Assembly: GCA_900315895.1 (NCBI GenBank) | Contig: ONAY01000003.1 | Location: forward strand, 1-64,000 | Direction: 5' to 3' | DNA: 64,000 nt | Source: an uncultured Eubacteriales bacterium | GTDB lineage: Bacteria > Bacillota > Clostridia > Peptostreptococcales > Anaerovoracaceae | Shown here: in pieces, positions 1 to 64,000 of the stretch | Position numbering within the stretch: position 1 is the first letter of the stretch | Layout: the number at the start of each line of letters is the position of its first letter | The notes under the pieces: model-generated | Told to the model about the DNA's origin: nothing | The model's input: the letters and a program-made list of their open reading frames with translations, nothing else | The model's database searches: none | Made by a program: the position numbers and the translations under genes

Positions 1-2
1 TG

Positions 3-299
3 ATGGGCGACCCCTACATGGCAAACTACATGCACTTCACGCCCGGCAGCAGCACCTGTCTGAACGCCTGGGGCGTGACGATCCAGTTCAAGGAGGGCAC
101 GCTGTATCCGGTGCTCCACAAGATGGAAGCAGACGGTTACGTCAAGTCTTACCGCAAGGAAGCAGACAACGGCAAAACACGCACATACTACAAGATAACA
201 GGCCTGGGAGAAGAACAGCTCTCAGCCGAAAGGGAAAAGTGGAACGAGTACGCCCGCGGAGTGGCGAGAGTGGCCGGGGGAACGGCATATGCGTTTTAA
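3..299 (+). CDS. PadR family transcriptional regulator, N-terminus atypical or incomplete
   Basis: From about residue 30 the protein matches the PadR winged helix: FKEGTLYPVLHKMEADGYV is the recognition helix and following strand, then a wing with KTRTYYKIT and a C-terminal helix. PadR proteins are dimeric DNA-binding repressors. Normally about 40 residues of helices H1-H2 precede the KEGTLYP motif; here the 29 residues before it (with MHFTPGSSTCLNAWG) do not resemble PadR, so the gene is either cut by the window start, chimeric at a contig edge, or rearranged. Its 3' end overlaps the next gene by 11 bases, the usual arrangement of PadR with a HAAS-domain membrane partner. The PadR call is firm for residues 30-98 only. 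Confidence 0.65.
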   Translation: MGDPYMANYMHFTPGSSTCLNAWGVTIQFKEGTLYPVLHKMEADGYVKSYRKEADNGKTRTYYKITGLGEEQLSAEREKWNEYARGVARVAGGTAYAF

Positions 300-1032
300 A
301 GAATGGGACGATTACCTCGATTCCATGCTGAGTCACGTTAAGTTCACTCCGGACAGGAGACGGATCAGACAGGAGTTCGAGGAACACATAGACGACATGT
401 TCGAAGAATATATGTCTGAGGGCATGTCGGAAAATGAAGCGGCGGAAGCTGTTCTGGACAACATCGGTGACAGCCATGAAGTGGGCAAGCTGATGAATAA
501 GGCCCACAACGCCGTTATAGGATGGATCTGGCAGGCGATGAAGGTGTGTCTGATAGTGACGGCGTTTTTTTGCCTGAATCCGATCACCGGTCCGATCTTC
601 GGCGTGATCGCCAAGACTGCGGTATCCATACCGGACATTATTATGGGGTATGACGATGATTCATCTCATGGAGAAACGGTGTGGTCGGTGGATATCGGCG
701 AAAAGGTGATCCTTGACGACCATAAGCTGCTTTTCGATGAACTAGTCAAAAAACAGGATGGTACGCTGGAACTGAGATACCGGGATATAACCAGTCCGTT
801 CAGGGATTCGCTTCATTTCGATATAGGTCCGGATATGCTCTTCAACGAGGAGGGTATGGTTCTGGTGATGGGTCTCGGAGGGTCTTCAAACGGAGGATAC
901 ATCGATTATGTCCAACGTGAGATAACCGGATTTCCTGAGGAATCAAGGCTATTGATTATCGAATTCAAAGGGGATGAAATGATGTACAAGGGAAGGCACT
1001 TCAGAATAGAGGTGGAACTTCCCGGGCAGTAA
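289..1032 (+). CDS. HAAS/DUF1700-like membrane protein paired with PadR
   Basis: The 247-residue product starts with about 75 soluble residues rich in acidic helices (RQEFEEHIDDMFEEYMSEG, then NEAAEAVLDNIGDSHEVG). This is the pattern of the HAAS/DUF1700 domain, which in Bacillota is typically encoded directly after a PadR regulator and thought to sense or transmit a membrane signal. A hydrophobic stretch at residues 78-110 (WIWQAMKVCLIVTAFFCL) gives one or two membrane segments; the remaining 135 residues are polar and probably outside the cell. The start at 289 lies inside the PadR gene, so translation is probably coupled. The outer part is not recognised. Confidence 0.6.
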   Translation: MRFKEWDDYLDSMLSHVKFTPDRRRIRQEFEEHIDDMFEEYMSEGMSENEAAEAVLDNIGDSHEVGKLMNKAHNAVIGWIWQAMKVCLIVTAFFCLNPITGPIFGVIAKTAVSIPDIIMGYDDDSSHGETVWSVDIGEKVILDDHKLLFDELVKKQDGTLELRYRDITSPFRDSLHFDIGPDMLFNEEGMVLVMGLGGSSNGGYIDYVQREITGFPEESRLLIIEFKGDEMMYKGRHFRIEVELPGQ

Positions 1033-1044
1033 GGGGATGAGATT

Positions 1045-2682
1045 ATGAAAAAACTCAGATTCAGTATAATTGCACTTATAGTTATAGCTGCGCTGATATT
1101 CATATCCGCGAGAGCCATGGGCCTTTATTTCTCTCCCGAGAAGGTGCTGGAGGCAAGAGAAGCGGCATTGCACTACGGCCCATCGGACGAAATATTATAT
1201 AAATACACAGGTCCAAAAGGAAGAGGCATAATCATTGCCAAGTGCGGAGATGAGGGACTGTCGGTCATCAAGACCGAACGTATCGCAGGATTTCTGTTTA
1301 GAGCCGATGGCAGCTCCGACGGTGGGGTACAAGGCTATTGCCCTTGCCAGAAACAGATAAGTGTTTGGTATGACAGCGATCTGGATTTGGTTTATGGATT
1401 AAGTTATGGGGAACCCGGAGAAGAACTGATCGTCAAAATCGGTGCATGGAACGGGGAGCAATACTCAGATACGATCACATCCGATAGCGACGGACAATAT
1501 CATACAAGCGTTGGAGAATGGGTCGAGGAACTGTATTCGCAAGAAGTTGCCACAGATGAAAAGGGGTTTTTCTGTATAAATGATATCAGCGAATCACTTT
1601 TAAAAGACCAAAGTGATAGCCGAGATGAATATTATATCTATGCTGAAAGTGTTTTGCCTGTGGAGGACACGGATATTCGGTTTAATTCAAACATGCCCAG
1701 GGGACTTGTGGTCGGCAGGTCTGAACTCGATAAACTTATTCCCTCTGCCGATGAGTTCATGTCAGAGGAGGATGTGCAGTCTTCAGCGAATATAGACAGT
1801 AGTGTTTTGAACAGGATCAATGCAGGTATCAAGAGATACACCGGAATCGATTTCTTTGCATGCGAAGGCGGGACTGACGGAGAGACGTTGTGTCTGTATT
1901 ATGACCGTGATCCCTGGGACGATTCTGATCTTGTACTGACATTCGAGAAAGATGGGGGCAGGTTCGTGGACACAGCAGCCATCAGTTGGCTTCGCATGAA
2001 CTACGGCAAACGATACGATGTAGAAAGAGTGTCCGGCAAAAAGATCGATGTTACGGAAAAAGACGGAAAGAAGCAGTACAGGACACTGCTCAGTTCATAT
2101 TTAAGGCTGAGATCGAACGGTGTTTCCGGAGAAATGAACGTTGAAGTTGTTGTTGAGGCGGATCTGAACGATCCGGCCACACCTTGGAGAATGTATTATG
2201 TCAGTGACCTGTATGGGACTGATCGTTCATGGGAACTAAGGGATATAAGTGAACTGACCATGGCCACGTATAATGATAATAATGGCGTGTATGTGATCGA
2301 TGGATATGACGCAGGTCACATGGAGTTTATGCCCTCCAATCACGTAGTATCAGGCAATTCGACTGATTGGGCTTATATGGGGGAACTATATTATTTTAAT
2401 CCGTTTTTCCTGGGGGATTACTTTGAAGGCAAGGTGACAGAGGGTGGAGCAAGCTGGGCAGATGCAAATAGAGAAAGCATCTCATTTGGATTTACCTTTG
2501 ACAGTGGAGAAGGTGGTGCTGTCGCAGGCCCGACGGTAAGCGCTACAGTAAATTTAAAAACCAATGAAATAGTGGAATCCAATTTCAGCGGATTCGAAAC
2601 ATCGCCATTCACGGATGAGGAACTCATAAATATTGGCCACCGGCTGGCCGATATTATAGAGAGCGTTGAAGGGATCATATAG
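1045..2682 (+). CDS. membrane-anchored extracellular protein of unknown function
   Basis: The 545-residue protein starts with MKKLRFSIIALIVIAALIF, an N-terminal signal-anchor helix (residues 5-25), followed by a large acidic and aromatic-rich domain with no family I recognise. A short Cys motif, YCPCQ, occurs near residue 98. The C-terminal 80 residues (SFGFTFDSGEGGAV, then a conserved-looking helix) resemble a compact beta-rich module. It lies 12 bases after the HAAS-type gene with a GGGGATGAG Shine-Dalgarno region, so it is probably in the same operon and outside the membrane. Base composition is somewhat lower in GC than the housekeeping part of the window. Confidence 0.55.
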   Translation: MKKLRFSIIALIVIAALIFISARAMGLYFSPEKVLEAREAALHYGPSDEILYKYTGPKGRGIIIAKCGDEGLSVIKTERIAGFLFRADGSSDGGVQGYCPCQKQISVWYDSDLDLVYGLSYGEPGEELIVKIGAWNGEQYSDTITSDSDGQYHTSVGEWVEELYSQEVATDEKGFFCINDISESLLKDQSDSRDEYYIYAESVLPVEDTDIRFNSNMPRGLVVGRSELDKLIPSADEFMSEEDVQSSANIDSSVLNRINAGIKRYTGIDFFACEGGTDGETLCLYYDRDPWDDSDLVLTFEKDGGRFVDTAAISWLRMNYGKRYDVERVSGKKIDVTEKDGKKQYRTLLSSYLRLRSNGVSGEMNVEVVVEADLNDPATPWRMYYVSDLYGTDRSWELRDISELTMATYNDNNGVYVIDGYDAGHMEFMPSNHVVSGNSTDWAYMGELYYFNPFFLGDYFEGKVTEGGASWADANRESISFGFTFDSGEGGAVAGPTVSATVNLKTNEIVESNFSGFETSPFTDEELINIGHRLADIIESVEGII

Positions 2683-2731
2683 TGTGAAGGCTGAAAAACG
2701 ATGAGAAGATATGAGATCGGAGGGAACAGTA

Positions 2732-3781
2732 ATGAGTAACAGTATCCGATACCTTCTGGTCAGCATATGTCTGATAATATCAGTTATGCTGTTTAGTTCA
2801 TGTTATAGCGGTCAGGCTAATGTTCAGGATCCGGATGCATGGGTCCCGGTAAGCATGCCGGATGGTGAACTATCTGATTTAGTCCTTAGTGAATACAACA
2901 ATGCATGCAAGTCCACGTTTACGGATGAGAACGGCGTGACTGAAGCAACTGAGATCAGCTGTTTTTTTACATCAAGTTATTACAGTGCAGAGGATTTGGA
3001 TCTCGCCAACTTCCTGAAGTACTGCCCTCTGGGTACTCCTGTGACCGATGAAGGGGAGTTTCAGGAGGTCAGAGCCGCAGCGAGTTTTGAGTTTGGGGCT
3101 GATAAACTCAGCAATATGCCAACTCCCGTCTGGAAGTTTGATAGAAAAGATGTGGACGAACTCCTTTTGAAATACGCAGGAATCACTACTGAAGAACTGT
3201 CCTCAGGAAGGGATAGTCTTAGGGATACCGTTTATGTGGAATCCAGAGACGCATACTATAATCTGACAAGCGATTTCGGACCCGGGAGCTTCACTGCCGT
3301 AAGCGGAGTGAGGCAGGGCGATATGGTCACACTAACAGATTCCAAGGGCGTGGTTCTCACGATAGAAATAATAGATGGATACCCTCTGATCAGATCATTT
3401 GTGAGAGACGATCCCGATGAGATCGCTATTGTCTATGATCTGTTCAGCGCATACCTTGAGAGCTTCAAAAAAGGCGGGCATAATTACGACAGCGTGCTGA
3501 ACATATATTTGCTGGACTACTCGGTGGATGTGATCGACATAGCGGATGATGAGTTTAAACAAAGACTAAGCGGCGAGGGCCCGTTTACGGAGGCAACAGA
3601 GGATGCGATCTTTGCTTCCGTGCATTATTCAGTGACGATCGATCCTACGGAGAACAATCTGAACTACTGGCTTCCGGCAAACGGCGTTAGAGCCGGAGAT
3701 GTAATCCATAAATCCAACGTGCTGTATATTGATAAAGTCGATGGAGAATACCAAATAGTTTCCATCGGGACCGGCTGGTAA
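2732..3781 (+). CDS. predicted lipoprotein, unknown function
   Basis: The 349-residue product starts with a signal peptide ending in a lipobox-like FSSC (Cys24), so it is likely lipid-anchored on the outer face of the membrane. The start at 2732 is chosen over an in-frame ATG at 2711 because CGGAGGG lies 7 bases before it. The mature domain is acidic and matches no family I know; repeated short hydrophobic/acidic blocks suggest a beta-rich fold. It is the last gene of the PadR-HAAS cluster and is followed at once by an intrinsic terminator. Together with the preceding gene it may form the surface output of the PadR-controlled system. Confidence 0.55.
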   Translation: MSNSIRYLLVSICLIISVMLFSSCYSGQANVQDPDAWVPVSMPDGELSDLVLSEYNNACKSTFTDENGVTEATEISCFFTSSYYSAEDLDLANFLKYCPLGTPVTDEGEFQEVRAAASFEFGADKLSNMPTPVWKFDRKDVDELLLKYAGITTEELSSGRDSLRDTVYVESRDAYYNLTSDFGPGSFTAVSGVRQGDMVTLTDSKGVVLTIEIIDGYPLIRSFVRDDPDEIAIVYDLFSAYLESFKKGGHNYDSVLNIYLLDYSVDVIDIADDEFKQRLSGEGPFTEATEDAIFASVHYSVTIDPTENNLNYWLPANGVRAGDVIHKSNVLYIDKVDGEYQIVSIGTGW

Positions 3782-3792
3782 ACGATAGAAAC

Positions 3793-3828
3793 GGGGATGC
3801 CTCGAAAGAGCATCCCCGCGTTTGTTTT
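3793..3828 (+). terminator. intrinsic terminator of the PadR/lipoprotein operon
   Basis: The arms GGGGATGC (3793-3800) and GCATCCCC (3810-3817) pair perfectly around a 9-base loop and are followed by GCGTTTGTTTT. The element overlaps the stop codon of the convergent MFS gene. Confidence 0.85.
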
Positions 3829-5146
3829 ACATGTTATAGATCTTCGACACTTCCTCTTTGTTCCTTCCGATGAAGAAGACCGCCGCCAGTGTCAGGATCG
3901 CCATGGTGATCACCACCACGGTACGGACCGGAAGTATCACTGACAGCGCTCCGCCGAACAGTTCTCCGAGAAGCATGCCGGCAGTGCTCAGCATGTTGAA
4001 GGCGCCGTTGAAGCGGCCTTTCTTCTCATCCGGAACATAATTCTGTGTTCCGGAGATCCTTATAGTATAGCTGGTAATCCCGCCCACTCCGTGGAAGAAG
4101 AAGAGGATCATCATCACCGGGATGGGAAGGAACAGATACACACCTTCGATGAGACTGAGCATCAGGTAGACGGTCAGCGCGATGGTGTATTTTTTTGCGG
4201 CCGGAAGCTTGTGGCGATAGTGCCATGTCCCGCCCAGCATCCTGCCCAGGACGCCCAGAGCGAACACCATGATGAAGACGTATTCACCGTTGTCATAGTT
4301 GGATTTGAAGTAGGGGAGGGTCAGCACGTTGGTGGCTCCCATTCCGAAGAAGGAAAAGGCGAAGTACGCTGCGACTGCCAGGAGACCTTTCTCACTCCAG
4401 AGATATTTGAGACCTTCCCGGATGTCCCTGATAACTATATCGGGGGTGTAGCTGATCTTTGCTTGATCCTGCAGAGCGCCGGGGCGTTCTGCGTAATCAT
4501 ATTCATTCCTGAGACTATGGGTCTCAATGTATTTTTCTTCCTGCCTGATCCTGGTCTCCACCGTAGCAGCAGTGAAGAAGCACACCGCGTTGATGGCCAG
4601 GATCGGAGCCATGCCGATCTGGTTGTACAGGAATGCTGAAACTGGCACCATGACCGAGGAGAAGGTCTCAAGGATGCTGGCAACTGAGTATGCTTTCGAG
4701 TAGTTCTCAGGGGCGATCAACAATGGATAGAAACTTTCATAGGCCACCATGTAGATGCTGTTTATGGACCCCACAAGGAAGGCAAAGACGGCGAATATGC
4801 CGAAATTGAACCAGTCCTTGAACAGGAGGAACGCAGCTATGGCGTAAAGCGCAGAGGACAGGTAGTCCAGGGAGTAAATGGCTTTTTTGCGGGAGAATCT
4901 GTCCAGGAAGGCCCCCGACAGGATGGGCATGATCAGCTGCGGCGCAGTGTAGCATATCATGTAGATGGCATACAAAAACGTGGAGCTGGAGTAGTCCAGC
5001 ACCATGAGGCTGATGGCGAAGCCGGAAAGGGCGTTTCCGAACATGGATACCACGGACCCCAGCGTGATTATGGTGAAGTCGCGGGTCCAGAGCTTCGGGG
5101 CTCCCGCCTGGTCTGAAGTTTTGGTCACTCTGTCTGTGTCTGCCAT
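3827..5146 (-). CDS. MFS transporter (12-helix exporter-like)
   Basis: The 439-residue protein has about twelve hydrophobic segments and a loop motif after helix 2 (GAFLDRFSRKKAI) typical of motif A of the major facilitator superfamily. It looks like the multidrug/siderophore exporter branch (EntS-like), though substrate cannot be read from sequence. A long polar loop between helices 6 and 7 (residues about 190-235) is standard. Start at 5146 is supported by GGGAGA 6 bases upstream; an in-frame ATG at 5164 lacks such a site. It diverges from the MATE exporter across 133 bases, so the two efflux systems share one control region. Confidence 0.85.
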   Translation of the reverse strand: MADTDRVTKTSDQAGAPKLWTRDFTIITLGSVVSMFGNALSGFAISLMVLDYSSSTFLYAIYMICYTAPQLIMPILSGAFLDRFSRKKAIYSLDYLSSALYAIAAFLLFKDWFNFGIFAVFAFLVGSINSIYMVAYESFYPLLIAPENYSKAYSVASILETFSSVMVPVSAFLYNQIGMAPILAINAVCFFTAATVETRIRQEEKYIETHSLRNEYDYAERPGALQDQAKISYTPDIVIRDIREGLKYLWSEKGLLAVAAYFAFSFFGMGATNVLTLPYFKSNYDNGEYVFIMVFALGVLGRMLGGTWHYRHKLPAAKKYTIALTVYLMLSLIEGVYLFLPIPVMMILFFFHGVGGITSYTIRISGTQNYVPDEKKGRFNGAFNMLSTAGMLLGELFGGALSVILPVRTVVVITMAILTLAAVFFIGRNKEEVSKIYNM

Positions 5147-5181
5147 TACGTCTCCCGCCGGCACGCGATCCGGCAGGGAGT

Positions 5182-5210
5182 ATTATATCATCTATAATGT
5201 TCCAATGCAA
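5182..5210 (-). promoter_or_regulatory. sigma-A promoter for the MFS gene
   Basis: Read on the minus strand: TTGCAT (5210-5205), a 17-base spacer, TATAAT (5187-5182). The start of transcription would be near 5175, leaving a leader of about 30 bases with the GGGAGA ribosome site. Confidence 0.7.
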
Positions 5211-5259
5211 AATATCCGCAATAGATTTTATTGATGTTCCACAAAAGCTGCATGTGTTG

Positions 5260-5268
5260 TGATATAAT
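5260..5268 (+). promoter_or_regulatory. extended -10 promoter placing the MATE gene on a near-leaderless mRNA
   Basis: TGATATAAT is a consensus extended -10 element. Transcription would begin at about 5274-5276, only 4-6 bases before the ATG at 5280, and no Shine-Dalgarno sequence is present in ATAATTGCAATG. No good -35 is seen at the usual distance, as is common with extended -10 promoters. Confidence 0.6.
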
Positions 5269-5279
5269 GAATAATTGCA

Positions 5280-6674
5280 ATGGAAAGACCTAACCCTACT
5301 GAAGAGATCAGAACAAACAGGGAACTGTCCCTCATAAGGAAGATCGAGATCGCTCTCAAACTCAGTCTGCCCATAATCCTGGCACAGATCACCGTCATCG
5401 CCATGCAGTACATCGACGCGGCCATGGTGGGACGTCTGGGAGCGCAGGCTTCCGCATCGGTGGGACTGGTGTCGTCATCCATCTGGCTGATCGAGGACGT
5501 GTCTCTGGCGCCGGTCTTCGGCTATTCGGTGCTCATCTCTCACAGAGCGGGGGCGAATGACGGCGCAGGGTCCAGAAACATTTTCAGACAGGGCATCAAA
5601 GTGTCACTGATGGTGGCCTGCGCTGCGGCGGTGCTGGGCTCAGTGCTGGCTTTTCCGCTTCCGAGACTGCTTGGGGCGGAGCAGGAGATCAGAAGAGATG
5701 CCACCATATATTTCCTGATAATCTCATCCACTCTTCCGCTGAACAATCTGGGATTCTACGCCATGAAGAGCCTTCAGGCCATAGGCGACACCAGGACCCC
5801 GGGGCTTCTGTCCATAGCAAGGTGTGCTTTGAACATAGTTTTCAACGCTTTTCTGATATACGGAGAATTCACGGTGCTGGGCCTCGAGCTGAGAGGCGCA
5901 GGTCTGGGAGTGGCAGGAGCTGCTCTGGGCACGGTGCTCTCCAATGCGCTGGTGGGTATCGTGTTGCTGCTCATCGGAGCCATAAGAGAGCCTTTCCTCA
6001 GGATACTCAGGAATGAGCATGCTCCCATCCGCCTGGATGTGTTCAAACAGGCTCTCAAGATCGCCATACCCATGGCCATGGAGTCCATCGCACTTAACGG
6101 AGCTCAGGTGGCTTCCACCAGGATCGTGGCTCCTCTGGGTACGGTGTCCATCGCCGCTAACTCCTTCGCAGTCACGGCTGAAGCTCTTTGCTACATGCCG
6201 GGCTACGGTCTGGAGGGAGCAGCCATGACGCTGGTAGGACAGAGCATAGGAGCCGAGAACAAGCCAATGGCCAAGAGCTTCGCCTGGATATCCACATTCA
6301 TGGGCATGATCATAATGGGTCTGACCGGCATTATCATGTATTTCGCCTGTCCTTTGGTCCTGGGCTTCCTTACCCCTGTAGAGGAGGTAAGGATACTTGC
6401 GGCCAGCGTCTTAAGGATAGAGCTTCTGGTGGAGCCTCTGTTCGGAGCATCCATAGTGGCGGCAGGTGCGCTGAGAGGCGCGGGAGACACGTTGGTCCCC
6501 GGCATCATGACCATGGTGAGCATCTGGGGCGTGAGGATCACAATGATGCTGATCCTTGTGGGCCGCATGGGGCTTACGGGAGCCTGGATAGCTATGGCCT
6601 GCGAGCTGGCCTTCAGGGGGGCCATCTTCCTCATAAGACTGGCCAGAGGCAGGTGGCTGGAGATCAAAGTCTGA
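5280..6674 (+). CDS. MATE family multidrug/metabolite efflux transporter
   Basis: The 464-residue protein has about twelve membrane helices in two MatE halves. The first half carries the characteristic MQYIDAAMVGRLG near residue 44, and the second half repeats the pattern after about residue 260. MATE proteins export cationic compounds or metabolites in exchange for Na+ or H+. It is transcribed divergently from the MFS exporter. It starts only a few bases after its predicted transcription start and lacks a ribosome binding site, suggesting leaderless translation. Substrate is unknown. No terminator is clear after it. Confidence 0.88.
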   Translation: MERPNPTEEIRTNRELSLIRKIEIALKLSLPIILAQITVIAMQYIDAAMVGRLGAQASASVGLVSSSIWLIEDVSLAPVFGYSVLISHRAGANDGAGSRNIFRQGIKVSLMVACAAAVLGSVLAFPLPRLLGAEQEIRRDATIYFLIISSTLPLNNLGFYAMKSLQAIGDTRTPGLLSIARCALNIVFNAFLIYGEFTVLGLELRGAGLGVAGAALGTVLSNALVGIVLLLIGAIREPFLRILRNEHAPIRLDVFKQALKIAIPMAMESIALNGAQVASTRIVAPLGTVSIAANSFAVTAEALCYMPGYGLEGAAMTLVGQSIGAENKPMAKSFAWISTFMGMIIMGLTGIIMYFACPLVLGFLTPVEEVRILAASVLRIELLVEPLFGASIVAAGALRGAGDTLVPGIMTMVSIWGVRITMMLILVGRMGLTGAWIAMACELAFRGAIFLIRLARGRWLEIKV

Positions 6675-6701
6675 GGCAAAAAAGTATTTTTTGGATAACT
6701 G

Positions 6702-6729
6702 TTTCAAAATATATTTTTTGTGTTACAAT
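6702..6729 (+). promoter_or_regulatory. promoter upstream of pckA
   Basis: TTTCAA (6702-6707), 16 bases, then TACAAT (6724-6729) preceded by TGT, an extended -10. A small GGCGC/GCGCC hairpin (about 6753-6767) sits in the leader of roughly 70 bases. Confidence 0.5.
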
Positions 6730-6806
6730 CGATAGGTAACATTGTATATGAGGCGCTTCATGCGCCATTATTAATGAAAGTTATTCTGATCAGGAGGATC
6801 ATCTAA

Positions 6807-8414
6807 ATGCGCACGGTAGACCTTACACAGTATGGGATCACAGGATCAAAGGGAATCGTTTATCAGCCGTCTTACGAGAAGCTTTTTTATGACGAGACGG
6901 ATCCGGGACTTACCGGATATGAGAAGGGTACGCTGGTTAATAACGGTGCTGTAAATGTTATGACAGGCATATACACCGGCCGCTCCCCCAAAGACAAGTA
7001 TATCGTAGTGGACGAAAAGTCCAAGAGGACCGTATGGTGGCATACACCGGAGTTTCCCAATGACAACCACCCCATATCTGAGAAGGTCTGGGCACAGCTC
7101 AAGAAAAAAGCCGTGAAGCAGCTTAGCAACAAGAGGCTCTACGTGGTGGACGCATTCTGCGGCGCCGGCAACCGTCCTGAGAGGATGGCTGTCCGCTTCA
7201 TAATGGAAGTGGCATGGCAGGCTCATTTTGTAAAGAACATGTTCATCAGACCCACTGAAGAGGAACTGGAAAACTTCGAACCTGATTTCGTGGTATATAC
7301 CGCTTCCAAGGCCAAGGTCACAAACTACAAGAGGCTGGGACTCAATTCCGAGACAGCCGTTGCCTTCAATGTAAGCTCCCGCGAGCAGGTTATTCTGAAC
7401 ACCTGGTACGGCGGAGAGATGAAGAAGGGCATATTCTCAATGATGAACTACTTCCTGCCTCTGGACGGCGTGGCTGCCATGCACTGCTCAGCAAACACCG
7501 ACCTTGAGGGCAAGAACACAGCCATATTCTTCGGACTCTCCGGAACAGGCAAGACCACTCTTTCCACAGACCCCAAGAGGCTTCTGATAGGTGACGACGA
7601 GCACGGATGGGACGACCAGGGCGTGTTCAACTTCGAGGGCGGCTGCTACGCCAAGACCATAGATCTGGACGAGGAAGATGAGCCCGATATCTATCACGCC
7701 ATCAGAAGAGATGCCCTCATGGAGAACATCACTGTATCGGAGGAGGGAGTTCCCGACTATACGGACAGCAGTGTTACAGAGAACACCAGAGTGTCTTATC
7801 CCATCGATCACATTGAGAAGATAGTAAGACCTGTATCTGAAGGACCTTCAGCCAAGTCCATAATCTTCCTTTCGGCAGATGCCTTCGGTGTACTGCCTCC
7901 GGTATCCATCCTCGACCAGGATCAGATGGAGTATTATTTCCTGTCAGGATTCACTTCGAAACTGGCCGGAACTGAGAGAGGCATAACAGAGCCTACGCCC
8001 ACTTTCTCAGCCTGCTTTGGACAGGCTTTCCTGGAGCTTCAGCCGCTTAAGTATGCTACGGAGCTTTTGAAGAGAGTGCGTAAGTCCGGGTCCAGGACCT
8101 TCCTGGTGAACACCGGTTGGAACGGAACGGGCAAGAGAATATCCATTAAGGATACCAGAGGTATAATCGATGCCATTCTGTCCGGAGATATTGACAAAGC
8201 ACCGACAAAGGAGATTCCTTATTTCGGGCTGAAGGTTCCGACGGAACTGGAAGGAGTAAATGACGGCATACTTGATCCCAGAGACACCTATGAAGATCCA
8301 GCAGAGTGGGAAGAGAAGGCGAAGAAACTTGCCGGAATGTTCATGGATAACTTCAAAAAATACGAGATGTACACAGGAGCAGACAAGCTGGCAAAGGCCG
8401 GTCCAAGGCTGTAA
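6807..8414 (+). CDS. pckA: phosphoenolpyruvate carboxykinase (ATP)
   Basis: This 535-residue enzyme interconverts oxaloacetate + ATP with PEP + CO2 + ADP, in the cytoplasm. The oxaloacetate-binding [11 protein letters not shown] is at residues 57-67, the kinase-1a loop [11 protein letters not shown] at 243-253 and the metal-binding kinase-2 motif IGDDEHGW at 261-268; full family length. In fermentative Clostridia and rumen-type anaerobes the enzyme often runs toward oxaloacetate, fixing CO2 and making ATP on the route to succinate, but direction cannot be read from sequence. An AGGAGG site precedes the ATG. It is monocistronic, ended by the terminator at 8484-8518. Confidence 0.97.
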
Positions 8415-8421
8415 AGGTAAT

Positions 8422-8461
8422 ACTTGCCAAATTGGCAAGTCGAATCCTTGATATTTGCCAA
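8422..8461. promoter_or_regulatory. palindromic operator ACTTGCCAAATTGGCAAGT plus a TTTGCCAA half-site
   Basis: A perfect 19-base palindrome (8422-8440, central A at 8431) is followed 13 bases later by a repeated half-site TTTGCCAA (8454-8461). They lie just after the pckA stop and before an XRE regulator gene. A TTGATA (8448-8453) and CATAAT (8473-8478) with a long 19-base spacer could be the promoter it controls. The XRE protein encoded next is the natural candidate ligand (autoregulation), which is inference. Confidence 0.6.
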
Positions 8462-8483
8462 TTTTGAAACATCATAATTGTGG

Positions 8484-8518
8484 AAAACCCCTTATTATTT
8501 ATAGATAAGGGGTTTTTT
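8484..8518 (+). terminator. intrinsic terminator after pckA
   Basis: CCCCTTAT (8488-8495) pairs with ATAAGGGG (8505-8512), loop of 9, then six T. It stands between the candidate XRE promoter and the XRE start codon, so it could also attenuate that gene. Confidence 0.9.
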
Positions 8519-8540
8519 GATTAAAGGAGACGGTCACGAT

Positions 8541-8861
8541 ATGTTAGCTGATAACATTAAAAAAATCCGTCTGGCCCGTGGATTGACCCAGCAAGAGGCT
8601 GCTGAACTCCTGGGAATATCGTCTTCCGTTTACTCTAGGTATGAGACAGGGAACCGTGTTCCTCCACTGGACATGTTTGAGAAGATGGCAGACATCTTCG
8701 ATGTATCCTGCGATTACCTTTTGGGAAGAGAAAGCGTGACTGAGAGCACACTGACTGAGTACGAGCGAGATCTGGTGGAAGCTTTTAGGTCTGCTGACAT
8801 GAGGGCCAGAGAGGACGCCGCAAAACTATTGGCGGATCATCCGGGGTCCGAGGACAAGTAA
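8541..8861 (+). CDS. XRE family helix-turn-helix regulator
   Basis: A 106-residue protein whose residues 3-58 form a Cro/CI-type HTH (LADNIKKIRLARGLTQQEAA, ISSSVYSRYETGNRVPPLD, then DVSCDYLLG), with a charged 45-residue tail that may dimerise. Start 8541 follows AAGGAG by 12 bases; an in-frame TTG lies further upstream at 8517 inside the terminator tail and is unlikely. It acts as a DNA-binding regulator in the cytoplasm; target unknown, but a perfect palindrome with a third half-site sits 80-120 bases upstream. It is followed by two terminators in tandem. Confidence 0.85.
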   Translation: MLADNIKKIRLARGLTQQEAAELLGISSSVYSRYETGNRVPPLDMFEKMADIFDVSCDYLLGRESVTESTLTEYERDLVEAFRSADMRAREDAAKLLADHPGSEDK

Positions 8862-8883
8862 ACGTACGGGCACGCTGCGCTTT

Positions 8884-8957
8884 GGACATGCAGATGTGTC
8901 CGGGGTTTTTATTTTTTTGCAATGGATGAAGAGCTTCTGAATGATGCTCTTTTTTTC
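8884..8957 (+). terminator. two intrinsic terminators in tandem after the XRE gene
   Basis: First: GGACA (8884-8888)/TGTCC (8897-8901) then GGGGTTTTTATTTTTTT. Second: AAGAGC (8929-8934)/GCTCTT (8946-8951) then a T run. The rest of the 8862-9106 gap holds only the promoter of the next gene. Confidence 0.7.
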
Positions 8958-9027
8958 TTTGAGAGATGGGGCAGGGATGAGCAAATGGACCGGCGAAAAC
9001 ATTGGTAAATGATTTTTTCAGAGATAC

Positions 9028-9056
9028 TTGAATTTGGACACATATTACTGTAAACT
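9028..9056 (+). promoter_or_regulatory. promoter of the M18 aminopeptidase gene
   Basis: TTGAAT (9028-9033), 17-base spacer, TAAACT (9051-9056); leader of about 45 bases ending in an AGGAGG site. Confidence 0.65.
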
Positions 9057-9106
9057 ATCTAATGGATTTTTACGACTCTGAATAAAATAACAGGAGGTAA
9101 TACCAT

Positions 9107-10480
9107 ATGGGTATTTTACTTGAAAGGGTAAACGGATACGATGTAATAAGCGATGAGCAGAGAAAAGAAATGGAAGATTACTGCTCTCAGTACATCGATT
9201 TCATGAATGCTGCAAAGACGGAACGCGAATGCGTCGTTGAGTGCATAAAGCTTGCTGAGGCCAAGGGATTCAAGCCCTACGTTCAGGGAATGGAACTCAA
9301 ACCCGGCGACAAGGTATATTACAACAACAGAGGCAAGAATATCGATCTGGCAGTCATCGGCAAGAGACCTCTCAGCGAGGGAGCCAACATCGCCGCTGCT
9401 CATACAGATTCTCCGAGACTGGACTTCAAACCCCAGCCCCTCTATGAGGATGAGGAGATGGCTTATCTTAAGACTCACTATTATGGCGGGATCAAAAAAT
9501 TCCAGTGGGTCACTATCCCTCTGGAGATCCACGGAATGGTCTGCCTGAAGGACGGCACCAATCTGTACGTCAAGCTGGGCGAGGGCAATGAGCCCAAGTT
9601 CGTCATCACTGACATCCTTCCTCATCTCGGCAAGTCCCAGGCTTCCAAGACCATGAGCGAAGCCATTCCGGGAGAGAACCTGAACCTTCTCATCGGTTCC
9701 GAGCCCGTTAAGGATAAGGAAGCCAAGCAGAGATTCAAACAGCACGTGATGGAGATCTTAAACGAGAAGTACGGCATCATCGAGGAAGATCTGATGTCTG
9801 CAGAGCTTCAGGCTGTACCTGCCTTCGATGCTACAGAGATCGGTTTCGACGGAAGCCTCATCGGTGCCTATGGCCACGATGACAGAGTATGCGCCTTCGC
9901 TGAACTCAAGGCCCTTCTGGACATGGAAGAGATCCCCGACAGGACAGCGGTATGCATCTTCGCCGACAAGGAAGAAGTGGGCTCCATGGGTATCACGGGA
10001 ATGATCTCGCAGGCCTTCGAGCACTTCATGAATTCTCTTTGCAAGAGCCAGGGCGTTGATCTCTATGACTGCTTCTCACAGTCCTTCTGCCTGTCCGCAG
10101 ACGTTACGGCAGCACTGGATCCCATCTTCATGGAAGTGTTTGAGAAGAACAACGAGTCCCGCATCAATCACGGTATCGCCATCTGCAAGTACACCGGCGG
10201 CCGCGGCAAGGGCGGAGCTTCCGATGCCAACGCAGAGACAGTGGCATACATCAGGAAGATATTCAGCGATAACGGAGTTCTCTGGCAGCTGTCCGAAATG
10301 GGCAAGATCGATGAAGGCGGCGGCGGCACAGTGGCGCTGGATATGGCCAACAGAAACATCGAGACCATCGATGCCGGAGTACCTGTACTCAGCATGCACG
10401 CACCCTTCGAAGTCGTGTCAAAGCTTGACTGCTACATGACATACAAGGGATGCAAGGCTGTATTTGAAGCCAGAAAATAG
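9107..10480 (+). CDS. apeA: M18 family metallo-aminopeptidase
   Basis: The 457-residue cytoplasmic enzyme belongs to the dinuclear zinc M18 (aspartyl aminopeptidase-like) family that removes N-terminal residues from peptides. Visible metal ligands are AAHTDSPRLD (His99, Asp101), GAYGHDDR (Asp258/259), the catalytic/metal Glu pair in DKEEVGSMG (289-290) and a C-terminal His in SMHAPFE. Length suits the family. An AGGAGG site precedes the start by 9 bases, and a good sigma-A promoter is upstream. It probably shares its transcript with the next two genes (no terminator, gaps of 7 and 5 bases). Confidence 0.93.
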   Translation: MGILLERVNGYDVISDEQRKEMEDYCSQYIDFMNAAKTERECVVECIKLAEAKGFKPYVQGMELKPGDKVYYNNRGKNIDLAVIGKRPLSEGANIAAAHTDSPRLDFKPQPLYEDEEMAYLKTHYYGGIKKFQWVTIPLEIHGMVCLKDGTNLYVKLGEGNEPKFVITDILPHLGKSQASKTMSEAIPGENLNLLIGSEPVKDKEAKQRFKQHVMEILNEKYGIIEEDLMSAELQAVPAFDATEIGFDGSLIGAYGHDDRVCAFAELKALLDMEEIPDRTAVCIFADKEEVGSMGITGMISQAFEHFMNSLCKSQGVDLYDCFSQSFCLSADVTAALDPIFMEVFEKNNESRINHGIAICKYTGGRGKGGASDANAETVAYIRKIFSDNGVLWQLSEMGKIDEGGGGTVALDMANRNIETIDAGVPVLSMHAPFEVVSKLDCYMTYKGCKAVFEARK

Positions 10481-10487
10481 ACCAATA

Positions 10488-11144
10488 ATGAAGAATGATA
10501 GTCTGCTTAGGGCTGAAGCCCTTCTTACCGGCGGCAACATCTTTAACAGGAATAAGAAGGATCCATACGGGAACCTTTCGGCCAACTACATCAAGGCAGG
10601 TGAGATGGGTCTGAAGGGCAGTCTGGGATTGATCAATGATCAGTCGAAGCTCTCTGACCTTGCCATAGGCCGCTCCAACATTGCTGTGGCAGGCTGCGAA
10701 GTGATCGCGGTATACAACCTTCTTAAGAGATACGGCAGGGGAGCCAGGGCGGTGGAACTGCCGGATCTCATCGAGTGCTTCGAAAGAAGCGGTGTGATGC
10801 TGGGCGGAAGGTTCGGCGTGTCATCCAGGGCCATGGCGGATTTTTTGAGGAGCATGGGTCTTAAGACCAATTTCACCTCCGATCCGTCGGACTTCGATGT
10901 GCTGGGCCAGTATTGTTCCGACCTGATCCTGACCGTGATGAATGACAGGACCAATATTTTCAAGCAGATACACACTATCTACGTGTCGAGAGAGGATGCA
11001 CCGGATGGAGCATACTATTTCAGACCATACAATGCAGGACTGAGAGACCGGTTCAGTTCGATAGATGATCTCATCAAGGCACTTCCGGGAGGAAAGGCCA
11101 GCGGGATATCGCTGATCGGAGTAAGCGGGGAAAGCAGATATTAA
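10488..11144 (+). CDS. papain-like (C39-type fold) protein, putative cysteine peptidase-like
   Basis: The 218-residue protein has no signal peptide. Its layout suggests the C39-like papain fold: Cys70 in AVAGCEVIAVYNLLKRYG at the head of a helix, His162 in KQIHTIYV and Asn182 in RPYNAG, the expected Cys-His-Asn order, with the RYYG-like aromatic turn after the first helix. Such proteins cleave peptides or are inactive relatives; activity is inference. Start uncertain: ATG 10464 overlaps the aminopeptidase gene by 17 bases, ATG 10488 does not; neither has a strong ribosome site. It lies 5 bases before the L,D-transpeptidase gene, so a role near the envelope is possible. Confidence 0.5.
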   Translation: MKNDSLLRAEALLTGGNIFNRNKKDPYGNLSANYIKAGEMGLKGSLGLINDQSKLSDLAIGRSNIAVAGCEVIAVYNLLKRYGRGARAVELPDLIECFERSGVMLGGRFGVSSRAMADFLRSMGLKTNFTSDPSDFDVLGQYCSDLILTVMNDRTNIFKQIHTIYVSREDAPDGAYYFRPYNAGLRDRFSSIDDLIKALPGGKASGISLIGVSGESRY

Positions 11145-11149
11145 ATTCA

Positions 11150-12754
11150 ATGAAAAGAAAAATAACACAAATGAGAATCAATAGCCTGATTAAAAGGATG
11201 ATGATCGTCATCCTCATGACTTGCGTCATGTCTGTGACGCTTCTCGCTTATGCAGGGACTCTTCCTGGTGCATCAGTTCAGGCTGCGGGCAGGACCGGCA
11301 TCTACAGGATAGCAGGATCCACCAGATATGATACAGCCTTTAAGGTGGCTGATCAGGTCAAGGCTGAACTGGGCGGCGGCCCGTTGAACAGCCTGATCGT
11401 AGCCTGCGGCACGTCATATCCTGACGCACTTTCCGGAAGTTATCTGGCAGCAGCTGCCAAGGCGCCCATCATCTTGGTCGATGGGAAAAACTTCAGGGAT
11501 GCGGCGGACTACATCAAGAACAAGCTGAGCCCTCAGGGTACAGTGTACATCTTAGGCGGCAGCGGCGCTGTGACCGGAGAACTTGAACTCTACCTTGAGC
11601 AGTATCATACGGTGAGGCTCTGGGGCAAGGACAGGTTTGAGACCAACCTGGCAGTAATACGCAAGGCCGATGAGCTTATGGAGGCTGCCGGGATCCCCCA
11701 GACAGAGGTCATCGTGTGCTCAGGAGCGAATTTCCCTGACGCCATTTCGGTGTCAGCTCTTGGGAAACCGGTACTTCTGGCAGGAGCCGGGCTGACTCAG
11801 GATCAGAATGATTATCTCAGTTCCTTCTCATATGGAGATCACAATTTCACCCTTATAGGCGGTACCGGAGCAGTGCCCCAGACTGTGGCTGACAGTTGCA
11901 CTGCATACGGAAATGTACAGAGGATAAATGGAAACGACCGTTATGAGACCACAGTCAATGTGGCTCAGCACTATTTCCCCGGTGCAAAAGAGGCGGTCAT
12001 GGCATATTCCTCATCCTTCCCCGACGGACTCTCCGGCGGACTTCTGGCATATATCCGTAAGTGCCCCGTCATACTTTCGGCCAACGAAGCCTGCGGCAGG
12101 CCTTACAATTATGAGCTTTCCAAGGGAATGACCACCGTGACTATCCTGGGAGGTGCAGGACTCATCGAGGATGGGGCTGCAGGGCTTCCTCAGAACGCCA
12201 ACAGAAGGGGCTTCGACCTGGTGGGCGGATATCGCTACCACTTCGATGACAGGGGATACATCTCCATGCAGCCATTCACGGAATACGGCTACACGGTCAC
12301 ACCCTATCCATCCTCCGGAAGGATCAAATATGAAGAGTACCAGGAGATGATGAAGAGGAAAGATCTCCACATCTACGGAAGCGGCATCATCGTAGACCTG
12401 AGCGAACAGACTCTGTGGTACCTCAAGGATGGAGTGGTGCTCCTTCAAAGCCCCGTGGTCACCGGCAAGCCCGGTTTTGAGACACCTCAGGGGACATTCT
12501 CGATCCTGGCTCACGCGAGAGACGTGAACCTTAAGGGAGAGAAGGATGAAGAAGAGTGGGATGTGACCGTTAACTACTGGATGCCCTTCAAAGGAAACTA
12601 CTACGGCATCCACGATGCCACCTGGCGCTACTACTTCGGCGGCACCATCTACCTTTACAGCGGATCTCACGGCTGCGTGAACCTGCCCTACAACAAGATG
12701 CAGCAGCTCTACGATATGGTGCCCAACGGAACCAGGGTGGTAATAAGAGCATAG
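11150..12754 (+). CDS. cell-wall-bound L,D-transpeptidase with three CWB2 repeats
   Basis: The 534-residue exported protein has a signal sequence (hydrophobic residues 17-35, probable cleavage after QAA at about 46), three cell wall binding type 2 repeats (about 53-146, 156-247, 258-345; each starts RI.G..RY.T and contains GGSGAV/GGTGAV/GGAGLI) and a C-terminal YkuD domain (412-534) with His488 and the catalytic SHGCVNLP (Cys509). CWB2 repeats hold proteins to wall polymers in Clostridia, and YkuD enzymes make 3-3 peptidoglycan cross-links or attach wall proteins. The pairing resembles clostridial L,D-transpeptidases. Ribosome site weak; ATG 11171 is an alternative start. Followed by a strong terminator. 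Confidence 0.92.
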   Translation: MKRKITQMRINSLIKRMMIVILMTCVMSVTLLAYAGTLPGASVQAAGRTGIYRIAGSTRYDTAFKVADQVKAELGGGPLNSLIVACGTSYPDALSGSYLAAAAKAPIILVDGKNFRDAADYIKNKLSPQGTVYILGGSGAVTGELELYLEQYHTVRLWGKDRFETNLAVIRKADELMEAAGIPQTEVIVCSGANFPDAISVSALGKPVLLAGAGLTQDQNDYLSSFSYGDHNFTLIGGTGAVPQTVADSCTAYGNVQRINGNDRYETTVNVAQHYFPGAKEAVMAYSSSFPDGLSGGLLAYIRKCPVILSANEACGRPYNYELSKGMTTVTILGGAGLIEDGAAGLPQNANRRGFDLVGGYRYHFDDRGYISMQPFTEYGYTVTPYPSSGRIKYEEYQEMMKRKDLHIYGSGIIVDLSEQTLWYLKDGVVLLQSPVVTGKPGFETPQGTFSILAHARDVNLKGEKDEEEWDVTVNYWMPFKGNYYGIHDATWRYYFGGTIYLYSGSHGCVNLPYNKMQQLYDMVPNGTRVVIRA

Positions 12755-12773
12755 CCGGTCATTTTAAAGAAAT

Positions 12774-12805
12774 CAAAAACCTTGTCCCTCGGGACAAGGT
12801 TTTTT
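12774..12805. terminator. bidirectional terminator
   Basis: CCTTGTCCC (12780-12788) and GGGACAAGG (12791-12799) pair across a tight CTCG turn, with AAAAA before and TTTTTT after, serving the L,D-transpeptidase gene and the convergent DUF1836 gene. Confidence 0.92.
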
Positions 12806-12816
12806 GCATATTATGA

Positions 12817-13395
12817 CTATGACTCTTTGTCTGTGCTGTTGTACTCTATGAGCTTCTCTGAAATCAGCTTCGCAAAAGATGAGAGTATGGCCATGTTCAG
12901 TATGAACCGGCTCATGCGGTCATAGGGAGTCTCGGAAAGGTCGCTGTGGAGAACACGGTTGCCGTCATCTTCAAGACGCCTTATGAAGTAATCTGCCGCC
13001 TTCGCGTGCTGATCTGCAAAGGCCGTATAGAACACCCTGAGATCCTCATCAGCCACTTCATTTGGGAACAGCTTGCATATCTCTGAAATGGTCAGTGACT
13101 GCTTAAGGATGCAGAGGACCAGAAGATAGGCTATGTGGACGCGGTAGTAACGCTTCTTCACAGGGGCGGGCATGAGTTTCTTTCGTACATAATTGTTTAT
13201 GGCGGAGGCGGTGATTATCTCAGCGCCGTCCGGACCCACCTTGGCATAGCCGATCTTGTCGCGGATGTATGTGACGACCTGCTCCATGTACAGCCCGAAG
13301 TCGGGGATGCTCTCCCAGTCCGGGAGCCTGTAGTTGGATACGTATTCCTTCCAGTAGGGAAGCCACTCTTCAAGTGTCTTCTCGTTAAATTCCAT
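12817..13395 (-). CDS. DUF1836 family protein, putative MerR-like regulator
   Basis: The 192-residue protein shows the DUF1836 signature: SAINNYVRKKLMPAPVKKRYYR at about residues 65-86 followed by hydrophobic IAYLLVLCILKQSLTISEI. The family carries a MerR-like helix-turn-helix in its N-terminal half and is common in Bacillota, but no target is established. Start at 13395 is preferred: GGAGG lies 8 bases before it, while the upstream ATG codons at 13410 and 13422 lack one. No partner gene is adjacent; it is alone between a bidirectional terminator and the divergent radical SAM gene. Confidence 0.8.
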   Translation of the reverse strand: MEFNEKTLEEWLPYWKEYVSNYRLPDWESIPDFGLYMEQVVTYIRDKIGYAKVGPDGAEIITASAINNYVRKKLMPAPVKKRYYRVHIAYLLVLCILKQSLTISEICKLFPNEVADEDLRVFYTAFADQHAKAADYFIRRLEDDGNRVLHSDLSETPYDRMSRFILNMAILSSFAKLISEKLIEYNSTDKES

Positions 13396-13489
13396 AGTAT
13401 TATCCTCCATGGCCCAATACATACAAACTTACAACTAATAATATACCATGATTGTATATAAAATCAAGAGAAATAATTCGCAAAACACC

Positions 13490-13518
13490 TTGACTTAGTT
13501 TGGCGGAAATGGTAATCT
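13490..13518 (+). promoter_or_regulatory. promoter of the radical SAM gene
   Basis: TTGACT (13490-13495), 17 bases, TAATCT (13513-13518). The leader to 13646 is unusually long (about 120 bases) and AT-rich, with no clear hairpin. Confidence 0.65.
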
Positions 13519-13645
13519 AATCCAAGAAATTAGGTGAGTTAGTTTAACAAAATCCTTAAAATAGGGATTGATTTAGACAGCCCATAGGGTATATAGTAGT
13601 AATGTATTTTTTGATAATATAAAGTAATCGACACAGGAGGAAAAA

Positions 13646-15064
13646 ATGGCTAGTTTAGTCCATTCAGCTGAAAGGGCTGCATTCGGAAAAATTTTGGACA
13701 ATATTCTCGAGAAGGGTCAGACCAAGTCTCCTCAGGAAACTTTCGGACCTCTCCTCAACATGGTAAAGAAGATCATGGGTGATTCCTGGTCAGATCTGGC
13801 ATACAAGGATCTGCAGGAGATCATAGATAACCCTGACAGCAAGTGGGGACACTATGTTTCCAGAATCATGAGAGAAGTTGACCCCGGCGTGCTCAAGATG
13901 TTCCTTCTGAACGTATTCTTCGAAGCCGGTCTTACTGGATACAAGAATTCCAGAAAGCTGAGAGAGAAGTACGGCTGCAACATGCCCTGGCTGATCCTCA
14001 TCGACCCCACCACAGCCTGCAACATGCACTGCACAGGATGCTGGGCCGCTGAATACGGTCACCAGATGAGCCTTACATATGAGCAGCTGGATTCAGTAGT
14101 TTCACAGGGTGAGGAACTGGGCATCAGAGCATATCTGTTCACAGGCGGTGAGCCTCTCATCAGGAAGAAGGACATAATCAAGCTCTGCGAAGCACATCCC
14201 AAGGTAGCATTCCATGCTTTCACCAACGGAACACTTATAGACGATCAGTTCTGCCAGGATCTTTTGAGGGTCAAGAACTTCTTCGTATCAGTATCAATCG
14301 AGGGATTCGAGGAATCCAATGACGGAAGACGTGGAGAAGGACACTTCCAGAAGGTTACTGCTGCAATGGATCTCATGCACCAATACAAGCTGCCCTTCGG
14401 AGTATCCATCTGCTACACATCCAAGAACTACAAGACTGTAACCTCCGATGAGTTCCTTGATATGCTCATCGAGAAGGGCTGCATCTTCGCATGGTACTTC
14501 CACTACATGCCGGTTGGAATGAATGCTTCCACAGAACTGCTTCTCTCACCTGAACAGAGGGAGTACATGTTCCACAAGATCAGAGAGATCAGAGCCATGG
14601 AAGGGGGCAAGGAGCTCTTTGCCATCGACTTCCAGAATGACGGCGAATACGTAAACGGATGCGTTGCAGGAGGCGAGAAATATTGCCACATCAACGCCAA
14701 TGGCGATGTTGAACCCTGCGTATTCATCCACTATTCAGGAGCTAACATCAAAGAGAAGACTCTTCTGGAGTGCCTCCAGCAGCCTCTCTTCCTGGAATAC
14801 ATGAAGGGCCAGCCCTTCAATGACAACCTTCTCAGACCCTGCCCGATGCTGGAGAACCCTGACAAGCTCAAGGAGATCATAGCAAAGACCGGCGCCAAGT
14901 CCACAGACCTTGAGGCAGAGGAGAGTGCAGAGCATCTTTGCAGCAAGTGTTACAAGTATGCAGAAGACTGGACTCCAAAGGCTGAGGAGCTTTGGGCTCA
15001 CGAGATGGAAGTTAGACCCATCTCCAAGGCTGTTCACAAGCCCCTTCCCAAGAACCTTGCTTAA
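13646..15064 (+). CDS. radical SAM protein with C-terminal Fe-S cysteines
   Basis: The 472-residue protein has the radical SAM cluster motif CNMHCTGC (Cys125, 129, 132) in an alpha/beta barrel, with the SAM-binding GGEP in FTGGEPLIRK. An N-terminal helical region of about 115 residues precedes the barrel. Downstream cysteines (CVAGGEKYC, VEPCVF, RPCP, HLCSKC) fit a SPASM/twitch-like auxiliary cluster region. The substrate is unknown; related proteins act on peptides, cofactors or lipids. It is monocistronic, with a strong promoter, an AGGAGG site and a terminator, suggesting high expression. Anaerobic chemistry is implied. No peptide-substrate gene is adjacent. Confidence 0.88.
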   Translation: MASLVHSAERAAFGKILDNILEKGQTKSPQETFGPLLNMVKKIMGDSWSDLAYKDLQEIIDNPDSKWGHYVSRIMREVDPGVLKMFLLNVFFEAGLTGYKNSRKLREKYGCNMPWLILIDPTTACNMHCTGCWAAEYGHQMSLTYEQLDSVVSQGEELGIRAYLFTGGEPLIRKKDIIKLCEAHPKVAFHAFTNGTLIDDQFCQDLLRVKNFFVSVSIEGFEESNDGRRGEGHFQKVTAAMDLMHQYKLPFGVSICYTSKNYKTVTSDEFLDMLIEKGCIFAWYFHYMPVGMNASTELLLSPEQREYMFHKIREIRAMEGGKELFAIDFQNDGEYVNGCVAGGEKYCHINANGDVEPCVFIHYSGANIKEKTLLECLQQPLFLEYMKGQPFNDNLLRPCPMLENPDKLKEIIAKTGAKSTDLEAEESAEHLCSKCYKYAEDWTPKAEELWAHEMEVRPISKAVHKPLPKNLA

Positions 15065-15100
15065 CTTTGAGAGGGTCAAAGACAAACTATGATGCATTTC

Positions 15101-15131
15101 AAAAAGAGCGTGATTTTATCGCGCTCTTTTG
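15101..15131 (+). terminator. intrinsic terminator after the radical SAM gene
   Basis: AAAGAGCG (15103-15110) pairs with CGCTCTTT (15122-15129), with GAT/ATC extending the stem past one mismatch, followed by TTTTGTT. Confidence 0.8.
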
Positions 15132-15200
15132 TTATTATATAGACTAGGGTATGGGGCGAGTTTTGCTGCACCTTGAGATGAGTTTTTTACGGAGGACGAA

Positions 15201-15401
15201 ATGGATATGAAAGCAGTAGGAGACGACTTCAAGGTCTGTCTCTGCAAACAAAAAACAAAAAAAGAGATCATGGAAATAATAAAGGAGAATAACATAACGG
15301 ACCTTAAGACTCTCAAAGAGGTAGGGGACGTCGGCAATAAATGCGGAGCCTGCGGAGAGGATCTCCAGCAGCTCATTGATATGGTTAACGGTGAAGAATA
15401 G
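15201..15401 (+). CDS. small BFD-like [2Fe-2S] protein
   Basis: The 66-residue protein has four cysteines as C13-x-C15 and C48-x2-C51 (KVCLCKQKT, KCGACGEDL) around a helix-turn-helix, the BFD/ferredoxin-associated [2Fe-2S] fold. ACGGAGG precedes the start. It sits 33 bases before the flavodiiron protein gene and is probably its electron donor or a cluster-dependent sensor; the partner role is inferred from position only. No clear promoter was found in 15132-15200, although one is expected there. Confidence 0.8.
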   Translation: MDMKAVGDDFKVCLCKQKTKKEIMEIIKENNITDLKTLKEVGDVGNKCGACGEDLQQLIDMVNGEE

Positions 15402-15434
15402 GCTCAGGCCTTTATTGATAAAGAGGAGGTAATC

Positions 15435-17300
15435 ATGTACTGTACAAAGAAGATCCTGGACGATCTGTACTGGGTGGGCGCCAACGACAGGCGTCTCGCC
15501 ATGTTTGAGGGCGTTTATTCCGTGCCCAGAGGAGTTTCCTACAACTCATATCTTTTGCTTGATGAGAAGACGGTCCTGTTCGATACGGTGGACAAGGCTG
15601 TAGGTCCCATCTTTTTCCAGAATGTGGAACACGTGCTTAACGGAAGGAAGCTGGACTACCTGGTAGTGCAGCACATGGAGCCTGACCACAGCGCCACCAT
15701 GATGGAACTTCTTTTGAGGTATCCCGATGTTACAGTCATCTGCAATCAGATGACAATGAACATGATAAAGCAGTTCTTTAACAGAGATCTGTCGGGACAG
15801 TCTCTGATCATCAAGGATGGAGACACATTCACCTCAGGAAAACATAATTTCACATTCTATTCGGCTCCCATGGTCCACTGGCCGGAGGTCATGATGACCT
15901 ATGAGCACGAGGACTGCGTGCTGTTCACGGCAGATGCCTTCGGTACCTTCGGGGCACTGAACGGAGCCATATTCGCCGACGAGGTAGACTTCGACAACGA
16001 GTATATGGACGAAGCGAGACGTTATTACACGAATATCGTGGGAAAATACGGCGAGCAGGTCCAGCAGATCCTCAAGAAGGCTCACAGCCTGGAGATCAAG
16101 ATGATCTGCCCCCTTCACGGTTTCGTCTGGAGAAGGAAGCTTGAATCCTTCATCGATAAGTACGTGAAGTGGGCCACATATACACCTGAGGAGACCGGCG
16201 TAGTTGTCGCTTACGCATCCGTATACGGAAACACCGAAAACGTAGCGGAGATCATTTCATCCGGTCTGAGAGACAGGGGAGTCAAGACGGTGATGTTCGA
16301 CGTCAGCGTTACACCTGCCTCAGAGATGATCGCAGCTTGTTTCCAGTACAGCCATATGGTATTTTGCTCCACCACATATAACGCAGGGATATTCGTATCC
16401 ATGGAGGAGTTCTTAAGAGACCTGGCTGCCCATAATCTTCAGAACAGAACCGTGGCTTTGGTTGAGAACGGTTCCTGGGCACCCACTTCCGGCAGGCTCA
16501 TGAAGGAGATCCTGAGCCCGCTTAAGGACGTGAATATCATTAATGAATCCGTGACCCTCAAGTCCAGCCTTAAACCGGGACAGGAGGCGGAAGTTGAAGC
16601 TCTGATCGATGCCATCGACAGGACGATCCCCAAGTTTGAGGCTCCTGTGGTCGACGAGAAGGCCATGGCTGATGCGGTGGTGGATCCTGACGTGTTCAAA
16701 AAATTCAGCTACGGGCTTTTCGTGCTCACTGCCAAGGCCGATGGCAAGGACAACGGTTGCATCATAAACACAGGGGTACAGCTCACATCCAACCCCAACA
16801 GAGTGACCATTGCCGTCAACAAGGCAAACTTCACTCATGACATGATAAAGGCCACAGGAATGTTCAACCTTTCATTCCTTTCAGAGTCTGCGGTATTCGG
16901 CACATTCAAGCACTTTGGATTCCAGACGGGAAGAGAAGTCAACAAGTTTGATGAACACATCCCCGTAAGCTACAGACACTCGGCCAACGGCCTGGCCTAT
17001 ATAACCACAGGCGCAAACGCCTTCATGTCCTGCAAGGTGGTGGATTCCTATGACTACGGAACACATACCCTGTTCGTGGCTGACGTGGTTGAAGCAGGGA
17101 TCTTAAGCGATGAACCTTCGGTGACCTACGCTTACTACTTCGCGCACATTAAACCGAAGCCCCAGGAGAAGCTGGAGGAGGAGCGCCACGGATGGGTCTG
17201 CAAGATCTGCGGATACTTCTACGAGGGTGAAGAGCTCCCGGCAGATTTCGTATGTCCTCTTTGCAAGCACGGTGCCGACGATTTCGAGAGAGTAGGCTGA
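15435..17300 (+). CDS. four-domain flavodiiron protein (O2/NO reductase)
   Basis: The 621-residue protein combines a metallo-beta-lactamase-type diiron domain (1-250: HMEPDH at 80-85, His148, Asp167, His228), a flavodoxin domain (about 255-400: AYASVYGNTENVAE), a flavin-reductase-like FMN domain (about 430-575) and a C-terminal rubredoxin (Cys589, 592, 607, 610). All diiron ligands appear present. Flavodiiron proteins reduce O2 to water or NO to N2O and protect anaerobes. The built-in reductase and rubredoxin suggest it takes electrons from NAD(P)H or a ferredoxin with few separate partners. Operon with the preceding [2Fe-2S] protein and pepT. Confidence 0.93.
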   Translation: MYCTKKILDDLYWVGANDRRLAMFEGVYSVPRGVSYNSYLLLDEKTVLFDTVDKAVGPIFFQNVEHVLNGRKLDYLVVQHMEPDHSATMMELLLRYPDVTVICNQMTMNMIKQFFNRDLSGQSLIIKDGDTFTSGKHNFTFYSAPMVHWPEVMMTYEHEDCVLFTADAFGTFGALNGAIFADEVDFDNEYMDEARRYYTNIVGKYGEQVQQILKKAHSLEIKMICPLHGFVWRRKLESFIDKYVKWATYTPEETGVVVAYASVYGNTENVAEIISSGLRDRGVKTVMFDVSVTPASEMIAACFQYSHMVFCSTTYNAGIFVSMEEFLRDLAAHNLQNRTVALVENGSWAPTSGRLMKEILSPLKDVNIINESVTLKSSLKPGQEAEVEALIDAIDRTIPKFEAPVVDEKAMADAVVDPDVFKKFSYGLFVLTAKADGKDNGCIINTGVQLTSNPNRVTIAVNKANFTHDMIKATGMFNLSFLSESAVFGTFKHFGFQTGREVNKFDEHIPVSYRHSANGLAYITTGANAFMSCKVVDSYDYGTHTLFVADVVEAGILSDEPSVTYAYYFAHIKPKPQEKLEEERHGWVCKICGYFYEGEELPADFVCPLCKHGADDFERVG

Positions 17301-17335
17301 TGGAACCGGCGGTGTAAGCCGTAGAAGGAGTAAAA

Positions 17336-18544
17336 ATGGATCTCATAGAAAGATTTTTGAAATACGTTTCATTTGAAACCACATCTTATGACGATACTGA
17401 TGATTTTCCCACCAATCCCAAGATCTTCGATCTGGCGGATCATCTGAAGAATGAGCTTCTTGGCCTTGGACTTAAGGACGCAGAAGTGGATCAGTACGGT
17501 TACGTATATGCCCACCTTCCGGCTACGCCCGGATGCGAGGACGTTCCTGCGATAGGACTCATGTCACACATGGACACCTCGTCCGCTGTATCAGGAGCTG
17601 ACATCCATCCCAGAAGATTCAAGTATGAAGGCGGGGACATCAAGCTTAATGACAGTGTAAGCATCACACTTCACGACTTTCCGGAGTTCAGCAAGCTTGT
17701 GGGACAGGAACTTATAGTTACCGACGGGACCACACTTCTTGGTGCTGACGACAAGGCCGGTATCGCTGAGATCGTGACAGCAGTGGAATATCTTTTGGCT
17801 CACCCTGAGATCAGGCACGGTAAGCTCTGCCTCTGCTTCAATCCTGATGAAGAGGTAGGAAGGGGCACTGAGCACGTCTCAACCGAAAAGTTCGGATGTC
17901 AATACGCCTATACTCTGGATGGTGATCAGCTGGGTGGCATCGAGTACGAGTGCTTCAACGCTGCCGGAGCCACCATTAAGATCAACGGCGTGAACATCCA
18001 TCCGGGCTCTGCCAAGAACAAGATGAAAAACGCTGTCCTCATCGGAAGCGAGTTCATCCAGATGCTTCCACCGGCGGAGACACCGGCTCACACCGAGGGC
18101 TATGAGGGCTTCTATCACGTGGATGCCTTCTCCGGCATCGAGCAGGAGGCCACTCTTGGCATGATCATCAGAGATCACGACCGCAAAAAATTCGAAGAGA
18201 GAAAAGCCTTTGTGGAGAGAGCAGTGCACTTCCTCAACGTGAAGTACGGCGAGGGCACCGTGGAACTGGAAATGAGCGACACATACTATAACATGAGAGA
18301 GCTTGTGGAGCCCCACATGGAGATCGTGGACAGAGCTAAGGATGCCATGAGAGCCTGTGGAGTTGAGCCAAGGATCTCGCCCATCAGAGGAGGCACAGAT
18401 GGCGCAGGACTCACCTACATGGGGATACCTTGTCCAAACCTTTCGACAGGAGGCGGCAATTTCCATGGAATCATGGAGTTCTGCTCAGTAGACCAGATGA
18501 GAAAGATGGTGGAAGTCATCGTAAAACTGGCGGAAGTGAAATAA
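17336..18544 (+). CDS. pepT: peptidase T (tripeptide aminopeptidase)
   Basis: The 402-residue M20B zinc enzyme releases the N-terminal residue from tripeptides in the cytoplasm. Visible ligands: SHMDTS (His78, Asp80), LGADDKAG (Asp139 bridging), DEEVGRG (catalytic Glu172, Glu173), TLDGDQLG and GGTDGAGL, plus the near-C-terminal NFHG. GAAGGAG precedes the ATG. It lies 35 bases after the flavodiiron gene without a terminator, so it is likely in the same operon although functionally unrelated. A strong bidirectional terminator follows. Confidence 0.95.
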   Translation: MDLIERFLKYVSFETTSYDDTDDFPTNPKIFDLADHLKNELLGLGLKDAEVDQYGYVYAHLPATPGCEDVPAIGLMSHMDTSSAVSGADIHPRRFKYEGGDIKLNDSVSITLHDFPEFSKLVGQELIVTDGTTLLGADDKAGIAEIVTAVEYLLAHPEIRHGKLCLCFNPDEEVGRGTEHVSTEKFGCQYAYTLDGDQLGGIEYECFNAAGATIKINGVNIHPGSAKNKMKNAVLIGSEFIQMLPPAETPAHTEGYEGFYHVDAFSGIEQEATLGMIIRDHDRKKFEERKAFVERAVHFLNVKYGEGTVELEMSDTYYNMRELVEPHMEIVDRAKDAMRACGVEPRISPIRGGTDGAGLTYMGIPCPNLSTGGGNFHGIMEFCSVDQMRKMVEVIVKLAEVK

Positions 18545-18560
18545 CAACGAAATAATGAGT

Positions 18561-18600
18561 GCAAAAAAATCCGGATACCTTAAGGCATCCGGATTTTTGC
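18561..18600. terminator. bidirectional terminator between pepT and the Xaa-Pro aminopeptidase gene
   Basis: AAATCCGGAT and ATCCGGATTT pair around a short loop (18577-18586), flanked by an A run on one side and a T run on the other. Confidence 0.9.
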
Positions 18601-18613
18601 ATGTTTATGATAT

Positions 18614-20404
18614 TTATCTCTCGATCGGAGCCGTTTCCTGTCTCAGCCAATCGGCCTCATCTTCTGTAAGATAGGGTGACAGCTTCTGATAGACGGACTC
18701 ATGATAGTCGTTCAGGGTCCTGAGCTCCGCATCTGTCAGGCGTTCCGGAATGATGGATTCTCTGTCATAGGGTGCGACTGTGAGGGTCTCAAATCCCAGG
18801 AAACCATCCATGCCGGGAGCTTCGCAGTTCACGGTGAGCACCAGGTTCTCGATCCTTACTCCGAACTTGCCGGTGAGATATACTCCGGGTTCGTTGGAAG
18901 TGATCATGCCGGGGCGGAGGGCGAAGCTTACGCCGGGCTCCAGGTCTTTTTTGCGGATGGTCTGGGGGCCTTCATGGACGCACATCACGTATCCGACGCC
19001 GTGTCCTGTGCCGTGGTTGTAATCGTGGCCGATCTCCCAGAGAGGACGTCTTGCCAGGGTATCAAGCTGAGGACCGGAAGTTCCTTCGGGGAATACTGCG
19101 CTCATCAGATCCAGGTGACCGCGGAGCACTGCAGTGTAACATTCACGCATCTCCTCGGTGGTTTCTCCTATTGAAAGGGTTCTCGTGACGTCAGTGGTGC
19201 CTTCCAGGTAATGACCGCCTGTATCCATCAGAAGGAATCCGTCCTCGATGGGTCTGTCTGTCTCAGGAGTTGGCTCATAGTGAACTATGGCTCCGTGAGC
19301 ACCTGTGGCTATGATGGATTCAAAGCTGAGTTCCAGGAAGTTCTTCTGATCTTTACGCATATCGGTAAGAAAATGTTCTATGTCCAGTTCAGTCTTTTCG
19401 TGGATCTTGCCGATAGCGGTGAGTTGTTTGATATAGTAGATGGTCTTGGTGAGGGCCACACCATCCTTTAAGTGGGCTTGACGGAAGTTGGCTGCCTCCT
19501 CGGGAGTCTTAATGGCCTTGGCCAGTCTGACCGGATCAGCTCCGCGAACGGGCTTCTGCACTGCGGCCATCAGCGTCTCACTGATCTTTACCGGATCCAC
19601 CAGAAGGGGAACATCGATCCTTGAAACCTCTCCATATACAGACTGATAGGGCCTGAAACGGACACCTATAGAGTCATAATATGCCTTTACCTCAGGGCTT
19701 ACAGCATCCTTTGAGATGTAGACCACGGCCTCCCGGTCGGTGACCAGGGTGTAGGCCAGGGCAACGGGAGTGTATGCCACATCGTTACCTCTGAAGTTGT
19801 ACAGCCAGGCTATGTCATCCAGGGCGGAGAGCACCGCTCCTTCTGCACCAGCTTTATGGTAGGCATCTCTTAAAGCCTGAAGCTTGTACTCGACACCGTG
19901 TCCGGCGTACTTCTCCTCCAGGACCCAGATGGGATTTGAGGGAAGGGCAGGCCTGTCGGTCCAGAAATTATCCACCAGATCCATATCTGTTCTGAAGTGT
20001 ACGCCCTTGGGGCTGAGCTTCTTTTGGAGCTGTTCGCCGTAGGCCACGGTGACGGTGCGTCCGTCATAACCCAGGGTCTCGCCGAAGCGCATGGTCTGGG
20101 CCAGATATTCATCGATGTCGGGCACGCCGGGTTCACCCTGCTTCATGAGGATGATGCCGGATCCTTCCAGCTGGTCGGCGGCTTGCAGAAAGTACCTTCC
20201 GTCGGTCCAGAGCCTGGCGCTGTCAATGGAGACTATGAGCGTTCCGGCAGATCCGTTGAATCCGGACATATATTCTCTTTCCTTAAAATAATCTCCCACG
20301 TATTCGGAATCATGGAAGTCAGAAGACGGGATCATATAATGATCAATGTCGTTTTTCATCATCTCGCCTCTCAAAAGGTCGAGACGCATGGTTATGTCAG
20401 TCAT
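18614..20404 (-). CDS. Xaa-Pro aminopeptidase, M24B family (long form)
   Basis: The 596-residue protein has two creatinase-type N-terminal domains followed by the M24 pita-bread domain, the arrangement of long Xaa-Pro aminopeptidases (about 590-600 residues). Metal ligands are visible in MDTGGHYLEGTTDVTRT (two Asp), GTGHGVG (His), TSNEPGVY (Glu) and GVRIENLV (Glu). It removes N-terminal residues that precede proline. Start 20404 is fixed by AGGAGG six bases upstream; an upstream ATG at 20479 lies in the promoter. Monocistronic. With pepT and the M18 enzyme it forms a peptide-degrading set. Confidence 0.93.
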   Translation of the reverse strand: MTDITMRLDLLRGEMMKNDIDHYMIPSSDFHDSEYVGDYFKEREYMSGFNGSAGTLIVSIDSARLWTDGRYFLQAADQLEGSGIILMKQGEPGVPDIDEYLAQTMRFGETLGYDGRTVTVAYGEQLQKKLSPKGVHFRTDMDLVDNFWTDRPALPSNPIWVLEEKYAGHGVEYKLQALRDAYHKAGAEGAVLSALDDIAWLYNFRGNDVAYTPVALAYTLVTDREAVVYISKDAVSPEVKAYYDSIGVRFRPYQSVYGEVSRIDVPLLVDPVKISETLMAAVQKPVRGADPVRLAKAIKTPEEAANFRQAHLKDGVALTKTIYYIKQLTAIGKIHEKTELDIEHFLTDMRKDQKNFLELSFESIIATGAHGAIVHYEPTPETDRPIEDGFLLMDTGGHYLEGTTDVTRTLSIGETTEEMRECYTAVLRGHLDLMSAVFPEGTSGPQLDTLARRPLWEIGHDYNHGTGHGVGYVMCVHEGPQTIRKKDLEPGVSFALRPGMITSNEPGVYLTGKFGVRIENLVLTVNCEAPGMDGFLGFETLTVAPYDRESIIPERLTDAELRTLNDYHESVYQKLSPYLTEDEADWLRQETAPIER

Positions 20405-20450
20405 TTTTTCCTCCTGTTTGAAACGGCGGGGTCTTCCCCGCACACGAAAT

Positions 20451-20479
20451 AGTCTATCACAAGGAATGTTTTGTTTCAA
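20451..20479 (-). promoter_or_regulatory. promoter of the Xaa-Pro aminopeptidase gene
   Basis: On the minus strand TTGAAA (20479-20474), 17 bases, TAGACT (20456-20451). Confidence 0.65.
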
Positions 20480-20506
20480 TCTTTTGTACCAAACAAGTAT
20501 CTTTTG

Positions 20507-20515
20507 TGGTAGAAT
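20507..20515 (+). promoter_or_regulatory. extended -10 promoter of the small membrane protein/AEC operon
   Basis: TGGTAGAAT is an extended -10 element; a weak TTGTAC lies 20 bases further upstream. GGAGG precedes the start codon at 20547. Confidence 0.45.
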
Positions 20516-20546
20516 ACACTGACAGTATTTTTGGAGGCATCAAAAG

Positions 20547-20915
20547 ATGAGCAAAAAACGCAAAAAGAACAGTGACTACCACTATGCCGAAAGAAGAGAT
20601 AATGCGGAGCGCATTCAGGCTCAGAAGGCAGAAAGAAAGAAGACCACAAGGAAGGAGAAAATAATCTACTTCGGTGCTTTTCTCCTGCTCATAGTTGCCC
20701 TCATCATATGGGTGGTGACAAGAAAGAACGGCATGGGGGAGAGCATGGCACCCCTGTACGGAGGCGTTTCCGGAGTGGGTCTGATCCTTCTGTCCTTCAG
20801 TTACAAGAGGGAAAGAGATAAGGCATCCAAGGCCTGCATGGTTCTGGGAGTGATCGCTCTGGCTCTGTCAGTCTTTATATTCCTGGTCAATCAGGGGGTA
20901 ATCAATTTCGGCTGA
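20547..20915 (+). CDS. small three-helix membrane protein
   Basis: The 122-residue protein has a very basic N-terminus (KKRKKN, QKAERKKTTRKEK) and three hydrophobic segments (about 40-58, 68-84, 98-117). The family is not recognised by name, but this layout (basic cytoplasmic tail and three helices) is common in small conserved Clostridia membrane proteins. GGAGG lies about 10 bases before the ATG. Its stop overlaps the start of the AEC transporter (TGATG), so translation is coupled and it may be an accessory subunit; this is inferred from position. Confidence 0.7.
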   Translation: MSKKRKKNSDYHYAERRDNAERIQAQKAERKKTTRKEKIIYFGAFLLLIVALIIWVVTRKNGMGESMAPLYGGVSGVGLILLSFSYKRERDKASKACMVLGVIALALSVFIFLVNQGVINFG

Positions 20916-21859
20916 TGGGTATAATTCTTTCAAAAGTAGCTTCTGTATTCATACTCATGGGGCTGGGATTCGTCCTTAATAAGAAGGGGATCCTTCCCAG
21001 CGAGATGGACAAGGTACTGTCACGTCTTCTTATGAGCGTGACATCGCCCTGCCTCATAATATCCACCATGGCGTCAAAGGAGATCGGCGAAGGCCTGTGG
21101 GGCAACGTCATCACAGCCATGGTGCTGAGCATCGTGTATTTCGGAATATTCATGGCCATATCGGAGGTCCTGTGCCGCAAGATATTAAAGATACCGGCAG
21201 ATCAGGACTGCGGCGTGTACATGATGCTTTTTGTCTCAATCAATAACGGTTTCATGGGATTTCCCATCACCTTGGCCATCTTCGGCGAGGACGTGCTTTT
21301 CTACATGGTCTTTTTCCAGGTGACTCAGCTTTTGTACCTCTACGGACCGGGGACGGTGAGACTTCACTACGGCGACGGAGAGGATTTTTCCAGGACCAAG
21401 GCTCTGAAGAAGATCCTGGGACCCAACACCATCGCCGCCGTCATAGGCCTCATAATAATGGCGCTGTCCCTCAAGCTTCCGGCCTTCATAATGGATCCCA
21501 TAGACATAATCGGAGATTCCACCACCATGCTTTCAATGCTGGTGATAGGAATGGAGCTTGGGATGAGCGATTTCAAGTCGATCCTGAAGAACAAGCACCT
21601 GATCATAATGTCTCTGATCAAGATGATCATCTGCCCGGTGATAACATTCCTGGTGGTGAACTGGCTCCCAATCGCAGTGGAGATAAAGATCATCATGATC
21701 TTCGGTGCGGCATTCCCGTCTGCGGTGGCGGTGGCCGCCATATCCGCCATTGAGAACAAGAACTCAGTCCTGGGGGCTGAAGGAGTAGCCATCACCACTC
21801 TGATGTCTCTCGTAACTATCCCCCTGGCTGCTGCAGTGATATCCATGCTGTATCTGTAG
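20915..21859 (+). CDS. AEC (auxin efflux carrier-like) family transporter
   Basis: The 314-residue protein has about ten membrane helices in two halves, with the helix-breaking polar stretch FVSINNGFMGFPI in the first half and a glycine/proline-rich GAAFPSAVAVAAIS in the second, as in AEC permeases. Bacterial AEC members export or import organic and amino acids such as malate; the substrate here is unknown. The start overlaps the stop of the preceding small membrane protein gene by one base (TGATG), so the two are translationally coupled. Confidence 0.85.
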   Translation: MGIILSKVASVFILMGLGFVLNKKGILPSEMDKVLSRLLMSVTSPCLIISTMASKEIGEGLWGNVITAMVLSIVYFGIFMAISEVLCRKILKIPADQDCGVYMMLFVSINNGFMGFPITLAIFGEDVLFYMVFFQVTQLLYLYGPGTVRLHYGDGEDFSRTKALKKILGPNTIAAVIGLIIMALSLKLPAFIMDPIDIIGDSTTMLSMLVIGMELGMSDFKSILKNKHLIIMSLIKMIICPVITFLVVNWLPIAVEIKIIMIFGAAFPSAVAVAAISAIENKNSVLGAEGVAITTLMSLVTIPLAAAVISMLYL

Positions 21860-21915
21860 GGCATAGCTTCTTGGGAGGCGCAAAAAACTTATTTTGCATA
21901 CATGTGCCCCGCCTG

Positions 21916-21944
21916 TTGACAAAGGTGGGGTATTATTCTATAAT
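21916..21944 (+). promoter_or_regulatory. consensus sigma-A promoter TTGACA-17-TATAAT
   Basis: Both hexamers are perfect (21916-21921 and 21939-21944) with the ideal 17-base spacer, the strongest promoter in the window. Predicted transcription start at about 21951, inside the LexA box. Confidence 0.9.
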
Positions 21945-21951
21945 CAAAAAA

Positions 21952-21963
21952 GAACAAATGTTC
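21952..21963. promoter_or_regulatory. LexA (SOS) operator GAACAAATGTTC
   Basis: It fits the Gram-positive LexA/DinR box GAAC-N4-GTTC exactly. Flanking A6 and T6 runs extend the perfect-arm dyad to 21946-21969. It covers the predicted transcription start of a consensus promoter, the ideal place for repression. The dyad could also fold in RNA, but no T-run terminator geometry is needed at this position. Confidence 0.8.
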
Positions 21964-21979
21964 TTTTTTGGAGGTCCCG

Positions 21980-22249
21980 ATGAGAGTGCTTGAAAGAGAG
22001 GTGGACATGCTCAGCGTATCATACGTTGGGAAGCCGCCCCAGCCCAGGAAATTTAAGATCAGGTACAAGGACGGACATCAGAAGACGGTGACCGTGGACC
22101 AGATAAAGAGGGTAGACTCTGTGACGCCGGCAGGTCACCCTAATTTCGTGTACTTTTGCTACTCTGAAGTGGATGACAGAATAATAGACTACGAGCTCAG
22201 ATATTTTGTGAGGGAGATGAAGTGGGAACTGTACAGGGTGTACGAGTGA
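21980..22249 (+). CDS. small SOS-controlled protein (DUF6504-like?)
   Basis: The 89-residue protein (KPPQPRKFKIRYKDG, then VTPAGHPNFVYFCYSEVDD and C-terminal MKWELYRVYE) resembles small beta-rich proteins encoded next to Y-family polymerases, such as DUF6504, ending in a W.LYRVY motif; this assignment is from memory and only tentative. Start 21980 follows GGAGG by 5 bases. The upstream consensus promoter and LexA box mark it as a DNA-damage response gene. No polymerase gene is adjacent, which is unusual. A 78-base gap with an AT-rich promoter region follows. Confidence 0.6.
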   Translation: MRVLEREVDMLSVSYVGKPPQPRKFKIRYKDGHQKTVTVDQIKRVDSVTPAGHPNFVYFCYSEVDDRIIDYELRYFVREMKWELYRVYE

Positions 22250-22295
22250 TGAGCCATGGGCCTCTGTTTTTAAATAAATTATTATCATACTTTAT

Positions 22296-22324
22296 TTGTA
22301 TTTATCTCCGCATTCTGATATAAT
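22296..22324 (+). promoter_or_regulatory. promoter of the GlpA-like/FAD oxidoreductase operon
   Basis: TTGTAT (22296-22301), 17 bases, TATAAT (22319-22324) with TGA in front (extended -10). Confidence 0.7.
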
Positions 22325-22366
22325 AAATTGATTTGGTATGACCGGATGCATGATCCGGTCAAAAAA

Positions 22367-23833
22367 ATGGATACGGAGAGGGAAAAATTGAAAGAAGAAG
22401 CCAGGAAATTCGATGTGCTCGTCATAGGCTGCGGAATAGTGGGAGCAGCTGCAGCATTCGAATTGTCAAAGTATGATCTCAAGGTAGGAGTACTGGAGAG
22501 AGAGAACGACGTGGCCCTCGGCGCCACAAAGGCCAACTCCGCCATCATCCACGGCGGATACGACCCTGTTCCCGGAAGCCTCATGGCTAAACTCAATGTG
22601 AGGGGTTCGGAACTTTGCGAAGAAATATGTGAGAAATTGGACGTGCCATACAAGAGAAACGGCGCCATGGTGGTGGGATTCACCGATGATGACGTGCAGA
22701 CTCTGAAGGGACTGATGTCCAGAGGTATATCAAACGGAGTCAAGGGCGTAATGGTCCTTGACGGCGATGAGGCCAGAAGGAGAGAACCGGGACTTGCTCC
22801 TGAAGTAAAGGCAGCTCTTCTGGTGCCCACATCTGCTATAGTTTCACCCTGGGAATACTGCCTGGCATTGGCGGAGACAGCCATGGTGAATGGTGCGGAA
22901 GTATTTCTGCGCCATGGTGTAGAGAACATCGAAAGAGAAGGAGACGCATGGAAGGTCACAGCAGCAGGTGAGGTCTTCGAGGCACCTTACATAGTTAACG
23001 CTGCAGGCACCTATGCTCTTAAGATACATAACATGGTGGCGGAGAGGAAGCATGTGGAAAAGTCCAAGAGGGGAGAATATTTCCTGCTGGACAAGGCTGA
23101 GGGAACGAGAGTCAGCCACACCATCTTCCAGTGCCCCAATGAGAACGGCAAGGGCGTACTGGTGACACCCACGGTACACGGAAACCTGCTGGTGGGTCCC
23201 AACGCTCAGCCTGTGGAATGGGATGACACCGCAAACACCACCGAAGGTTTGAACTTTGTAAGAAGCACGGCCACCAGATCCGTGAAGGATATAGATTTCA
23301 GGAAGTCCATCAGAAACTTCGCAGGAATCAGAGCCACCACCGATGCGGATGACTTTATCATCGAGGAGGCAGCTCCCGGATTCGTGGACTGCTGCGGCAT
23401 CTGTTCACCCGGACTCAGCGCAGCTCCTGCCATTGCTGAATACGTGACTCAGCTGCTCTTCAAGGCCGGCATGCAGGCAGAAGCTAAGGAAGAGTTCAAG
23501 ATGGAACGTCACAGAGTGAGGTTCAAGGAACTGTCCGATGAGGAGAAGGAACAGCTGGTAAAGGATGATCCCGCCTACGGCAGAGTGATCTGCAGGTGCG
23601 AGACCATAACAGAAGGCGAGATCAGAGACTGCTTCGAGACCCCAATTCCTCCGGTATCCCTTGATGGAGTAAAGAGAAGGGCAGGCACCGGCATGGGAAG
23701 ATGCCAGGGCGGTTTCTGCGGTCCAAGGATCTCCGAACTTTTCGTGGAGGACTTCGGCAAGACCATCGAAGAGGTCCTTCAGGACAGAGACGGTTCAGAG
23801 ATGTTTATAGGAAGAACTAAGGAGGTGCGCTGA
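22367..23833 (+). CDS. FAD-dependent glycerol-3-phosphate dehydrogenase-like protein with [2Fe-2S] tail
   Basis: The 488-residue protein starts with a Rossmann FAD motif (VIGCGIVGAAAAFELS), a DAO-type oxidase domain and ends in a BFD-like domain with four cysteines (C409-x-C411, C446, C451: ICRCETIT, RCQGGFC). This is the layout of the GlpA-type subunit of anaerobic glycerol-3-phosphate dehydrogenases and related hydroxyacid oxidases. The Start is uncertain: ATG 22367 has no ribosome site, while TTG 22388 follows GGAGAGGG by 5 bases and is a serious alternative. It overlaps the next gene by one base, so the two act together. No glycerol kinase or facilitator is near. Confidence 0.88.
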   Translation: MDTEREKLKEEARKFDVLVIGCGIVGAAAAFELSKYDLKVGVLERENDVALGATKANSAIIHGGYDPVPGSLMAKLNVRGSELCEEICEKLDVPYKRNGAMVVGFTDDDVQTLKGLMSRGISNGVKGVMVLDGDEARRREPGLAPEVKAALLVPTSAIVSPWEYCLALAETAMVNGAEVFLRHGVENIEREGDAWKVTAAGEVFEAPYIVNAAGTYALKIHNMVAERKHVEKSKRGEYFLLDKAEGTRVSHTIFQCPNENGKGVLVTPTVHGNLLVGPNAQPVEWDDTANTTEGLNFVRSTATRSVKDIDFRKSIRNFAGIRATTDADDFIIEEAAPGFVDCCGICSPGLSAAPAIAEYVTQLLFKAGMQAEAKEEFKMERHRVRFKELSDEEKEQLVKDDPAYGRVICRCETITEGEIRDCFETPIPPVSLDGVKRRAGTGMGRCQGGFCGPRISELFVEDFGKTIEEVLQDRDGSEMFIGRTKEVR

Positions 23834-25350
23834 TGTATGACGTAATAGTTATAGGCGGCGGTCCAGCCGGAATGGCTGCGGCCTGCGCTGCACATGCAGG
23901 CGGCCTCAAGAACATACTTATCGTAGAGAGAGACGTAGAACTTGGCGGGATCCTCAATCAGTGCATCCATAACGGATTCGGACTGAGATATTTCGGAGAG
24001 GAGCTGACAGGTCCGGAATACGCATCCAGATTCATCGACAGAGTGAAGGAAGCCGGCATACAGGTGATGCTTGATACCATGGTTCTGGATCTGGGAACGG
24101 ACGAGGACGATGGAAACGGCAAACCCCTCAAGACTGTCACAGTGGTAGGAAAGGAGACCGGCTACAGGAAACTTAAGGCCAGGTCAGTGATCCTCGCCAT
24201 GGGATGCAGAGAGCGCACCAGGGGAGCTATCAGCACGCCCGGAATGAGACCTGCAGGCATACTTACTGCAGGAGCGGCCCAGAGATATGTCAACGTGGAT
24301 GGCTACATGCCAGGTAAGCGTGTGGTAATATTGGGCTCCGGTGACATCGGGCTCATCATGGCCCGCCGTATGACTCTGGAAGGAGCCAAGGTCCTTGCCT
24401 GCGTAGAGGTCATGCCTCATTGCGGAGGTCTTGCAAGAAACGTGGTGCAGTGCCTGAACGACTTCGATATTCCTCTCTATCTTTCACACACGGTGACTGA
24501 TATCAAGGGCAAGGACAGAGTCCAGCAGGTAGTTGTATCCAAGGTTGATGACAAGATGAAGCCCATCCCGGGAACTGAGATGTACTTCGATTGTGATACG
24601 CTTCTTCTGTCAGTGGGACTTATCCCCGAGAACGAGCTATCCCTCAAGGCAGGGATCAAGGTGGATCAGAAGTCCAATGGCACAGTGGTCCACGAAAACA
24701 TGGAGACCACAGTAGAAGGTTTCTTTGCCTGTGGAAACGTAGCTCACGTCCACGACCTGGTGGATAATGTTACCAAGGAAGCGGAGCTGGCCGGAAGGTC
24801 TGCTGCGGAATATGTACTCACCAATTATTACACCATGTGGGTCAGACAGCAGCTCATGAAGAGCGGCACCTACAGATACAACAGGAAGAAGGGTGAAATA
24901 GTCCACTTCCTGCCGCCCAGCCCGGACGGAGCAGCCTTTAAGATGGGTGAGAATGAATTCATCTGCACGTCATGCCCCAGAGGCTGTCACCTCAAGGTAT
25001 ATCCCGACCAGAATTACAGGGTCACGGGAAACGGATGCCCCAAGGGCAAGATCTACGGAAGAAACGAGATGACCACTCCCTCAAGAGTGGTGACCACCAC
25101 GGTGAGACTCAAGAGAAACGTACCTGCATCACTGAATCTTACGGGAGAGGACAGAAGTCCTGCTACCGACAGCATCCTCTATGATTTCAGAGTACCTGCC
25201 AAGACTTCAGGCCCCATACCCAAGTCCAGGATCATGGAGCTCATGGAGCTGGTGGATAAGATCGAACTTGAAGAGAGACCTGCCATAGGAGATGTGATCA
25301 TCAAGGATGTGCTGGGCCTTGGAGTGGATCTTAAGGTAACCAAGAGATAA
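23833..25350 (+). CDS. FAD/NAD(P)-dependent oxidoreductase fused to a DUF1667 Cys domain
   Basis: The 505-residue protein has an N-terminal FAD motif (VIGGGPAGMAAACAA), a second nucleotide-binding motif (VVILGSGDIGLIMARR near residue 158) as in pyridine nucleotide-disulphide oxidoreductases, and a C-terminal region with C378-x2-C381-x3-C385 and C402 (FICTSCPRGC, GNGCPKG), the DUF1667 signature. In many Clostridia DUF1667 is a separate small gene following this pair; here it is fused. It probably moves electrons between the GlpA-like partner and NAD(P) or another carrier, inferred from operon structure (TGATG overlap). Confidence 0.88.
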   Translation: MYDVIVIGGGPAGMAAACAAHAGGLKNILIVERDVELGGILNQCIHNGFGLRYFGEELTGPEYASRFIDRVKEAGIQVMLDTMVLDLGTDEDDGNGKPLKTVTVVGKETGYRKLKARSVILAMGCRERTRGAISTPGMRPAGILTAGAAQRYVNVDGYMPGKRVVILGSGDIGLIMARRMTLEGAKVLACVEVMPHCGGLARNVVQCLNDFDIPLYLSHTVTDIKGKDRVQQVVVSKVDDKMKPIPGTEMYFDCDTLLLSVGLIPENELSLKAGIKVDQKSNGTVVHENMETTVEGFFACGNVAHVHDLVDNVTKEAELAGRSAAEYVLTNYYTMWVRQQLMKSGTYRYNRKKGEIVHFLPPSPDGAAFKMGENEFICTSCPRGCHLKVYPDQNYRVTGNGCPKGKIYGRNEMTTPSRVVTTTVRLKRNVPASLNLTGEDRSPATDSILYDFRVPAKTSGPIPKSRIMELMELVDKIELEERPAIGDVIIKDVLGLGVDLKVTKR

Positions 25351-25370
25351 ATATTTTCATCCGGAAGGAA

Positions 25371-26024
25371 GTGACGTTTGATTTGAAATGGACTGATCAG
25401 AGCCTCAACAAACCTCTCGGCGAACACGAAGGCTTTAAACTCTTTCACCGGGAGTATGATGACGCCATACAGACGGTCTACACAAGACTGGAGATACTGG
25501 TAAGCGACTTCGAGGTCAGAAACGACTATTCCCCCATTCATCACATTGATAAGAGACTGAAGACGCCGGAATCCATAGAAGAAAAGCTCAGAAGGCTGGA
25601 TTGCGAGGTATCGGTCCCTTCCGCAAGAGAAAACATCAGAGATATAGCGGGACTCAGGGTAGTCTGCAATTTCATCGAAGACGTGTACGCCGTGGCGGAC
25701 ATGCTTACGTCTCAGGACGACATCGAGCTGGTATCCTTCAAGGATTATATCAAGAATCCCAAGAAGAACGGATACAGGAGCCTGCATCTGGCGCTGAATG
25801 TGCCTGTATATCACATCGACAGCAAGGTCATAACCCCGGTGGAGGTCCAGGTGAGGACCGTTGCCATGGATTTCTGGGCCTCACTTGAGAGACAGCTCAG
25901 GTACAAGCAGAACAACGAGGGTAAGATATCAGAGAAGACCAACATTGAACTGAAGGCCTGCGCAGAGGTATCTGCAAAGCTGGACGAAAGGATGCAAAAG
26001 ATCTTTGACGAGGTCAAGAAATAG
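25371..26024 (+). CDS. relQ: small alarmone synthetase, RelQ-like GTP pyrophosphokinase
   Basis: The 217-residue cytoplasmic protein is a synthetase-only (p)ppGpp enzyme: it has the RelA/SpoT nucleotidyltransferase motifs RDIAGLRVVCNF and NPKKNGYRSLHLAL and the conserved VEVQVRTVAMDFWASLERQL, and lacks hydrolase, TGS and ACT domains. It makes (p)ppGpp under stress, usually as a tetramer. The start is uncertain: GTG 25371 lies too close to GGAAGGA, and TTG 25383 is an alternative. It is 20 bases after the oxidoreductase gene and may be on the same transcript; no terminator is obvious before the rimP promoter. Confidence 0.9.
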   Translation: MTFDLKWTDQSLNKPLGEHEGFKLFHREYDDAIQTVYTRLEILVSDFEVRNDYSPIHHIDKRLKTPESIEEKLRRLDCEVSVPSARENIRDIAGLRVVCNFIEDVYAVADMLTSQDDIELVSFKDYIKNPKKNGYRSLHLALNVPVYHIDSKVITPVEVQVRTVAMDFWASLERQLRYKQNNEGKISEKTNIELKACAEVSAKLDERMQKIFDEVKK

Positions 26025-26043
26025 CCTAAATATCAAAAAAACC

Positions 26044-26072
26044 TTGATTTTTATGGCTTCGTATAGTAATAT
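26044..26072 (+). promoter_or_regulatory. promoter of the rimP-nusA-infB operon
   Basis: TTGATT (26044-26049), 17 bases, TAATAT (26067-26072); predicted start at about 26079. Confidence 0.6.
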
Positions 26073-26100
26073 GACCATGTTATTAATGTACGTTATTGCT

Positions 26101-26126
26101 TTAGGAGTGGCGAAAGCCACTCCTAA
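26101..26126 (+). other. leader hairpin with GAAA tetraloop before rimP
   Basis: TTAGGAGTGGC (26101-26111) pairs perfectly with GCCACTCCTAA (26116-26126) around a GAAA loop. No T run follows, so it is not a terminator; it sits 22 bases before the rimP start and sequesters a GGAG that could mimic a ribosome site. It may protect the mRNA end or regulate rimP. Confidence 0.6.
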
Positions 26127-26147
26127 GTTATTGATTAGAGGTATTTT

Positions 26148-26720
26148 ATGGCAAACGGAACAGTGAACCTTGTGGAGGAACTCATAGCCAAGGTTCCGGA
26201 GGACTTCCACATAAGACTTTGGGACTGTGAGTTCACCAAGGAAGGAAGAGAACGATACCTTAAGGTCTTCATCGACCGGACAGACGGTGAGTATGTGTCC
26301 ACAGATGACTGTGAGAAGGTGAGCGTTTACCTCTCGGATGAGCTGGACAAGCTGGATCCCATCGCGGAGAACTACTATCTCATGGTCAGTTCCCCGGGGA
26401 TGGACAGAGAGCTTAAGAAGCCATGGCACTACGAGGCTTCCATCGGCAAGGAAGTGGAAGTCAGCCTGTATGCGCCGCTTTCAGGGGAGTATGACGGACT
26501 GGACCTTAAGAACTTCGGCATCAGGAGCTTCACCGGCATCCTCACATCTTTTGCGGAAGACGGGGAGGACTACAAGGCTGGTTTCGATACGGTCATAGAC
26601 CTCAAAAAAAAGAACAGGAAGCCGGGGGCCAGAATCAGTCCCCAGGCTTTGAAAGAAATAAGCATTGAACTTTCACTTAAAGAGATAAGCAAGGTAAATC
26701 TTGCAGTAAAATTCGACTAA
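26148..26720 (+). CDS. rimP: ribosome maturation factor RimP
   Basis: The 190-residue protein assists 30S subunit maturation. Motifs: LWDCEFTKEGRERYLKVFID in the N-terminal alpha/beta domain, and YLMVSSPGMDRELKKPWHYE with the family SPG.DR signature at its end, then the SH3-like C-terminal domain. The C-terminal domain holds a charged insertion (about residues 117-150), making it longer than the roughly 155 residues usual. It opens the conserved rimP-nusA-ylxR-ylxQ-infB operon; the ATG at 26148 has a weak AGAGG site 6 bases upstream. Confidence 0.93.
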   Translation: MANGTVNLVEELIAKVPEDFHIRLWDCEFTKEGRERYLKVFIDRTDGEYVSTDDCEKVSVYLSDELDKLDPIAENYYLMVSSPGMDRELKKPWHYEASIGKEVEVSLYAPLSGEYDGLDLKNFGIRSFTGILTSFAEDGEDYKAGFDTVIDLKKKNRKPGARISPQALKEISIELSLKEISKVNLAVKFD

Positions 26721-26747
26721 AAGCTACTACGAAAGGAAGATCCAAAA

Positions 26748-27866
26748 ATGAACATGGAATTTATCGAAGCCGTCGATGCTTTGTCAAAGGAAAAGGACAT
26801 CCCCAGGGACGTCATCTATGAGGCAATTGAGGCTGCGATCATCAGGGCTTACAAAAAGAACTACGGCACAGAGCAGAATGTCAGAGTAGAGATCAACCGC
26901 GAGACCGGCGAGATACTGGCATACCTCAGGATGGAGGTAGTTGAAGAGCTGGAGGATGAGGATACTCAGATGACACTTGAGGAAGCCAGGGAGATCGATG
27001 ACAGGTACGAAGTAGGCGACATCATCGAGTTCCAGGTAGATCCCAGCGGATTCGGAAGAATCGCTGCCCAGACCGCCAAGCAGGTCGTGGTGCAAAAGAT
27101 CAGAGAAGCCGAGAGAAAGATGATCTATGACGATTTCGTCTCCAGAAAGGGAGAGATCGTTACAGGCAGAGTCGGCAGGATATTCAATGATACCATATAC
27201 GTAAGCCTAGGCAATACCGAGGGCGTGCTCTCCAGAAACGAGCAGGTGGCAGGCGAGAAGTACAGAGTGAACGACCGCATCAAGGTCTACGTCATGGACG
27301 TAAAGGACACTGCCAAGGGACCTCAGGTATTCCTTTCCAGAAGCCATCCCGGCCTGGTTAAGAGACTGTTCGAACTGGAAGTTCCCGAGATCGAGGACGG
27401 CACAGTGGTGATCAAGGGCATCGCAAGAGAGGCCGGTTCCCGCACCAAGATGGCTGTATATACTGAAGATGAGAACGTGGATCCCGTAGGAGCCTGCGTA
27501 GGAACCAGGGGAACCAGAGTTCAGGCCATCGTTGATGAGCTCAACGGAGAGAAGGTAGACATCATTCCCTGGTCAGAGGATACCGACGAGCTGGTAGCCA
27601 ACGTTCTGAGCCCCGCCAAGGTGGAGAGAGTAATAGTACCCGATCCCGATGAGAAGAAGGCGGAAGTCGTAGTTCCGGATTATCAGCTTTCACTTGCTAT
27701 CGGCAAGGGCGGCCAGAATGCCAGACTTGCTGCAAGAGTATCCGGCTGGACCATAGACATCAAGAGCCACAGCCAGTACTTCGGAGACGATGAGCCCAAG
27801 GAAGAGGCTCCTGCTGAAGAGGCTGAGGCCGTAGAAACTGAAAAGGAAACTTCAGATGAAGAATAG
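26748..27866 (+). CDS. nusA: transcription termination/antitermination factor NusA
   Basis: The 372-residue protein has the NusA N-terminal RNAP-binding domain (1-125), S1 domain (about 133-200: GEIVTGRVGRIFNDTIYVSL) and two KH domains (GACVGTRGTRVQAIVDELNGEKVD and LSLAIGKGGQNARLAARVSG). The C-terminal acidic tail (EEAPAEEAEAVETEKETSDEE in part) is short, with no AR repeats, as usual in Bacillota. It binds RNA polymerase and nascent RNA. GAAAGGAAG precedes the start; the next gene overlaps its end by 11 bases. Confidence 0.97.
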   Translation: MNMEFIEAVDALSKEKDIPRDVIYEAIEAAIIRAYKKNYGTEQNVRVEINRETGEILAYLRMEVVEELEDEDTQMTLEEAREIDDRYEVGDIIEFQVDPSGFGRIAAQTAKQVVVQKIREAERKMIYDDFVSRKGEIVTGRVGRIFNDTIYVSLGNTEGVLSRNEQVAGEKYRVNDRIKVYVMDVKDTAKGPQVFLSRSHPGLVKRLFELEVPEIEDGTVVIKGIAREAGSRTKMAVYTEDENVDPVGACVGTRGTRVQAIVDELNGEKVDIIPWSEDTDELVANVLSPAKVERVIVPDPDEKKAEVVVPDYQLSLAIGKGGQNARLAARVSGWTIDIKSHSQYFGDDEPKEEAPAEEAEAVETEKETSDEE

Positions 27867-28077
27867 ATCCATTCCCATGAGAAGATGCGCCGGCTGCGGC
27901 CAGTCCAAGCCCAAGGAGGAACTTGACAGATACGTTATACGTCCCATGGACAAGTGCTACGAGTACGATGAGACGGGAAACGCCCCAGGAAGGGGCGCCT
28001 ATCTGTGCAAAAACTCCCCCGAGTGCCATAAGAAGGCCCAGAAGAAGCGCAGGATGGATTTCAGGAGGACCGATTGA
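27856..28077 (+). CDS. rnpM: YlxR/RnpM family RNA-binding protein
   Basis: The 73-residue DUF448 protein has the signature PMRRCAGCGQSKPKEEL and the GRGAYLCKNSPECHKKA motif with paired cysteines. YlxR of Bacillus subtilis (RnpM) binds RNase P RNA and modulates its activity. It sits in its standard place after nusA, overlapping it by 11 bases. Several Lys/Arg residues near the end (KKAQKKRRMDFRR) fit nucleic acid binding. Confidence 0.93.
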   Translation: MKNRSIPMRRCAGCGQSKPKEELDRYVIRPMDKCYEYDETGNAPGRGAYLCKNSPECHKKAQKKRRMDFRRTD

Positions 28078-28490
28078 ACAGCAAAAGATCCAAGACCAAA
28101 CCTGATCCGGAACTCATGACAAACGAGGAGAGAGCCGCCTTTTACAGCAAAAAAGTTCTTTCATACATGGGACTTTGCGCTAAGGCGGGGAAACTGAGAT
28201 CCGGTACCAATACTTGTCTCATCGAGATGGAAAAAAAGTCCGTGAAGCTATTGATAGTAGCCGGGGACATGGCGGAAAACTCCGCGGAAAAGCTTTTGCG
28301 CAAGGCTGAGAAGCTGGGCGTGAAGAACAGAAGATATGGTGAGAGTGATGCTCTTGCGAAGGCCACGGGAAGATACGGGGCAGGAGTTTTCGGCATCACG
28401 GACAATGAATTTGCAGATACGGTCGCAAAGGCGATCGACAATACAAGATCAACGGGAGGTGCGTTTGATGACAGAGAAGAACACCAATGA
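28074..28490 (+). CDS. ylxQ: L7Ae-family ribosomal protein YlxQ-like
   Basis: The 138-residue protein has the L7Ae/L30e/YlxQ fold: [19 protein letters not shown], then [25 protein letters not shown], the kink-turn binding surface. It starts with TTG at 28074, overlapping the ylxR stop, and AGGAGG lies 5 bases before it; ATG 28116 is a less likely alternative. It is expected to bind a kink-turn RNA, possibly on the ribosome or RNase P. It lies between ylxR and infB as in other Bacillota. Confidence 0.88.
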
Positions 28491-31404
28491 CTTGAAGGAC
28501 CCAAAGGTGACCGTAAAGGCCGCCGTGATCCCCAAGCCACAGCAGGCCAAGAAGACACAGCCGAAGGACAGTGCCGAGGCTGCGGCTCCGAAGCCGGCTG
28601 CCAAGGGCAAGAGCAGGATCGTAGGGACTGTAGTCCCCAATAAGAACCTTGAGGGAAGGACATCCAGGATCCCCAAGGGGCTCGTTCCTGTGTCAAAGGA
28701 CGTGACCGACAAGGCCCTTGAGGCTCAGAGAGCGGAACAGGCTAAGGAAGAAGAGGCCGTCAAGAAGGCTGCCGAAGAAAAGGCAGCAGAAGAGAAGGCT
28801 GCAAGAGAGGCCGAAGCCAAAGCTAAGGCTGAAGCTGAAGCGGAAGCCAGGGCCAAGGAAGAGGCGGAGATGAAAGCCAAAGCTGAAGCCGATGCTGAAG
28901 CTGCCAGAAAGGCTGAAGAGGAAGCCAAGGCCAAGGAAGAAGCTCTTAAGGCCCAGGAGGCTTCAAAGGAAGCAAAGGAAGAGAAGCCTGAAACTCCCGC
29001 AGAGCCTGCCAAGGAGAAGCCCAAGAAGGCAAAATCAAAGGCAGTGAAGGAGACCGCGGAGGTGGTAAAGGAAACAGCAGAAAAAGCTGCCACCGAAGTG
29101 AAGACCGAAGCTCCTGCACCCAAGAAGCCCGAGCCGGAGAAGCCCAAGAAGAAGGAATTCGTGGGTCCCAAGATCATAAAGACCGCAGCTGAAGTCAAAG
29201 CTGAGGAAGAGGCTCTCGCCGAAAAGATGAGGAGGAGAGAAGAAGAGCGCAAGGCTCAGAGAAACGTTGAGAAGAACGCAAGGAAGCCTCAGGACGGCGG
29301 AAACTCCAAAAAGAGACCTCAGCAGAAGGACGGAAGCGGCAAGGGTTCCGACAACAGAGGTCAGAACAAGGACAGGGAGCAGAACGACAGAAGGCAGCCT
29401 CAGGACAAGAAGCCCAGAGTCAGAGATTTCTCCGTTCAGGCCAACCAGTCTCAGAAATATTCCGGAAAGCCCGACAAGAAGAGGGGCGAAAAGGAACACG
29501 ACAAGTTCAGCAAGCTGGAAGAAGGCGGCAAGAAGTCCAGGAAGGGAATGGAACTCCGTTCTCTGGAAAAGGCCGAGAAGCCCAAGAAGCATTCTCAGTA
29601 CCGTCAGCAGGTCCAGGAGGAAGAGCCGGACATCATGGAGGATCTTCCCACCGGAACCATCGCAGTTACCGTTCCCATCACAGTGGGAGGATTCTGCGAG
29701 CAGGCTGACATCAGCTTGAATACAGTGATCATGGCCCTCATGAAGATGGGTATCATGGCTAACATCAACCAGAACCTGGACGAAGACACCGTTATGATCC
29801 TGGCAGACGAGCTGGGTATCAACGTTGTGGTAGCAAAGGTCGAGGAAGAGAATCCCGAAGAGGGAATAGAAGACTTCGAGGATAAGGAAGAGGATCTGGT
29901 TCCCAGAGCTCCTTTCGTTACCGTAATGGGTCACGTAGACCACGGTAAAACATCCCTTCTGGACGCTATCAGAAAGACCAACGTAGCCATAGGCGAAGCC
30001 GGCGGTATCACCCAGCACATCGGTGCTTCCGAGGTGTATTCCAACGGACAGAAGATCGTATTCCTGGATACCCCGGGCCACGAAGCTTTCACAGCTATGC
30101 GTGCAAGGGGAGCACACGTAACGGACATCGCCGTTCTGGTAGTAGCTGCTGATGACGGTGTAATGCCCCAGACCATAGAGTCCATTTCCCACGCAAAGGC
30201 CGCGGGAGTTCCCATAATCGTTGCCATCAACAAGATGGACAAGCCCGGTGCCAATCCTGACAGAGTCAAGCAGGAGCTTTCAGAGCACGGTATCCTGGTA
30301 GAGGAGTGGGGCGGAGACACCATCTGCTGTCCCGTATCAGCCAAGAAGGGTGACGGAATCGAAAACCTTCTTGAAATGATTCTTCTTCAGGCAGAAGTGC
30401 TGGAACTCAAGGCTAACCCCAACAGACTGGCAAAGGGTTCTGTAGTTGAGGCGAGACTGGACAAGACCAGAGGACCCGTTGCCACACTTCTTGTGGACAA
30501 TGGTACACTGAAGGCCGGTCAGTCCGTGGTAGTAGGAAACTGCTATGGTAAGATCAGGCTCATGACAGACTACAGAGGCAAGAAGATCTCCAAGGCCGGC
30601 CCGGCCACCGCAGTTGAGATCCTGGGTCTGGACGATGTTCCGGAGGCAGGAGACGAATTCAACGTGGTCAAGGACGATAAGACGGCCCGTGAGATCGCCC
30701 AGAACAGAAAAGAGAAGCTGAGAGAAGAGATCCTGGCAAGGAACGCTTCCTCCACTCTGGAGCAGCTGTTCAGCCAGATCCAGGAAGGCGAGGTCAAGGA
30801 CCTTAACCTGATCATCAAGGCTGACGTGGCAGGATCAGTTGAAGCTATCGTTTCATCTCTTGAGAAACTCAATACAGAGAACGTAAGGGTCAAGGTGGTA
30901 CACACAGGAGTGGGAACCATCAACGAGAGCGACGTAATGCTGGCATCCACCACAGGATCCATCATCATCGGATTCAACGTTCGTCCCACCACTGCGGTCA
31001 CATCTTTTGCGGATACCGAGAACGTTCAGATCAGGCTCTACAGAGTCATCTACGATATCATCAACGAGATCCAGGACGCTATGAAGGGTATGCTGGATCC
31101 GGAGTTCAAGGAAGAAGTCCTCGGCAAGGTGGAAGTAAGGGCTACATTCAAGGTGCCCAACGTCGGAACCATCGCCGGTGCCTATGTCACAGAGGGCAAG
31201 GTACTGAGGAATGCCGAAGTCAGACTGGTCAGAGACGGTATCGTCATCCACGAGGGCAAGATCAGTTCACTCAAGAGATTCAAGGACGACGCCAAGGAAG
31301 TTGCACAAGGCTATGAATGCGGCGTCGGCATCGAAAACTATAACGACATCAAAGAGGGAGACATCATTGAGTGCTTCCGCATGGTAGAGGTCGAGAGAGC
31401 GTAA
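28468..31404 (+). CDS. infB: translation initiation factor IF-2
   Basis: The 978-residue GTPase brings initiator tRNA to the 30S subunit. Residues 1-395 are a long, unstructured Lys/Ala/Glu-rich region (an AEEKA-type helix at about 88-165); IF2_N modules follow (about 400-455), and the G domain starts at about residue 485 with [14 protein letters not shown], then DTPGH and NKMD, then the C-terminal domains that bind fMet-tRNA. The start at 28468 follows GGGAGG by 8 bases; an open frame extends 44 codons upstream inside ylxQ but without a start signal. Length is at the long end for the family. Confidence 0.97.
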
Positions 31405-31823
31405 TGGCCAAGAATCACAGACCCGACCGTATGGCCGGAGAAATCAAAAAAATAATAGGTGAGATGCTCATCAACGGTGTGAAGGATCCCCGGATCACCG
31501 AGAATTTCGTGAACGTAACGGGAGTCGACGTGACCAACGACGGCTCCTTCGCCTACGTTTACCTTACCACACTGGATTTTTCCGATGACGAAGAGTTCAG
31601 GAAGGAACAGCAGGACGAGGTGCTGCGCGGCATGAACTCCGCAAAGGGCGTCTTCAAAAAGGAGATCGCAAAGGCTCTGAAGGTGAGACGCATTCCGGAT
31701 CTGATCTTCAGGATAGACAGCGCCGAGGATTATGGAAGGCATATCGACGATATTCTGTCCACGCTTCCCTTCGATGAGTATCATGCAGTGGATCCCAATG
31801 AGCAGGACGAAGACGATGAGTAA
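31404..31823 (+). CDS. rbfA: 30S ribosome-binding factor A
   Basis: The 139-residue KH-type protein binds the 30S subunit during late maturation at low temperature. RPDRMAGEIKKIIGEML at the N-terminus and VKDPRITENFVNVTGVDVTNDGSFAYVY are family hallmarks, with the RIPDLIFRID strand near the end. The start shares one base with the infB stop (TAATG), so it is translationally coupled. A further acidic tail (DEDDE) is present. It overlaps nrnA by 8 bases. Confidence 0.95.
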   Translation: MAKNHRPDRMAGEIKKIIGEMLINGVKDPRITENFVNVTGVDVTNDGSFAYVYLTTLDFSDDEEFRKEQQDEVLRGMNSAKGVFKKEIAKALKVRRIPDLIFRIDSAEDYGRHIDDILSTLPFDEYHAVDPNEQDEDDE

Positions 31824-32820
31824 ACACTTAGAGACTGCGCAAAACCTCAAAGATAAGCTGCTGGAAGCTGAGAACATCCTGCTTTTCCCGCACATCGGCA
31901 TCGATGGTGACGCCGTGGGTTCCTGCTGCGCCCTGATATGGGCTCTCAGGAAGAAGGGAAAGAACGCCTATGCCCTCTATGAAGAGGACATGCCGGGAAA
32001 TCTCATGTTTTTGACGGATGATCCGGAGGGCAAGCCCTGCTTCACATCGGACAGGGACATAATTTCAGATGAAGATCTGGATGTGGCCATGGCCGTCGAC
32101 TGCGGAGAACTCAAAAGGTTCCCGGCCTACAGGGACAAGTTCCTTGGGGCGCCGGTGAAGCTGGTCCTGGACCATCATGGTACCTCATTGAAGGAGCCCC
32201 TGGGAGACTTTAATATGATCGACCCGGACGCCGCGGCGGCCGGAGTCCTCATGTATTGGCTTCTCAGCCTGATAGAGGGGGCAGTTACCGACAGATATAT
32301 AGGCCAGTGCCTGTTTTCTGCCATCGTTACTGACACGGGCAGGTTTCAGTATTCCAATACCAACCGGGAATGCTGGGAGATCATGAGCGAGCTTTCATCC
32401 TGGGGATGCGACTTCGTCCGTGCCTCCACTGAGCTCTATGAGAGCAAGAGGGAGGAACAGGTCAGGATAACAGCCTATGCCATAAATAAGATGACGGTAT
32501 CTGAAGACGGCCGCTGGGCGGTCACGACGCTGTCCAAAGAGGAGCTGGACGCCATGGGCGTAAGGGCCGGAGAAACTGACGAGATAGTCGGAGAGATGCG
32601 GTCAGTCAAGGGCGTGGAGGTCTCCGTCTTTCTCAGAGAAGTTGAGAATAATGTGATAAGGGTGTCGTACAGGTCCAAGTATTTTGTGGACGTGGCAAGC
32701 CTTGCCTCCAAGCACGGAGGCGGAGGTCACCTGAGAGCCGCAGGGGCCACCCTCTACATGAGCCTGGCCGAGGCAGAGAGGATCATCTTAGACGACCTGA
32801 AGAACTATTTCAGCAACTGA
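31816..32820 (+). CDS. nrnA: NrnA-type DHH oligoribonuclease / pAp phosphatase
   Basis: The 334-residue DHH/DHHA1 phosphoesterase degrades short RNA oligomers and dephosphorylates 3'-phosphoadenosine 5'-phosphate. Motifs are IGIDGDAVGSCCAL (Mn ligands), AVDCGE, LDHHGTS (the DHH motif), TDTGRFQYSNT and the C-terminal substrate-binding GGGGHLRAAGATL. The ATG at 31816 lies inside the end of rbfA in another frame, so translation is coupled. It belongs to the same long operon, placing RNA turnover together with translation and transcription factors. Confidence 0.95.
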   Translation: MSKHLETAQNLKDKLLEAENILLFPHIGIDGDAVGSCCALIWALRKKGKNAYALYEEDMPGNLMFLTDDPEGKPCFTSDRDIISDEDLDVAMAVDCGELKRFPAYRDKFLGAPVKLVLDHHGTSLKEPLGDFNMIDPDAAAAGVLMYWLLSLIEGAVTDRYIGQCLFSAIVTDTGRFQYSNTNRECWEIMSELSSWGCDFVRASTELYESKREEQVRITAYAINKMTVSEDGRWAVTTLSKEELDAMGVRAGETDEIVGEMRSVKGVEVSVFLREVENNVIRVSYRSKYFVDVASLASKHGGGGHLRAAGATLYMSLAEAERIILDDLKNYFSN

Positions 32821-32836
32821 AGGAATGGGAGAAAAA

Positions 32837-34009
32837 ATGACCGATCCGGTAAAGGACGGAATAATAAATGTGTATAAGCCCGGTGGAATGACGTCCAACG
32901 ACGTCATATACAAGCTGCGCCAGATCATCGGCATCAGGAAGATCGGACATACCGGTACTCTGGATCCCATGGCGGAGGGCGTGCTTCCGGTGCTGATAAA
33001 CAGAGCCTCAAGGATAAACGAGTATCTCGACAGAGATTTGAAGACCTATGAGGCTTCCCTTATTTTGGGTCTGAGGACCGACAGCCTGGACGTAACGGGA
33101 AATGTGCTGGAGGAATCCGGATGCGGAGATGTTTCAGAAGAGGATCTGCGGGGCGCAGTAAGCTCTCTCTTTGACGGAGAGGTGACTCGAAACGCTGACG
33201 GATCATTTTCCGGAATGATATCCCAGCTTCCGCCGCTGGCATCCGCTGTCAGGGTGGATGGAAGGCATCTCTACGAGTACATGCATTCCGACGAGGAGAT
33301 GCCCGAGGACCTTATGAAGAAGATAAGATCCAGACGTGTCTGGATAGACAGGATATCAGTGGATCGCGTGGAATTGCCTGAAGTCAGGCTCACCATAAGG
33401 TGCTCCAAAGGAACATATATAAGATCCATAGTCCGGGACATTGGTGAAGCGCTGGGCTGCGGAGCGGCCATGAGCGGGCTGAGGAGGACCGGTTCCGGGA
33501 CGTTCGTTCAGGACGAATCGGTGACGGTGATGGAACTGGCGGAGGCTGCTGAAAAGGCCGGTCTGATCGAGATAGAGACGAGAGAGCCCCTAAGGATCAG
33601 GAGGCATTCCGGATTCGGAGAGGTGATACCCGAACCTCTTACGATATTCGTTCACGGGATCGACTATCCTCTGGGAGAACTGGGGGAGGTGCTGGTATCA
33701 AGGCAGACGGCCGGAAGGTTTTTTGACGGCTGGCACATAGGCTACGGGGAATGTGAGATACTCAAGGAGCCGGAGCAGGCCCCCTGGATCGAAAGGCTCA
33801 GCGAAGAAGAGGAGCGTTATGACCGCGAGGAGCGGGAGAGGAACGAAGGCTCCCATGCAGGGCTGAAGCTTCATTCGGAATTTTTAAGAACGTACAGGAT
33901 ATATTACGACGACGAGGCGGGCAGCCGCGTCTTCGTGGGAACTGCCGTCCACAACGACAGATATCACAAGCTGGTGGCGGATAAGGTTTTTCTCAGGCAG
34001 CATCCCTGA
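32837..34009 (+). CDS. truB: tRNA pseudouridine-55 synthase, with an insert in its C-terminal domain
   Basis: The enzyme makes pseudouridine at position 55 of tRNA. The catalytic Asp43 is in HTGTLDPMAEGVL, with GIINVYKPGGMTS at the start, SQLPPLASAVRVDGRHLYEY, and CSKGTYIRSIVRDIGEALG. At 390 residues it is about 90 longer than usual. After residue 310 comes a highly charged stretch (RLSEEEERYDREERERNEG) that interrupts the PUA-like C-terminal domain, which resumes with RIYYDDEAGSRVFVGTA. Start 32837 follows GGGAG by 6 bases; an ATG at 32825 is possible. Same operon as nrnA and ribF. Confidence 0.95.
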   Translation: MTDPVKDGIINVYKPGGMTSNDVIYKLRQIIGIRKIGHTGTLDPMAEGVLPVLINRASRINEYLDRDLKTYEASLILGLRTDSLDVTGNVLEESGCGDVSEEDLRGAVSSLFDGEVTRNADGSFSGMISQLPPLASAVRVDGRHLYEYMHSDEEMPEDLMKKIRSRRVWIDRISVDRVELPEVRLTIRCSKGTYIRSIVRDIGEALGCGAAMSGLRRTGSGTFVQDESVTVMELAEAAEKAGLIEIETREPLRIRRHSGFGEVIPEPLTIFVHGIDYPLGELGEVLVSRQTAGRFFDGWHIGYGECEILKEPEQAPWIERLSEEEERYDREERERNEGSHAGLKLHSEFLRTYRIYYDDEAGSRVFVGTAVHNDRYHKLVADKVFLRQHP

Positions 34010-34025
34010 AAACAGAAAGAAAAAC

Positions 34026-34964
34026 ATGAAGATATACACGAAACTTGAAGAGATCACAGATATGCCGGATACTTCGGTGGCCCTCGGAAACTTCGACGGA
34101 GTCCACCTGGGACATCAGGCCATAATAAAGGAAGCGGTCAGCACAGCCAGGAAAAAGACATCCCAGGGCATACCTGAGAAGGCGGCGGTCTTTACCTTTT
34201 CCACCCATCCAAAGAATCTGATCCCCGGAGCAAAACATGTGGAGAACATTATCTATTCCGATGAGAAGAGGGATCTGATCGAGAGCCTGGGGGTGGACTA
34301 TTACATCGACATCGAGTTCAACGAGGACATAATGACCATGGAGCCCGCGGATTACGTCAGAGATCTTCTTTTGGAGAAGTTCCATGCCAAGGATGTGTTT
34401 TGCGGTTTCAACTACAGATTCGGATACAAGGCTGCGGGAAATACGGAGACGCTGAGGCGTCTGGGAGAGGAGTATGGATTCAGACTTCACGAGATGCCAC
34501 CGGTCATGGTGGACGGCGAGGTGGTGTCCAGCACCCTGATCCGGGAGCTCATAAGATCCGGAGACATCGATGAGTGTGACAGATTTCTTGGGAGAAACTA
34601 CACCATCGGGGGAGAAGTGGTGGTAGGAAATAAGCTGGGCAAGTCCATAGGCTTCCCCACATCCAATATCATGATCGACGAGACCATGGTAACGCCCCCG
34701 AATGGCGTTTACATCACTTATCTGGTATATAACGGAGTCAGATACCCTTCGATCACAAACGTGGGCGTAAAGCCCACTGTAGGGGCTTTCAGGAAGAACA
34801 TCGAGACCCATGTCTTCAACTTCGACAAAGAACTCTATGGAAAGCAGATCAGGGTGGAATTCATCAGGATGACGAGACCTGAAGCGAAATTTGCCTCCAT
34901 CGGAGAACTCTGCGAACAGATAACCAGAGACTGCGAAGAGGCTAAGAGATATCACGGGATATGA
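34026..34964 (+). CDS. ribF: bifunctional riboflavin kinase / FAD synthetase
   Basis: The 312-residue enzyme turns riboflavin into FMN and then FAD. The adenylyltransferase half (about 1-180) carries GNFDGVHLGHQ; the kinase half carries GKSIGFPTSNI and PPNGVYIT with a C-terminal helix ending at ...YHGI. It is intact. Its last 62 codons are repeated, with 74 percent amino acid identity by my count, in a fragment at 41194-41382 just upstream of rpsO. In Bacillota ribF normally lies directly before rpsO, so the 6 kb between is foreign to this junction. It closes the translation operon, 29 bases before the sigma-54 activator. Confidence 0.96.
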   Translation: MKIYTKLEEITDMPDTSVALGNFDGVHLGHQAIIKEAVSTARKKTSQGIPEKAAVFTFSTHPKNLIPGAKHVENIIYSDEKRDLIESLGVDYYIDIEFNEDIMTMEPADYVRDLLLEKFHAKDVFCGFNYRFGYKAAGNTETLRRLGEEYGFRLHEMPPVMVDGEVVSSTLIRELIRSGDIDECDRFLGRNYTIGGEVVVGNKLGKSIGFPTSNIMIDETMVTPPNGVYITYLVYNGVRYPSITNVGVKPTVGAFRKNIETHVFNFDKELYGKQIRVEFIRMTRPEAKFASIGELCEQITRDCEEAKRYHGI

Positions 34965-34992
34965 TGAAATCATATGTTTAAGGGGTAATGGA

Positions 34993-36900
34993 ATGGATGA
35001 TTATATCAGCACCATTGAAAACATTATAGAGAACAGCGGACGCGGATTGATCTATATAGATGAAAAGGGTGTGATCCGTGCATATTCCAGACTGGCCAGA
35101 AAGGTCACGGGAATAATCCTTGAGAGTGACAACGTACACGAGGGAGGCATTATTTCTGACGGCGATATCGTGATCATAGCGGATAATGACATCGGAAACG
35201 ACGATGACCTTAAACTTGAGGATCTGGAATACATAGGCATAAAGGATAAGGATATCAAAGAAGGCGATGCGATCCTTGCGGTAGGGGTTTATTCTTCATC
35301 CGGTCTGAGCAGCATCAATACCGGAAGAAAAAACGGACCGGAATATAAGTACGCGTCCAACTACAACCCTAACGGAGAGCTGGTCCTCAAGACTGTCAGA
35401 AACGGACAGGATATAGAAAGTCTGATAGATTTCGGCAGACAGACGATAAAGATCAGAGTTAACGATGAAGCCTACTATATGTCATACTTTGAAGCTGTTG
35501 GTCATATGGTGGTGCTGGACGGTAAGACAGGATCCGTGAAGTTTTTCCAGGCCAGGGGCTACGGATATCGCAGGGAAGAGATAGGAAAACTCCTGAGGGG
35601 TAAAGCCTTCCTGGCAAAACTCACAGAGGGAGGAACTGAGAAGGATCGCATTATCGGCACACCATATAAGGACAGCATTTTCGGGGAAGAATTCGTAGAA
35701 CTCATTGATAAAATGCTAAAAAGCAAAAAAGATGAGTTCTATGATGGTATTTTTGAGATATATAAGAGGAGATTTTACTGTAATATCATCAGAAGTAAGC
35801 AGTGGTGCAGATATGACGGAGTGTACATCACCATCATGGATGCATCCTCTCTCGCTTATCTGGCTGAAGGCCGTAATAAGCTAATAGAGCAGCTTGAAGA
35901 ATACCAGAGGACCAAGAGGCTGCCGCACATAAGAGAAAGCATCTTCGAGGATTCAGAGGGACTCAGCGGAAGTACTCCCGAGATCCTTGAGGTCAGGCAG
36001 ATGGCATTCAGGGCGTCCAAAGGCAGATTCGGTGTGCTTATCACCGGTGAAAGCGGTACAGGTAAAACAAGGTTAGCCAGAGAGATCCATGACCTGAGCG
36101 GAAGCTCCAGACCGTTTGTGGAAGTAAACTGCAGCGCTATTCCGCCTAACTTATTTGAAAGCGAGTTATTCGGATATGTTGGAGGCTCTTTCACGGGCGC
36201 GCTGGCAAAGGGCAAAGTCGGATATTTTGAAGAAGCCAATGGCGGAACGATCTTTTTGGATGAGATCGGAGAAATACCTTTAACTTCGCAGGTGAAACTT
36301 CTTCAGGTGTTACAAAGCAAAAAGATATATCGTGTAGGATCTGCTAAGCCCATAGACGTAAACGTGCGGGTAATTGCTGCGACCAATATGGATATAAAGA
36401 AGGCTGTAAATGAGGGCAGATTCCGTAAAGATCTGTACTACAGGCTCAATGTGTTCCCTATTTATATTCCGCCATTAAGAGCGCGTAAGGGAGATCTCAG
36501 AGAATTGACGGATCTGTTCCTTGAGGCTGCATGCAGGGAAAACGGAGTAGAGCTTAAAACGCTTTCCGAAAGTGCCTACAGAAAAATCATGGAATACTCA
36601 TGGCCGGGAAATGTCAGAGAACTTGAAAACGTCATTATGAGAGCGGTTGCGATGTGCGAGGCTCCGATGATCTATGAAGATTATCTGGCACTGGATGATT
36701 TTGAACCGTCTTTAAATGATGAGCCGGATGAACCGGCTGCCATGACGGACGGCGATCTGAAGCATACATTGGAGGAAACAGAGAAAAAATTGCTTTTACG
36801 TGCTATTGAAAGCAATGGCGGAAAGAATGCGGAAGCCATAAAAATGCTTGGGATCAGCAAAACTGCATTTTATGAAAAAATAAAAAAATACAATCTATAG
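34993..36900 (+). CDS. sigma-54 dependent transcriptional activator (enhancer-binding protein)
   Basis: The 635-residue protein has a 290-residue N-terminal sensory region (PAS-like start, IENSGRGLIYIDEKGVIRAYS; no phosphoreceiver), an AAA+ domain (335-565) with Walker A GESGTGKT (352-359), the sigma-54 contact loop GSFTGA (398-403; the usual GAFTGA with Ser), Walker B GGTIFLDE (417-424) and arginine-finger region GRFRKDLYYRL, then a Fis-type HTH (605-632). It should bind an upstream dyad and activate sigma-54 RNA polymerase at 37001. It is the first gene of the islet, with an AAGGGG ribosome site, and may be transcribed from the ribF operon, since no own promoter was found. rpoN is not in this window. 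Confidence 0.95.
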   Translation: MDDYISTIENIIENSGRGLIYIDEKGVIRAYSRLARKVTGIILESDNVHEGGIISDGDIVIIADNDIGNDDDLKLEDLEYIGIKDKDIKEGDAILAVGVYSSSGLSSINTGRKNGPEYKYASNYNPNGELVLKTVRNGQDIESLIDFGRQTIKIRVNDEAYYMSYFEAVGHMVVLDGKTGSVKFFQARGYGYRREEIGKLLRGKAFLAKLTEGGTEKDRIIGTPYKDSIFGEEFVELIDKMLKSKKDEFYDGIFEIYKRRFYCNIIRSKQWCRYDGVYITIMDASSLAYLAEGRNKLIEQLEEYQRTKRLPHIRESIFEDSEGLSGSTPEILEVRQMAFRASKGRFGVLITGESGTGKTRLAREIHDLSGSSRPFVEVNCSAIPPNLFESELFGYVGGSFTGALAKGKVGYFEEANGGTIFLDEIGEIPLTSQVKLLQVLQSKKIYRVGSAKPIDVNVRVIAATNMDIKKAVNEGRFRKDLYYRLNVFPIYIPPLRARKGDLRELTDLFLEAACRENGVELKTLSESAYRKIMEYSWPGNVRELENVIMRAVAMCEAPMIYEDYLALDDFEPSLNDEPDEPAAMTDGDLKHTLEETEKKLLLRAIESNGGKNAEAIKMLGISKTAFYEKIKKYNL

Positions 36901-36901
36901 T

Positions 36902-36938
36902 TTCCCGAATTAAGGAAAAGCTTTCCTGAAATCGGGAA
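36902..36938. promoter_or_regulatory. concentric dyad, candidate upstream activating sequence for the sigma-54 activator
   Basis: Outer arms TTCCCGA (36902-36908)/TCGGGAA (36932-36938) and inner arms AGGAAA (36913-36918)/TTTCCT (36922-36927) share one centre at 36920. This lies about 107 bases upstream of the predicted transcription start, in the usual enhancer range. No T-run follows, which argues against a terminator for the activator gene. Confidence 0.6.
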
Positions 36939-36966
36939 TATATTGCCGAATAATAAACGATGCAAA

Positions 36967-36997
36967 CACAAAACCCCCGGTTTTCAAGGGTTTTGTG
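36967..36997. repeat. perfect inverted repeat next to the sigma-54 promoter
   Basis: CACAAAACCC (36967-36976) and GGGTTTTGTG (36988-36997) form a perfect 10-bp stem with an 11-base loop, ending four bases before the -24 box. There is no T run after it, so a terminator role is weak; it may be a second regulator site or an mRNA-end structure of the activator gene. Confidence 0.55.
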
Positions 36998-37000
36998 ACT

Positions 37001-37016
37001 TGGCATCGTTTTTGCT
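37001..37016 (+). promoter_or_regulatory. sigma-54 (-24/-12) promoter TGGCATCGTTTTTGCT
   Basis: It matches the consensus TGGCAC-G-N4-TTGC(A/T) at 14 of 16 positions with the required 10-base distance between GG and GC. Transcription would start at about 37026. It stands directly behind the sigma-54 activator gene and directly ahead of the acetyltransferase-dapF-symporter-lysA genes. Confidence 0.85.
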
Positions 37017-37042
37017 TTTTAATGAGATAAAGGGGTTTGAAA

Positions 37043-37630
37043 ATGATAGACGGGCAGGTGATCGAAATGTTGAAGCACTGTGGAACGCTGCCGATCGAAA
37101 CGGAAAACCTTATACTCAAGCCTTTTGAATACTCGGATGCAGAGGCGATGCTCAGATACTGGGTCGCTGACGAGAATATCCAGTTCATGTATGCAGAACC
37201 GGTCTATAAAACACTTGATGAGGTACATGGCTTACTGAATAAGTATATCAGTTCATATGAGAGAAGTGACTATTACAGATGGGCCGTAACGGACAAGGAT
37301 GGACACGGGTGTATAGGCCAGATCGCCTTTTTCCTTGTGGACTCAAAAAATAATTTTGCTGAGATAGAATATTGCATAGGATCTGAATTCCAGCGCAAGG
37401 GCTATGCTACGGAAGCTACCGAAGCACTTATAGGATATGGCTTTGAGAAGATAGGTCTTCATAAAATACAAATATGCACAAAGACCATCAATTTACCATC
37501 AAAAAAGGTGATCGAAAAGTGCGGCTTCACATACGAAGGGACTCTAAGGGATTATTTTTACTATAATGGAGAGTATGTCGGAAGAATGTATTACTCCATG
37601 CTTAAAGATGAATATGAGGGCATAAGATAG
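37043..37630 (+). CDS. GNAT family N-acetyltransferase (RimJ/RimL-like)
   Basis: The 195-residue protein is an Acetyltransf_3-type GNAT: LPIETENLILKPFEYSDAEAM at the N-terminus, IGSEFQRKGYATEATEALIGYGFE with the acetyl-CoA pyrophosphate loop (Q/R-x-x-G-x-A/G), and INLPSKKVIEKCGFTYEGTLRDYF near the end. It transfers an acetyl group from acetyl-CoA to an amine; the substrate is unknown. ATG 37043 is preferred (AAAGGGG site 7 bases upstream) over TTG 37037. It is the first gene behind the sigma-54 promoter and 9 bases before dapF. Coding sequence is more AT-rich than the housekeeping genes around. Confidence 0.85.
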   Translation: MIDGQVIEMLKHCGTLPIETENLILKPFEYSDAEAMLRYWVADENIQFMYAEPVYKTLDEVHGLLNKYISSYERSDYYRWAVTDKDGHGCIGQIAFFLVDSKNNFAEIEYCIGSEFQRKGYATEATEALIGYGFEKIGLHKIQICTKTINLPSKKVIEKCGFTYEGTLRDYFYYNGEYVGRMYYSMLKDEYEGIR

Positions 37631-37639
37631 GAGATAATT

Positions 37640-38500
37640 ATGGAATTCTGGAAAATGAACGGCGCCGGAAATGACTTCATTATCATAAACAATTTTAAAG
37701 GTAATATTCCGGCTGAAAAGTTTCCGTATATAGCGGAGACCTTGTGTGAAAGGCATTTGTCTATCGGCGCAGATGGATTTATGGTGGTAGCTCAACCTTC
37801 TGAGGAATATAAAGATAAAGCAGATTTTAAGATGTTGTTTTTTAATTCGGATGGAAGTTTGGGAGAAATGTGCGGAAACGGCGCTCGCTGCATATGCCGA
37901 TACGGTTACGAGACTGGGCTGTCCGGTGAGACCCAGAGGATAGAAACCACTGCGGGCCTTGTGACCGGCAAAAGGATCTCTGAACGCACATACAAAATAA
38001 GGCTGAACGATCCAAGCGTAATCAAACTTGACGAGGAGATCAAAGTGGGGAACAAGAGTGTCCGCGCATCTTATGTGGAACTCGGTGATCCCGGCATACC
38101 CCACAGCGTTGTAGAGATAAAGGACTTGGAAAAGTATCCTTTGGATAAGCTCTTTGAGCTTGGAAGATCCATCAGGTTTTATGAAGGATACCCCAAAGGA
38201 GCAAACGTCAATTTCTATGAGTTGATAGGAGACGACCATATTATCGAGAAAACATATGAAAGAGGCGTGGAAGACTTTACCTACGCTTGCGGCACCGGGA
38301 CGGGGTCCGTTGTCGCAGCGCTCACGCTTAAAGGTCTGGTGTCGGGAAAGGACGTCAAAGTAGACGTGAGAGGCGGACGGCTGAACGTTGATATCGACAG
38401 GGACAAAAAAGACCCTGGTCATATAAATAATATTTATCTGAAAGGACCAACCAACATAGTAGCTAAAGGTGATGTCCTTGATGAAGAACTGGAATTATAA
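37640..38500 (+). CDS. dapF: diaminopimelate epimerase-like protein (DapF family)
   Basis: The 286-residue protein shows the two catalytic cysteines of DapF, Cys78 in EMCGNGARC and Cys217 in YACGTGTGS, GNDF near the N-terminus and YERGVEDFTYACGTG. It would interconvert LL- and meso-diaminopimelate by a two-base mechanism. One point is odd: the loop usually written GNPH, whose Asn contacts the substrate, appears here as LGDPGIPH, with Asp. By eye this suggests a possible shift in substrate. The gene sits in a sigma-54 controlled operon with a symporter and LysA-like enzyme, which is atypical of lysine biosynthesis. AGGAG ribosome site present. Confidence 0.82.
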   Translation: MEFWKMNGAGNDFIIINNFKGNIPAEKFPYIAETLCERHLSIGADGFMVVAQPSEEYKDKADFKMLFFNSDGSLGEMCGNGARCICRYGYETGLSGETQRIETTAGLVTGKRISERTYKIRLNDPSVIKLDEEIKVGNKSVRASYVELGDPGIPHSVVEIKDLEKYPLDKLFELGRSIRFYEGYPKGANVNFYELIGDDHIIEKTYERGVEDFTYACGTGTGSVVAALTLKGLVSGKDVKVDVRGGRLNVDIDRDKKDPGHINNIYLKGPTNIVAKGDVLDEELEL

Positions 38501-38516
38501 TTGGAGGTGAATTGTA

Positions 38517-39761
38517 ATGCAAAAGAATGAAGTAATGAAGAACTACCGCTTCCTTGCAATACTGATCGGAGCAATGATCCTTGGTTGTGTTGCAGGATGG
38601 GTAGCGCCGGGATTTGCGGCTGCCATCAGCCCTCTTGGAAAAGTCTTTATTAACATGATGTTTTGTATAGTAGTTCCTTTGGTATTTGCATCCATTGCGG
38701 GATCCATTGCCGGCATGAAGTCAAAAAAGAGAGCAGGTAAGATTCTCGGGACCACAGTTGCTACTTTCGTGATCACCGGCGCTATCGCTGCCGTCATCAT
38801 GTTCATACTTATGAAGATCTTCCCGCCCGTACTTACACCCTGGGAAAACATTGAAGCTGAAGAGATGGGTGAGTATGCAAGCACCAGCGACATGATCGTA
38901 AACTTCTTCACAGCAAATGACTTCGTAGGACTGCTTTCAAGAAGAGCTATGCTTCCTCTCATCGTTTTCTCACTGCTGTTCGGATTCGCAACTAACCTTG
39001 CAGAGAACGGAGAAGGCGTCGTTACGAATTTCCTTCACGGACTGACAGAAGTAATGCTGAAGTTCGTAAAGATCGTTACATACTATGCACCTATTGCATT
39101 CTTCGCTATTTTCGCAGGCCTGGTAGCTGACTACGGTTCAATGATCACCGAGTCCTATGGCCGTGCAATGCTCGTATACTATCCGCTTTGCTTCGTGTAT
39201 ATCTTCACAGCGTTCCCTCTGTTTGCATATTTCGGCGGCGGCAAGGGAGCTGTAAAGGTAATGTTCTCACACATCGCAAGACCTGCCGTAGTATCCCTCG
39301 GTACCTGCTCATCTGTTGCTACCATCCCTACCAATATGGAAGTAGCAGAAGAGACCGGTATCTCCAAGGACGTATCTGAGATGGTACTTCCTCTGGGCGC
39401 TACGATGCACATGGACGGATCCTGTTTCTCCTGCGTACTTAAGATTGCTTTCGTACTCGGAGTATTCGGTCAGCCTCTTTCATGGGGACAGCTCATTCCT
39501 ATCGTTCTCGTAGCTGTTCTTTCATCCGTAGGAATGTCCGGAGTTCCCGGAGGCGGATACATCGGAGAATACATCATCTGCTCCATCTTCTTCCCGACAC
39601 AGATCGAGCTTGCATTCCCTATCCTGGTAGCTATAGGAAACCTTGTTGATCCTCCGGCAACCATGATCAACTCCGCAGGAGACTACGTAGTATCCTACAT
39701 CGTATCACGTTACGTGGATGGCAAGGACTGGCTCCAAAAGAAGATTGCACAGAACGCTTAA
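38517..39761 (+). CDS. dicarboxylate/amino acid:cation symporter (DAACS family)
   Basis: The 414-residue membrane protein has about eight hydrophobic segments plus two re-entrant loops. Signature features: the serine-rich SLGTCSSVATIPTNMEVAEE, the HP2-like VGMSGVPGGGY and the substrate/cation site VAIGNLVDPPATMINSAGD, in place of the usual MxN...DR/T motif of GltP/DctA/SstT. It imports an amino acid or dicarboxylate with Na+ or H+. The exact substrate cannot be read. It is encoded between the epimerase and decarboxylase genes behind the sigma-54 promoter, suggesting it feeds them. GGAGG ribosome site 7 bases upstream of the ATG. Confidence 0.9.
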   Translation: MQKNEVMKNYRFLAILIGAMILGCVAGWVAPGFAAAISPLGKVFINMMFCIVVPLVFASIAGSIAGMKSKKRAGKILGTTVATFVITGAIAAVIMFILMKIFPPVLTPWENIEAEEMGEYASTSDMIVNFFTANDFVGLLSRRAMLPLIVFSLLFGFATNLAENGEGVVTNFLHGLTEVMLKFVKIVTYYAPIAFFAIFAGLVADYGSMITESYGRAMLVYYPLCFVYIFTAFPLFAYFGGGKGAVKVMFSHIARPAVVSLGTCSSVATIPTNMEVAEETGISKDVSEMVLPLGATMHMDGSCFSCVLKIAFVLGVFGQPLSWGQLIPIVLVAVLSSVGMSGVPGGGYIGEYIICSIFFPTQIELAFPILVAIGNLVDPPATMINSAGDYVVSYIVSRYVDGKDWLQKKIAQNA

Positions 39762-39818
39762 AACGATTAAAATATATACAAATAATGTATAATGATTATT
39801 TAAAAGGCAGGTGATTGG

Positions 39819-41120
39819 ATGATCTGTGATAATTTAAAAATATCAAAAGACGGACACCTCCTGTTCGCAGGACAGGACACCGTGGAACTTGCAAAAAAAT
39901 ACGGCACACCTGTGTATCTGATGGACGAAGATAAGATAAGGGAGAAGTGCAGAGCATATAAGAATGCTTTCATGAAATATTTTGATGAAAGGGCCATTCC
40001 TCTCTATGCGTCCAAGGCCAACAGTTTCAAACGTATCTATGAGATAATGACTGAAGAGGGCATGGGAATAGATGTCGTATCTTCGGGAGAGATATACACG
40101 GCATATAAGGCCGGCTTTGATCTGAAAAAAGCATATTTCCACTCCAACAATAAGACGGATGAGGATATTGCCTTTGCCATGGATCACGGCGTAGGATATT
40201 TCGTTGCCGATAATATAGAGGAAGTCAAGGCCGTGGAAGCGGAAGCAGGCAGAAGGGGTATAAAACAGAAAATGCTTCTCAGACTCACTCCCGGTATCGA
40301 CCCTCATACCTTTGAGGCTGACGCTACCGGTAAAGTGGACTCCAAATTCGGAACAGCCATAGAGACTGGTCAGGCCCTTGAGATAGTCAAAGAAACCCTG
40401 AAGAATTCTCACATTGAACTTAAAGGTTTCCACTGCCATGTGGGATCCCAGGTATTTACCGAGGATGTATTCGAAAGGGCTGCTGTGATCATGCTCGAGT
40501 TCGTGGCTGAATGCCGCGACAAGCTTGGCTACACGGCTGATGAGCTGGATCTCGGAGGCGGCTACGGCGTAAGATACGTTGATACAGATCCCTATCTGGA
40601 TATAGATACCAAGGTAAGACAGGTATCTGAAGCGGTCAAGACGACTTGCGAAAGACTGGGCTTGGAACTTCCTGAGATCCATATGGAACCCGGAAGATCC
40701 ATCGTAGCTGATGCCGGTATGGTCCTCTACACTGCGGGAACCGTCAAGAAGATCCCTGGATACAAGAATTACGTATCCGTTAACGGCGGTATGCCTGACA
40801 GCCCGAGATACGCTCTCTATAAGGCGGCATATACTCTTTATGTTGCCAATAAGATGAATGAGCCCTGTACTTTCAAGGCATCCGTAGTAGGACGCTGCTG
40901 TGAATCAGGGGACATCCTTCAGGAGGGCGTGATGCTTCCCGAGTCTGTGGGAAGAGGAGATACCATCGCCTTATGCACAGCCGGTGCATATCACTACTCC
41001 ATGGCATCCCGCTATAACAAACTTCCTATACCCGCTACCATCATGTTAAGGGGCGGAAATGAGAGCTACGTAGCGGTAAAAGGGGAGACCCTGGAAGACC
41101 TTGTAAGGAATGACGTATAA
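39819..41120 (+). CDS. lysA: diaminopimelate decarboxylase-like fold III PLP enzyme (LysA family)
   Basis: The 433-residue alanine-racemase-fold decarboxylase binds PLP by Lys66 (LYASKANS), has the phosphate loop at DLGGGYGV and EPGRSIVADAG, HCHVGSQ, and the catalytic CCESGD (Cys361, Glu362). Enzymes of this family decarboxylate the D-centre of meso-diaminopimelate to lysine, and relatives act on other amino acids. No lysine riboswitch is present. A possible TATAAT (39788-39793) offers a second promoter, but it may also lie on the sigma-54 transcript. It is followed by a strong terminator. An AGGCAGGTGATTGG region precedes the ATG. Confidence 0.88.
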   Translation: MICDNLKISKDGHLLFAGQDTVELAKKYGTPVYLMDEDKIREKCRAYKNAFMKYFDERAIPLYASKANSFKRIYEIMTEEGMGIDVVSSGEIYTAYKAGFDLKKAYFHSNNKTDEDIAFAMDHGVGYFVADNIEEVKAVEAEAGRRGIKQKMLLRLTPGIDPHTFEADATGKVDSKFGTAIETGQALEIVKETLKNSHIELKGFHCHVGSQVFTEDVFERAAVIMLEFVAECRDKLGYTADELDLGGGYGVRYVDTDPYLDIDTKVRQVSEAVKTTCERLGLELPEIHMEPGRSIVADAGMVLYTAGTVKKIPGYKNYVSVNGGMPDSPRYALYKAAYTLYVANKMNEPCTFKASVVGRCCESGDILQEGVMLPESVGRGDTIALCTAGAYHYSMASRYNKLPIPATIMLRGGNESYVAVKGETLEDLVRNDV

Positions 41121-41145
41121 TGATCTTACTCCTTTCATAAACCTG

Positions 41146-41177
41146 ATGCCCGCAGACTGGTGTCTGCGGGCATTTTT
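41146..41177 (+). terminator. strong terminator of the sigma-54 operon
   Basis: ATGCCCGCAGAC (41146-41157) and GTCTGCGGGCAT (41162-41173) form a perfect 12-bp stem with a TGGT loop, followed by TTTTT. It is the strongest hairpin in the window and marks the right functional end of the islet. Confidence 0.95.
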
Positions 41178-41193
41178 CTCATTTAAAATGTTC

Positions 41194-41382
41194 ACAGTGG
41201 GAGTTTTTAAGAAGAATATCGAGACCCATGTCTTCAACTTCGACAAGGAGCTCTACGGCAAGTTCATCAAGATCGAGTTCATCCGTATGACCCGTCCCGA
41301 GGCCAAGTTCGCAAGCATCGAGGATCTCAAGGCCCAGATAGCCAAGGACTGCCATGACGCCAGAGCCTTCCACGGGATATGA
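41194..41382 (+). pseudogene. ribF: ribF 3'-end fragment (62 codons), remnant of a second or ancestral ribF
   Basis: From TVGVFKKN to HGI-stop the sequence encodes the C-terminal end of riboflavin kinase. It shares 46 of 62 residues with the end of the intact ribF (34779-34964) and one exact run of 29 bases. There are no frameshifts, and the homology breaks sharply at ACAGTGGG, 17 bases after the operon terminator. The N-terminal 250 residues are absent, so it cannot be a working enzyme. It lies just upstream of rpsO, where ribF normally ends in this gene order, making it the likely scar of the islet's arrival. Confidence 0.9.
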
Positions 41383-41412
41383 TGGATCGAGCAGGTTACC
41401 GCAAAAAATCCA

Positions 41413-41441
41413 TTGACAATCACATGGTTTAGTGATAGTAT
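41413..41441 (+). promoter_or_regulatory. promoter of rpsO
   Basis: TTGACA (41413-41418), 17 bases, TAGTAT (41436-41441); an overlapping TATAAA could shift the -10. It lies after the ribF fragment and before the structured leader. Confidence 0.7.
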
Positions 41442-41457
41442 AAATCGATAATTTGTG

Positions 41458-41504
41458 CCTCAGACTTAGTTCGGCGACACTCCGGCGCCCGGCCCAGTCT
41501 CAGG
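41458..41504 (+). ncRNA. structured leader of rpsO, putative S15 autoregulatory element
   Basis: CCTCAGACT (41458-41466) and AGTCTCAGG (41496-41504) pair with one C-C mismatch and enclose a GC-rich inner region with GGCG/CGCC pairing, about 20 bases before the rpsO ribosome site. S15 often represses its own mRNA by binding such a leader; the assignment is inferred from position and fold only. Confidence 0.5.
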
Positions 41505-41529
41505 TTTATTAAAGAAAAGGAGACAAAAA

Positions 41530-41796
41530 ATGATTACAAAGGAAAAGAAAGAAGAGATCATCAAGGAGTATCAGCTTAAGGAAGGGGACACAGGTTCTCC
41601 TGAAGTTCAGGTAGCTATCCTTACATACAGGATCAATGATCTCAACGAACATCTCAAAGTCAACCAGAAAGACCACCACTCAAGAAGAGGTCTTTTGAAG
41701 ATGGTAGGACAGAGAAGAAACATGCTTGCTTATCTTAAAGAGAAGGATCTTGAGAGGTACAGAAGCCTCATTACTCGTTTAGGATTAAGGAAGTAA
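41530..41796 (+). CDS. rpsO: 30S ribosomal protein S15
   Basis: The 88-residue primary 16S rRNA-binding protein contains [17 protein letters not shown] and [22 protein letters not shown], the family signature. AAAGGAG precedes its ATG by 7 bases. It has its own promoter and structured leader, and is followed by pnp in the standard order. A palindromic hairpin lies in between. Confidence 0.98.
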
Positions 41797-41811
41797 CAGG
41801 TCCGAAACTTA

Positions 41812-41840
41812 GGCGGGTTTAAAACCCGCCTTGAATTTTG
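41812..41840 (+). terminator. hairpin between rpsO and pnp (partial terminator)
   Basis: GGCGGGTTT and AAACCCGCC flank one A as a perfect 19-base palindrome (41812-41830), followed by TTGAATTTTG, a poor T run. It probably causes partial termination or is an RNase processing site, typical of rpsO-pnp. Confidence 0.6.
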
Positions 41841-41867
41841 TTAAGAGCATTACAGGAGGTAGTTGCA

Positions 41868-43985
41868 ATGCCAAGATTTACAGATTACAAAACTTATAAT
41901 TATCCTCTTGGAGGACGCCTGCTTCAGATAGAGATCGGCAAGGTGGCTGAGCAGGCCAACGGACAGGCTTGGGTCAAATACGGCGATACCGTCGTAAGCG
42001 TCACGGTCTGCTGCTCCAAGGAGCCCAGAGCGGGGATGGATTTCTTCCCCTTAAGCTGCGACTTCGAAGAGAAGATGTATTCCGTGGGCAAGATCCCCGG
42101 AGGATTCATCAAGAGAGAAGGACGTCCCTCGGAACACGCCATCCTCACATCCAGGCTTATCGACAGGCCGCTGAGACCGCTGTTTCCAAAGGGTTTCTAT
42201 AACGACGTTGTGGTAGTGGCCACATGCCTTTCCGTGGATCAGGATTGCTCCCCGGAGATCACCGCAATGATCGGTTCCTCCATCGCCATCGCTATTTCGG
42301 ACATCCCCTGGGACGGTCCCACAGCAGCGGTGAAGGTCGGAAGAGTTGACGGCAGATTCGTCATCAACCCCACTCTCGAGCAGAGAGAGGTGTCCGATAT
42401 CGACATGACAGTAGCCGGCACCAAGGAAGCAATCATGATGGTGGAAGCAGGAGCAAAGGAAGTTCCTGAGATGGATATGTTGGATGCCATCATGTTCGCT
42501 CATGAAGAGATCAAGAAGATCGTTGAATTCATCGATCAGATCGTGGCTGAGGTTGGCAAGCCCAAGATGGAAGTTGAGCTTTACAAGCCCTTAGAAGAGA
42601 TCGATCAGGCTGTAAGAGAGTATGCAGTTCCCAAGATGAAGGAAGCAGTTCTTACCTTCGACAAGCTTGAGAGACTTGAGAACATGGACAAGGTGGAGCA
42701 GGAGACCAAGGAGCACTTCGCAGAAATTTATCCCGAAGGCGACAAGGACATCGATTCCGTACTCTACAACATCACCAAGGAGTGCGTAAGAAATATGATC
42801 CTGGACGAGGGCATCCGTCCCGACTCCAGAAAGCTGGATGAGATCAGACCTGTATTCTGCGAGACCGGACTTCTTCCCAGAGTCCACGGAACAGGACTGT
42901 TCAAGAGAGGACAGACTCAGGTGCTCTCTTCCTGCACACTTGCTCCCGCATCCGAGGCTCAGACCATCGACGGCATCACAGAGCAGACAAAGAAGAGATA
43001 CATCCATCACTATAACTTCCCGGGTTACTGCACAGGCGAAGCCAAGGCTCCCCGTTCACCCGGAAGAAGAGAGATCGGACACGGCGCACTGGCAGAGAGA
43101 GCTCTGCTTCCCGTGATCCCCGACGAGGAAGAATTCCCCTATGCCATCAGAGTGGTCTCTGACGTGCTTTCTTCCAACGGTTCCTCATCAATGGCATCCA
43201 CATGCGGATCCTGCCTTGCACTCATGGATGCAGGTGTTCCCATCAAGAGACCTGTAGCAGGTATCGCCATGGGACTCATCGAGAGAGTCAAGGAAGACGG
43301 AACCTCCGAGTTCGCCATCCTTTCCGACATCCAGGGAATGGAAGACTTCCTTGGAGACATGGACTTCAAGGTGACCGGAACTGAAGTCGGCGTTACAGCT
43401 ATCCAGATGGATATCAAGGTCCACGGCCTTGACAGAGAGATCCTTGAGAGAGCTCTCAGACAGGCTAAGATCGGCAGAATGTTCATCATGGACAAGATGC
43501 TTGAAGAGATCCCCGAACCCAGAAAGGAAATGTCACCCTGGGCACCCAGAGCACTTTCCACCAGAGTTCCTGTGGACAAGATCAGAATAGTCATCGGCAA
43601 GGGCGGAGAGACCATCAACGGACTTACCGAGAAGTACGGAGTAAAGATAGATATCTCCGACGACGGTCTGGTATCTGTATATGGTACGGACGCTGCCATG
43701 ACAGAGGCCTGCATCGACGAGATCAAGACCTTAACCAAGGACGTGGTGGTAGGCGAGATCTACGAAGGAACAGTTACACGTATCCTTTCCACAGCCAAGG
43801 GATCAGTTGGAGCATTCATCGAGATCCTTCCCGGAAAAGAAGGTCTGCTCCACATATCCAGAATGGATAAGACCAGAGTCGCCAAGGTCGAGGACGTAAT
43901 GAACGTAGGCGACAGAGTAACGGTCAAGGTAATAGAGATCGATTCTCAGAACAGGATCAACCTGTCAAGGAAAGAACTCCTCTAA
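41868..43985 (+). CDS. pnp: polynucleotide phosphorylase
   Basis: The 705-residue trimeric exoribonuclease phosphorolyses RNA from the 3' end. It has two RNase PH-like domains (about 10-230, 310-545), a KH domain (KIRIVIGKGGETINGLTEKYGVKID) and an S1 domain (VGEIYEGTVTRILSTAKGSVGAFIEI). Catalytic-region motifs are RPSEHAILTSRLIDRPLRPLF-like in the first and FNGSSSMASTCG-like in the second core, with Asp residues in MDFKVTGTEVGVTAIQMDIK. Start 41868 follows AGGAGG by 7 bases. Full family length. Confidence 0.98.
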   Translation: MPRFTDYKTYNYPLGGRLLQIEIGKVAEQANGQAWVKYGDTVVSVTVCCSKEPRAGMDFFPLSCDFEEKMYSVGKIPGGFIKREGRPSEHAILTSRLIDRPLRPLFPKGFYNDVVVVATCLSVDQDCSPEITAMIGSSIAIAISDIPWDGPTAAVKVGRVDGRFVINPTLEQREVSDIDMTVAGTKEAIMMVEAGAKEVPEMDMLDAIMFAHEEIKKIVEFIDQIVAEVGKPKMEVELYKPLEEIDQAVREYAVPKMKEAVLTFDKLERLENMDKVEQETKEHFAEIYPEGDKDIDSVLYNITKECVRNMILDEGIRPDSRKLDEIRPVFCETGLLPRVHGTGLFKRGQTQVLSSCTLAPASEAQTIDGITEQTKKRYIHHYNFPGYCTGEAKAPRSPGRREIGHGALAERALLPVIPDEEEFPYAIRVVSDVLSSNGSSSMASTCGSCLALMDAGVPIKRPVAGIAMGLIERVKEDGTSEFAILSDIQGMEDFLGDMDFKVTGTEVGVTAIQMDIKVHGLDREILERALRQAKIGRMFIMDKMLEEIPEPRKEMSPWAPRALSTRVPVDKIRIVIGKGGETINGLTEKYGVKIDISDDGLVSVYGTDAAMTEACIDEIKTLTKDVVVGEIYEGTVTRILSTAKGSVGAFIEILPGKEGLLHISRMDKTRVAKVEDVMNVGDRVTVKVIEIDSQNRINLSRKELL

Positions 43986-44016
43986 TGGTCAGTCCCAAAG
44001 GGACTTTAAGAGAACA

Positions 44017-44877
44017 ATGCCTAATAATACGAGACCATCAACTAAAAAAAGAGGTTCCGGAAAGAAAAAGTCGGGACTGAAATTTACATGGCCGGAGATC
44101 TTAGCTTCGGCCATTGTTCTCATATCCCTGGGATTTCTCCTGGGGCACTTCACTTTGGACAACAGTTCCTACCAAGGTCTTCCATCTGAGCAGGAACTGG
44201 AGTACAATGACTATGATACCTCATGCTACTATTACACCGATGACGGAAGGCTTCATTACGAAGATGAGAATTACAAGTCGGTGACGGTCATGGACGTATC
44301 TTATGTCCAGAAGGAAATAGACTGGGAGCAGGTCAAGGAACAGGATATCGACATGGTCATGATCCGTCTGGGATTCCGCGGTTACAACAGCGGCATCAAC
44401 ACTCTGGACGAGTTCTACGAAAGGAACGTGGAGGGCGCCCGCAAGGCTGGGATCAAGATGGGAGTGTATTTTTTCTCCCAGGCCATCACTCCTGAGGAAG
44501 CCATTGAAGAGGCGGATTTCGTCTTAAAGCACATCAAGGGCAAACATATCGACGGACCCATAGCCTTCGACATGGAGCCTCTTGAGAACGCCAACAGGAT
44601 CACACACCTCACCTCTGAAGAGAGGACCATGATCGCTGATGCCTTCCTCCACAGGATCGAGAAGAAGGGCCATGAGGTGCTTCTCTACGGCAATCCCACC
44701 TGGCTGGGCTCCAGCCTGTGGATGAGCCGCCTCACCAAGTACGACGTGTGGCTGGCCCATTACACCAACTACACTCAGTGGCCTTACGACTACGTGATGT
44801 GGCAGTACACCAGCACGGGCCGTGTGCCGGGAGTGACCGGAGACGTAGATCTCAGCGTAATGCTGATCAAAAAATAA
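44017..44877 (+). CDS. membrane-anchored GH25 muramidase
   Basis: The 286-residue protein has a basic N-terminus, a membrane anchor (residues 25-46) and an external glycoside hydrolase family 25 domain (about 85-286). The catalytic Asp-Glu pair is in AFDMEPLE (Asp185, Glu187); MDVSYVQKEIDW (Asp93) and the final VWLAHYTNYTQWPY...MWQYTSTGRVPG are family marks. GH25 enzymes cleave peptidoglycan between MurNAc and GlcNAc. It lies 31 bases after pnp, with a small AGTCCC/GGGACT hairpin between. Probably a cell wall remodelling enzyme of the host itself rather than phage, given the anchor. Confidence 0.92.
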   Translation: MPNNTRPSTKKRGSGKKKSGLKFTWPEILASAIVLISLGFLLGHFTLDNSSYQGLPSEQELEYNDYDTSCYYYTDDGRLHYEDENYKSVTVMDVSYVQKEIDWEQVKEQDIDMVMIRLGFRGYNSGINTLDEFYERNVEGARKAGIKMGVYFFSQAITPEEAIEEADFVLKHIKGKHIDGPIAFDMEPLENANRITHLTSEERTMIADAFLHRIEKKGHEVLLYGNPTWLGSSLWMSRLTKYDVWLAHYTNYTQWPYDYVMWQYTSTGRVPGVTGDVDLSVMLIKK

Positions 44878-44952
44878 TTCATGGGCGTTTAGCCTCGCGG
44901 TATATTTTGCGGCCCCGCGCCGCGCAAAAAATCCAGAAGGAAGGGTTTTAAT

Positions 44953-46059
44953 ATGGCGAAGGATACAACACTTATACAGATGAAGGACATTTCCAAGTCC
45001 TACGACGGCGAGATAGTACTGGACGAGTTCGACCTGAACATCAGGGAGAACGAGTTCATCACGCTTCTGGGACCTTCGGGCTGCGGCAAGACCACCACCC
45101 TGAGGATCCTTGGCGGATTCACTAAACCTGATACGGGAAAGGTGATCTTCGAGGGCACGGATATCACAGACATGCCCGCCAACAAGAGACCGCTGAACAC
45201 GGTGTTCCAGAAGTATTCTCTTTTCCCCCACATGAACGTGGCGGAAAACATCGCCTTCGGCCTCAGGATCTCCGGCAAGTCCGCAGCCTACATAAACGAC
45301 AAGATCAAATATGCTCTCAAGCTGGTGAACCTGGCGGGCTATGAGAATCGTGCGGTGACCTCGCTTTCCGGAGGTCAGCAGCAGAGGATAGCCATAGCCA
45401 GAGCCATAGTAAACGAGCCCAGAGTCCTTCTTCTGGACGAGCCGCTGGGCGCACTGGATCTCAAGCTCAGGCAGGAGATGCAGTATGAGCTGATCCGCCT
45501 TAAGAACGAGCTTGGCATAACCTTCGTCTACGTCACCCACGACCAGGAGGAAGCCCTCACCATGAGCGACACCGTGGTTGTCATGAACAAGGGCTACATC
45601 CAGCAGATGGGCACTCCCGAGCAGATCTACAACGAGCCCGAGAACGCTTTCGTTGCGGACTTCATCGGCGATTCCAACATCTTTGACGGCATCATGATAG
45701 AGGATAGGGTGGTGGAGATCTGCGGCCACAAGTTCCCCTGCGTCGACGAGGGATTCGGCAGGAACAAGCCGGTGGACGTTGTCATCCGTCCCGAGGACAT
45801 AATCATCGGAAAGCCCGGGCAGGGTATGATCGACGGAGTTGTTACCTCCAATGTCTTCATCGGCGTCCATTATGAGATGTGCGTTGAGGCAGGCGGATCC
45901 GAATGGCTCTGCCAGAATACCAGAAGCTTCCCGGTGGGGACAGAGGTCTCCCTCAACGTGGAACCCGAAAATATTCAGATAATGAACAAGCCTCAGTCTG
46001 AGGACGAAGAGGCTATATCTCTTGAAGAAGTACTGGGAGAGGAGCAGCAGGAAGAATGA
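44953..46059 (+). CDS. potA: spermidine/putrescine ABC transporter ATP-binding protein
   Basis: The 368-residue ATPase has Walker [11 protein letters not shown], signature [14 protein letters not shown], Walker [14 protein letters not shown], the switch His (VTHDQEEAL) and a C-terminal TOBE domain. The AGGAA[G] site and ATG are clear. A GC-rich region with inverted repeats (44898-44930) precedes it. It overlaps the permease gene potB by 4 bases and forms a polyamine import operon with potB and the fused potCD. Confidence 0.95.
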
Positions 46060-46841
46060 TGAAAAAACTTTTCAGTGCTCCCTTCATCATCTTCATACTT
46101 GTGGGAACTCTCATCCCCATGGGTGTCGTGGCCTACTACGGCCTGACAGACAGGACGGGGGCCTTTACGGTGGAGAATCTCCTGGCAGTCTTTTCAGGCG
46201 ACCATCTGAAAGCGCTGATGCTCAGTCTTTTGCTTTCGCTGACCGCCACCTTGCTGTGCCTGATCATGGCCTTCCCCCTGGCTTTGATACTCAAGAATTC
46301 AAAGATCGGGAAGAAGGGCTTCATGATCTTCATATTCATCCTCCCGATGTGGATGAACTTCGTGCTCCGCACCATGGCATGGCAGGTACTCCTTGAAAAG
46401 AACGGCATGCTGGGGTTCCTGGGCATAATAAACACGCCGGTCGCGGTAGTTCTGGGCATGGTCTACGACTATCTGCCCTTCATGGTGCTTCCGGTGTACA
46501 ACGCCATGGCCAGGATCGACGATTCCCTGATCGAGGCGGCCTATGATCTGGGCGCCTCCAGAAACACGGTGCTCAGCAAGGTCATACTGCCCCTTACGGT
46601 ACCCGGTATCGTATCCGGCATAACCATGGTGTTCGTCCCGAGCCTTACCACCTTCGCCATCTCCAACATGCTGGGCGGAGGCAAGGTAAACCTCATAGGA
46701 AACATCATAGAGCAGGAATTCACCACTGCTTCCAACTGGAACCTGGGGTCGGGTCTTTCCCTCGTGATGATGGTGTTCATCGTGATCTCCATGGCCTTCA
46801 TGGGCAAATTCGATAAGAACGGGGAGGGCACGATGATATGA
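46056..46841 (+). CDS. potB: spermidine/putrescine ABC transporter permease PotB
   Basis: The 261-residue permease has six hydrophobic segments and the cytoplasmic EAA loop ([26 protein letters not shown]) that contacts PotA. It is the first permease of the polyamine importer and overlaps both the ATPase gene and the next gene by 4 bases, which implies tight translational coupling. Family length is normal. Confidence 0.93.
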
Positions 46842-48775
46842 AAAAATACCTGAAAGTCCTCTACATAGCCCTAATAGTACTTTTCCTGTATCTCCCCATC
46901 GGGACGCTTATGGTGCTCAGCTTCAACGAGAGCAAGTCTATGACCTCATGGCAGGGCTTCAGCTTCAGATGGTACCGTGAGATGTTTTCCAATGAGGAGC
47001 TCATGGAAGCTCTGGGGAACACCTTCACCATCGCCCTCTGGGCCAGCATGATCGCCACCGTCATCGGCGTTATGGCATGCATCGCCATGAATGCTATGAC
47101 TGACAGGAAGAGAAACATCTTCATGGGGCTTAATAACATACCCCTTCTCAATGCGGACATAGTCACAGGTATATCCCTGATGATCAGTTTTTTGCTCTTC
47201 GGGATCTCCCTGAACTACGGGACGGTGCTCTTCGCCCACGTGACTTTCTGCATACCCTATGTGATCTTAAGCGTCATGCCTAAGTTCAAGCAGCTGGAGA
47301 ACCACACCTATGAGGCGGCTCTGGACCTGGGCGCAAGCCCTGCCTACGCATTCTTCAAGGTGGTGCTCCCGGACCTGATGCCCGGTATCACATCAGGATT
47401 CCTGCTGAGTTTCACCATGTCGGTGGATGACTTCGTGATCACTCACTTCACCAGAGGCGCAGGGATAAACACCCTGTCAACACTGATATACAGTCAGCTC
47501 AAGATCGGCGTCAGACCTACGCTTTTCGCCCTGTCCACAGTGATCTTCCTGCTGGTGCTGGTGATCCTGCTGATATCCAATTACGTCAAGTCTGAGGATA
47601 AAGACCGTACGCCTAAGAAGGCAAAAAAAGCAGATGAAGTTACCGAGGATGACTACATCTACAGAAGCGGCATGACTCTCGGAAAGAAGATCCTTGTGGG
47701 GATCGTCTGCGTGGTGATCATTGCCGCAGCTGTGAAGTTCACTCCTTCCACCCCCGGAGAGGTAGGGGAGAACGGAGTGGTCTACGTCTACAACTTCGGC
47801 GACTACATCGACCCGGAGCTGACAGAGCAGTTCTTCGAGGAGACCGGATACACGGTGGTATGCGACTACTTCGATACCAACGAGGAAATGTATCCCGTCA
47901 TCAAGAACAACACCGCGGATTATGACGTGATCTGCGCCTCGGACTACATGATCGACAAGATGATCAGGGAAGACCTCCTGATGGAGATCGAGTTCGGACA
48001 GATCCCAAACATGCAGTATCTGTCGCAAAACATCAGAGACTTCATGGAGGAGTTCGACCCGGGCATGTTCTACTCAGCGCCTCACACCTGGGGGACATAC
48101 GGTATCATCTACAATACTGAACTGGTGGATGAGGAGGACTTCGAGGGAGACGTATCATGGAGCATCCTCTGGGACGAGAAGTACGCAGGCAAGATCATCA
48201 TGCCCAACTCTATAAGAGAAGCAGACATGGTGGCAGCCAAGCTTCTGGGCTATTCCATGAACACCCTGGATGAAGAGGAGATGGATGCCATCACCCAGAA
48301 GCTCATCGAGCAGAAGCCGCTGGTATATTCTTATGCCAACGACAATGCCAGAGACCTGATGATCGGCGACAACGCTTCTATGGCGGTCATCACCTCGGGA
48401 GACGTGCTCTACGCCCAGGAAGACAATGAGAACCTGGCCTACGTCATACCCGTGGAGGGAACGGAAGTCTGGACGGACTGCTGGGCGGTGCCCAAGTCCT
48501 GCAAAAACTATGACGGCGCCATGGCATGGATCAATTTCATGTATTCCTATGACGCAGCCGTGGCAAACTTCGAATACCTGACCTACGCGATCCCCAATAC
48601 CCAACTGGACGATTACGTCTATGAGGACTATATCGAAGGCGAGACGGTCCTCTCTGAGATCGGGATAATAAATCCTTCCGAGGAGATCCTGGCCAGATGC
48701 GAGACTCTCAAGAATCTGGGGCCGGAGGGAGACGACATGTACTCCAGGTACTGGAAGATATTCAAGTCTAAGTAA
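46838..48775 (+). CDS. potC: fused polyamine permease PotC and substrate-binding protein PotD
   Basis: The 645-residue protein joins PotC (about 1-255, six membrane segments; EAALDLGASPAYAFFKVVLPDLMPGI at 159-184) to a PotD-type solute-binding domain (313-645), linked by a charged stretch (255-275) and an extra helix (283-300) that tethers it outside the membrane. The binding domain starts VVYVYNFGDYID and contains the polyamine-site-like YDVICASDYMIDKMI and WGTYGIIYNTE. This topology keeps one binding domain per permease. Fused potCD occurs in some Bacillota; here it replaces separate potC and potD. A terminator follows. Confidence 0.93.
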   Translation: MKKYLKVLYIALIVLFLYLPIGTLMVLSFNESKSMTSWQGFSFRWYREMFSNEELMEALGNTFTIALWASMIATVIGVMACIAMNAMTDRKRNIFMGLNNIPLLNADIVTGISLMISFLLFGISLNYGTVLFAHVTFCIPYVILSVMPKFKQLENHTYEAALDLGASPAYAFFKVVLPDLMPGITSGFLLSFTMSVDDFVITHFTRGAGINTLSTLIYSQLKIGVRPTLFALSTVIFLLVLVILLISNYVKSEDKDRTPKKAKKADEVTEDDYIYRSGMTLGKKILVGIVCVVIIAAAVKFTPSTPGEVGENGVVYVYNFGDYIDPELTEQFFEETGYTVVCDYFDTNEEMYPVIKNNTADYDVICASDYMIDKMIREDLLMEIEFGQIPNMQYLSQNIRDFMEEFDPGMFYSAPHTWGTYGIIYNTELVDEEDFEGDVSWSILWDEKYAGKIIMPNSIREADMVAAKLLGYSMNTLDEEEMDAITQKLIEQKPLVYSYANDNARDLMIGDNASMAVITSGDVLYAQEDNENLAYVIPVEGTEVWTDCWAVPKSCKNYDGAMAWINFMYSYDAAVANFEYLTYAIPNTQLDDYVYEDYIEGETVLSEIGIINPSEEILARCETLKNLGPEGDDMYSRYWKIFKSK

Positions 48776-48797
48776 GGACGGTAAAAGAGATATTAAG

Positions 48798-48838
48798 ACC
48801 CGTACTGTCAAAGTTTTTATGACGGTGCGGGTTTTTTG
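48798..48838 (+). terminator. terminator of the polyamine transporter operon, overlapping the next promoter
   Basis: ACCCGTACTGTC (48798-48809) pairs with GACGGTGCGGGT (48821-48832) with two wobble pairs, loop of 11, then six T. An extended -10 TGTTATAAT (48839-48847) for the next gene begins immediately after it. Confidence 0.85.
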
Positions 48839-48900
48839 TGTTATAATAAAATGTATTTTTGTGTGCCTTAAATAAAAAGCGAGTAACAGAGGAACTGTAT

Positions 48901-49818
48901 ATGACAGAAAAAGCAAAAAAGAGATGGGGCGACAGGCGTGACGGCAGACTGATGAGAGACATCGATCCCATGCATGCCATCGTACCCTATGTATATCCCA
49001 ACAGGGCTGACAACGAAGCTTTCATTCAGGAATCCATCGAGATGGAACCCATCTTCAGATATGTGGACAAAAAGAATGCAGAGCTGAAGGCAAAGGTGGA
49101 GAGAGGAGAACTTCCCGAAAGCGCCCTTGACGATCCATACAAGCCCTTCTACGTGATGCTCATGGCACTGGTCAAGATACTTTATCTTAGACCGGGCCTG
49201 AACCGCTTCGTGTGCAACATGAAGCTTTACCAGAAGGACGACGTCAGCATCGGATTCACCGTGAAGAAGAAGTTCGCGGACAACGCTGACGAGGGGCTGG
49301 CCTTCGAGTCCTTCGGGCCCGAGACCAACATGGATATCCTCTACGAGAAGATCGTAAAGGAGATCAACGCGGTCAAGGATGAGAACACCCTGGACAACTC
49401 CGTGGACATGATGGACAAGTTCATGAAGCTTCCGCCTTTCATACTGAGACCGGTGTTCAGGTTCATCCGTTTCCTGGACAGGCACGGAAGAGTGCCCTAC
49501 GATTTCGTTAAAAAGGATCCCAACTACGCTTCTGCGTTCATAACCAATCTGGGATCTATTCATCTTAAATCAGGATATCACCACCTGAGCAACTGGGGGA
49601 CTACATCCCTGTTCGTCATAATCGGCGAGAGGAAGATGAAGCCTTTCTTCGACGAGAAGGGCAACGTGACCATGAAGATGGTCAACGACATAGGTCTCAC
49701 CATCGATGAGAGGATAGCGGACGGCTTCTACTACGCCAAGTCCGTAAGGCTTCTCAAAAAACTGGCTGAGAATCCTGAACTGTTGGAACTGAGAGCTGAT
49801 GAGGAGGTTGAGTATTAA
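48901..49818 (+). CDS. E2/CAT-fold acyltransferase-like protein lacking the catalytic His
   Basis: The 305-residue protein resembles the 2-oxoacid dehydrogenase E2 catalytic domain fold (chloramphenicol acetyltransferase-like): DILYEKIVKEINAVK, SAFITNLGSIHLKSGYHHLSNWGTTSLFVIIG and LTIDERIADGFYYAK. In true E2 enzymes the last motif is DHRxxDG with a catalytic His; here it is D269-E-R-I-A-D-G, with Glu in place of His. There is no lipoyl domain. It is encoded one base before the AMP-ligase gene, so they probably cooperate on an acyl substrate; the function is unknown. Start 48901 follows AGAGGA. Confidence refers to the fold. Confidence 0.75.
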   Translation: MTEKAKKRWGDRRDGRLMRDIDPMHAIVPYVYPNRADNEAFIQESIEMEPIFRYVDKKNAELKAKVERGELPESALDDPYKPFYVMLMALVKILYLRPGLNRFVCNMKLYQKDDVSIGFTVKKKFADNADEGLAFESFGPETNMDILYEKIVKEINAVKDENTLDNSVDMMDKFMKLPPFILRPVFRFIRFLDRHGRVPYDFVKKDPNYASAFITNLGSIHLKSGYHHLSNWGTTSLFVIIGERKMKPFFDEKGNVTMKMVNDIGLTIDERIADGFYYAKSVRLLKKLAENPELLELRADEEVEY

Positions 49819-49819
49819 A

Positions 49820-51595
49820 ATGGCTTTAGGTAAGAAAGAGGAAAAAGAAAACAAAACACAAGTGAAGACTCCCTGGATCAAGAATCTGGGTGCGGTTCCC
49901 GCTCATCTGGACTATTTCCAGGGATCGATGTACGACAAGGTAGCATATATCGCTGAACATTATCCCAACTATGTTGCCTATGACTTCATGGGCGGCAAGG
50001 TGAGATACAAGGATTTCAAGAAGAAGATAGACGACTGCGCCAGAGCTCTGGCCCTAATCGGCGTAAAGGAAGGCGAGGCAGTGACCATCTGCATGCCCAA
50101 CACGCCCCAGGCCATCATAATGTTTTACGCAGTCAATAAAGTGGGAGGCATCGCCAACATGGTGCACCCCCTCTCCAGTGAAAAGGAGATCGAATTCTGC
50201 CTTAAGCTGAGCAAGTCCGTGGTCTGCCTCACTCTGGACCAGTTCTACGGAAAGTTCGCAAATATCCGTGAGAACGTAGTCCTGAGAAGCCTGATCCTCA
50301 CATCCGTGAAGGACGTCCTTTCTCCCGTGAAGAGAAAGGGATACTACATCGTGGAGGGCAGAAAGGTGGCTAAGGTGCCCAAGACCGCAGAGGTCATCTG
50401 GTGGGAGAAGTTCCTTCTCGACGGAATGGCCTACAAGGGATCCAGCTACGTTCCCAGGAAGTCCGACGATCCTGCGGTGATCCTCTACTCCGGCGGAACC
50501 ACAGGAACCCAGAAGGGAATCTCCCTGACCAACCTGAACTTCAATGCGCTGGCACAGCAGATCATCGCCACCAACCCCATGTTCAAGCCCGGCGACAAGA
50601 TGCTTGCGGTCATGCCCGTGTTCCACGGCTTCGGCCTGGGCGTATCCATCCACTCCATGCTGGCCATGGGCGGAAGATGCATCCTGGTACCCAGATTCAC
50701 AGCTGAGACCTACGCCAAGCTCATCAAGAAAAAGAAGCCCAACTTCATCGCGGGAGTGCCCACTCTTTACGAGGCGCTTCTCAGGATAAACACCCTGGAC
50801 GGAGTGGATCTGTCCTTCCTGAAGGGCGTGTTCTCCGGCGGAGACTCCCTGTCAGTGGAACTCAAGAAGAGGGTGGACAAGTTCCTGAAGGATCACGGCG
50901 CCACCATTCCCGTAAGAGAAGGCTACGGCACCACTGAGTGCGTTACGGCGTCCTGCCTGACGCCCTCTCACTGGTACAAGGAAGGCTCCATCGGACTTCC
51001 TTTCCCGGATACATATTACAAAATAGTCAAGCCCGGCACTGAGGAAGAGGTGCCCTATGGCAAGGAAGGCGAGATCTGCCTGGCAGGTCCCACCGTCATG
51101 AGAGGCTATCTCGACAATCCTGAGGAGACCGAGCAGACCCTGAGAGTCCACAAGGACGGCATGACATGGGTCCACACAGGAGACCTGGGAATGATGGACG
51201 AGGACGGATTCGTCTACTTCAGACAGAGGCTCAAGAGAATGATCGTATCCTCCGGCTACAACGTCTATCCTTCACAGATAGAGAACGCTCTGGACGCTCA
51301 TCCCCTGGTGCACATGAGCTGCGTCATCGGCGTTCCCGATCCCTACAGAGTCCAGAGAGTAGTGGCTTTCGTGGTGCTCAAGCCCGGCGTCACCGTCTCC
51401 GAGGACGAGGCCAGGGAAGAGATCAGGAAATATCTGGAGAAGCACGTGGCCAAGTACGAGATGCCCAGAGAGATCAATTTCAGGAAGGACCTTCCCAAGA
51501 CACTGGTAGGCAAGGTGGCCTACAGGAAACTGGAAGAGGAAGTTCTGAAGGAATATGCCGCAAAAGATAAGAATGCTGAGGACAGCACGAAATAA
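49820..51595 (+). CDS. AMP-forming acyl-CoA synthetase (fatty acid CoA ligase-like)
   Basis: The 591-residue ligase has the AMP-binding P-loop LYSGGTTGTQKG, the aromatic-rich motif VPVREGYGTTEC, WVHTGDLGMMDEDGFVYF and the C-terminal RLKRMIVSSGYNVYPSQIENAL with a final catalytic Lys (PKTLVGKVAYRKLEEE). It activates a carboxylic acid, probably medium or long chain, with ATP and CoA. A GAGGAGG site lies 13 bases before the ATG. It is paired with the E2-like gene upstream; the CoA ester made may be that protein's substrate, which is inference. Confidence 0.92.
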   Translation: MALGKKEEKENKTQVKTPWIKNLGAVPAHLDYFQGSMYDKVAYIAEHYPNYVAYDFMGGKVRYKDFKKKIDDCARALALIGVKEGEAVTICMPNTPQAIIMFYAVNKVGGIANMVHPLSSEKEIEFCLKLSKSVVCLTLDQFYGKFANIRENVVLRSLILTSVKDVLSPVKRKGYYIVEGRKVAKVPKTAEVIWWEKFLLDGMAYKGSSYVPRKSDDPAVILYSGGTTGTQKGISLTNLNFNALAQQIIATNPMFKPGDKMLAVMPVFHGFGLGVSIHSMLAMGGRCILVPRFTAETYAKLIKKKKPNFIAGVPTLYEALLRINTLDGVDLSFLKGVFSGGDSLSVELKKRVDKFLKDHGATIPVREGYGTTECVTASCLTPSHWYKEGSIGLPFPDTYYKIVKPGTEEEVPYGKEGEICLAGPTVMRGYLDNPEETEQTLRVHKDGMTWVHTGDLGMMDEDGFVYFRQRLKRMIVSSGYNVYPSQIENALDAHPLVHMSCVIGVPDPYRVQRVVAFVVLKPGVTVSEDEAREEIRKYLEKHVAKYEMPREINFRKDLPKTLVGKVAYRKLEEEVLKEYAAKDKNAEDSTK

Positions 51596-51598
51596 GAC

Positions 51599-53284
51599 AT
51601 GGATTACGAAAGATTAGCTGAGATTCTTTTTCCGGAACACCTGGAGTCTCCGGAATACTATGAAACCATATACCCCCTGCGTGACCTCCCCGAAGGAGCA
51701 AAGGTGACCAGGCTGGGGCCTTCACCTACGGGCTTCATTCACCTGGGGAACCTCTACGGAGCCTTCGTTGACGAGAGACTGGCCCACCAGTCCGGCGGAG
51801 TGTTTTTCCTGAGAATAGAGGACACGGATGACAAGCGTCAGGTGGAAGGCGCAGTGGAGACCATCATCAACTCACTGAGGTTCTTCTCCATCAACTTCGA
51901 TGAGGGAGCCGGGATCGACGGGGACACCGGAGATTACGGTGACTATACTCAGTCGAAGAGGGGACCCATCTACAGGGCCTTCGCCAAGAGACTGGTGGCT
52001 GAGGGCAAGGCTTATCCCTGCTTCCTTACAGAGGAAGAGATCGCTGAGATCAGGGAGAAACAGCAGGAACTCAAGGTAAACCCAGGCATCTACGGCAAGT
52101 GGGCCCACTCCAGAGAACTTACTCTGGAGGAGATCCATAAAAAGGTGAACATGGGTGAGGAATTCGTCATCCGTCTCAAGTCTGACGGAGACCTTTCAAA
52201 GCCCGAGGATCAGATCAGAAGGATCAGTGTGAAGGATGCCATAAGAGGTGAACTGTCCATGCCTGAGAATGATCAGGACGTGGTCATCCTGAAGAAGACA
52301 GGCATCCCCACCTATCACTTTGCTCACGTCATAGACGACCATCTCATGAGGACCACACATGTGGTGAGAGGCGCGGAATGGCTTCCGTCCCTTCCGATCC
52401 ACGTGGAGCTATTCGAGAAACTGGGCTGGGAGCCTCCCATCTACTGCCATACCGCACAGCTCATGAAGCTGGACGAGGAGGGCAACAAGAGGAAGCTTTC
52501 CAAGAGGCTGGATCCTGAGCTGAGTCTGGATTACTACAGGCGCGAGGGTTACCATCCAAAGGCCGTCAGAGAGTATCTGCTCACCATTCTGAACTCCAAC
52601 TTCGAGGAGTGGAGGATCGCAAACCCCGACGCTGACGTGGACGAATTCCAGTTCACTCTGGAAAAGATGTCCAACTCCGGCGCGCTCTTCGATCTCAACA
52701 AGCTGAACGATGTTTCCAAGGAGGTGCTCCTCAAGGTGCCCGCCTCTGAGATCTACGATTTCCTAAGAGCCTGGGCGGACGAGTTCAGACCTGACGATCA
52801 GGCGGTACAGACCATGCTGGCTGACAGAGCCTACATGGAGAGAGTGCTGGACATCGGACGGAACGCCGAGAGGAATCCCAGAAAGGACCACATCTTCGCA
52901 AGACAGATGATGGAGAACCTGACATACTTCTTCGACGAGACCTTCGAGATAACCGATCCCATGCCGGAAGAGGTGGTGAACGCAGGCGACGTAAAGGTCA
53001 TCCTCGAGAAGTACCTGGCGACCTACGACCACTCCGATGACAACGAGACCTGGTTCAACAAGATCAGAGAGATCACCGATGAGCTGGGATACGCAGTGAA
53101 GCCCAAGGACTACAAGAAACACCCTGAGGATTACAAGGGACACGTGGGACACGTCTCCACGGTCATCAGAGTCGCCCTCATGGGAAGGCAGCAGAGCCCG
53201 GACGTCTGGGAGATTCAGCAGATCCTGGGAGAAGACAGAGTCAGGGCGAGACTTGAGGGATATCTCAGGGCTCTGGACAGATAG
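51599..53284 (+). CDS. gltX: glutamate--tRNA ligase
   Basis: The 561-residue class I synthetase attaches glutamate to tRNA. The HIGH motif is GPSPTGFIHLGNLYGAF (HLGN) and the KMSKS motif is KRKLSKR, with VVRGAEWLPSLPIHVELFEKLGW between them. The C-terminal helical domains recognise the anticodon. It starts 3 bases after the ligase gene and is longer than most bacterial enzymes (about 470-500), belonging to the longer Clostridia type. The motif order and RIEDTD support GluRS rather than GlnRS, although nondiscriminating charging cannot be judged. Confidence 0.95.
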   Translation: MDYERLAEILFPEHLESPEYYETIYPLRDLPEGAKVTRLGPSPTGFIHLGNLYGAFVDERLAHQSGGVFFLRIEDTDDKRQVEGAVETIINSLRFFSINFDEGAGIDGDTGDYGDYTQSKRGPIYRAFAKRLVAEGKAYPCFLTEEEIAEIREKQQELKVNPGIYGKWAHSRELTLEEIHKKVNMGEEFVIRLKSDGDLSKPEDQIRRISVKDAIRGELSMPENDQDVVILKKTGIPTYHFAHVIDDHLMRTTHVVRGAEWLPSLPIHVELFEKLGWEPPIYCHTAQLMKLDEEGNKRKLSKRLDPELSLDYYRREGYHPKAVREYLLTILNSNFEEWRIANPDADVDEFQFTLEKMSNSGALFDLNKLNDVSKEVLLKVPASEIYDFLRAWADEFRPDDQAVQTMLADRAYMERVLDIGRNAERNPRKDHIFARQMMENLTYFFDETFEITDPMPEEVVNAGDVKVILEKYLATYDHSDDNETWFNKIREITDELGYAVKPKDYKKHPEDYKGHVGHVSTVIRVALMGRQQSPDVWEIQQILGEDRVRARLEGYLRALDR

Positions 53285-53360
53285 TTTTTTGCTCAAGGAA
53301 AGGGGCGCAAAACACCTGCTGCCCTTCACAGAATTTACACAAAAAACTTTAAAAACCCTG

Positions 53361-53389
53361 TTGACATGTGTTGTCGGCAGGGTTATATT
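53361..53389 (+). promoter_or_regulatory. sigma-A promoter of the hrcA-grpE-dnaK-dnaJ operon
   Basis: TTGACA (53361-53366), 17 bases, TATATT (53384-53389); start at about 53397, immediately before the CIRCE element. Confidence 0.9.
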
Positions 53390-53400
53390 AATATTGTAGT

Positions 53401-53427
53401 TTAGCACTCCAATAATGTGAGTGCTAA
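53401..53427. promoter_or_regulatory. CIRCE operator (HrcA binding site)
   Basis: TTAGCACTC-N9-GAGTGCTAA matches the consensus perfectly. HrcA binds it and represses the operon until heat shock; the site covers the transcript start and the leader ahead of hrcA. Confidence 0.98.
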
Positions 53428-53452
53428 TACAGAGAAGATGAGGAGAATGATA

Positions 53453-54562
53453 ATGGAATTAAGTGAGAGAAAACTTAAGATTTTGCAGGCCATTATCAGT
53501 GACTATATCAAGACTGCAGAGCCGGTAGGTTCAAGGACCCTTTCCAAGCAGGACGGACTTAACTACAGTCCCGCTACCATCCGTAATGAGATGGCAGATC
53601 TGGAGGAGATGGGTTACCTGACTCATCCCCATACATCGGCGGGAAGGGTACCTTCGGACAAGGCATACAGACTGTACGTCAATGAGCTGATGGCCAAGTC
53701 TGAACTGTCCAAGGAAGAGAAGACCATAATCTCAAACCGGCTTCACGATACCACGGTGGATTTTGATGAGACCATCAAGCACGCCGCATCCCTTCTTTCG
53801 GAGATCACGAACCTTACAAGTTTCGCCATGACTCCCAAGAAGAACGAAGACGTGATCAAGTACATCAATCTGCTTCCTGTGGACGAGGAGACAGTGGTAA
53901 TGATGATAGTCTCAGAGTCCGGCAAGGTCTCGAACAGAGCCCTGAAGATGTCCGTTCCCTATACGGAGGACAAGTTGGATCTTTTGTCCAAGACCATGAC
54001 CTACAACTACAAGGGAAAGACCGTATCCCAGGCTCTTACCAACAACATCATCGCCAATTTCGAGACCGACGTGGTCGCCATGAGCGGCATGGCTGAGGAT
54101 GTTATGCCCAACTTCATGAAGACCCTTGAGGAGATGCTCAACGTCAATCTCTATATGGACGGGCTCTCAAATATCTTCGACATTCCGGAGTACAGCGACA
54201 TCACCAAGGCCAGAAACTTCATCGAACTCATGAGCCAGAAGGATGAGATCACAAAGAAGCTCATAGAGCGTGATGACGGCATACTGATCACCATCGGCGA
54301 TGAGAACAAGGACAGTGAGCTTTCGGATGTGAGCCTTATCACCGCCAGCTATTCAGTGGACGGTAAGCTCGTGGGTAAGATCGGAGTCATCGGTCCCACC
54401 AGAATGAGATACAGCAAGATCACTTCCATAATGGAGTATTTAACAGACCATTTAACAGATAGTTTCAAGCTCGAAGCAGGAGATGCGGAGGCTGAGGGAG
54501 AGGACAGCGATCCCGAAGACACCGCACTGCCTGAAGAGCAGATCAATAAGGAGAATCAATAA
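53453..54562 (+). CDS. hrcA: heat-inducible transcription repressor HrcA
   Basis: The 369-residue repressor has an N-terminal winged helix (SERKLKILQAIISDYIKTAEPVGSRTL, then YSPATIRNEMADLEEMGYL) and a C-terminal dimerisation/GroE-responsive region (PTRMRYSKITSIMEYL near the end). Start 53453 follows AGGAGA by 6 bases. A preceding open frame extends into the CIRCE element but lacks a proper start. It shares one base with the grpE start. HrcA binds the CIRCE site at 53401, an autoregulatory circuit. Confidence 0.97.
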   Translation: MELSERKLKILQAIISDYIKTAEPVGSRTLSKQDGLNYSPATIRNEMADLEEMGYLTHPHTSAGRVPSDKAYRLYVNELMAKSELSKEEKTIISNRLHDTTVDFDETIKHAASLLSEITNLTSFAMTPKKNEDVIKYINLLPVDEETVVMMIVSESGKVSNRALKMSVPYTEDKLDLLSKTMTYNYKGKTVSQALTNNIIANFETDVVAMSGMAEDVMPNFMKTLEEMLNVNLYMDGLSNIFDIPEYSDITKARNFIELMSQKDEITKKLIERDDGILITIGDENKDSELSDVSLITASYSVDGKLVGKIGVIGPTRMRYSKITSIMEYLTDHLTDSFKLEAGDAEAEGEDSDPEDTALPEEQINKENQ

Positions 54563-55164
54563 TGAGCGAAGAAAAGACCATTCCAATCGAAGAAGTCGAA
54601 GAGACAGTGACGGAAGAGACTCCAGCGGAGGAAAAGGAAACTGAAGATAAGGCTGAATGCGCGGAATGCACCGAAGAGAACACCGCTTCTGAGGAGCCGA
54701 AGGAAGAGGCGCCGAAACAGGATGCCAAGCTGGAAGAGGCCGAGAAGAAGTATCAGGAGCTTAATTCCAAGTACATGAGGCTGGCTGCAGACTTCCAGAA
54801 TCAGAAGAAGAGATATGAGAAGGAGAAGGCGGACATCTACATGTACGCCGGAGAAGATATCATAAAGCAGATCCTGGATGTGATGGATAACTTCGACAGA
54901 GCCATCGACATGGGCGGAGATACGGATCCCAAGTTCAAGGAAGGAATGGAACTCATATTCAAGCAGCTCATGGCAGTGCTTGAAAAGGCGGGAGTCAAGG
55001 AGATCGAGGCTCTCGGAGAGGAGTTTGACCCTAACTTCCACAACGCCGTGATGATGGAGGATACGGACGAGTACGAGTCCAACAAGGTATCCGGCGTGAT
55101 CCAGAAGGGTTACATGATGAAGTCAAAAGTGCTGAGACCCAGTATGGTCAAGGTTGCAAAATAA
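54562..55164 (+). CDS. grpE: GrpE nucleotide exchange factor
   Basis: The 200-residue co-chaperone has an acidic N-terminal 50 residues, a long coiled-coil region and a C-terminal domain with KPSMVKVAK-type ending. The family motifs AEVENARRR-like segment (LAADFQNQKKRYEKEKADI) and DNFDRAI are visible. It releases ADP from DnaK. The gene starts at the hrcA stop (TAATG), followed by dnaK after 44 bases. Confidence 0.96.
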   Translation: MSEEKTIPIEEVEETVTEETPAEEKETEDKAECAECTEENTASEEPKEEAPKQDAKLEEAEKKYQELNSKYMRLAADFQNQKKRYEKEKADIYMYAGEDIIKQILDVMDNFDRAIDMGGDTDPKFKEGMELIFKQLMAVLEKAGVKEIEALGEEFDPNFHNAVMMEDTDEYESNKVSGVIQKGYMMKSKVLRPSMVKVAK

Positions 55165-55208
55165 TATAGTATACACAGTAAACAATCTTTTTATCAGGAG
55201 GAAATAAA

Positions 55209-57083
55209 ATGTCAAAAGTTATAGGTATAGACCTTGGAACCACCAACAGCTGCGTAGCCATTCTTGAAGGCGGCGAGCCTATGGTAATCACCAACCCCGA
55301 AGGATCAAGAACCACTCCTTCCGTGGTAGGATTCAAGAAAGACGGTGAAAGACTGGTAGGAGAGACAGCCAAGAGACAGGCTGTGACCAACCCGGACAGA
55401 ACCGTATCTTCCATCAAGAGACACATGGGAGAGAATTACAAAGTGACCATCGACGGTAAAGATTACACACCTCAGGACATCAGCGCCATGATCCTTACAA
55501 AGCTCAAGAACGACGCTGAAGCATATCTGGGAGAGAAGGTAACAGAAGCCGTCATCACAGTTCCCGCTTACTTCTCCGATGCTCAGAAGCAGGCAACAAA
55601 GGACGCAGGACGTATTGCAGGTCTCGATGTCAAGAGGATCATCAACGAACCTACAGCTGCATCCCTTGCTTACGGACTTGACAAAGAGATGGGATCCCAC
55701 AAGATCATGGTATATGACCTTGGCGGAGGCACATTCGATGTATCCATCCTTGAACTTGGCGACGGAGTATTCGAAGTACTGGCCACCAACGGTGACACAC
55801 ACCTTGGCGGAGACGACTTCGACGACGTGCTGGTAAACTGGCTGGCTGATGATTTTGCAAGACAGAACGGCGTTGACCTTCGTCAGGACAAGATGGCTGC
55901 CCAGAGACTTAAGGATGCAGCAGAAAAGGCTAAGAAGGAACTTTCAAGCTCCCAGACAGCCAATATCAACCTGCCCTTCATCTCCGTATCTCAGGACGGA
56001 CCTCTCCACCTGAACGTGGACCTTACAAGACCCAAGTTCGATCAGCTCACTGAGCACCTGGTACAGAGAACAGTTGAACCCATGAAGAAGGCAATGGCTG
56101 ACGCCAAGGTAACACCGGCTGATCTGGACAAGGTCATCCTGGTAGGCGGATCCACACGTATCCCCGCAGTTCAGGCCATCGTACAGAAGGTTACAGGCAA
56201 GGAACCCTTCAAGGGCATCAACCCCGATGAGTGCGTAGCAGTAGGAGCTGCCATTCAGGCCGGAGTACTTACAGGTGAAGTACATGACGTCCTGCTTCTG
56301 GACGTAACACCGCTTTCACTTTCCATCGAGACTCTGGGCGGAGTTGCAACCAAGCTCATCGAGAGAAACACCACCATTCCTACAAAGAAGTCACAGATCT
56401 TCTCCACAGCAGCTGACAACCAGACTGCAGTAGATATCCACGTAATGCAGGGTGAGAGACCCATGGCAGCCGGCAACACCACACTGGGAAGATTCCAGCT
56501 TACAGGAATCGCTCCGGCCCCCCGTGGAATCCCTCAGATCGAGGTTACCTTCGATATCGACGCTAACGGTATCGTAAACGTATCTGCAAAGGATATGGGA
56601 ACAGGCAAGGAGCAGAGGATCACCATCACATCTTCCACCAACCTGTCCGAGGACGAGATCCAGAGAAAGATCAAGGAAGCAGAGCAGTATGCTCAGGAAG
56701 ATAAGAAGAGAGCTGAGGAAGTTGAACTCAGGAACAAGGCAGAAGCCCTCATCTACGATACAGAGAAATCGCTGAAGGATCTGGAAGGCAAGCTTTCAGA
56801 CTCCGAGAAGCAGGAGATCACCGATGCCAAGGATCAGCTCAGCGCAGTCTTAAACAACGGTACTCCCGATCAGATTAAGGAGAAGACAGAGGCTCTCACA
56901 GAGAAGTTCCACATCATCTCCACCAGACTCTATGAGCAGGCAGCTCAGCAGAACCAGCAGGCTCAGCAGTATCAGGCCGGCCCTGACATGGGAGCTCAGA
57001 ACATGGGCGGACAGGATCAGGGAACACAGGAACAGCCCAAGGACGACAACGTCGTAGACGCTGACTACACTGTAGTTGACTGA
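55209..57083 (+). CDS. dnaK: chaperone DnaK (Hsp70)
   Basis: The 624-residue ATPase chaperone has [13 protein letters not shown] at the start, the phosphate motif [24 protein letters not shown] and the substrate-binding domain, with an acidic-free Gln-rich C-terminus ([12 protein letters not shown]) and end [16 protein letters not shown] site; stable leader not evident. It works with GrpE and DnaJ encoded on either side. A GGGGGCC/GGCCCCC hairpin follows before dnaJ. Confidence 0.98.
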
Positions 57084-57110
57084 TGAAAAAATAAAAGATA
57101 TTACGGCTTC

Positions 57111-57139
57111 AGGGGGCCATTGGCCCCCTTGTAGCTTTG
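57111..57139 (+). terminator. dnaK-dnaJ intergenic hairpin
   Basis: AGGGGGCC (57111-57118) pairs with GGCCCCCT (57122-57129) around a 3-base loop, followed by TTGTAGCTTT, an imperfect T run; likely partial termination or transcript processing that lowers dnaJ relative to dnaK. Confidence 0.6.
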
Positions 57140-57158
57140 GATTGAAAGAGTTTTAGTA

Positions 57159-58325
57159 ATGGCAGAAAAGCGTGATTATTACGAAGTCCTGGGATTGAAG
57201 AAGGGTGCGTCCGACGACGATATCAAGAAGGCCTACAGAAAGATGGCCATGAAGTATCATCCGGACAGGAATCCCGGGGACAAAGAGGCAGAGGATAAGT
57301 TCAAAGAGGTCAACGAGGCCTATTCCGTTCTTTCCGACGCCGACAAAAAATCAAAATATGACAGATTCGGCTTCGCAGGGGTAGATCCCAACTCCGGCTT
57401 CGGAGGCGGCGGACAGGGCTTTGGCGGATTCGGACAGGGCTTCGGCGGCTTCAGCGGCTTCGGCGGTTTCGAGGATATCTTCGACATGTTCGGCGGCGGC
57501 TTCGGAGGTGCCAACCAGTCTCGCCGTGCCAATCAGCCAAGAAAGGGCAGAGACCTTCAGAAGGCCATAGCCATCACCTTTGAAGAGGCGGCTTTCGGAT
57601 GCAAAAAGACCATAACCCTCACCAAGAACGTCACATGCTCCACCTGTAAGGGAGACGGAGCTAAGCCGGGCACATCCAAGAGAACTTGTCCAAAGTGCGG
57701 TGGATCCGGCCAGGTAGCCACCACTCAGAGGACCCCATTTGGACAGTTCCAGACGGTGAACACCTGCGACCAGTGCGGCGGATCAGGTAAGGTCATCGAC
57801 ACACCCTGCTCCGATTGCGGAGGATCCGGACGCGTTAGGAAGAAGGTATCCATCACTGTGGACATTCCTGCCGGCGTGGATAACGAATCCGTGATACCCA
57901 TCAGAGGACAGGGAGAGCCCGGATACAACGGCGGCGCATCAGGAGACCTGTACCTGGTGCTCAATGTCAAGCCCCACCAGATGTTCAGAAGAAACGGCGC
58001 AGACCTCTATCTGGATATCCCCATCAGCTTCGACCAGGCTGCTCTTGGAGCAGAGATCACCGTTCCCACTCTGGACGGCAAGGTGAAGTACAAGATCCCT
58101 GCAGGCACCCAGCCCGGAACCAAGTTCAGACTGAAGAACAAGGGCATCAAGTACCTGAAGCGTGACGACAAGGGCGACCTCTATGTCACCGTTAATCTTG
58201 AGATACCCACCAAGCTCAACGGCAAACAGAAAAAGGCCATCGAAGCCATGGCTAAGGAAGTTGACGAGGGCTGCTATCAGTCCCGCTCCAGCTTCGCCAG
58301 AAAGATCAGAGAGTGGTTTGAATAA
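57159..58325 (+). CDS. dnaJ: chaperone DnaJ (Hsp40)
   Basis: The 388-residue co-chaperone has a J domain with HPD ([10 protein letters not shown]), a Gly/Phe-rich region ([16 protein letters not shown]), four CxxCxGxG zinc repeats ([37 protein letters not shown]) and the C-terminal domain. It stimulates DnaK ATPase and delivers substrates. Family length. It lies 75 bases after dnaK, with no own CIRCE seen. Confidence 0.97.
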
Positions 58326-58333
58326 TTGAGCTC

Positions 58334-59398
58334 ATGAAGGCATTGATAGCTATGAGCGGCGGTGTTGATTCCAGCGTCGCCGCTCTTCTTACAAAAGAAA
58401 AAGGAATAGACTGCATTGGCTGCACCATGAAGCTTTACGAGGCGGAGGATACAGATCTTGAGCCCACGGACGGAAGGACCTGCTGCAGTCTGGATGATGC
58501 GGAGGATGCCAGAAGCGTGGCGAGACGCCTTGGCATGCCTTTTTATGTCTTCAATTACAAGGACGAGTTCAGACAGCGGGTAATGGGTAAGTTTGCAGCC
58601 TGCTATGAGAGAGGGGAAACTCCCAATCCCTGCATCGACTGCAACAACTATCTTAAGTTCGGTAAGCTCCATGAGAGGGCAGAGGTCTTGGGATGCGACT
58701 TTGTGGTCACAGGGCACTATGCCAGGATCGAAAAGGTGGGGGATGAATATTTCCTAAAGAAGGCCCTGGACGACACCAAGGATCAGAGCTACGTCCTTTA
58801 CGGCCTGACTCAGGAGAAGCTGGCCCACACCATGTTCCCTCTGGGAGAACTGACAAAGGCGGAAGCTCGCCTGATCGCAGAAAAGAACGGCTTCAGGAAC
58901 GCCAACAAGCCTGACAGCCAGGATATCTGTTTCGTCCCAAATGGAGATTATGCAAGTGTGGTGGAGAAGATCACGGGCAACCATCCTGAACCCGGAGACT
59001 TCGTGGACAAGGACGGAAAGGTTCTTGGACGCCACCAGGGGATCATCAACTACACCATCGGCCAGCGCAAGGGCCTGGGCCTCGCCATGGGCCACCCGGT
59101 ATTCGTCTGCGGGATCTGCCCTGAGTGCAATCAGGTGGTGATCGGCGAGAACGACGATCTCATGAGCAAGACCTGCACCGCAAAAAACTTTAACTGGATC
59201 TCAGGCCACGCTCCAAAGGAGCCCGTCAGGTGCAGCGCCAAGACCCGCTACCGCATGAAGGAGCAGCCGGGAACGGCTTATCCTACAGATGATGGGGTCA
59301 GGTTCGAATTCGATAAGCCCGTGAGAGCCATAACCCCCGGGCAGTCCCTGGTCATCTATGACGGAGACCTGGTGCTGGGCGGCGGCGAGATAATTTAG
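58334..59398 (+). CDS. mnmA: tRNA-specific 2-thiouridylase MnmA
   Basis: The 354-residue PP-loop enzyme thiolates U34 of Glu, Gln and Lys tRNAs. It has SGGVDSSVAA (ATP pyrophosphate loop), the nucleophile Cys103 in NPCIDCNNYLKF, and the second catalytic Cys199 in SQDICF, as in Escherichia coli numbering. An extra Cys at 100 is present. The gene starts 9 bases after dnaJ with no strong ribosome site, suggesting coupling to the dnaJ end. A terminator follows. Confidence 0.96.
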   Translation: MKALIAMSGGVDSSVAALLTKEKGIDCIGCTMKLYEAEDTDLEPTDGRTCCSLDDAEDARSVARRLGMPFYVFNYKDEFRQRVMGKFAACYERGETPNPCIDCNNYLKFGKLHERAEVLGCDFVVTGHYARIEKVGDEYFLKKALDDTKDQSYVLYGLTQEKLAHTMFPLGELTKAEARLIAEKNGFRNANKPDSQDICFVPNGDYASVVEKITGNHPEPGDFVDKDGKVLGRHQGIINYTIGQRKGLGLAMGHPVFVCGICPECNQVVIGENDDLMSKTCTAKNFNWISGHAPKEPVRCSAKTRYRMKEQPGTAYPTDDGVRFEFDKPVRAITPGQSLVIYDGDLVLGGGEII

Positions 59399-59413
59399 GG
59401 ATAGGATAAAGTG

Positions 59414-59449
59414 TCCGCCTCAGGGATGAAAACGTGGGGCGGATTTTTT
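59414..59449 (+). terminator. terminator after mnmA
   Basis: TCCGCC (59414-59419) pairs with GGCGGA (59438-59443) around an 18-base loop and six T follow. It may end the hrcA-to-mnmA transcript. Confidence 0.75.
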
Positions 59450-59509
59450 GTGCAAAAAATCCTTGACTATATTGTTACAGTATACTTTATGATGGTCTTG
59501 GAGGTAAAA

Positions 59510-60880
59510 ATGAGACGAGAAGATCTGACTTTAAGAAATAAAATATGCTACGGAATAGGCGGGATCTGTGACAATACACTTTACACACTTACGGGAACGT
59601 ATCTTTTGCTGTTCCTTACGACGGTGGCGGGAGTGTCGCCTGCGGTGGCAGGCACCATATCGGCTGCAGGATCCCTCTGGGAAGCCTTTGCCGGGCCTTA
59701 CATCGGCTACAGGTCCGACAATACCAGGTCCAGATTTGGCAAGCGCAGGCCCTTCATGATGGCCGCATCGGTGCCGGTGGCCCTTACCACCAGTCTTCTG
59801 TTCATGACCATAAATGCCGGGCCCGGTGTCAAGACTGTGTATTACCTGGTGGTGATAGTGCTGTTCTGGACGTTTTTCAGCATGGACTTCGTCCCCTACG
59901 TCAGCCTGGGAGCCGATATTACAGATGATTATCACGGCCGTACCGTGCTCAGGTCCTATGCCTACGTATTCAATCAGGTGGGCATGCTGATCGGAATGGT
60001 GCTTCCCACTTTGATCGTGGAACGTGTTACGAGCATGGGGGCTACCACACAGCGCGGCTGGCTGGCGGTGGGAATATTCTGCGGAGTGGTGGCCGGAGCT
60101 GCTGCCCTGATATCTGCAGTTACAGTAAGGACTCCTGACAGTGCAAAAGATCCGGTTCCGGACGATACGACCCATAAGGAGAAGGCTGCGGGTGCCATAT
60201 TAAAAGAATATGCCTCTCTTCTCAAACTCAAGCCCATGAGAATGGTGGTGGTGGCATCGGTGCTCTACCTGATAGCCAATACATTCTTCTCATCGGACAG
60301 GGTCTTCTTTATGACACTGAATGCCGGAATGGGGCAGGACAGAGTGTCTCTGGTCATGCTGGTGATCACATTGTCAGGCATAGCGTTCGTTCCATTTATC
60401 GAGAGAATAGCCGGAAAGACCGATAAGACGGCGGTCTTCAAGTACGGCATAGGTATAGCAGGAGCGATCATGATGGTGTTGAGGTTATTCGATATGACAT
60501 CTATGGGCGGTATCATCATCGTAAGCCTTCTGTATTCCCTGGCTAATACCTGCTACTGGCAGCTGATGCCATCAATGATATACGATATAACGGAAGTGGT
60601 GGAGAAGGAGACAGGGAAGTCACAGACCGGAGCTGTCATATCCTTCCAGGCCCTTTCCGAGTCTTTGTCCATTGCGGCGGGGCTCCAGGGACTGGGATTG
60701 ATCCTGGGACTGGCCGGATTCGATGAGAACATTGCGTTCAACCTTCAGCCCGTATCCGCACTGACATGGGTATCGAACTGCTTCACTCTTATCCCGGGCC
60801 TCTTCATGGTCCTGGTATTCATAGTCATGCTAAAGTATCCCATCAACAAAAAGACCATGGACGAGATTAGGAATGTTTAG
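59510..60880 (+). CDS. MFS-type GPH (glycoside-pentoside-hexuronide) family symporter
   Basis: The 456-residue membrane protein has about twelve helices and N-terminal features of the GPH/MFS_2 group: GIGGICDNTLYTL, then DPYIGYRSDNTRSRFGKRRPFMM-like loop (RSRFGKRRPFMM is the mark of the family). Relatives import sugars or hexuronides with Na+ or H+; substrate unknown. Start 59510 follows GGAGG; longer in-frame upstream starts lie in the terminator/promoter region and are unlikely. A promoter is expected at 59450-59500 (TTGACT at 59463) but its -10 is not clear. No enzyme genes are beside it. Confidence 0.9.
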   Translation: MRREDLTLRNKICYGIGGICDNTLYTLTGTYLLLFLTTVAGVSPAVAGTISAAGSLWEAFAGPYIGYRSDNTRSRFGKRRPFMMAASVPVALTTSLLFMTINAGPGVKTVYYLVVIVLFWTFFSMDFVPYVSLGADITDDYHGRTVLRSYAYVFNQVGMLIGMVLPTLIVERVTSMGATTQRGWLAVGIFCGVVAGAAALISAVTVRTPDSAKDPVPDDTTHKEKAAGAILKEYASLLKLKPMRMVVVASVLYLIANTFFSSDRVFFMTLNAGMGQDRVSLVMLVITLSGIAFVPFIERIAGKTDKTAVFKYGIGIAGAIMMVLRLFDMTSMGGIIIVSLLYSLANTCYWQLMPSMIYDITEVVEKETGKSQTGAVISFQALSESLSIAAGLQGLGLILGLAGFDENIAFNLQPVSALTWVSNCFTLIPGLFMVLVFIVMLKYPINKKTMDEIRNV

Positions 60881-60890
60881 TTTAAAATAG

Positions 60891-60926
60891 AAAAGAGCAG
60901 ATCTGAAATATCAGATCTGCTCTTTT
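60891..60926. terminator. bidirectional terminator
   Basis: AAAAGAGCAGATCTGA (60891-60906) pairs perfectly with TCAGATCTGCTCTTTT (60911-60926) with an AATA loop; A and T runs serve both strands, between the GPH symporter and the convergent hypothetical gene. Confidence 0.95.
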
Positions 60927-60939
60927 GTAATTATCTTTA

Positions 60940-61629
60940 TCAGTCTTCTTCGAAGTCCCTCATGCCGAGGATATCTTCCTTTGTGACCTCCTGCTTTGCT
61001 TCCTTAGGTCTGGAAGAGAAGGCGTATCTCAGAAGAGCGTCTCTTAAGTGCTGAGGCTCCACCTTCATAAGGGATGCGCATCCGAAGGCAATAACTGAGT
61101 TGAGAACGTCATTGATATCTGAGGAGGCGATGGTAACTCCCACGAAAAGGTTCTTGTCATAGCCGGGCACGAACCTATTTATCATTCTCGTACCAAGATC
61201 CGATGCGGGCTTGTATACCAGCTCAAAACTGTAGCCTAAAGGGCCTTTTCGGATGTTTTGAGCGAAGAAATTGGCATCCTGGTCGTCCAGGTCGAAGGTG
61301 AGGACTTTGGCCTCACAGGACCCGGTAAGCTCTTCCAGAAGTGGATCGGCCAGGGGAGCCAGGATCCTTCCGTTTCTTCCCAGACTGAGACCGTCGTTAA
61401 AGGTATCCCGGTCAAGCTTCTCATAGGCTACGGAATCCGGCCTGGGCGTCTGGGGCTCAGGCATGTCATTGTCCCGCTCTCCTCCGGTTACGATCAGGCT
61501 TCTGTCTTCAAGCCTTCTTGATATGGGATCTATGGTGACATAGTTCAGCACATAGTCACAGAGAGGAATACAGGAGCCCTTATCAAGGCCTCTTCTTATT
61601 AAAATGGTTTTTCTTTCGTCTTTTGCCAT
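60940..61629 (-). CDS. conserved-looking hypothetical protein downstream of rpsT
   Basis: The 229-residue protein has no signal peptide or membrane helix. It starts with a basic segment (MAKDERKTILIRRGLDKGS), continues with a mixed alpha/beta region (CDYVLNYVTIDPISRR, then FELVYKPASDLGTRMINRF and FVGVTIASSDINDVLNSVIAFGCASLMKV) and ends in an acidic tail (DILGMRDFEED). I do not recognise the family. AGGAAG lies upstream. It follows rpsT on the minus strand after a terminator, so expression is probably by readthrough from rpsT or an unseen promoter. It may be a clade-restricted protein. Confidence 0.55.
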   Translation of the reverse strand: MAKDERKTILIRRGLDKGSCIPLCDYVLNYVTIDPISRRLEDRSLIVTGGERDNDMPEPQTPRPDSVAYEKLDRDTFNDGLSLGRNGRILAPLADPLLEELTGSCEAKVLTFDLDDQDANFFAQNIRKGPLGYSFELVYKPASDLGTRMINRFVPGYDKNLFVGVTIASSDINDVLNSVIAFGCASLMKVEPQHLRDALLRYAFSSRPKEAKQEVTKEDILGMRDFEED

Positions 61630-61640
61630 GGTATCTTCCT

Positions 61641-61676
61641 AAAAAAATGAGCCCAGAGGAGACACATTCTCTGGGC
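61641..61676 (-). terminator. terminator of rpsT on the minus strand
   Basis: GCCCAGAG (61651-61658) and CTCTGGGC (61669-61676) pair; on the minus strand a T7 run (61641-61647) follows the stem after three bases. Confidence 0.85.
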
Positions 61677-61727
61677 AGTTGCTCATTCTTACGCATTTAA
61701 CTTATGCGCTGTGGGGACGGGTGAGAC

Positions 61728-62000
61728 TTATTTTGCAGCCTTTAAGTTGTTGAGTCTTCCGGCCAGTCTTGAAGTTTTACGAGAAGCTGCATTCTTAGAG
61801 ATGGTTCCCTTAGCGGCTGCCTGCATGAGCTCCTTCTCAGCGAGTCTGAAAGTCTCTTCAGCCTTCTCTACGCTTCCTTCAGCGAGAGCCAGATCGAAGT
61901 TCTTGAGAACGTCCTTAAGATGTCCCTTGATCCTTCTGTTGGTCGCTGTCTTCTTGTTGATAACCAGGATTCTCTTCTTTGCGGATTTAATGTTTGCCAT
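61728..62000 (-). CDS. rpsT: 30S ribosomal protein S20
   Basis: The 90-residue protein binds 16S rRNA; MANIKSAKKRILVINKKTATNRR and the C-terminal NAASRKTSRLAGRLNNLKAAK are typical. Start 62000 has GGGGTG 9 bases upstream; upstream frame extension is not real. It has a good minus-strand promoter (62088-62116) and a leader of about 80 bases with a GGCG/CGCC hairpin, possibly autoregulatory. A terminator follows at 61641. Confidence 0.97.
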   Translation of the reverse strand: MANIKSAKKRILVINKKTATNRRIKGHLKDVLKNFDLALAEGSVEKAEETFRLAEKELMQAAAKGTISKNAASRKTSRLAGRLNNLKAAK

Positions 62001-62087
62001 AAAATTTTCACCCCACTTTATATTATTTGTTCTTGGCCCGGCGATCCGGGTTAATGACCGCCGAAGCACAATAAATTCGCGACTATC

Positions 62088-62116
62088 ATTATATATGTGA
62101 CACCTGTAAAAAGCAA
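62088..62116 (-). promoter_or_regulatory. promoter of rpsT
   Basis: On the minus strand TTGCTT (62116-62111), 17 bases, TATAAT (62093-62088). Confidence 0.75.
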
Positions 62117-62164
62117 GGGATTTTTAAGGTTTTTTCGATCTAAAATTGTTCACTGGATAAATAC

Positions 62165-62193
62165 TTTATTTGTGCGCCCAAAAGTGATATGAT
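62165..62193 (+). promoter_or_regulatory. promoter of rmuC
   Basis: TTTATT (62165-62170), 17 bases, TATGAT (62188-62193) with TGA ahead (extended -10). The leader to 62272 has a weak ACCGC/GCGGT dyad and an AAAGGGG site. Confidence 0.6.
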
Positions 62194-62271
62194 GTATTTG
62201 TGAAAAGTTGACCGCAAGGGAGCTGAAACAGTTTTATCCGCGGTATCGGGGGTATTTATAAAGGGGAAAAA

Positions 62272-63441
62272 ATGGAAAACACTTTAAGCAGTCTGGATCT
62301 TAATACTGTTCTGATAGTGGGAGCGATAATCCTGGCAGGGATCGTCATCGCACTGGTCGCCCTTATCATTTCCAACAGAGGGCTGTCCAGGGAACTGAGC
62401 ATCCTTTCCAGATCTTACACGGATATGGGGAACAGGACCGGGGACATGATGGAAGCCAGGTTATCCGATATGAACCGCAGGATCTCCGACATGGCGTTCC
62501 AGAATGAAGCAAGCCTGGAGAAGATGCGCCAGACAGTGGATGATAAGCTTCAAAAAACTCTGGACGATAAGCTCTCCAGTTCCTTCGGACAGGTCAGTGA
62601 CAGGCTGGAGCAGGTATATAAGGGCTTTGGTGAGATGCAGACTCTGGCTCAGGGAGTGGGAGATCTTAAAAAGGTACTCTCCAACGTCAAGACCAGAGGC
62701 ACCCTGGGGGAACTGCAGCTGGGAGCTATTCTCAGCCAGATCCTTTCCAAGGAGCAGTATGCGGAGAACATCGCCACCAAGCCGGGATCCTCTGACAGGG
62801 TGGAGTTCGCTGTGAAGCTTCCGGGAGAAGGGGAACGGCCGGTATATCTTCCCATAGACTCCAAGTTCCCCGGTGAGAGATATGCTAAGCTGAGAGATGC
62901 TTCTGAAAGCGGAAACAGGGAGCTGGTGGAAGCGGCCTGGAAGGCTCTGGAACAGGTGATAAAAGCAGAGGCAAAGGATATATCCGAAAAGTATATCGCG
63001 CCGCCCTATACCACGGATTTTGCGGTCATGTTCCTGCCCTTCGAGGGACTTTACTCAGAGGTAGTGAACAGAGGCATGATAGAGGTCCTTCAGAGGGACT
63101 ATCACGTAAATATTGCAGGTCCTGCCACCATGGCGGCTCTCTTGAGCAGCCTTCAGATGGGCTTCAGGACCCTTGCCATTGAGAAGCATTCCAGCGAGGT
63201 ATGGGAGATCCTGGGTGCGGTTAAGACGGAGTTTGCCAACTTCTCAACGGTGCTTGACAGCACCAGGAAGAGGCTGAGACAGGCAGACGAAGATCTGGAC
63301 AAGCTAGTAGGCGCAAGGACCAGGGCTATAGAGAAAAAACTAAGATCCGTTGAGGCCATGAGCCATGCGGATCTTGACGATGAGCCGGAGACTTTGAAGG
63401 CGATCTACGGAGACTTTGACTCAGAAGATCAAGAATATTGA
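62272..63441 (+). CDS. rmuC: DNA recombination protein RmuC-like
   Basis: The 389-residue protein has an N-terminal membrane anchor (residues 12-34), a coiled-coil region (about 40-125) and an RmuC nuclease-like domain: GTLGELQLGAILSQIL, LPIDSKFPGERY (the PD-(D/E)xK-like Asp-Lys element), YIAPPYTTDFAVMFLPFEGLYSEV and TMAALLSSLQMGFRTL. RmuC limits DNA inversions at short repeats; its enzymatic details are not settled. The start follows AAAGGGG. The last residues are acidic. It precedes the metallophosphoesterase gene by 18 bases and probably shares a transcript. Confidence 0.95.
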   Translation: MENTLSSLDLNTVLIVGAIILAGIVIALVALIISNRGLSRELSILSRSYTDMGNRTGDMMEARLSDMNRRISDMAFQNEASLEKMRQTVDDKLQKTLDDKLSSSFGQVSDRLEQVYKGFGEMQTLAQGVGDLKKVLSNVKTRGTLGELQLGAILSQILSKEQYAENIATKPGSSDRVEFAVKLPGEGERPVYLPIDSKFPGERYAKLRDASESGNRELVEAAWKALEQVIKAEAKDISEKYIAPPYTTDFAVMFLPFEGLYSEVVNRGMIEVLQRDYHVNIAGPATMAALLSSLQMGFRTLAIEKHSSEVWEILGAVKTEFANFSTVLDSTRKRLRQADEDLDKLVGARTRAIEKKLRSVEAMSHADLDDEPETLKAIYGDFDSEDQEY

Positions 63442-63459
63442 TATAGGATAATTTAGAGA

Positions 63460-64000
63460 ATGAGATTTTTTGCGATCGCTGACCCCCATCTCTCCTTCAA
63501 TGAAGAGGGGGTAATGCAGAAGCCCATGTCTGTCTTCGGACCGATCTGGGACGATCATTGGCAAAAACTGAAGACCAACTGGATGGAACTGGTGGAAGAC
63601 GATGACTGCGTCATCGTGGCCGGAGACATCTCCTGGGGACTCAAGCTGGAGGAGGCCAAGGTGGACCTTGACCACCTGAGGGAGCTTCCGGGTACCAAGC
63701 TTTTCTTTAAAGGAAACCACGATCTGTGGTGGCTGTCCCAGAAAAGTCTGGACATGCTTTATGCAACGGAGGGCGAGGATGGCTCAATGATCCCGGACCC
63801 CAAGATGCGTTTCATAAAGAATAACGCGTATATCGCTGACAACGTGGCGATCTGCGGCACCCGCGGCTGGGTATGCCCGGGCTCGGATGAGTTTACGGAA
63901 CACGACATGAAAATATATCTGAGGGAGGCAGGAAGGCTGGAAAGGTCCCTTCAGGCAGGGCGAGACAGCGGTGCCGAGACTATCATAGGGGTGCTGCACT
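63460..64000 (+). CDS. metallophosphoesterase, 3' end cut by the window
   Basis: The gene starts at ATG 63460 and runs open to the end of the window (180 codons, incomplete). It shows the calcineurin-like metal-binding set: AIADPHLSF (Asp8, His10), VIVAGDISWG (Asp56) and FKGNHDLWW (Asn86, His87), with a conserved loop GTRGWVCPG near residue 130. The final His-containing motifs lie beyond the window. It belongs to a short phosphohydrolase family common in Bacillota; substrate unknown. AGGATAA is a weak upstream ribosome site. Confidence 0.85.
   Translation, partial: MRFFAIADPHLSFNEEGVMQKPMSVFGPIWDDHWQKLKTNWMELVEDDDCVIVAGDISWGLKLEEAKVDLDHLRELPGTKLFFKGNHDLWWLSQKSLDMLYATEGEDGSMIPDPKMRFIKNNAYIADNVAICGTRGWVCPGSDEFTEHDMKIYLREAGRLERSLQAGRDSGAETIIGVLH

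What the first reader, a model, noticed from the sequence alone, without database searches (positions are those of the whole stretch)
34993..41120. Sigma-54-controlled islet: GNAT, DapF-like epimerase, DAACS symporter and LysA-like decarboxylase
The sequence shows a sigma-54 activator gene followed by a correctly spaced -24/-12 promoter and then acetyltransferase, DapF-family, DAACS and LysA-family genes ending at a strong terminator. Established knowledge: dapF and lysA normally belong to lysine/peptidoglycan synthesis and are controlled by lysine riboswitches or run constitutively, while sigma-54 activators in Clostridia mostly control amino acid catabolism. Inference: the operon imports an amino acid, moves its stereocentre with the epimerase and decarboxylates the D-centre, a pathway I do not know as described. 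Diaminopimelate or other cell-wall amino acid salvage is one option; a racemase plus D-specific decarboxylase route for another amino acid is another. The DapF GDPGIPH loop hints at changed substrate.
Basis: partly seen in the sequence, partly recalled or inferred. Interest (0 to 1): 0.82.

Follow-up and report, generated by a model that had tools for sequence, protein, structure and literature searches.

The report
Sigma-54 operon for eating diaminopimelate
A bacterium with a close relative from a goat's stomach has no match, in the 87% of its genome that is known, to two genes needed to make diaminopimelate, an amino acid of bacterial cell walls, yet it carries a gene set behind a sigma-54 activator gene that is predicted to import this amino acid and turn it into lysine, which the cell would likely ferment.

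Summary
In detail: sigma-54 activator, -24/-12 promoter, GNAT, DapF, DAACS symporter, LysA, terminator. New evidence makes it a salvage or catabolic operon rather than lysine biosynthesis. The genome (86.9% complete) holds one dapF and one lysA but no match to dapA or dapB; dapB is also unmatched in the four genus mates searched, and dapA reaches cut-off in none of the five. The genome carries rpoN and a lysine-fermentation cluster (kdd, kamA-kamE) behind its own sigma-54 activator and promoter match. In 18 of 30 relatives a sigma-54 match lies within 400 bases of the DapF operon, about 0.02 expected each; in seven, LD-carboxypeptidase (LdcA) and Gate-type membrane genes share that operon. Committed reading: DAACS likely imports diaminopimelate, DapF balances its isomers, LysA makes lysine, the kam pathway ferments it. 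Substrate, transport and expression are untested. The GDPGIPH loop is a clade signature, not a special change. The islet is a recent DNA mosaic of two related species. New variant of a known kind.

The parts
34993..36900 (+). sigma-54 enhancer-binding activator, 635 aa: predicted PAS fold with an inserted stretch, AAA+ domain with GSFTGA loop, Fis-type HTH; starts 28 bases behind ribF
   Evidence: model; fold comparison
36902..36917 (+). first tandem dyad TTCCCGAATTAAGGAA, candidate activator site
36923..36938 (+). second tandem dyad TTCCTGAAATCGGGAA, candidate activator site
36967..36997 (+). hairpin between activator gene and promoter (CACAAAACC...GGGTTTTGTG); in G191, G072 and G069 a terminator-like hairpin sits here (read by eye)
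37001..37016 (+). sigma-54 -24/-12 promoter match TGGCATCGTTTTTGCT
   Evidence: same 16 bases in G148, G102, G177, G019
37043..37630 (+). GNAT acetyltransferase, accessory: absent between promoter and dapF in G177 and G019
37640..38500 (+). DapF (clade A), both catalytic Cys kept
38517..39761 (+). DAACS/SDF symporter; an Arg of aspartate transporters is Ala here, the neighbouring Asp is kept
39819..41120 (+). LysA, diaminopimelate decarboxylase family
41145..41174 (+). intrinsic terminator-like hairpin
41193..41384 (+). second copy of the ribF 3' end, 72% identical to 34775-34966

Best explanation
The operon lies behind a sigma-54 activator gene and a -24/-12 promoter match, and is predicted to import diaminopimelate shed from other bacteria's cell walls and turn it into lysine, which likely feeds the lysine-fermentation genes found elsewhere in the same genome. 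Steps: the activator (predicted PAS-type sensor) would bind the two dyads and start transcription when its ligand, perhaps DAP or lysine, is present; DAACS would carry DAP in; DapF would interconvert LL- and meso-DAP so that both forms can be used; LysA would decarboxylate meso-DAP to L-lysine; KamA and the later kam enzymes would ferment it. Shown by sequence: gene order, promoter match, families over curated cut-offs, no match to dapA or dapB, presence of the kam cluster and rpoN. Inferred: substrate, direction, transport, inducer, and use for energy.
For: One dapF, one lysA; no match to dapA or dapB in a genome 86.9% complete; dapB unmatched in 5 of 5 genus members, 85-94% complete; dapA over cut-off in 0 of 5. 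kamA over cut-off in 14 of 14 genomes tested, own included; own cluster kdd-kamA-kamB-kamC-kamD-kamE-CoA transferase behind a sigma-54 activator, with a site TGGCATACAATTTGC between them. rpoN over cut-off. Sigma-54 match upstream of the DapF operon in 18 of 30 relatives, about 0.02 expected each (with ORF-based starts finds 17, losing G102 only because the script ran past the activator gene). In 7 of 30 an S66 LD-carboxypeptidase precedes DapF in the same operon (families). Genomes with clade-A DapF mostly lack a strong dapB hit (34 of 49), canonical-only ones rarely (12 of 76). LysA keeps the family's substrate motifs. Precedent for cystine-type carriers taking DAP: DAACS cystine importers TcyP/YdjN and an E. 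coli cystine uptake shared with DAP (PMC4383340, passages); B. subtilis TcyABC listed as cystine and diaminopimelate uptake (PMC11466899, one passage).
Against: No enzyme, transport or expression data. meso-DAP, the common wall form, needs no epimerase to become lysine, so DapF is only explained by use of LL-DAP or by another substrate. The own genome has no match to the LD-carboxypeptidase of its relatives, so it would depend on free DAP. In G191 and G163 a gene related to D-cysteine desulfhydrase and D-cysteate sulfo-lyase (below those curated cut-offs) stands in the cluster, which does not fit DAP. DAACS is in only 9 of the 30 clusters. Twelve of 30 relatives show no sigma-54 match, one of them (G187) without upstream sequence, and 15 of 49 clade-A genomes have a strong dapB hit. 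Later kam-pathway genes such as kce and kal were not looked for.
Confidence: 0.62

Rival explanations
1. The operon salvages DAP, but for building: the lysine (or DAP) is used for protein or for the cell's own wall rather than fermented.
For: dapA and dapB are not found, so no own route to DAP or DAP-derived lysine is visible. In three relatives without a strong dapB hit (G128, G172, G191) one MurE carries the DNPR motif (recalled as the DAP-type motif), so they may need DAP for their wall.
Against: Sigma-54 regulons of Clostridiales hold mostly fermentation and amino acid catabolism genes (PMC6615313, abstract and Table 1), and the same genome has a kam cluster behind its own sigma-54 activator. 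The MurE of genus mates G148, G177 and G102 lack DNPR; no MurE over cut-off was found in G000 or G019.
Confidence: 0.2
2. DapF and LysA act here on another amino acid, such as lysine, ornithine or a sulphur analogue (cystathionine, lanthionine): a racemase plus D-specific decarboxylase route.
For: The DapF position that is Asn in E. coli is Ile here; a D-cysteine desulfhydrase-related gene stands in the cluster of G191 and G163; alanine-racemase-type genes stand near in others.
Against: Both proteins pass the curated equivalog cut-offs for DapF and LysA and fall far below those for histidine racemase CntK (21 against 300 bits) and D-ornithine/lysine decarboxylase DokD (167.4 against 700). LysA keeps EPGR, the Arg and Tyr of PRYALY and CESGD. 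Clade-A DapF is the only DapF matched in 14 of the 15 clade-A genomes with a strong dapB hit, and in G007 it lies about 2.1 kb from dapB on the same contig and strand, where a DAP role is expected.
Confidence: 0.14
3. Ordinary lysine biosynthesis whose other genes lie in the unsequenced part of the genome.
For: The genome is a 56-contig assembly, 86.9% complete. Three genus mates have a weak dapA relative, 89-96 bits against a cut-off of 206.
Against: dapB is also unmatched in four genus mates of 85-94% completeness; dapA over cut-off in 0 of 5; the controls rang in 11 (dapB) and 14 (dapA) of 14 named genomes.
Confidence: 0.04

Closest known systems
Sigma-54 amino acid catabolic regulons of Clostridiales (PrdR, OrdR, LeuR, CdsR and others; PMC6615313, abstract and sections 5 and 7 with Table 1 read)
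   Same: activator gene beside its target operon, -24/-12 promoter, transporter and catabolic enzymes, PAS-type sensor
   Different: Table 1 lists no dapF, lysA, DAP or lysine-fermentation target; the words diaminopimelate and lysine do not occur in its main text. Activators were not compared by sequence
KamR-controlled kam locus of Bacillus thuringiensis (PMC4428206, passages)
   Same: sigma-54 and an activator control lysine 2,3-aminomutase, as the own kam cluster appears to be
   Different: no DapF-DAACS-LysA operon described in the passages seen; the paper lists a lysA (HD73_1649) among sigma-54 affected genes with a poor promoter match and calls it biosynthesis
DapF and LysA of the DAP/lysine pathway (TIGR00652, TIGR01048)
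   Same: sequence family, catalytic and most substrate positions
   Different: no dapA or dapB found; sigma-54 promoter match; transporter in the operon; DapF belongs to a separate clade with a three-residue loop insertion
Cystine symporters TcyP/YdjN (DAACS family; PMC4383340, passages)
   Same: transporter family; cystine is a structural analogue of DAP
   Different: substrate of the window's symporter untested; direct sequence comparison with TcyP not made

Membership tests
DapF (diaminopimelate epimerase, TIGR00652) | score over curated cut-off | tested here: met
   215 against 114.65 bits
DapF (diaminopimelate epimerase, TIGR00652) | two catalytic cysteines in CGNG and CGTG motifs | tested here: met
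   MCGNGAR and ACGTGTG
DapF (diaminopimelate epimerase, TIGR00652) | Asn in the GNPH loop that binds the far end of DAP (role recalled) | tested here: inconclusive
   Ile here; but Val or Thr in 8 of 11 intact canonical rows too, so the residue does not define the family
DapF (diaminopimelate epimerase, TIGR00652) | epimerises LL- and meso-DAP | not testable with these tools
   enzyme assay needed
LysA (diaminopimelate decarboxylase, TIGR01048) | score over curated cut-off | tested here: met
   394.7 against 297.9 bits
LysA (diaminopimelate decarboxylase, TIGR01048) | PLP lysine motif YASKA, EPGR, Arg and Tyr for the far carboxylate, CESGD | tested here: met
   aligned with 5x7m and 1hkv; window row; roles recalled
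D-ornithine/D-lysine decarboxylase DokD (NF052544) | score over curated cut-off | tested here: not met
   167.4 against 700 bits
Histidine racemase CntK (NF033599) | score over curated cut-off | tested here: not met
   21 against 300 bits
Sigma-54 enhancer-binding activator | AAA+ domain with GAFTGA-type loop and Fis-type HTH | tested here: met
   PF00158, PF25601, PF02954; loop GSFTGA, a variant that PMC6615313 section 5 says still allows activation
PrdR (NF041552) | score over curated cut-off | tested here: not met
   368.7 against 795 bits, C-terminal part only
Glutamate/aspartate or C4-dicarboxylate DAACS | Arg three residues behind the TM8 Asp that binds the side-chain carboxylate (role recalled) | tested here: not met
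   DPPATM against DMARTT of an aspartate transporter; Ala in all 11 symporters aligned. DctA, SstT and GltP models also far below cut-off
DAP route of lysine biosynthesis | dapA and dapB present | tested here: not met
   no match in own genome; dapB 0 of 5, dapA over cut-off 0 of 5 in the genus; genomes incomplete
Lysine fermentation (kam) pathway in the same cell | kamA, kdd, kamB-kamE over curated cut-offs | tested here: met
   kce and kal not looked for

The most novel reading that the evidence does not exclude
This is a dedicated sigma-54 regulon for eating other bacteria's cell walls: gut Anaerovoracaceae sense, import and ferment diaminopimelate through lysine. It would include a DAP-specific DAACS symporter and a DAP-sensing activator, and in sister genera an arm of LD-carboxypeptidase, Gate-type transporters, M20 peptidase and alanine racemase that takes apart whole stem peptides. 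Rumen bacteria would then consume the very compound used as a marker of bacterial matter.
Probability: 0.45. Interest if true: 0.75.

Novelty: new variant of a known kind. Interest (0 to 1): 0.6.

Why it matters
If true, two enzymes that are usually annotated as lysine biosynthesis serve here to break down an amino acid taken from other bacteria's walls. It gives a concrete fate for cell-wall DAP in the gut, a testable DAP importer and sensor, and a warning that dapF and lysA in gut genomes do not prove that a cell makes its own lysine. DAP is used as a bacterial marker in rumen work (PMC4659874, passage), so bacteria that consume it matter for that method.

Tried and rejected

Literature: the listings showed me no paper on a sigma-54 DAP operon or on DAP fermentation; I judged by titles and starts of abstracts and opened passages of eight papers (PMC6615313 sections, PMC11382707, PMC4659874, PMC12316311, PMC4428206, PMC3149608, PMC4383340, PMC10213525) and later PMC11466899. 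One search (six DAP degradation, utilization, fermentation and salvage phrases) returned zero papers. Most subscription journals are not held, so older rumen work on DAP breakdown, which I recall, could not be checked.

Weak points of my counts. In 'strong dapB' is my own E-value line (below 1e-33), giving 115 genomes against 118 over the curated cut-off, so up to three of the 13 clade-A genomes with weak dapB hits may be over cut-off. Genomes are related, so the Fisher value of 1.5e-9 is only a guide. Clade A (49 of 125 genomes) means at least 47% identity to the window's DapF; three of them (G110, G034, G181) have lower scores, two in pieces. The operon starts were partly my estimates; one search repeated the count from ORFs (17 of 30, plus G102 by hand; G187 has no upstream sequence; in G069 the site lies 33 bases inside the longest reading of the DapF frame, and in G028 at base 1 of the longest GateA frame). 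The expected 0.02 is taken from the same loci, hits included. In one search I labelled G094can as dapB-bearing by mistake (its dapB hit is weak, 2.5e-28); only the split between the two DapF clades is used from that tree, and G130can, a degenerate-looking copy without CGNG, was left out of it.
Full report
WHAT IS THERE. The -24/-12 site TGGCATCGTTTTTGCT (37001-37016) is the only exact match to TGGCAYNNNNNTTGCW in the window, with 0.09 expected by chance. Upstream lie two tandem dyads of the form TTCC-N8-GGAA (36902-36917 and 36923-36938); the pattern with one mismatch gives six strand-wise matches in the window, four of them these two dyads on both strands, with 0.41 expected. Similar dyads stand at the same place in G148 and G102 and in weaker form in G177; in G019 only the first is recognisable (read by eye). 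The activator gene starts 28 bases behind ribF, so it may ride on the ribF transcript (inference).

DOES THE GENOME MAKE DAP? The window is contig C33 of a 1.74 Mb, 56-contig genome, 86.9% complete. It has one DapF (two pieces of one gene) and one LysA. There is no match to dapA TIGR00674 or dapB TIGR00036, while the controls rang in 14 and 11 of 14 named genomes. dapB is also unmatched in the four genus mates G019, G102, G148 and G177 (85-94% complete). dapA reached the cut-off in 0 of these 5 genomes; three have a weak relative, 89-96 bits against a cut-off of 206. So a route to DAP from aspartate is not visible in this genus, as far as the assemblies go.

WHERE WOULD THE LYSINE GO? Lysine 2,3-aminomutase (TIGR03820) is over cut-off in 14 of 14 genomes tested, the own one included. 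The own gene sits in a cluster with kdd, kamB, kamC, kamD, kamE and a CoA transferase, over curated cut-offs. In front stands another sigma-54 activator, and between it and kdd a site TGGCATACAATTTGC. rpoN is present, 472.5 bits. kce and kal were not looked for. Lysine fermentation under sigma-54 is thus the likely downstream pathway. Sigma-54 control of kamA is known from Bacillus thuringiensis (PMC4428206, passages), and lysine 2,3-aminomutase is listed among genes predominantly sigma-54 regulated in Bacilli (PMC12316311, passage).

CONSERVATION. A search of 197 genomes of the family, drawn evenly from a larger group, found DapF matches in 125. A named member of the family is Bacilliculturomica massiliensis (protein P0046 on a contig of 862,596 bases, the length of the G008 contig), which NCBI places in Anaerovoracaceae. 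Records with the contig lengths of the four genus mates are titled RUG12385 and RUG12614 (RUG recalled as rumen uncultured genome), a goat abomasum assembly and a reindeer assembly. I fetched the surroundings of 30 of the 48 other genomes with a clade-A DapF. Of these 30, 18 have LysA and 9 a DAACS in the cluster, and 16 a related activator in the fetched stretch (recounted). In 18 of 30 a sigma-54 match lies within 400 bases upstream of the operon, against 0.02 expected per region; for G008 the match is 362 bases away, and 12 have none, among them G163, G095, G174, G142 and G046. In 7 of 30 (G185, G043, G116, G139, G088, G028, G008) one or two Gate-type membrane genes (PF07670) and an S66 LD-carboxypeptidase precede DapF in the same operon, each behind one of those sigma-54 matches. 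Pairs of M20 peptidase and alanine-racemase-type genes stand near in several (L041, L052, L053, L066, L071, L072), some with a sigma-54 match close by. These are steps one would need to take apart a wall stem peptide (inference). The own genome and G019, however, have no match to that LD-carboxypeptidase; nor have G191 and G128.

CO-OCCURRENCE. Genomes with a clade-A DapF have a strong dapB hit in 15 of 49 cases; genomes with only canonical DapF in 64 of 76 (caveats in Tried and rejected). So clade A is mostly, not always, found where dapB is not. In the 15 that do have dapB, clade A is the only DapF matched except in G130, which also has a degenerate copy. In G007 the clade-A gene lies about 2.1 kb from dapB on the same contig and strand. 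This suggests that clade A can act on DAP.

THE ENZYMES. DapF keeps the residues around both catalytic cysteines, the Asn of FNSDG and ANVNF, and the ERG motif. A clear departure from E. coli is Ile for the Asn of GNPH, with a three-residue insertion. Of the 51 rows, 39 are clade A (the window's included) and all 39 carry a G-x-P-x-x-PH loop, also in dapB-bearing genomes. Of 12 canonical rows, 11 read GNPH (3), GVPH (6) or GTVH (2), and one (G130can) is degenerate. The tree separates the clades (support 100/98), with G195 on a long branch beside clade A. The loop is therefore no evidence of a special substrate here. LysA keeps the motifs that bind the far carboxylate of DAP (roles recalled). 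DAACS reads DPPATM where an aspartate transporter has DMARTT, so the Arg that holds an acidic side chain is missing and the Asp for the amino group is kept (roles recalled). That speaks against glutamate, aspartate or C4-dicarboxylates and allows a neutral or zwitterionic substrate such as DAP. Precedents: DAACS cystine importers and an E. coli cystine system shared with DAP (PMC4383340, passages); the ABC importer TcyABC of B. subtilis is listed for cystine and DAP (PMC11466899, one passage).

HISTORY. DNA identity along the window is a mosaic, in 250-base bins. From 35000 to about 38700 (activator, GNAT, DapF) it is 96-100% identical to G148; from 38750 to 41000 (DAACS, LysA) it is 90-98% identical to G177; truB and ribF before it are 71-87% identical to G019 and 54-85% to G148. 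The operon thus appears to have been exchanged recently between species of the genus. A second ribF 3' end behind the islet, not found in the four genus loci compared (two of which do not reach far beyond lysA), would fit such an exchange.

LIMITS. Everything about substrate, transport direction, inducer and energy use is inference from families, gene absence and context. DapF is the least explained part: wall meso-DAP needs no epimerase. Use of LL-DAP from Actinobacteria walls is a possible reason (LL-DAP in Cutibacterium and Streptomyces is listed in PMC11382707, passages).

Noticed in passing
window 41193-41384: A second, diverged ribF 3' end (72% DNA identity) lies behind the islet and in front of rpsO; not found in the four genus mates' loci compared.
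   Followed up: partly
window 35000-41000: Sharp DNA identity steps: 96-100% to G148 over activator-GNAT-DapF, then 90-98% to G177 over DAACS-LysA, lower outside: recent exchange between species.
   Followed up: yes
L169:5300-7351: The sigma-54 activator of the own kam cluster has an N-terminal part that matches the 3,5-diaminohexanoate dehydrogenase model (129.8 bits, cut-off 200): perhaps an enzyme-like sensor domain.
   Followed up: no
window 34993-35900: The activator's predicted PAS domain seems interrupted by a long inserted stretch with many invariant residues and no Pfam match.
   Followed up: partly
G000 and G019 whole genomes: No MurE over cut-off in these two genomes; genus mates G148, G177 and G102 have a MurE without the DNPR motif.
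   Followed up: partly
L103/L114, L105/L116, L107/L115: G128 and G191 each have two MurE-type genes over cut-off and G172 three; one in each carries DNPR, and none of the three genomes has a strong dapB hit (G128b's row was aligned, G172's third was not extracted).
   Followed up: no
L048, L068: G043 and G116 carry two Gate-Gate-LdcA trios in one stretch, each trio behind a sigma-54 match.
   Followed up: no
L038, L039, L084, L093: A gene related to D-cysteine desulfhydrase (PALP) stands beside DapF-LysA in several genomes; its role there is unexplained.
   Followed up: no
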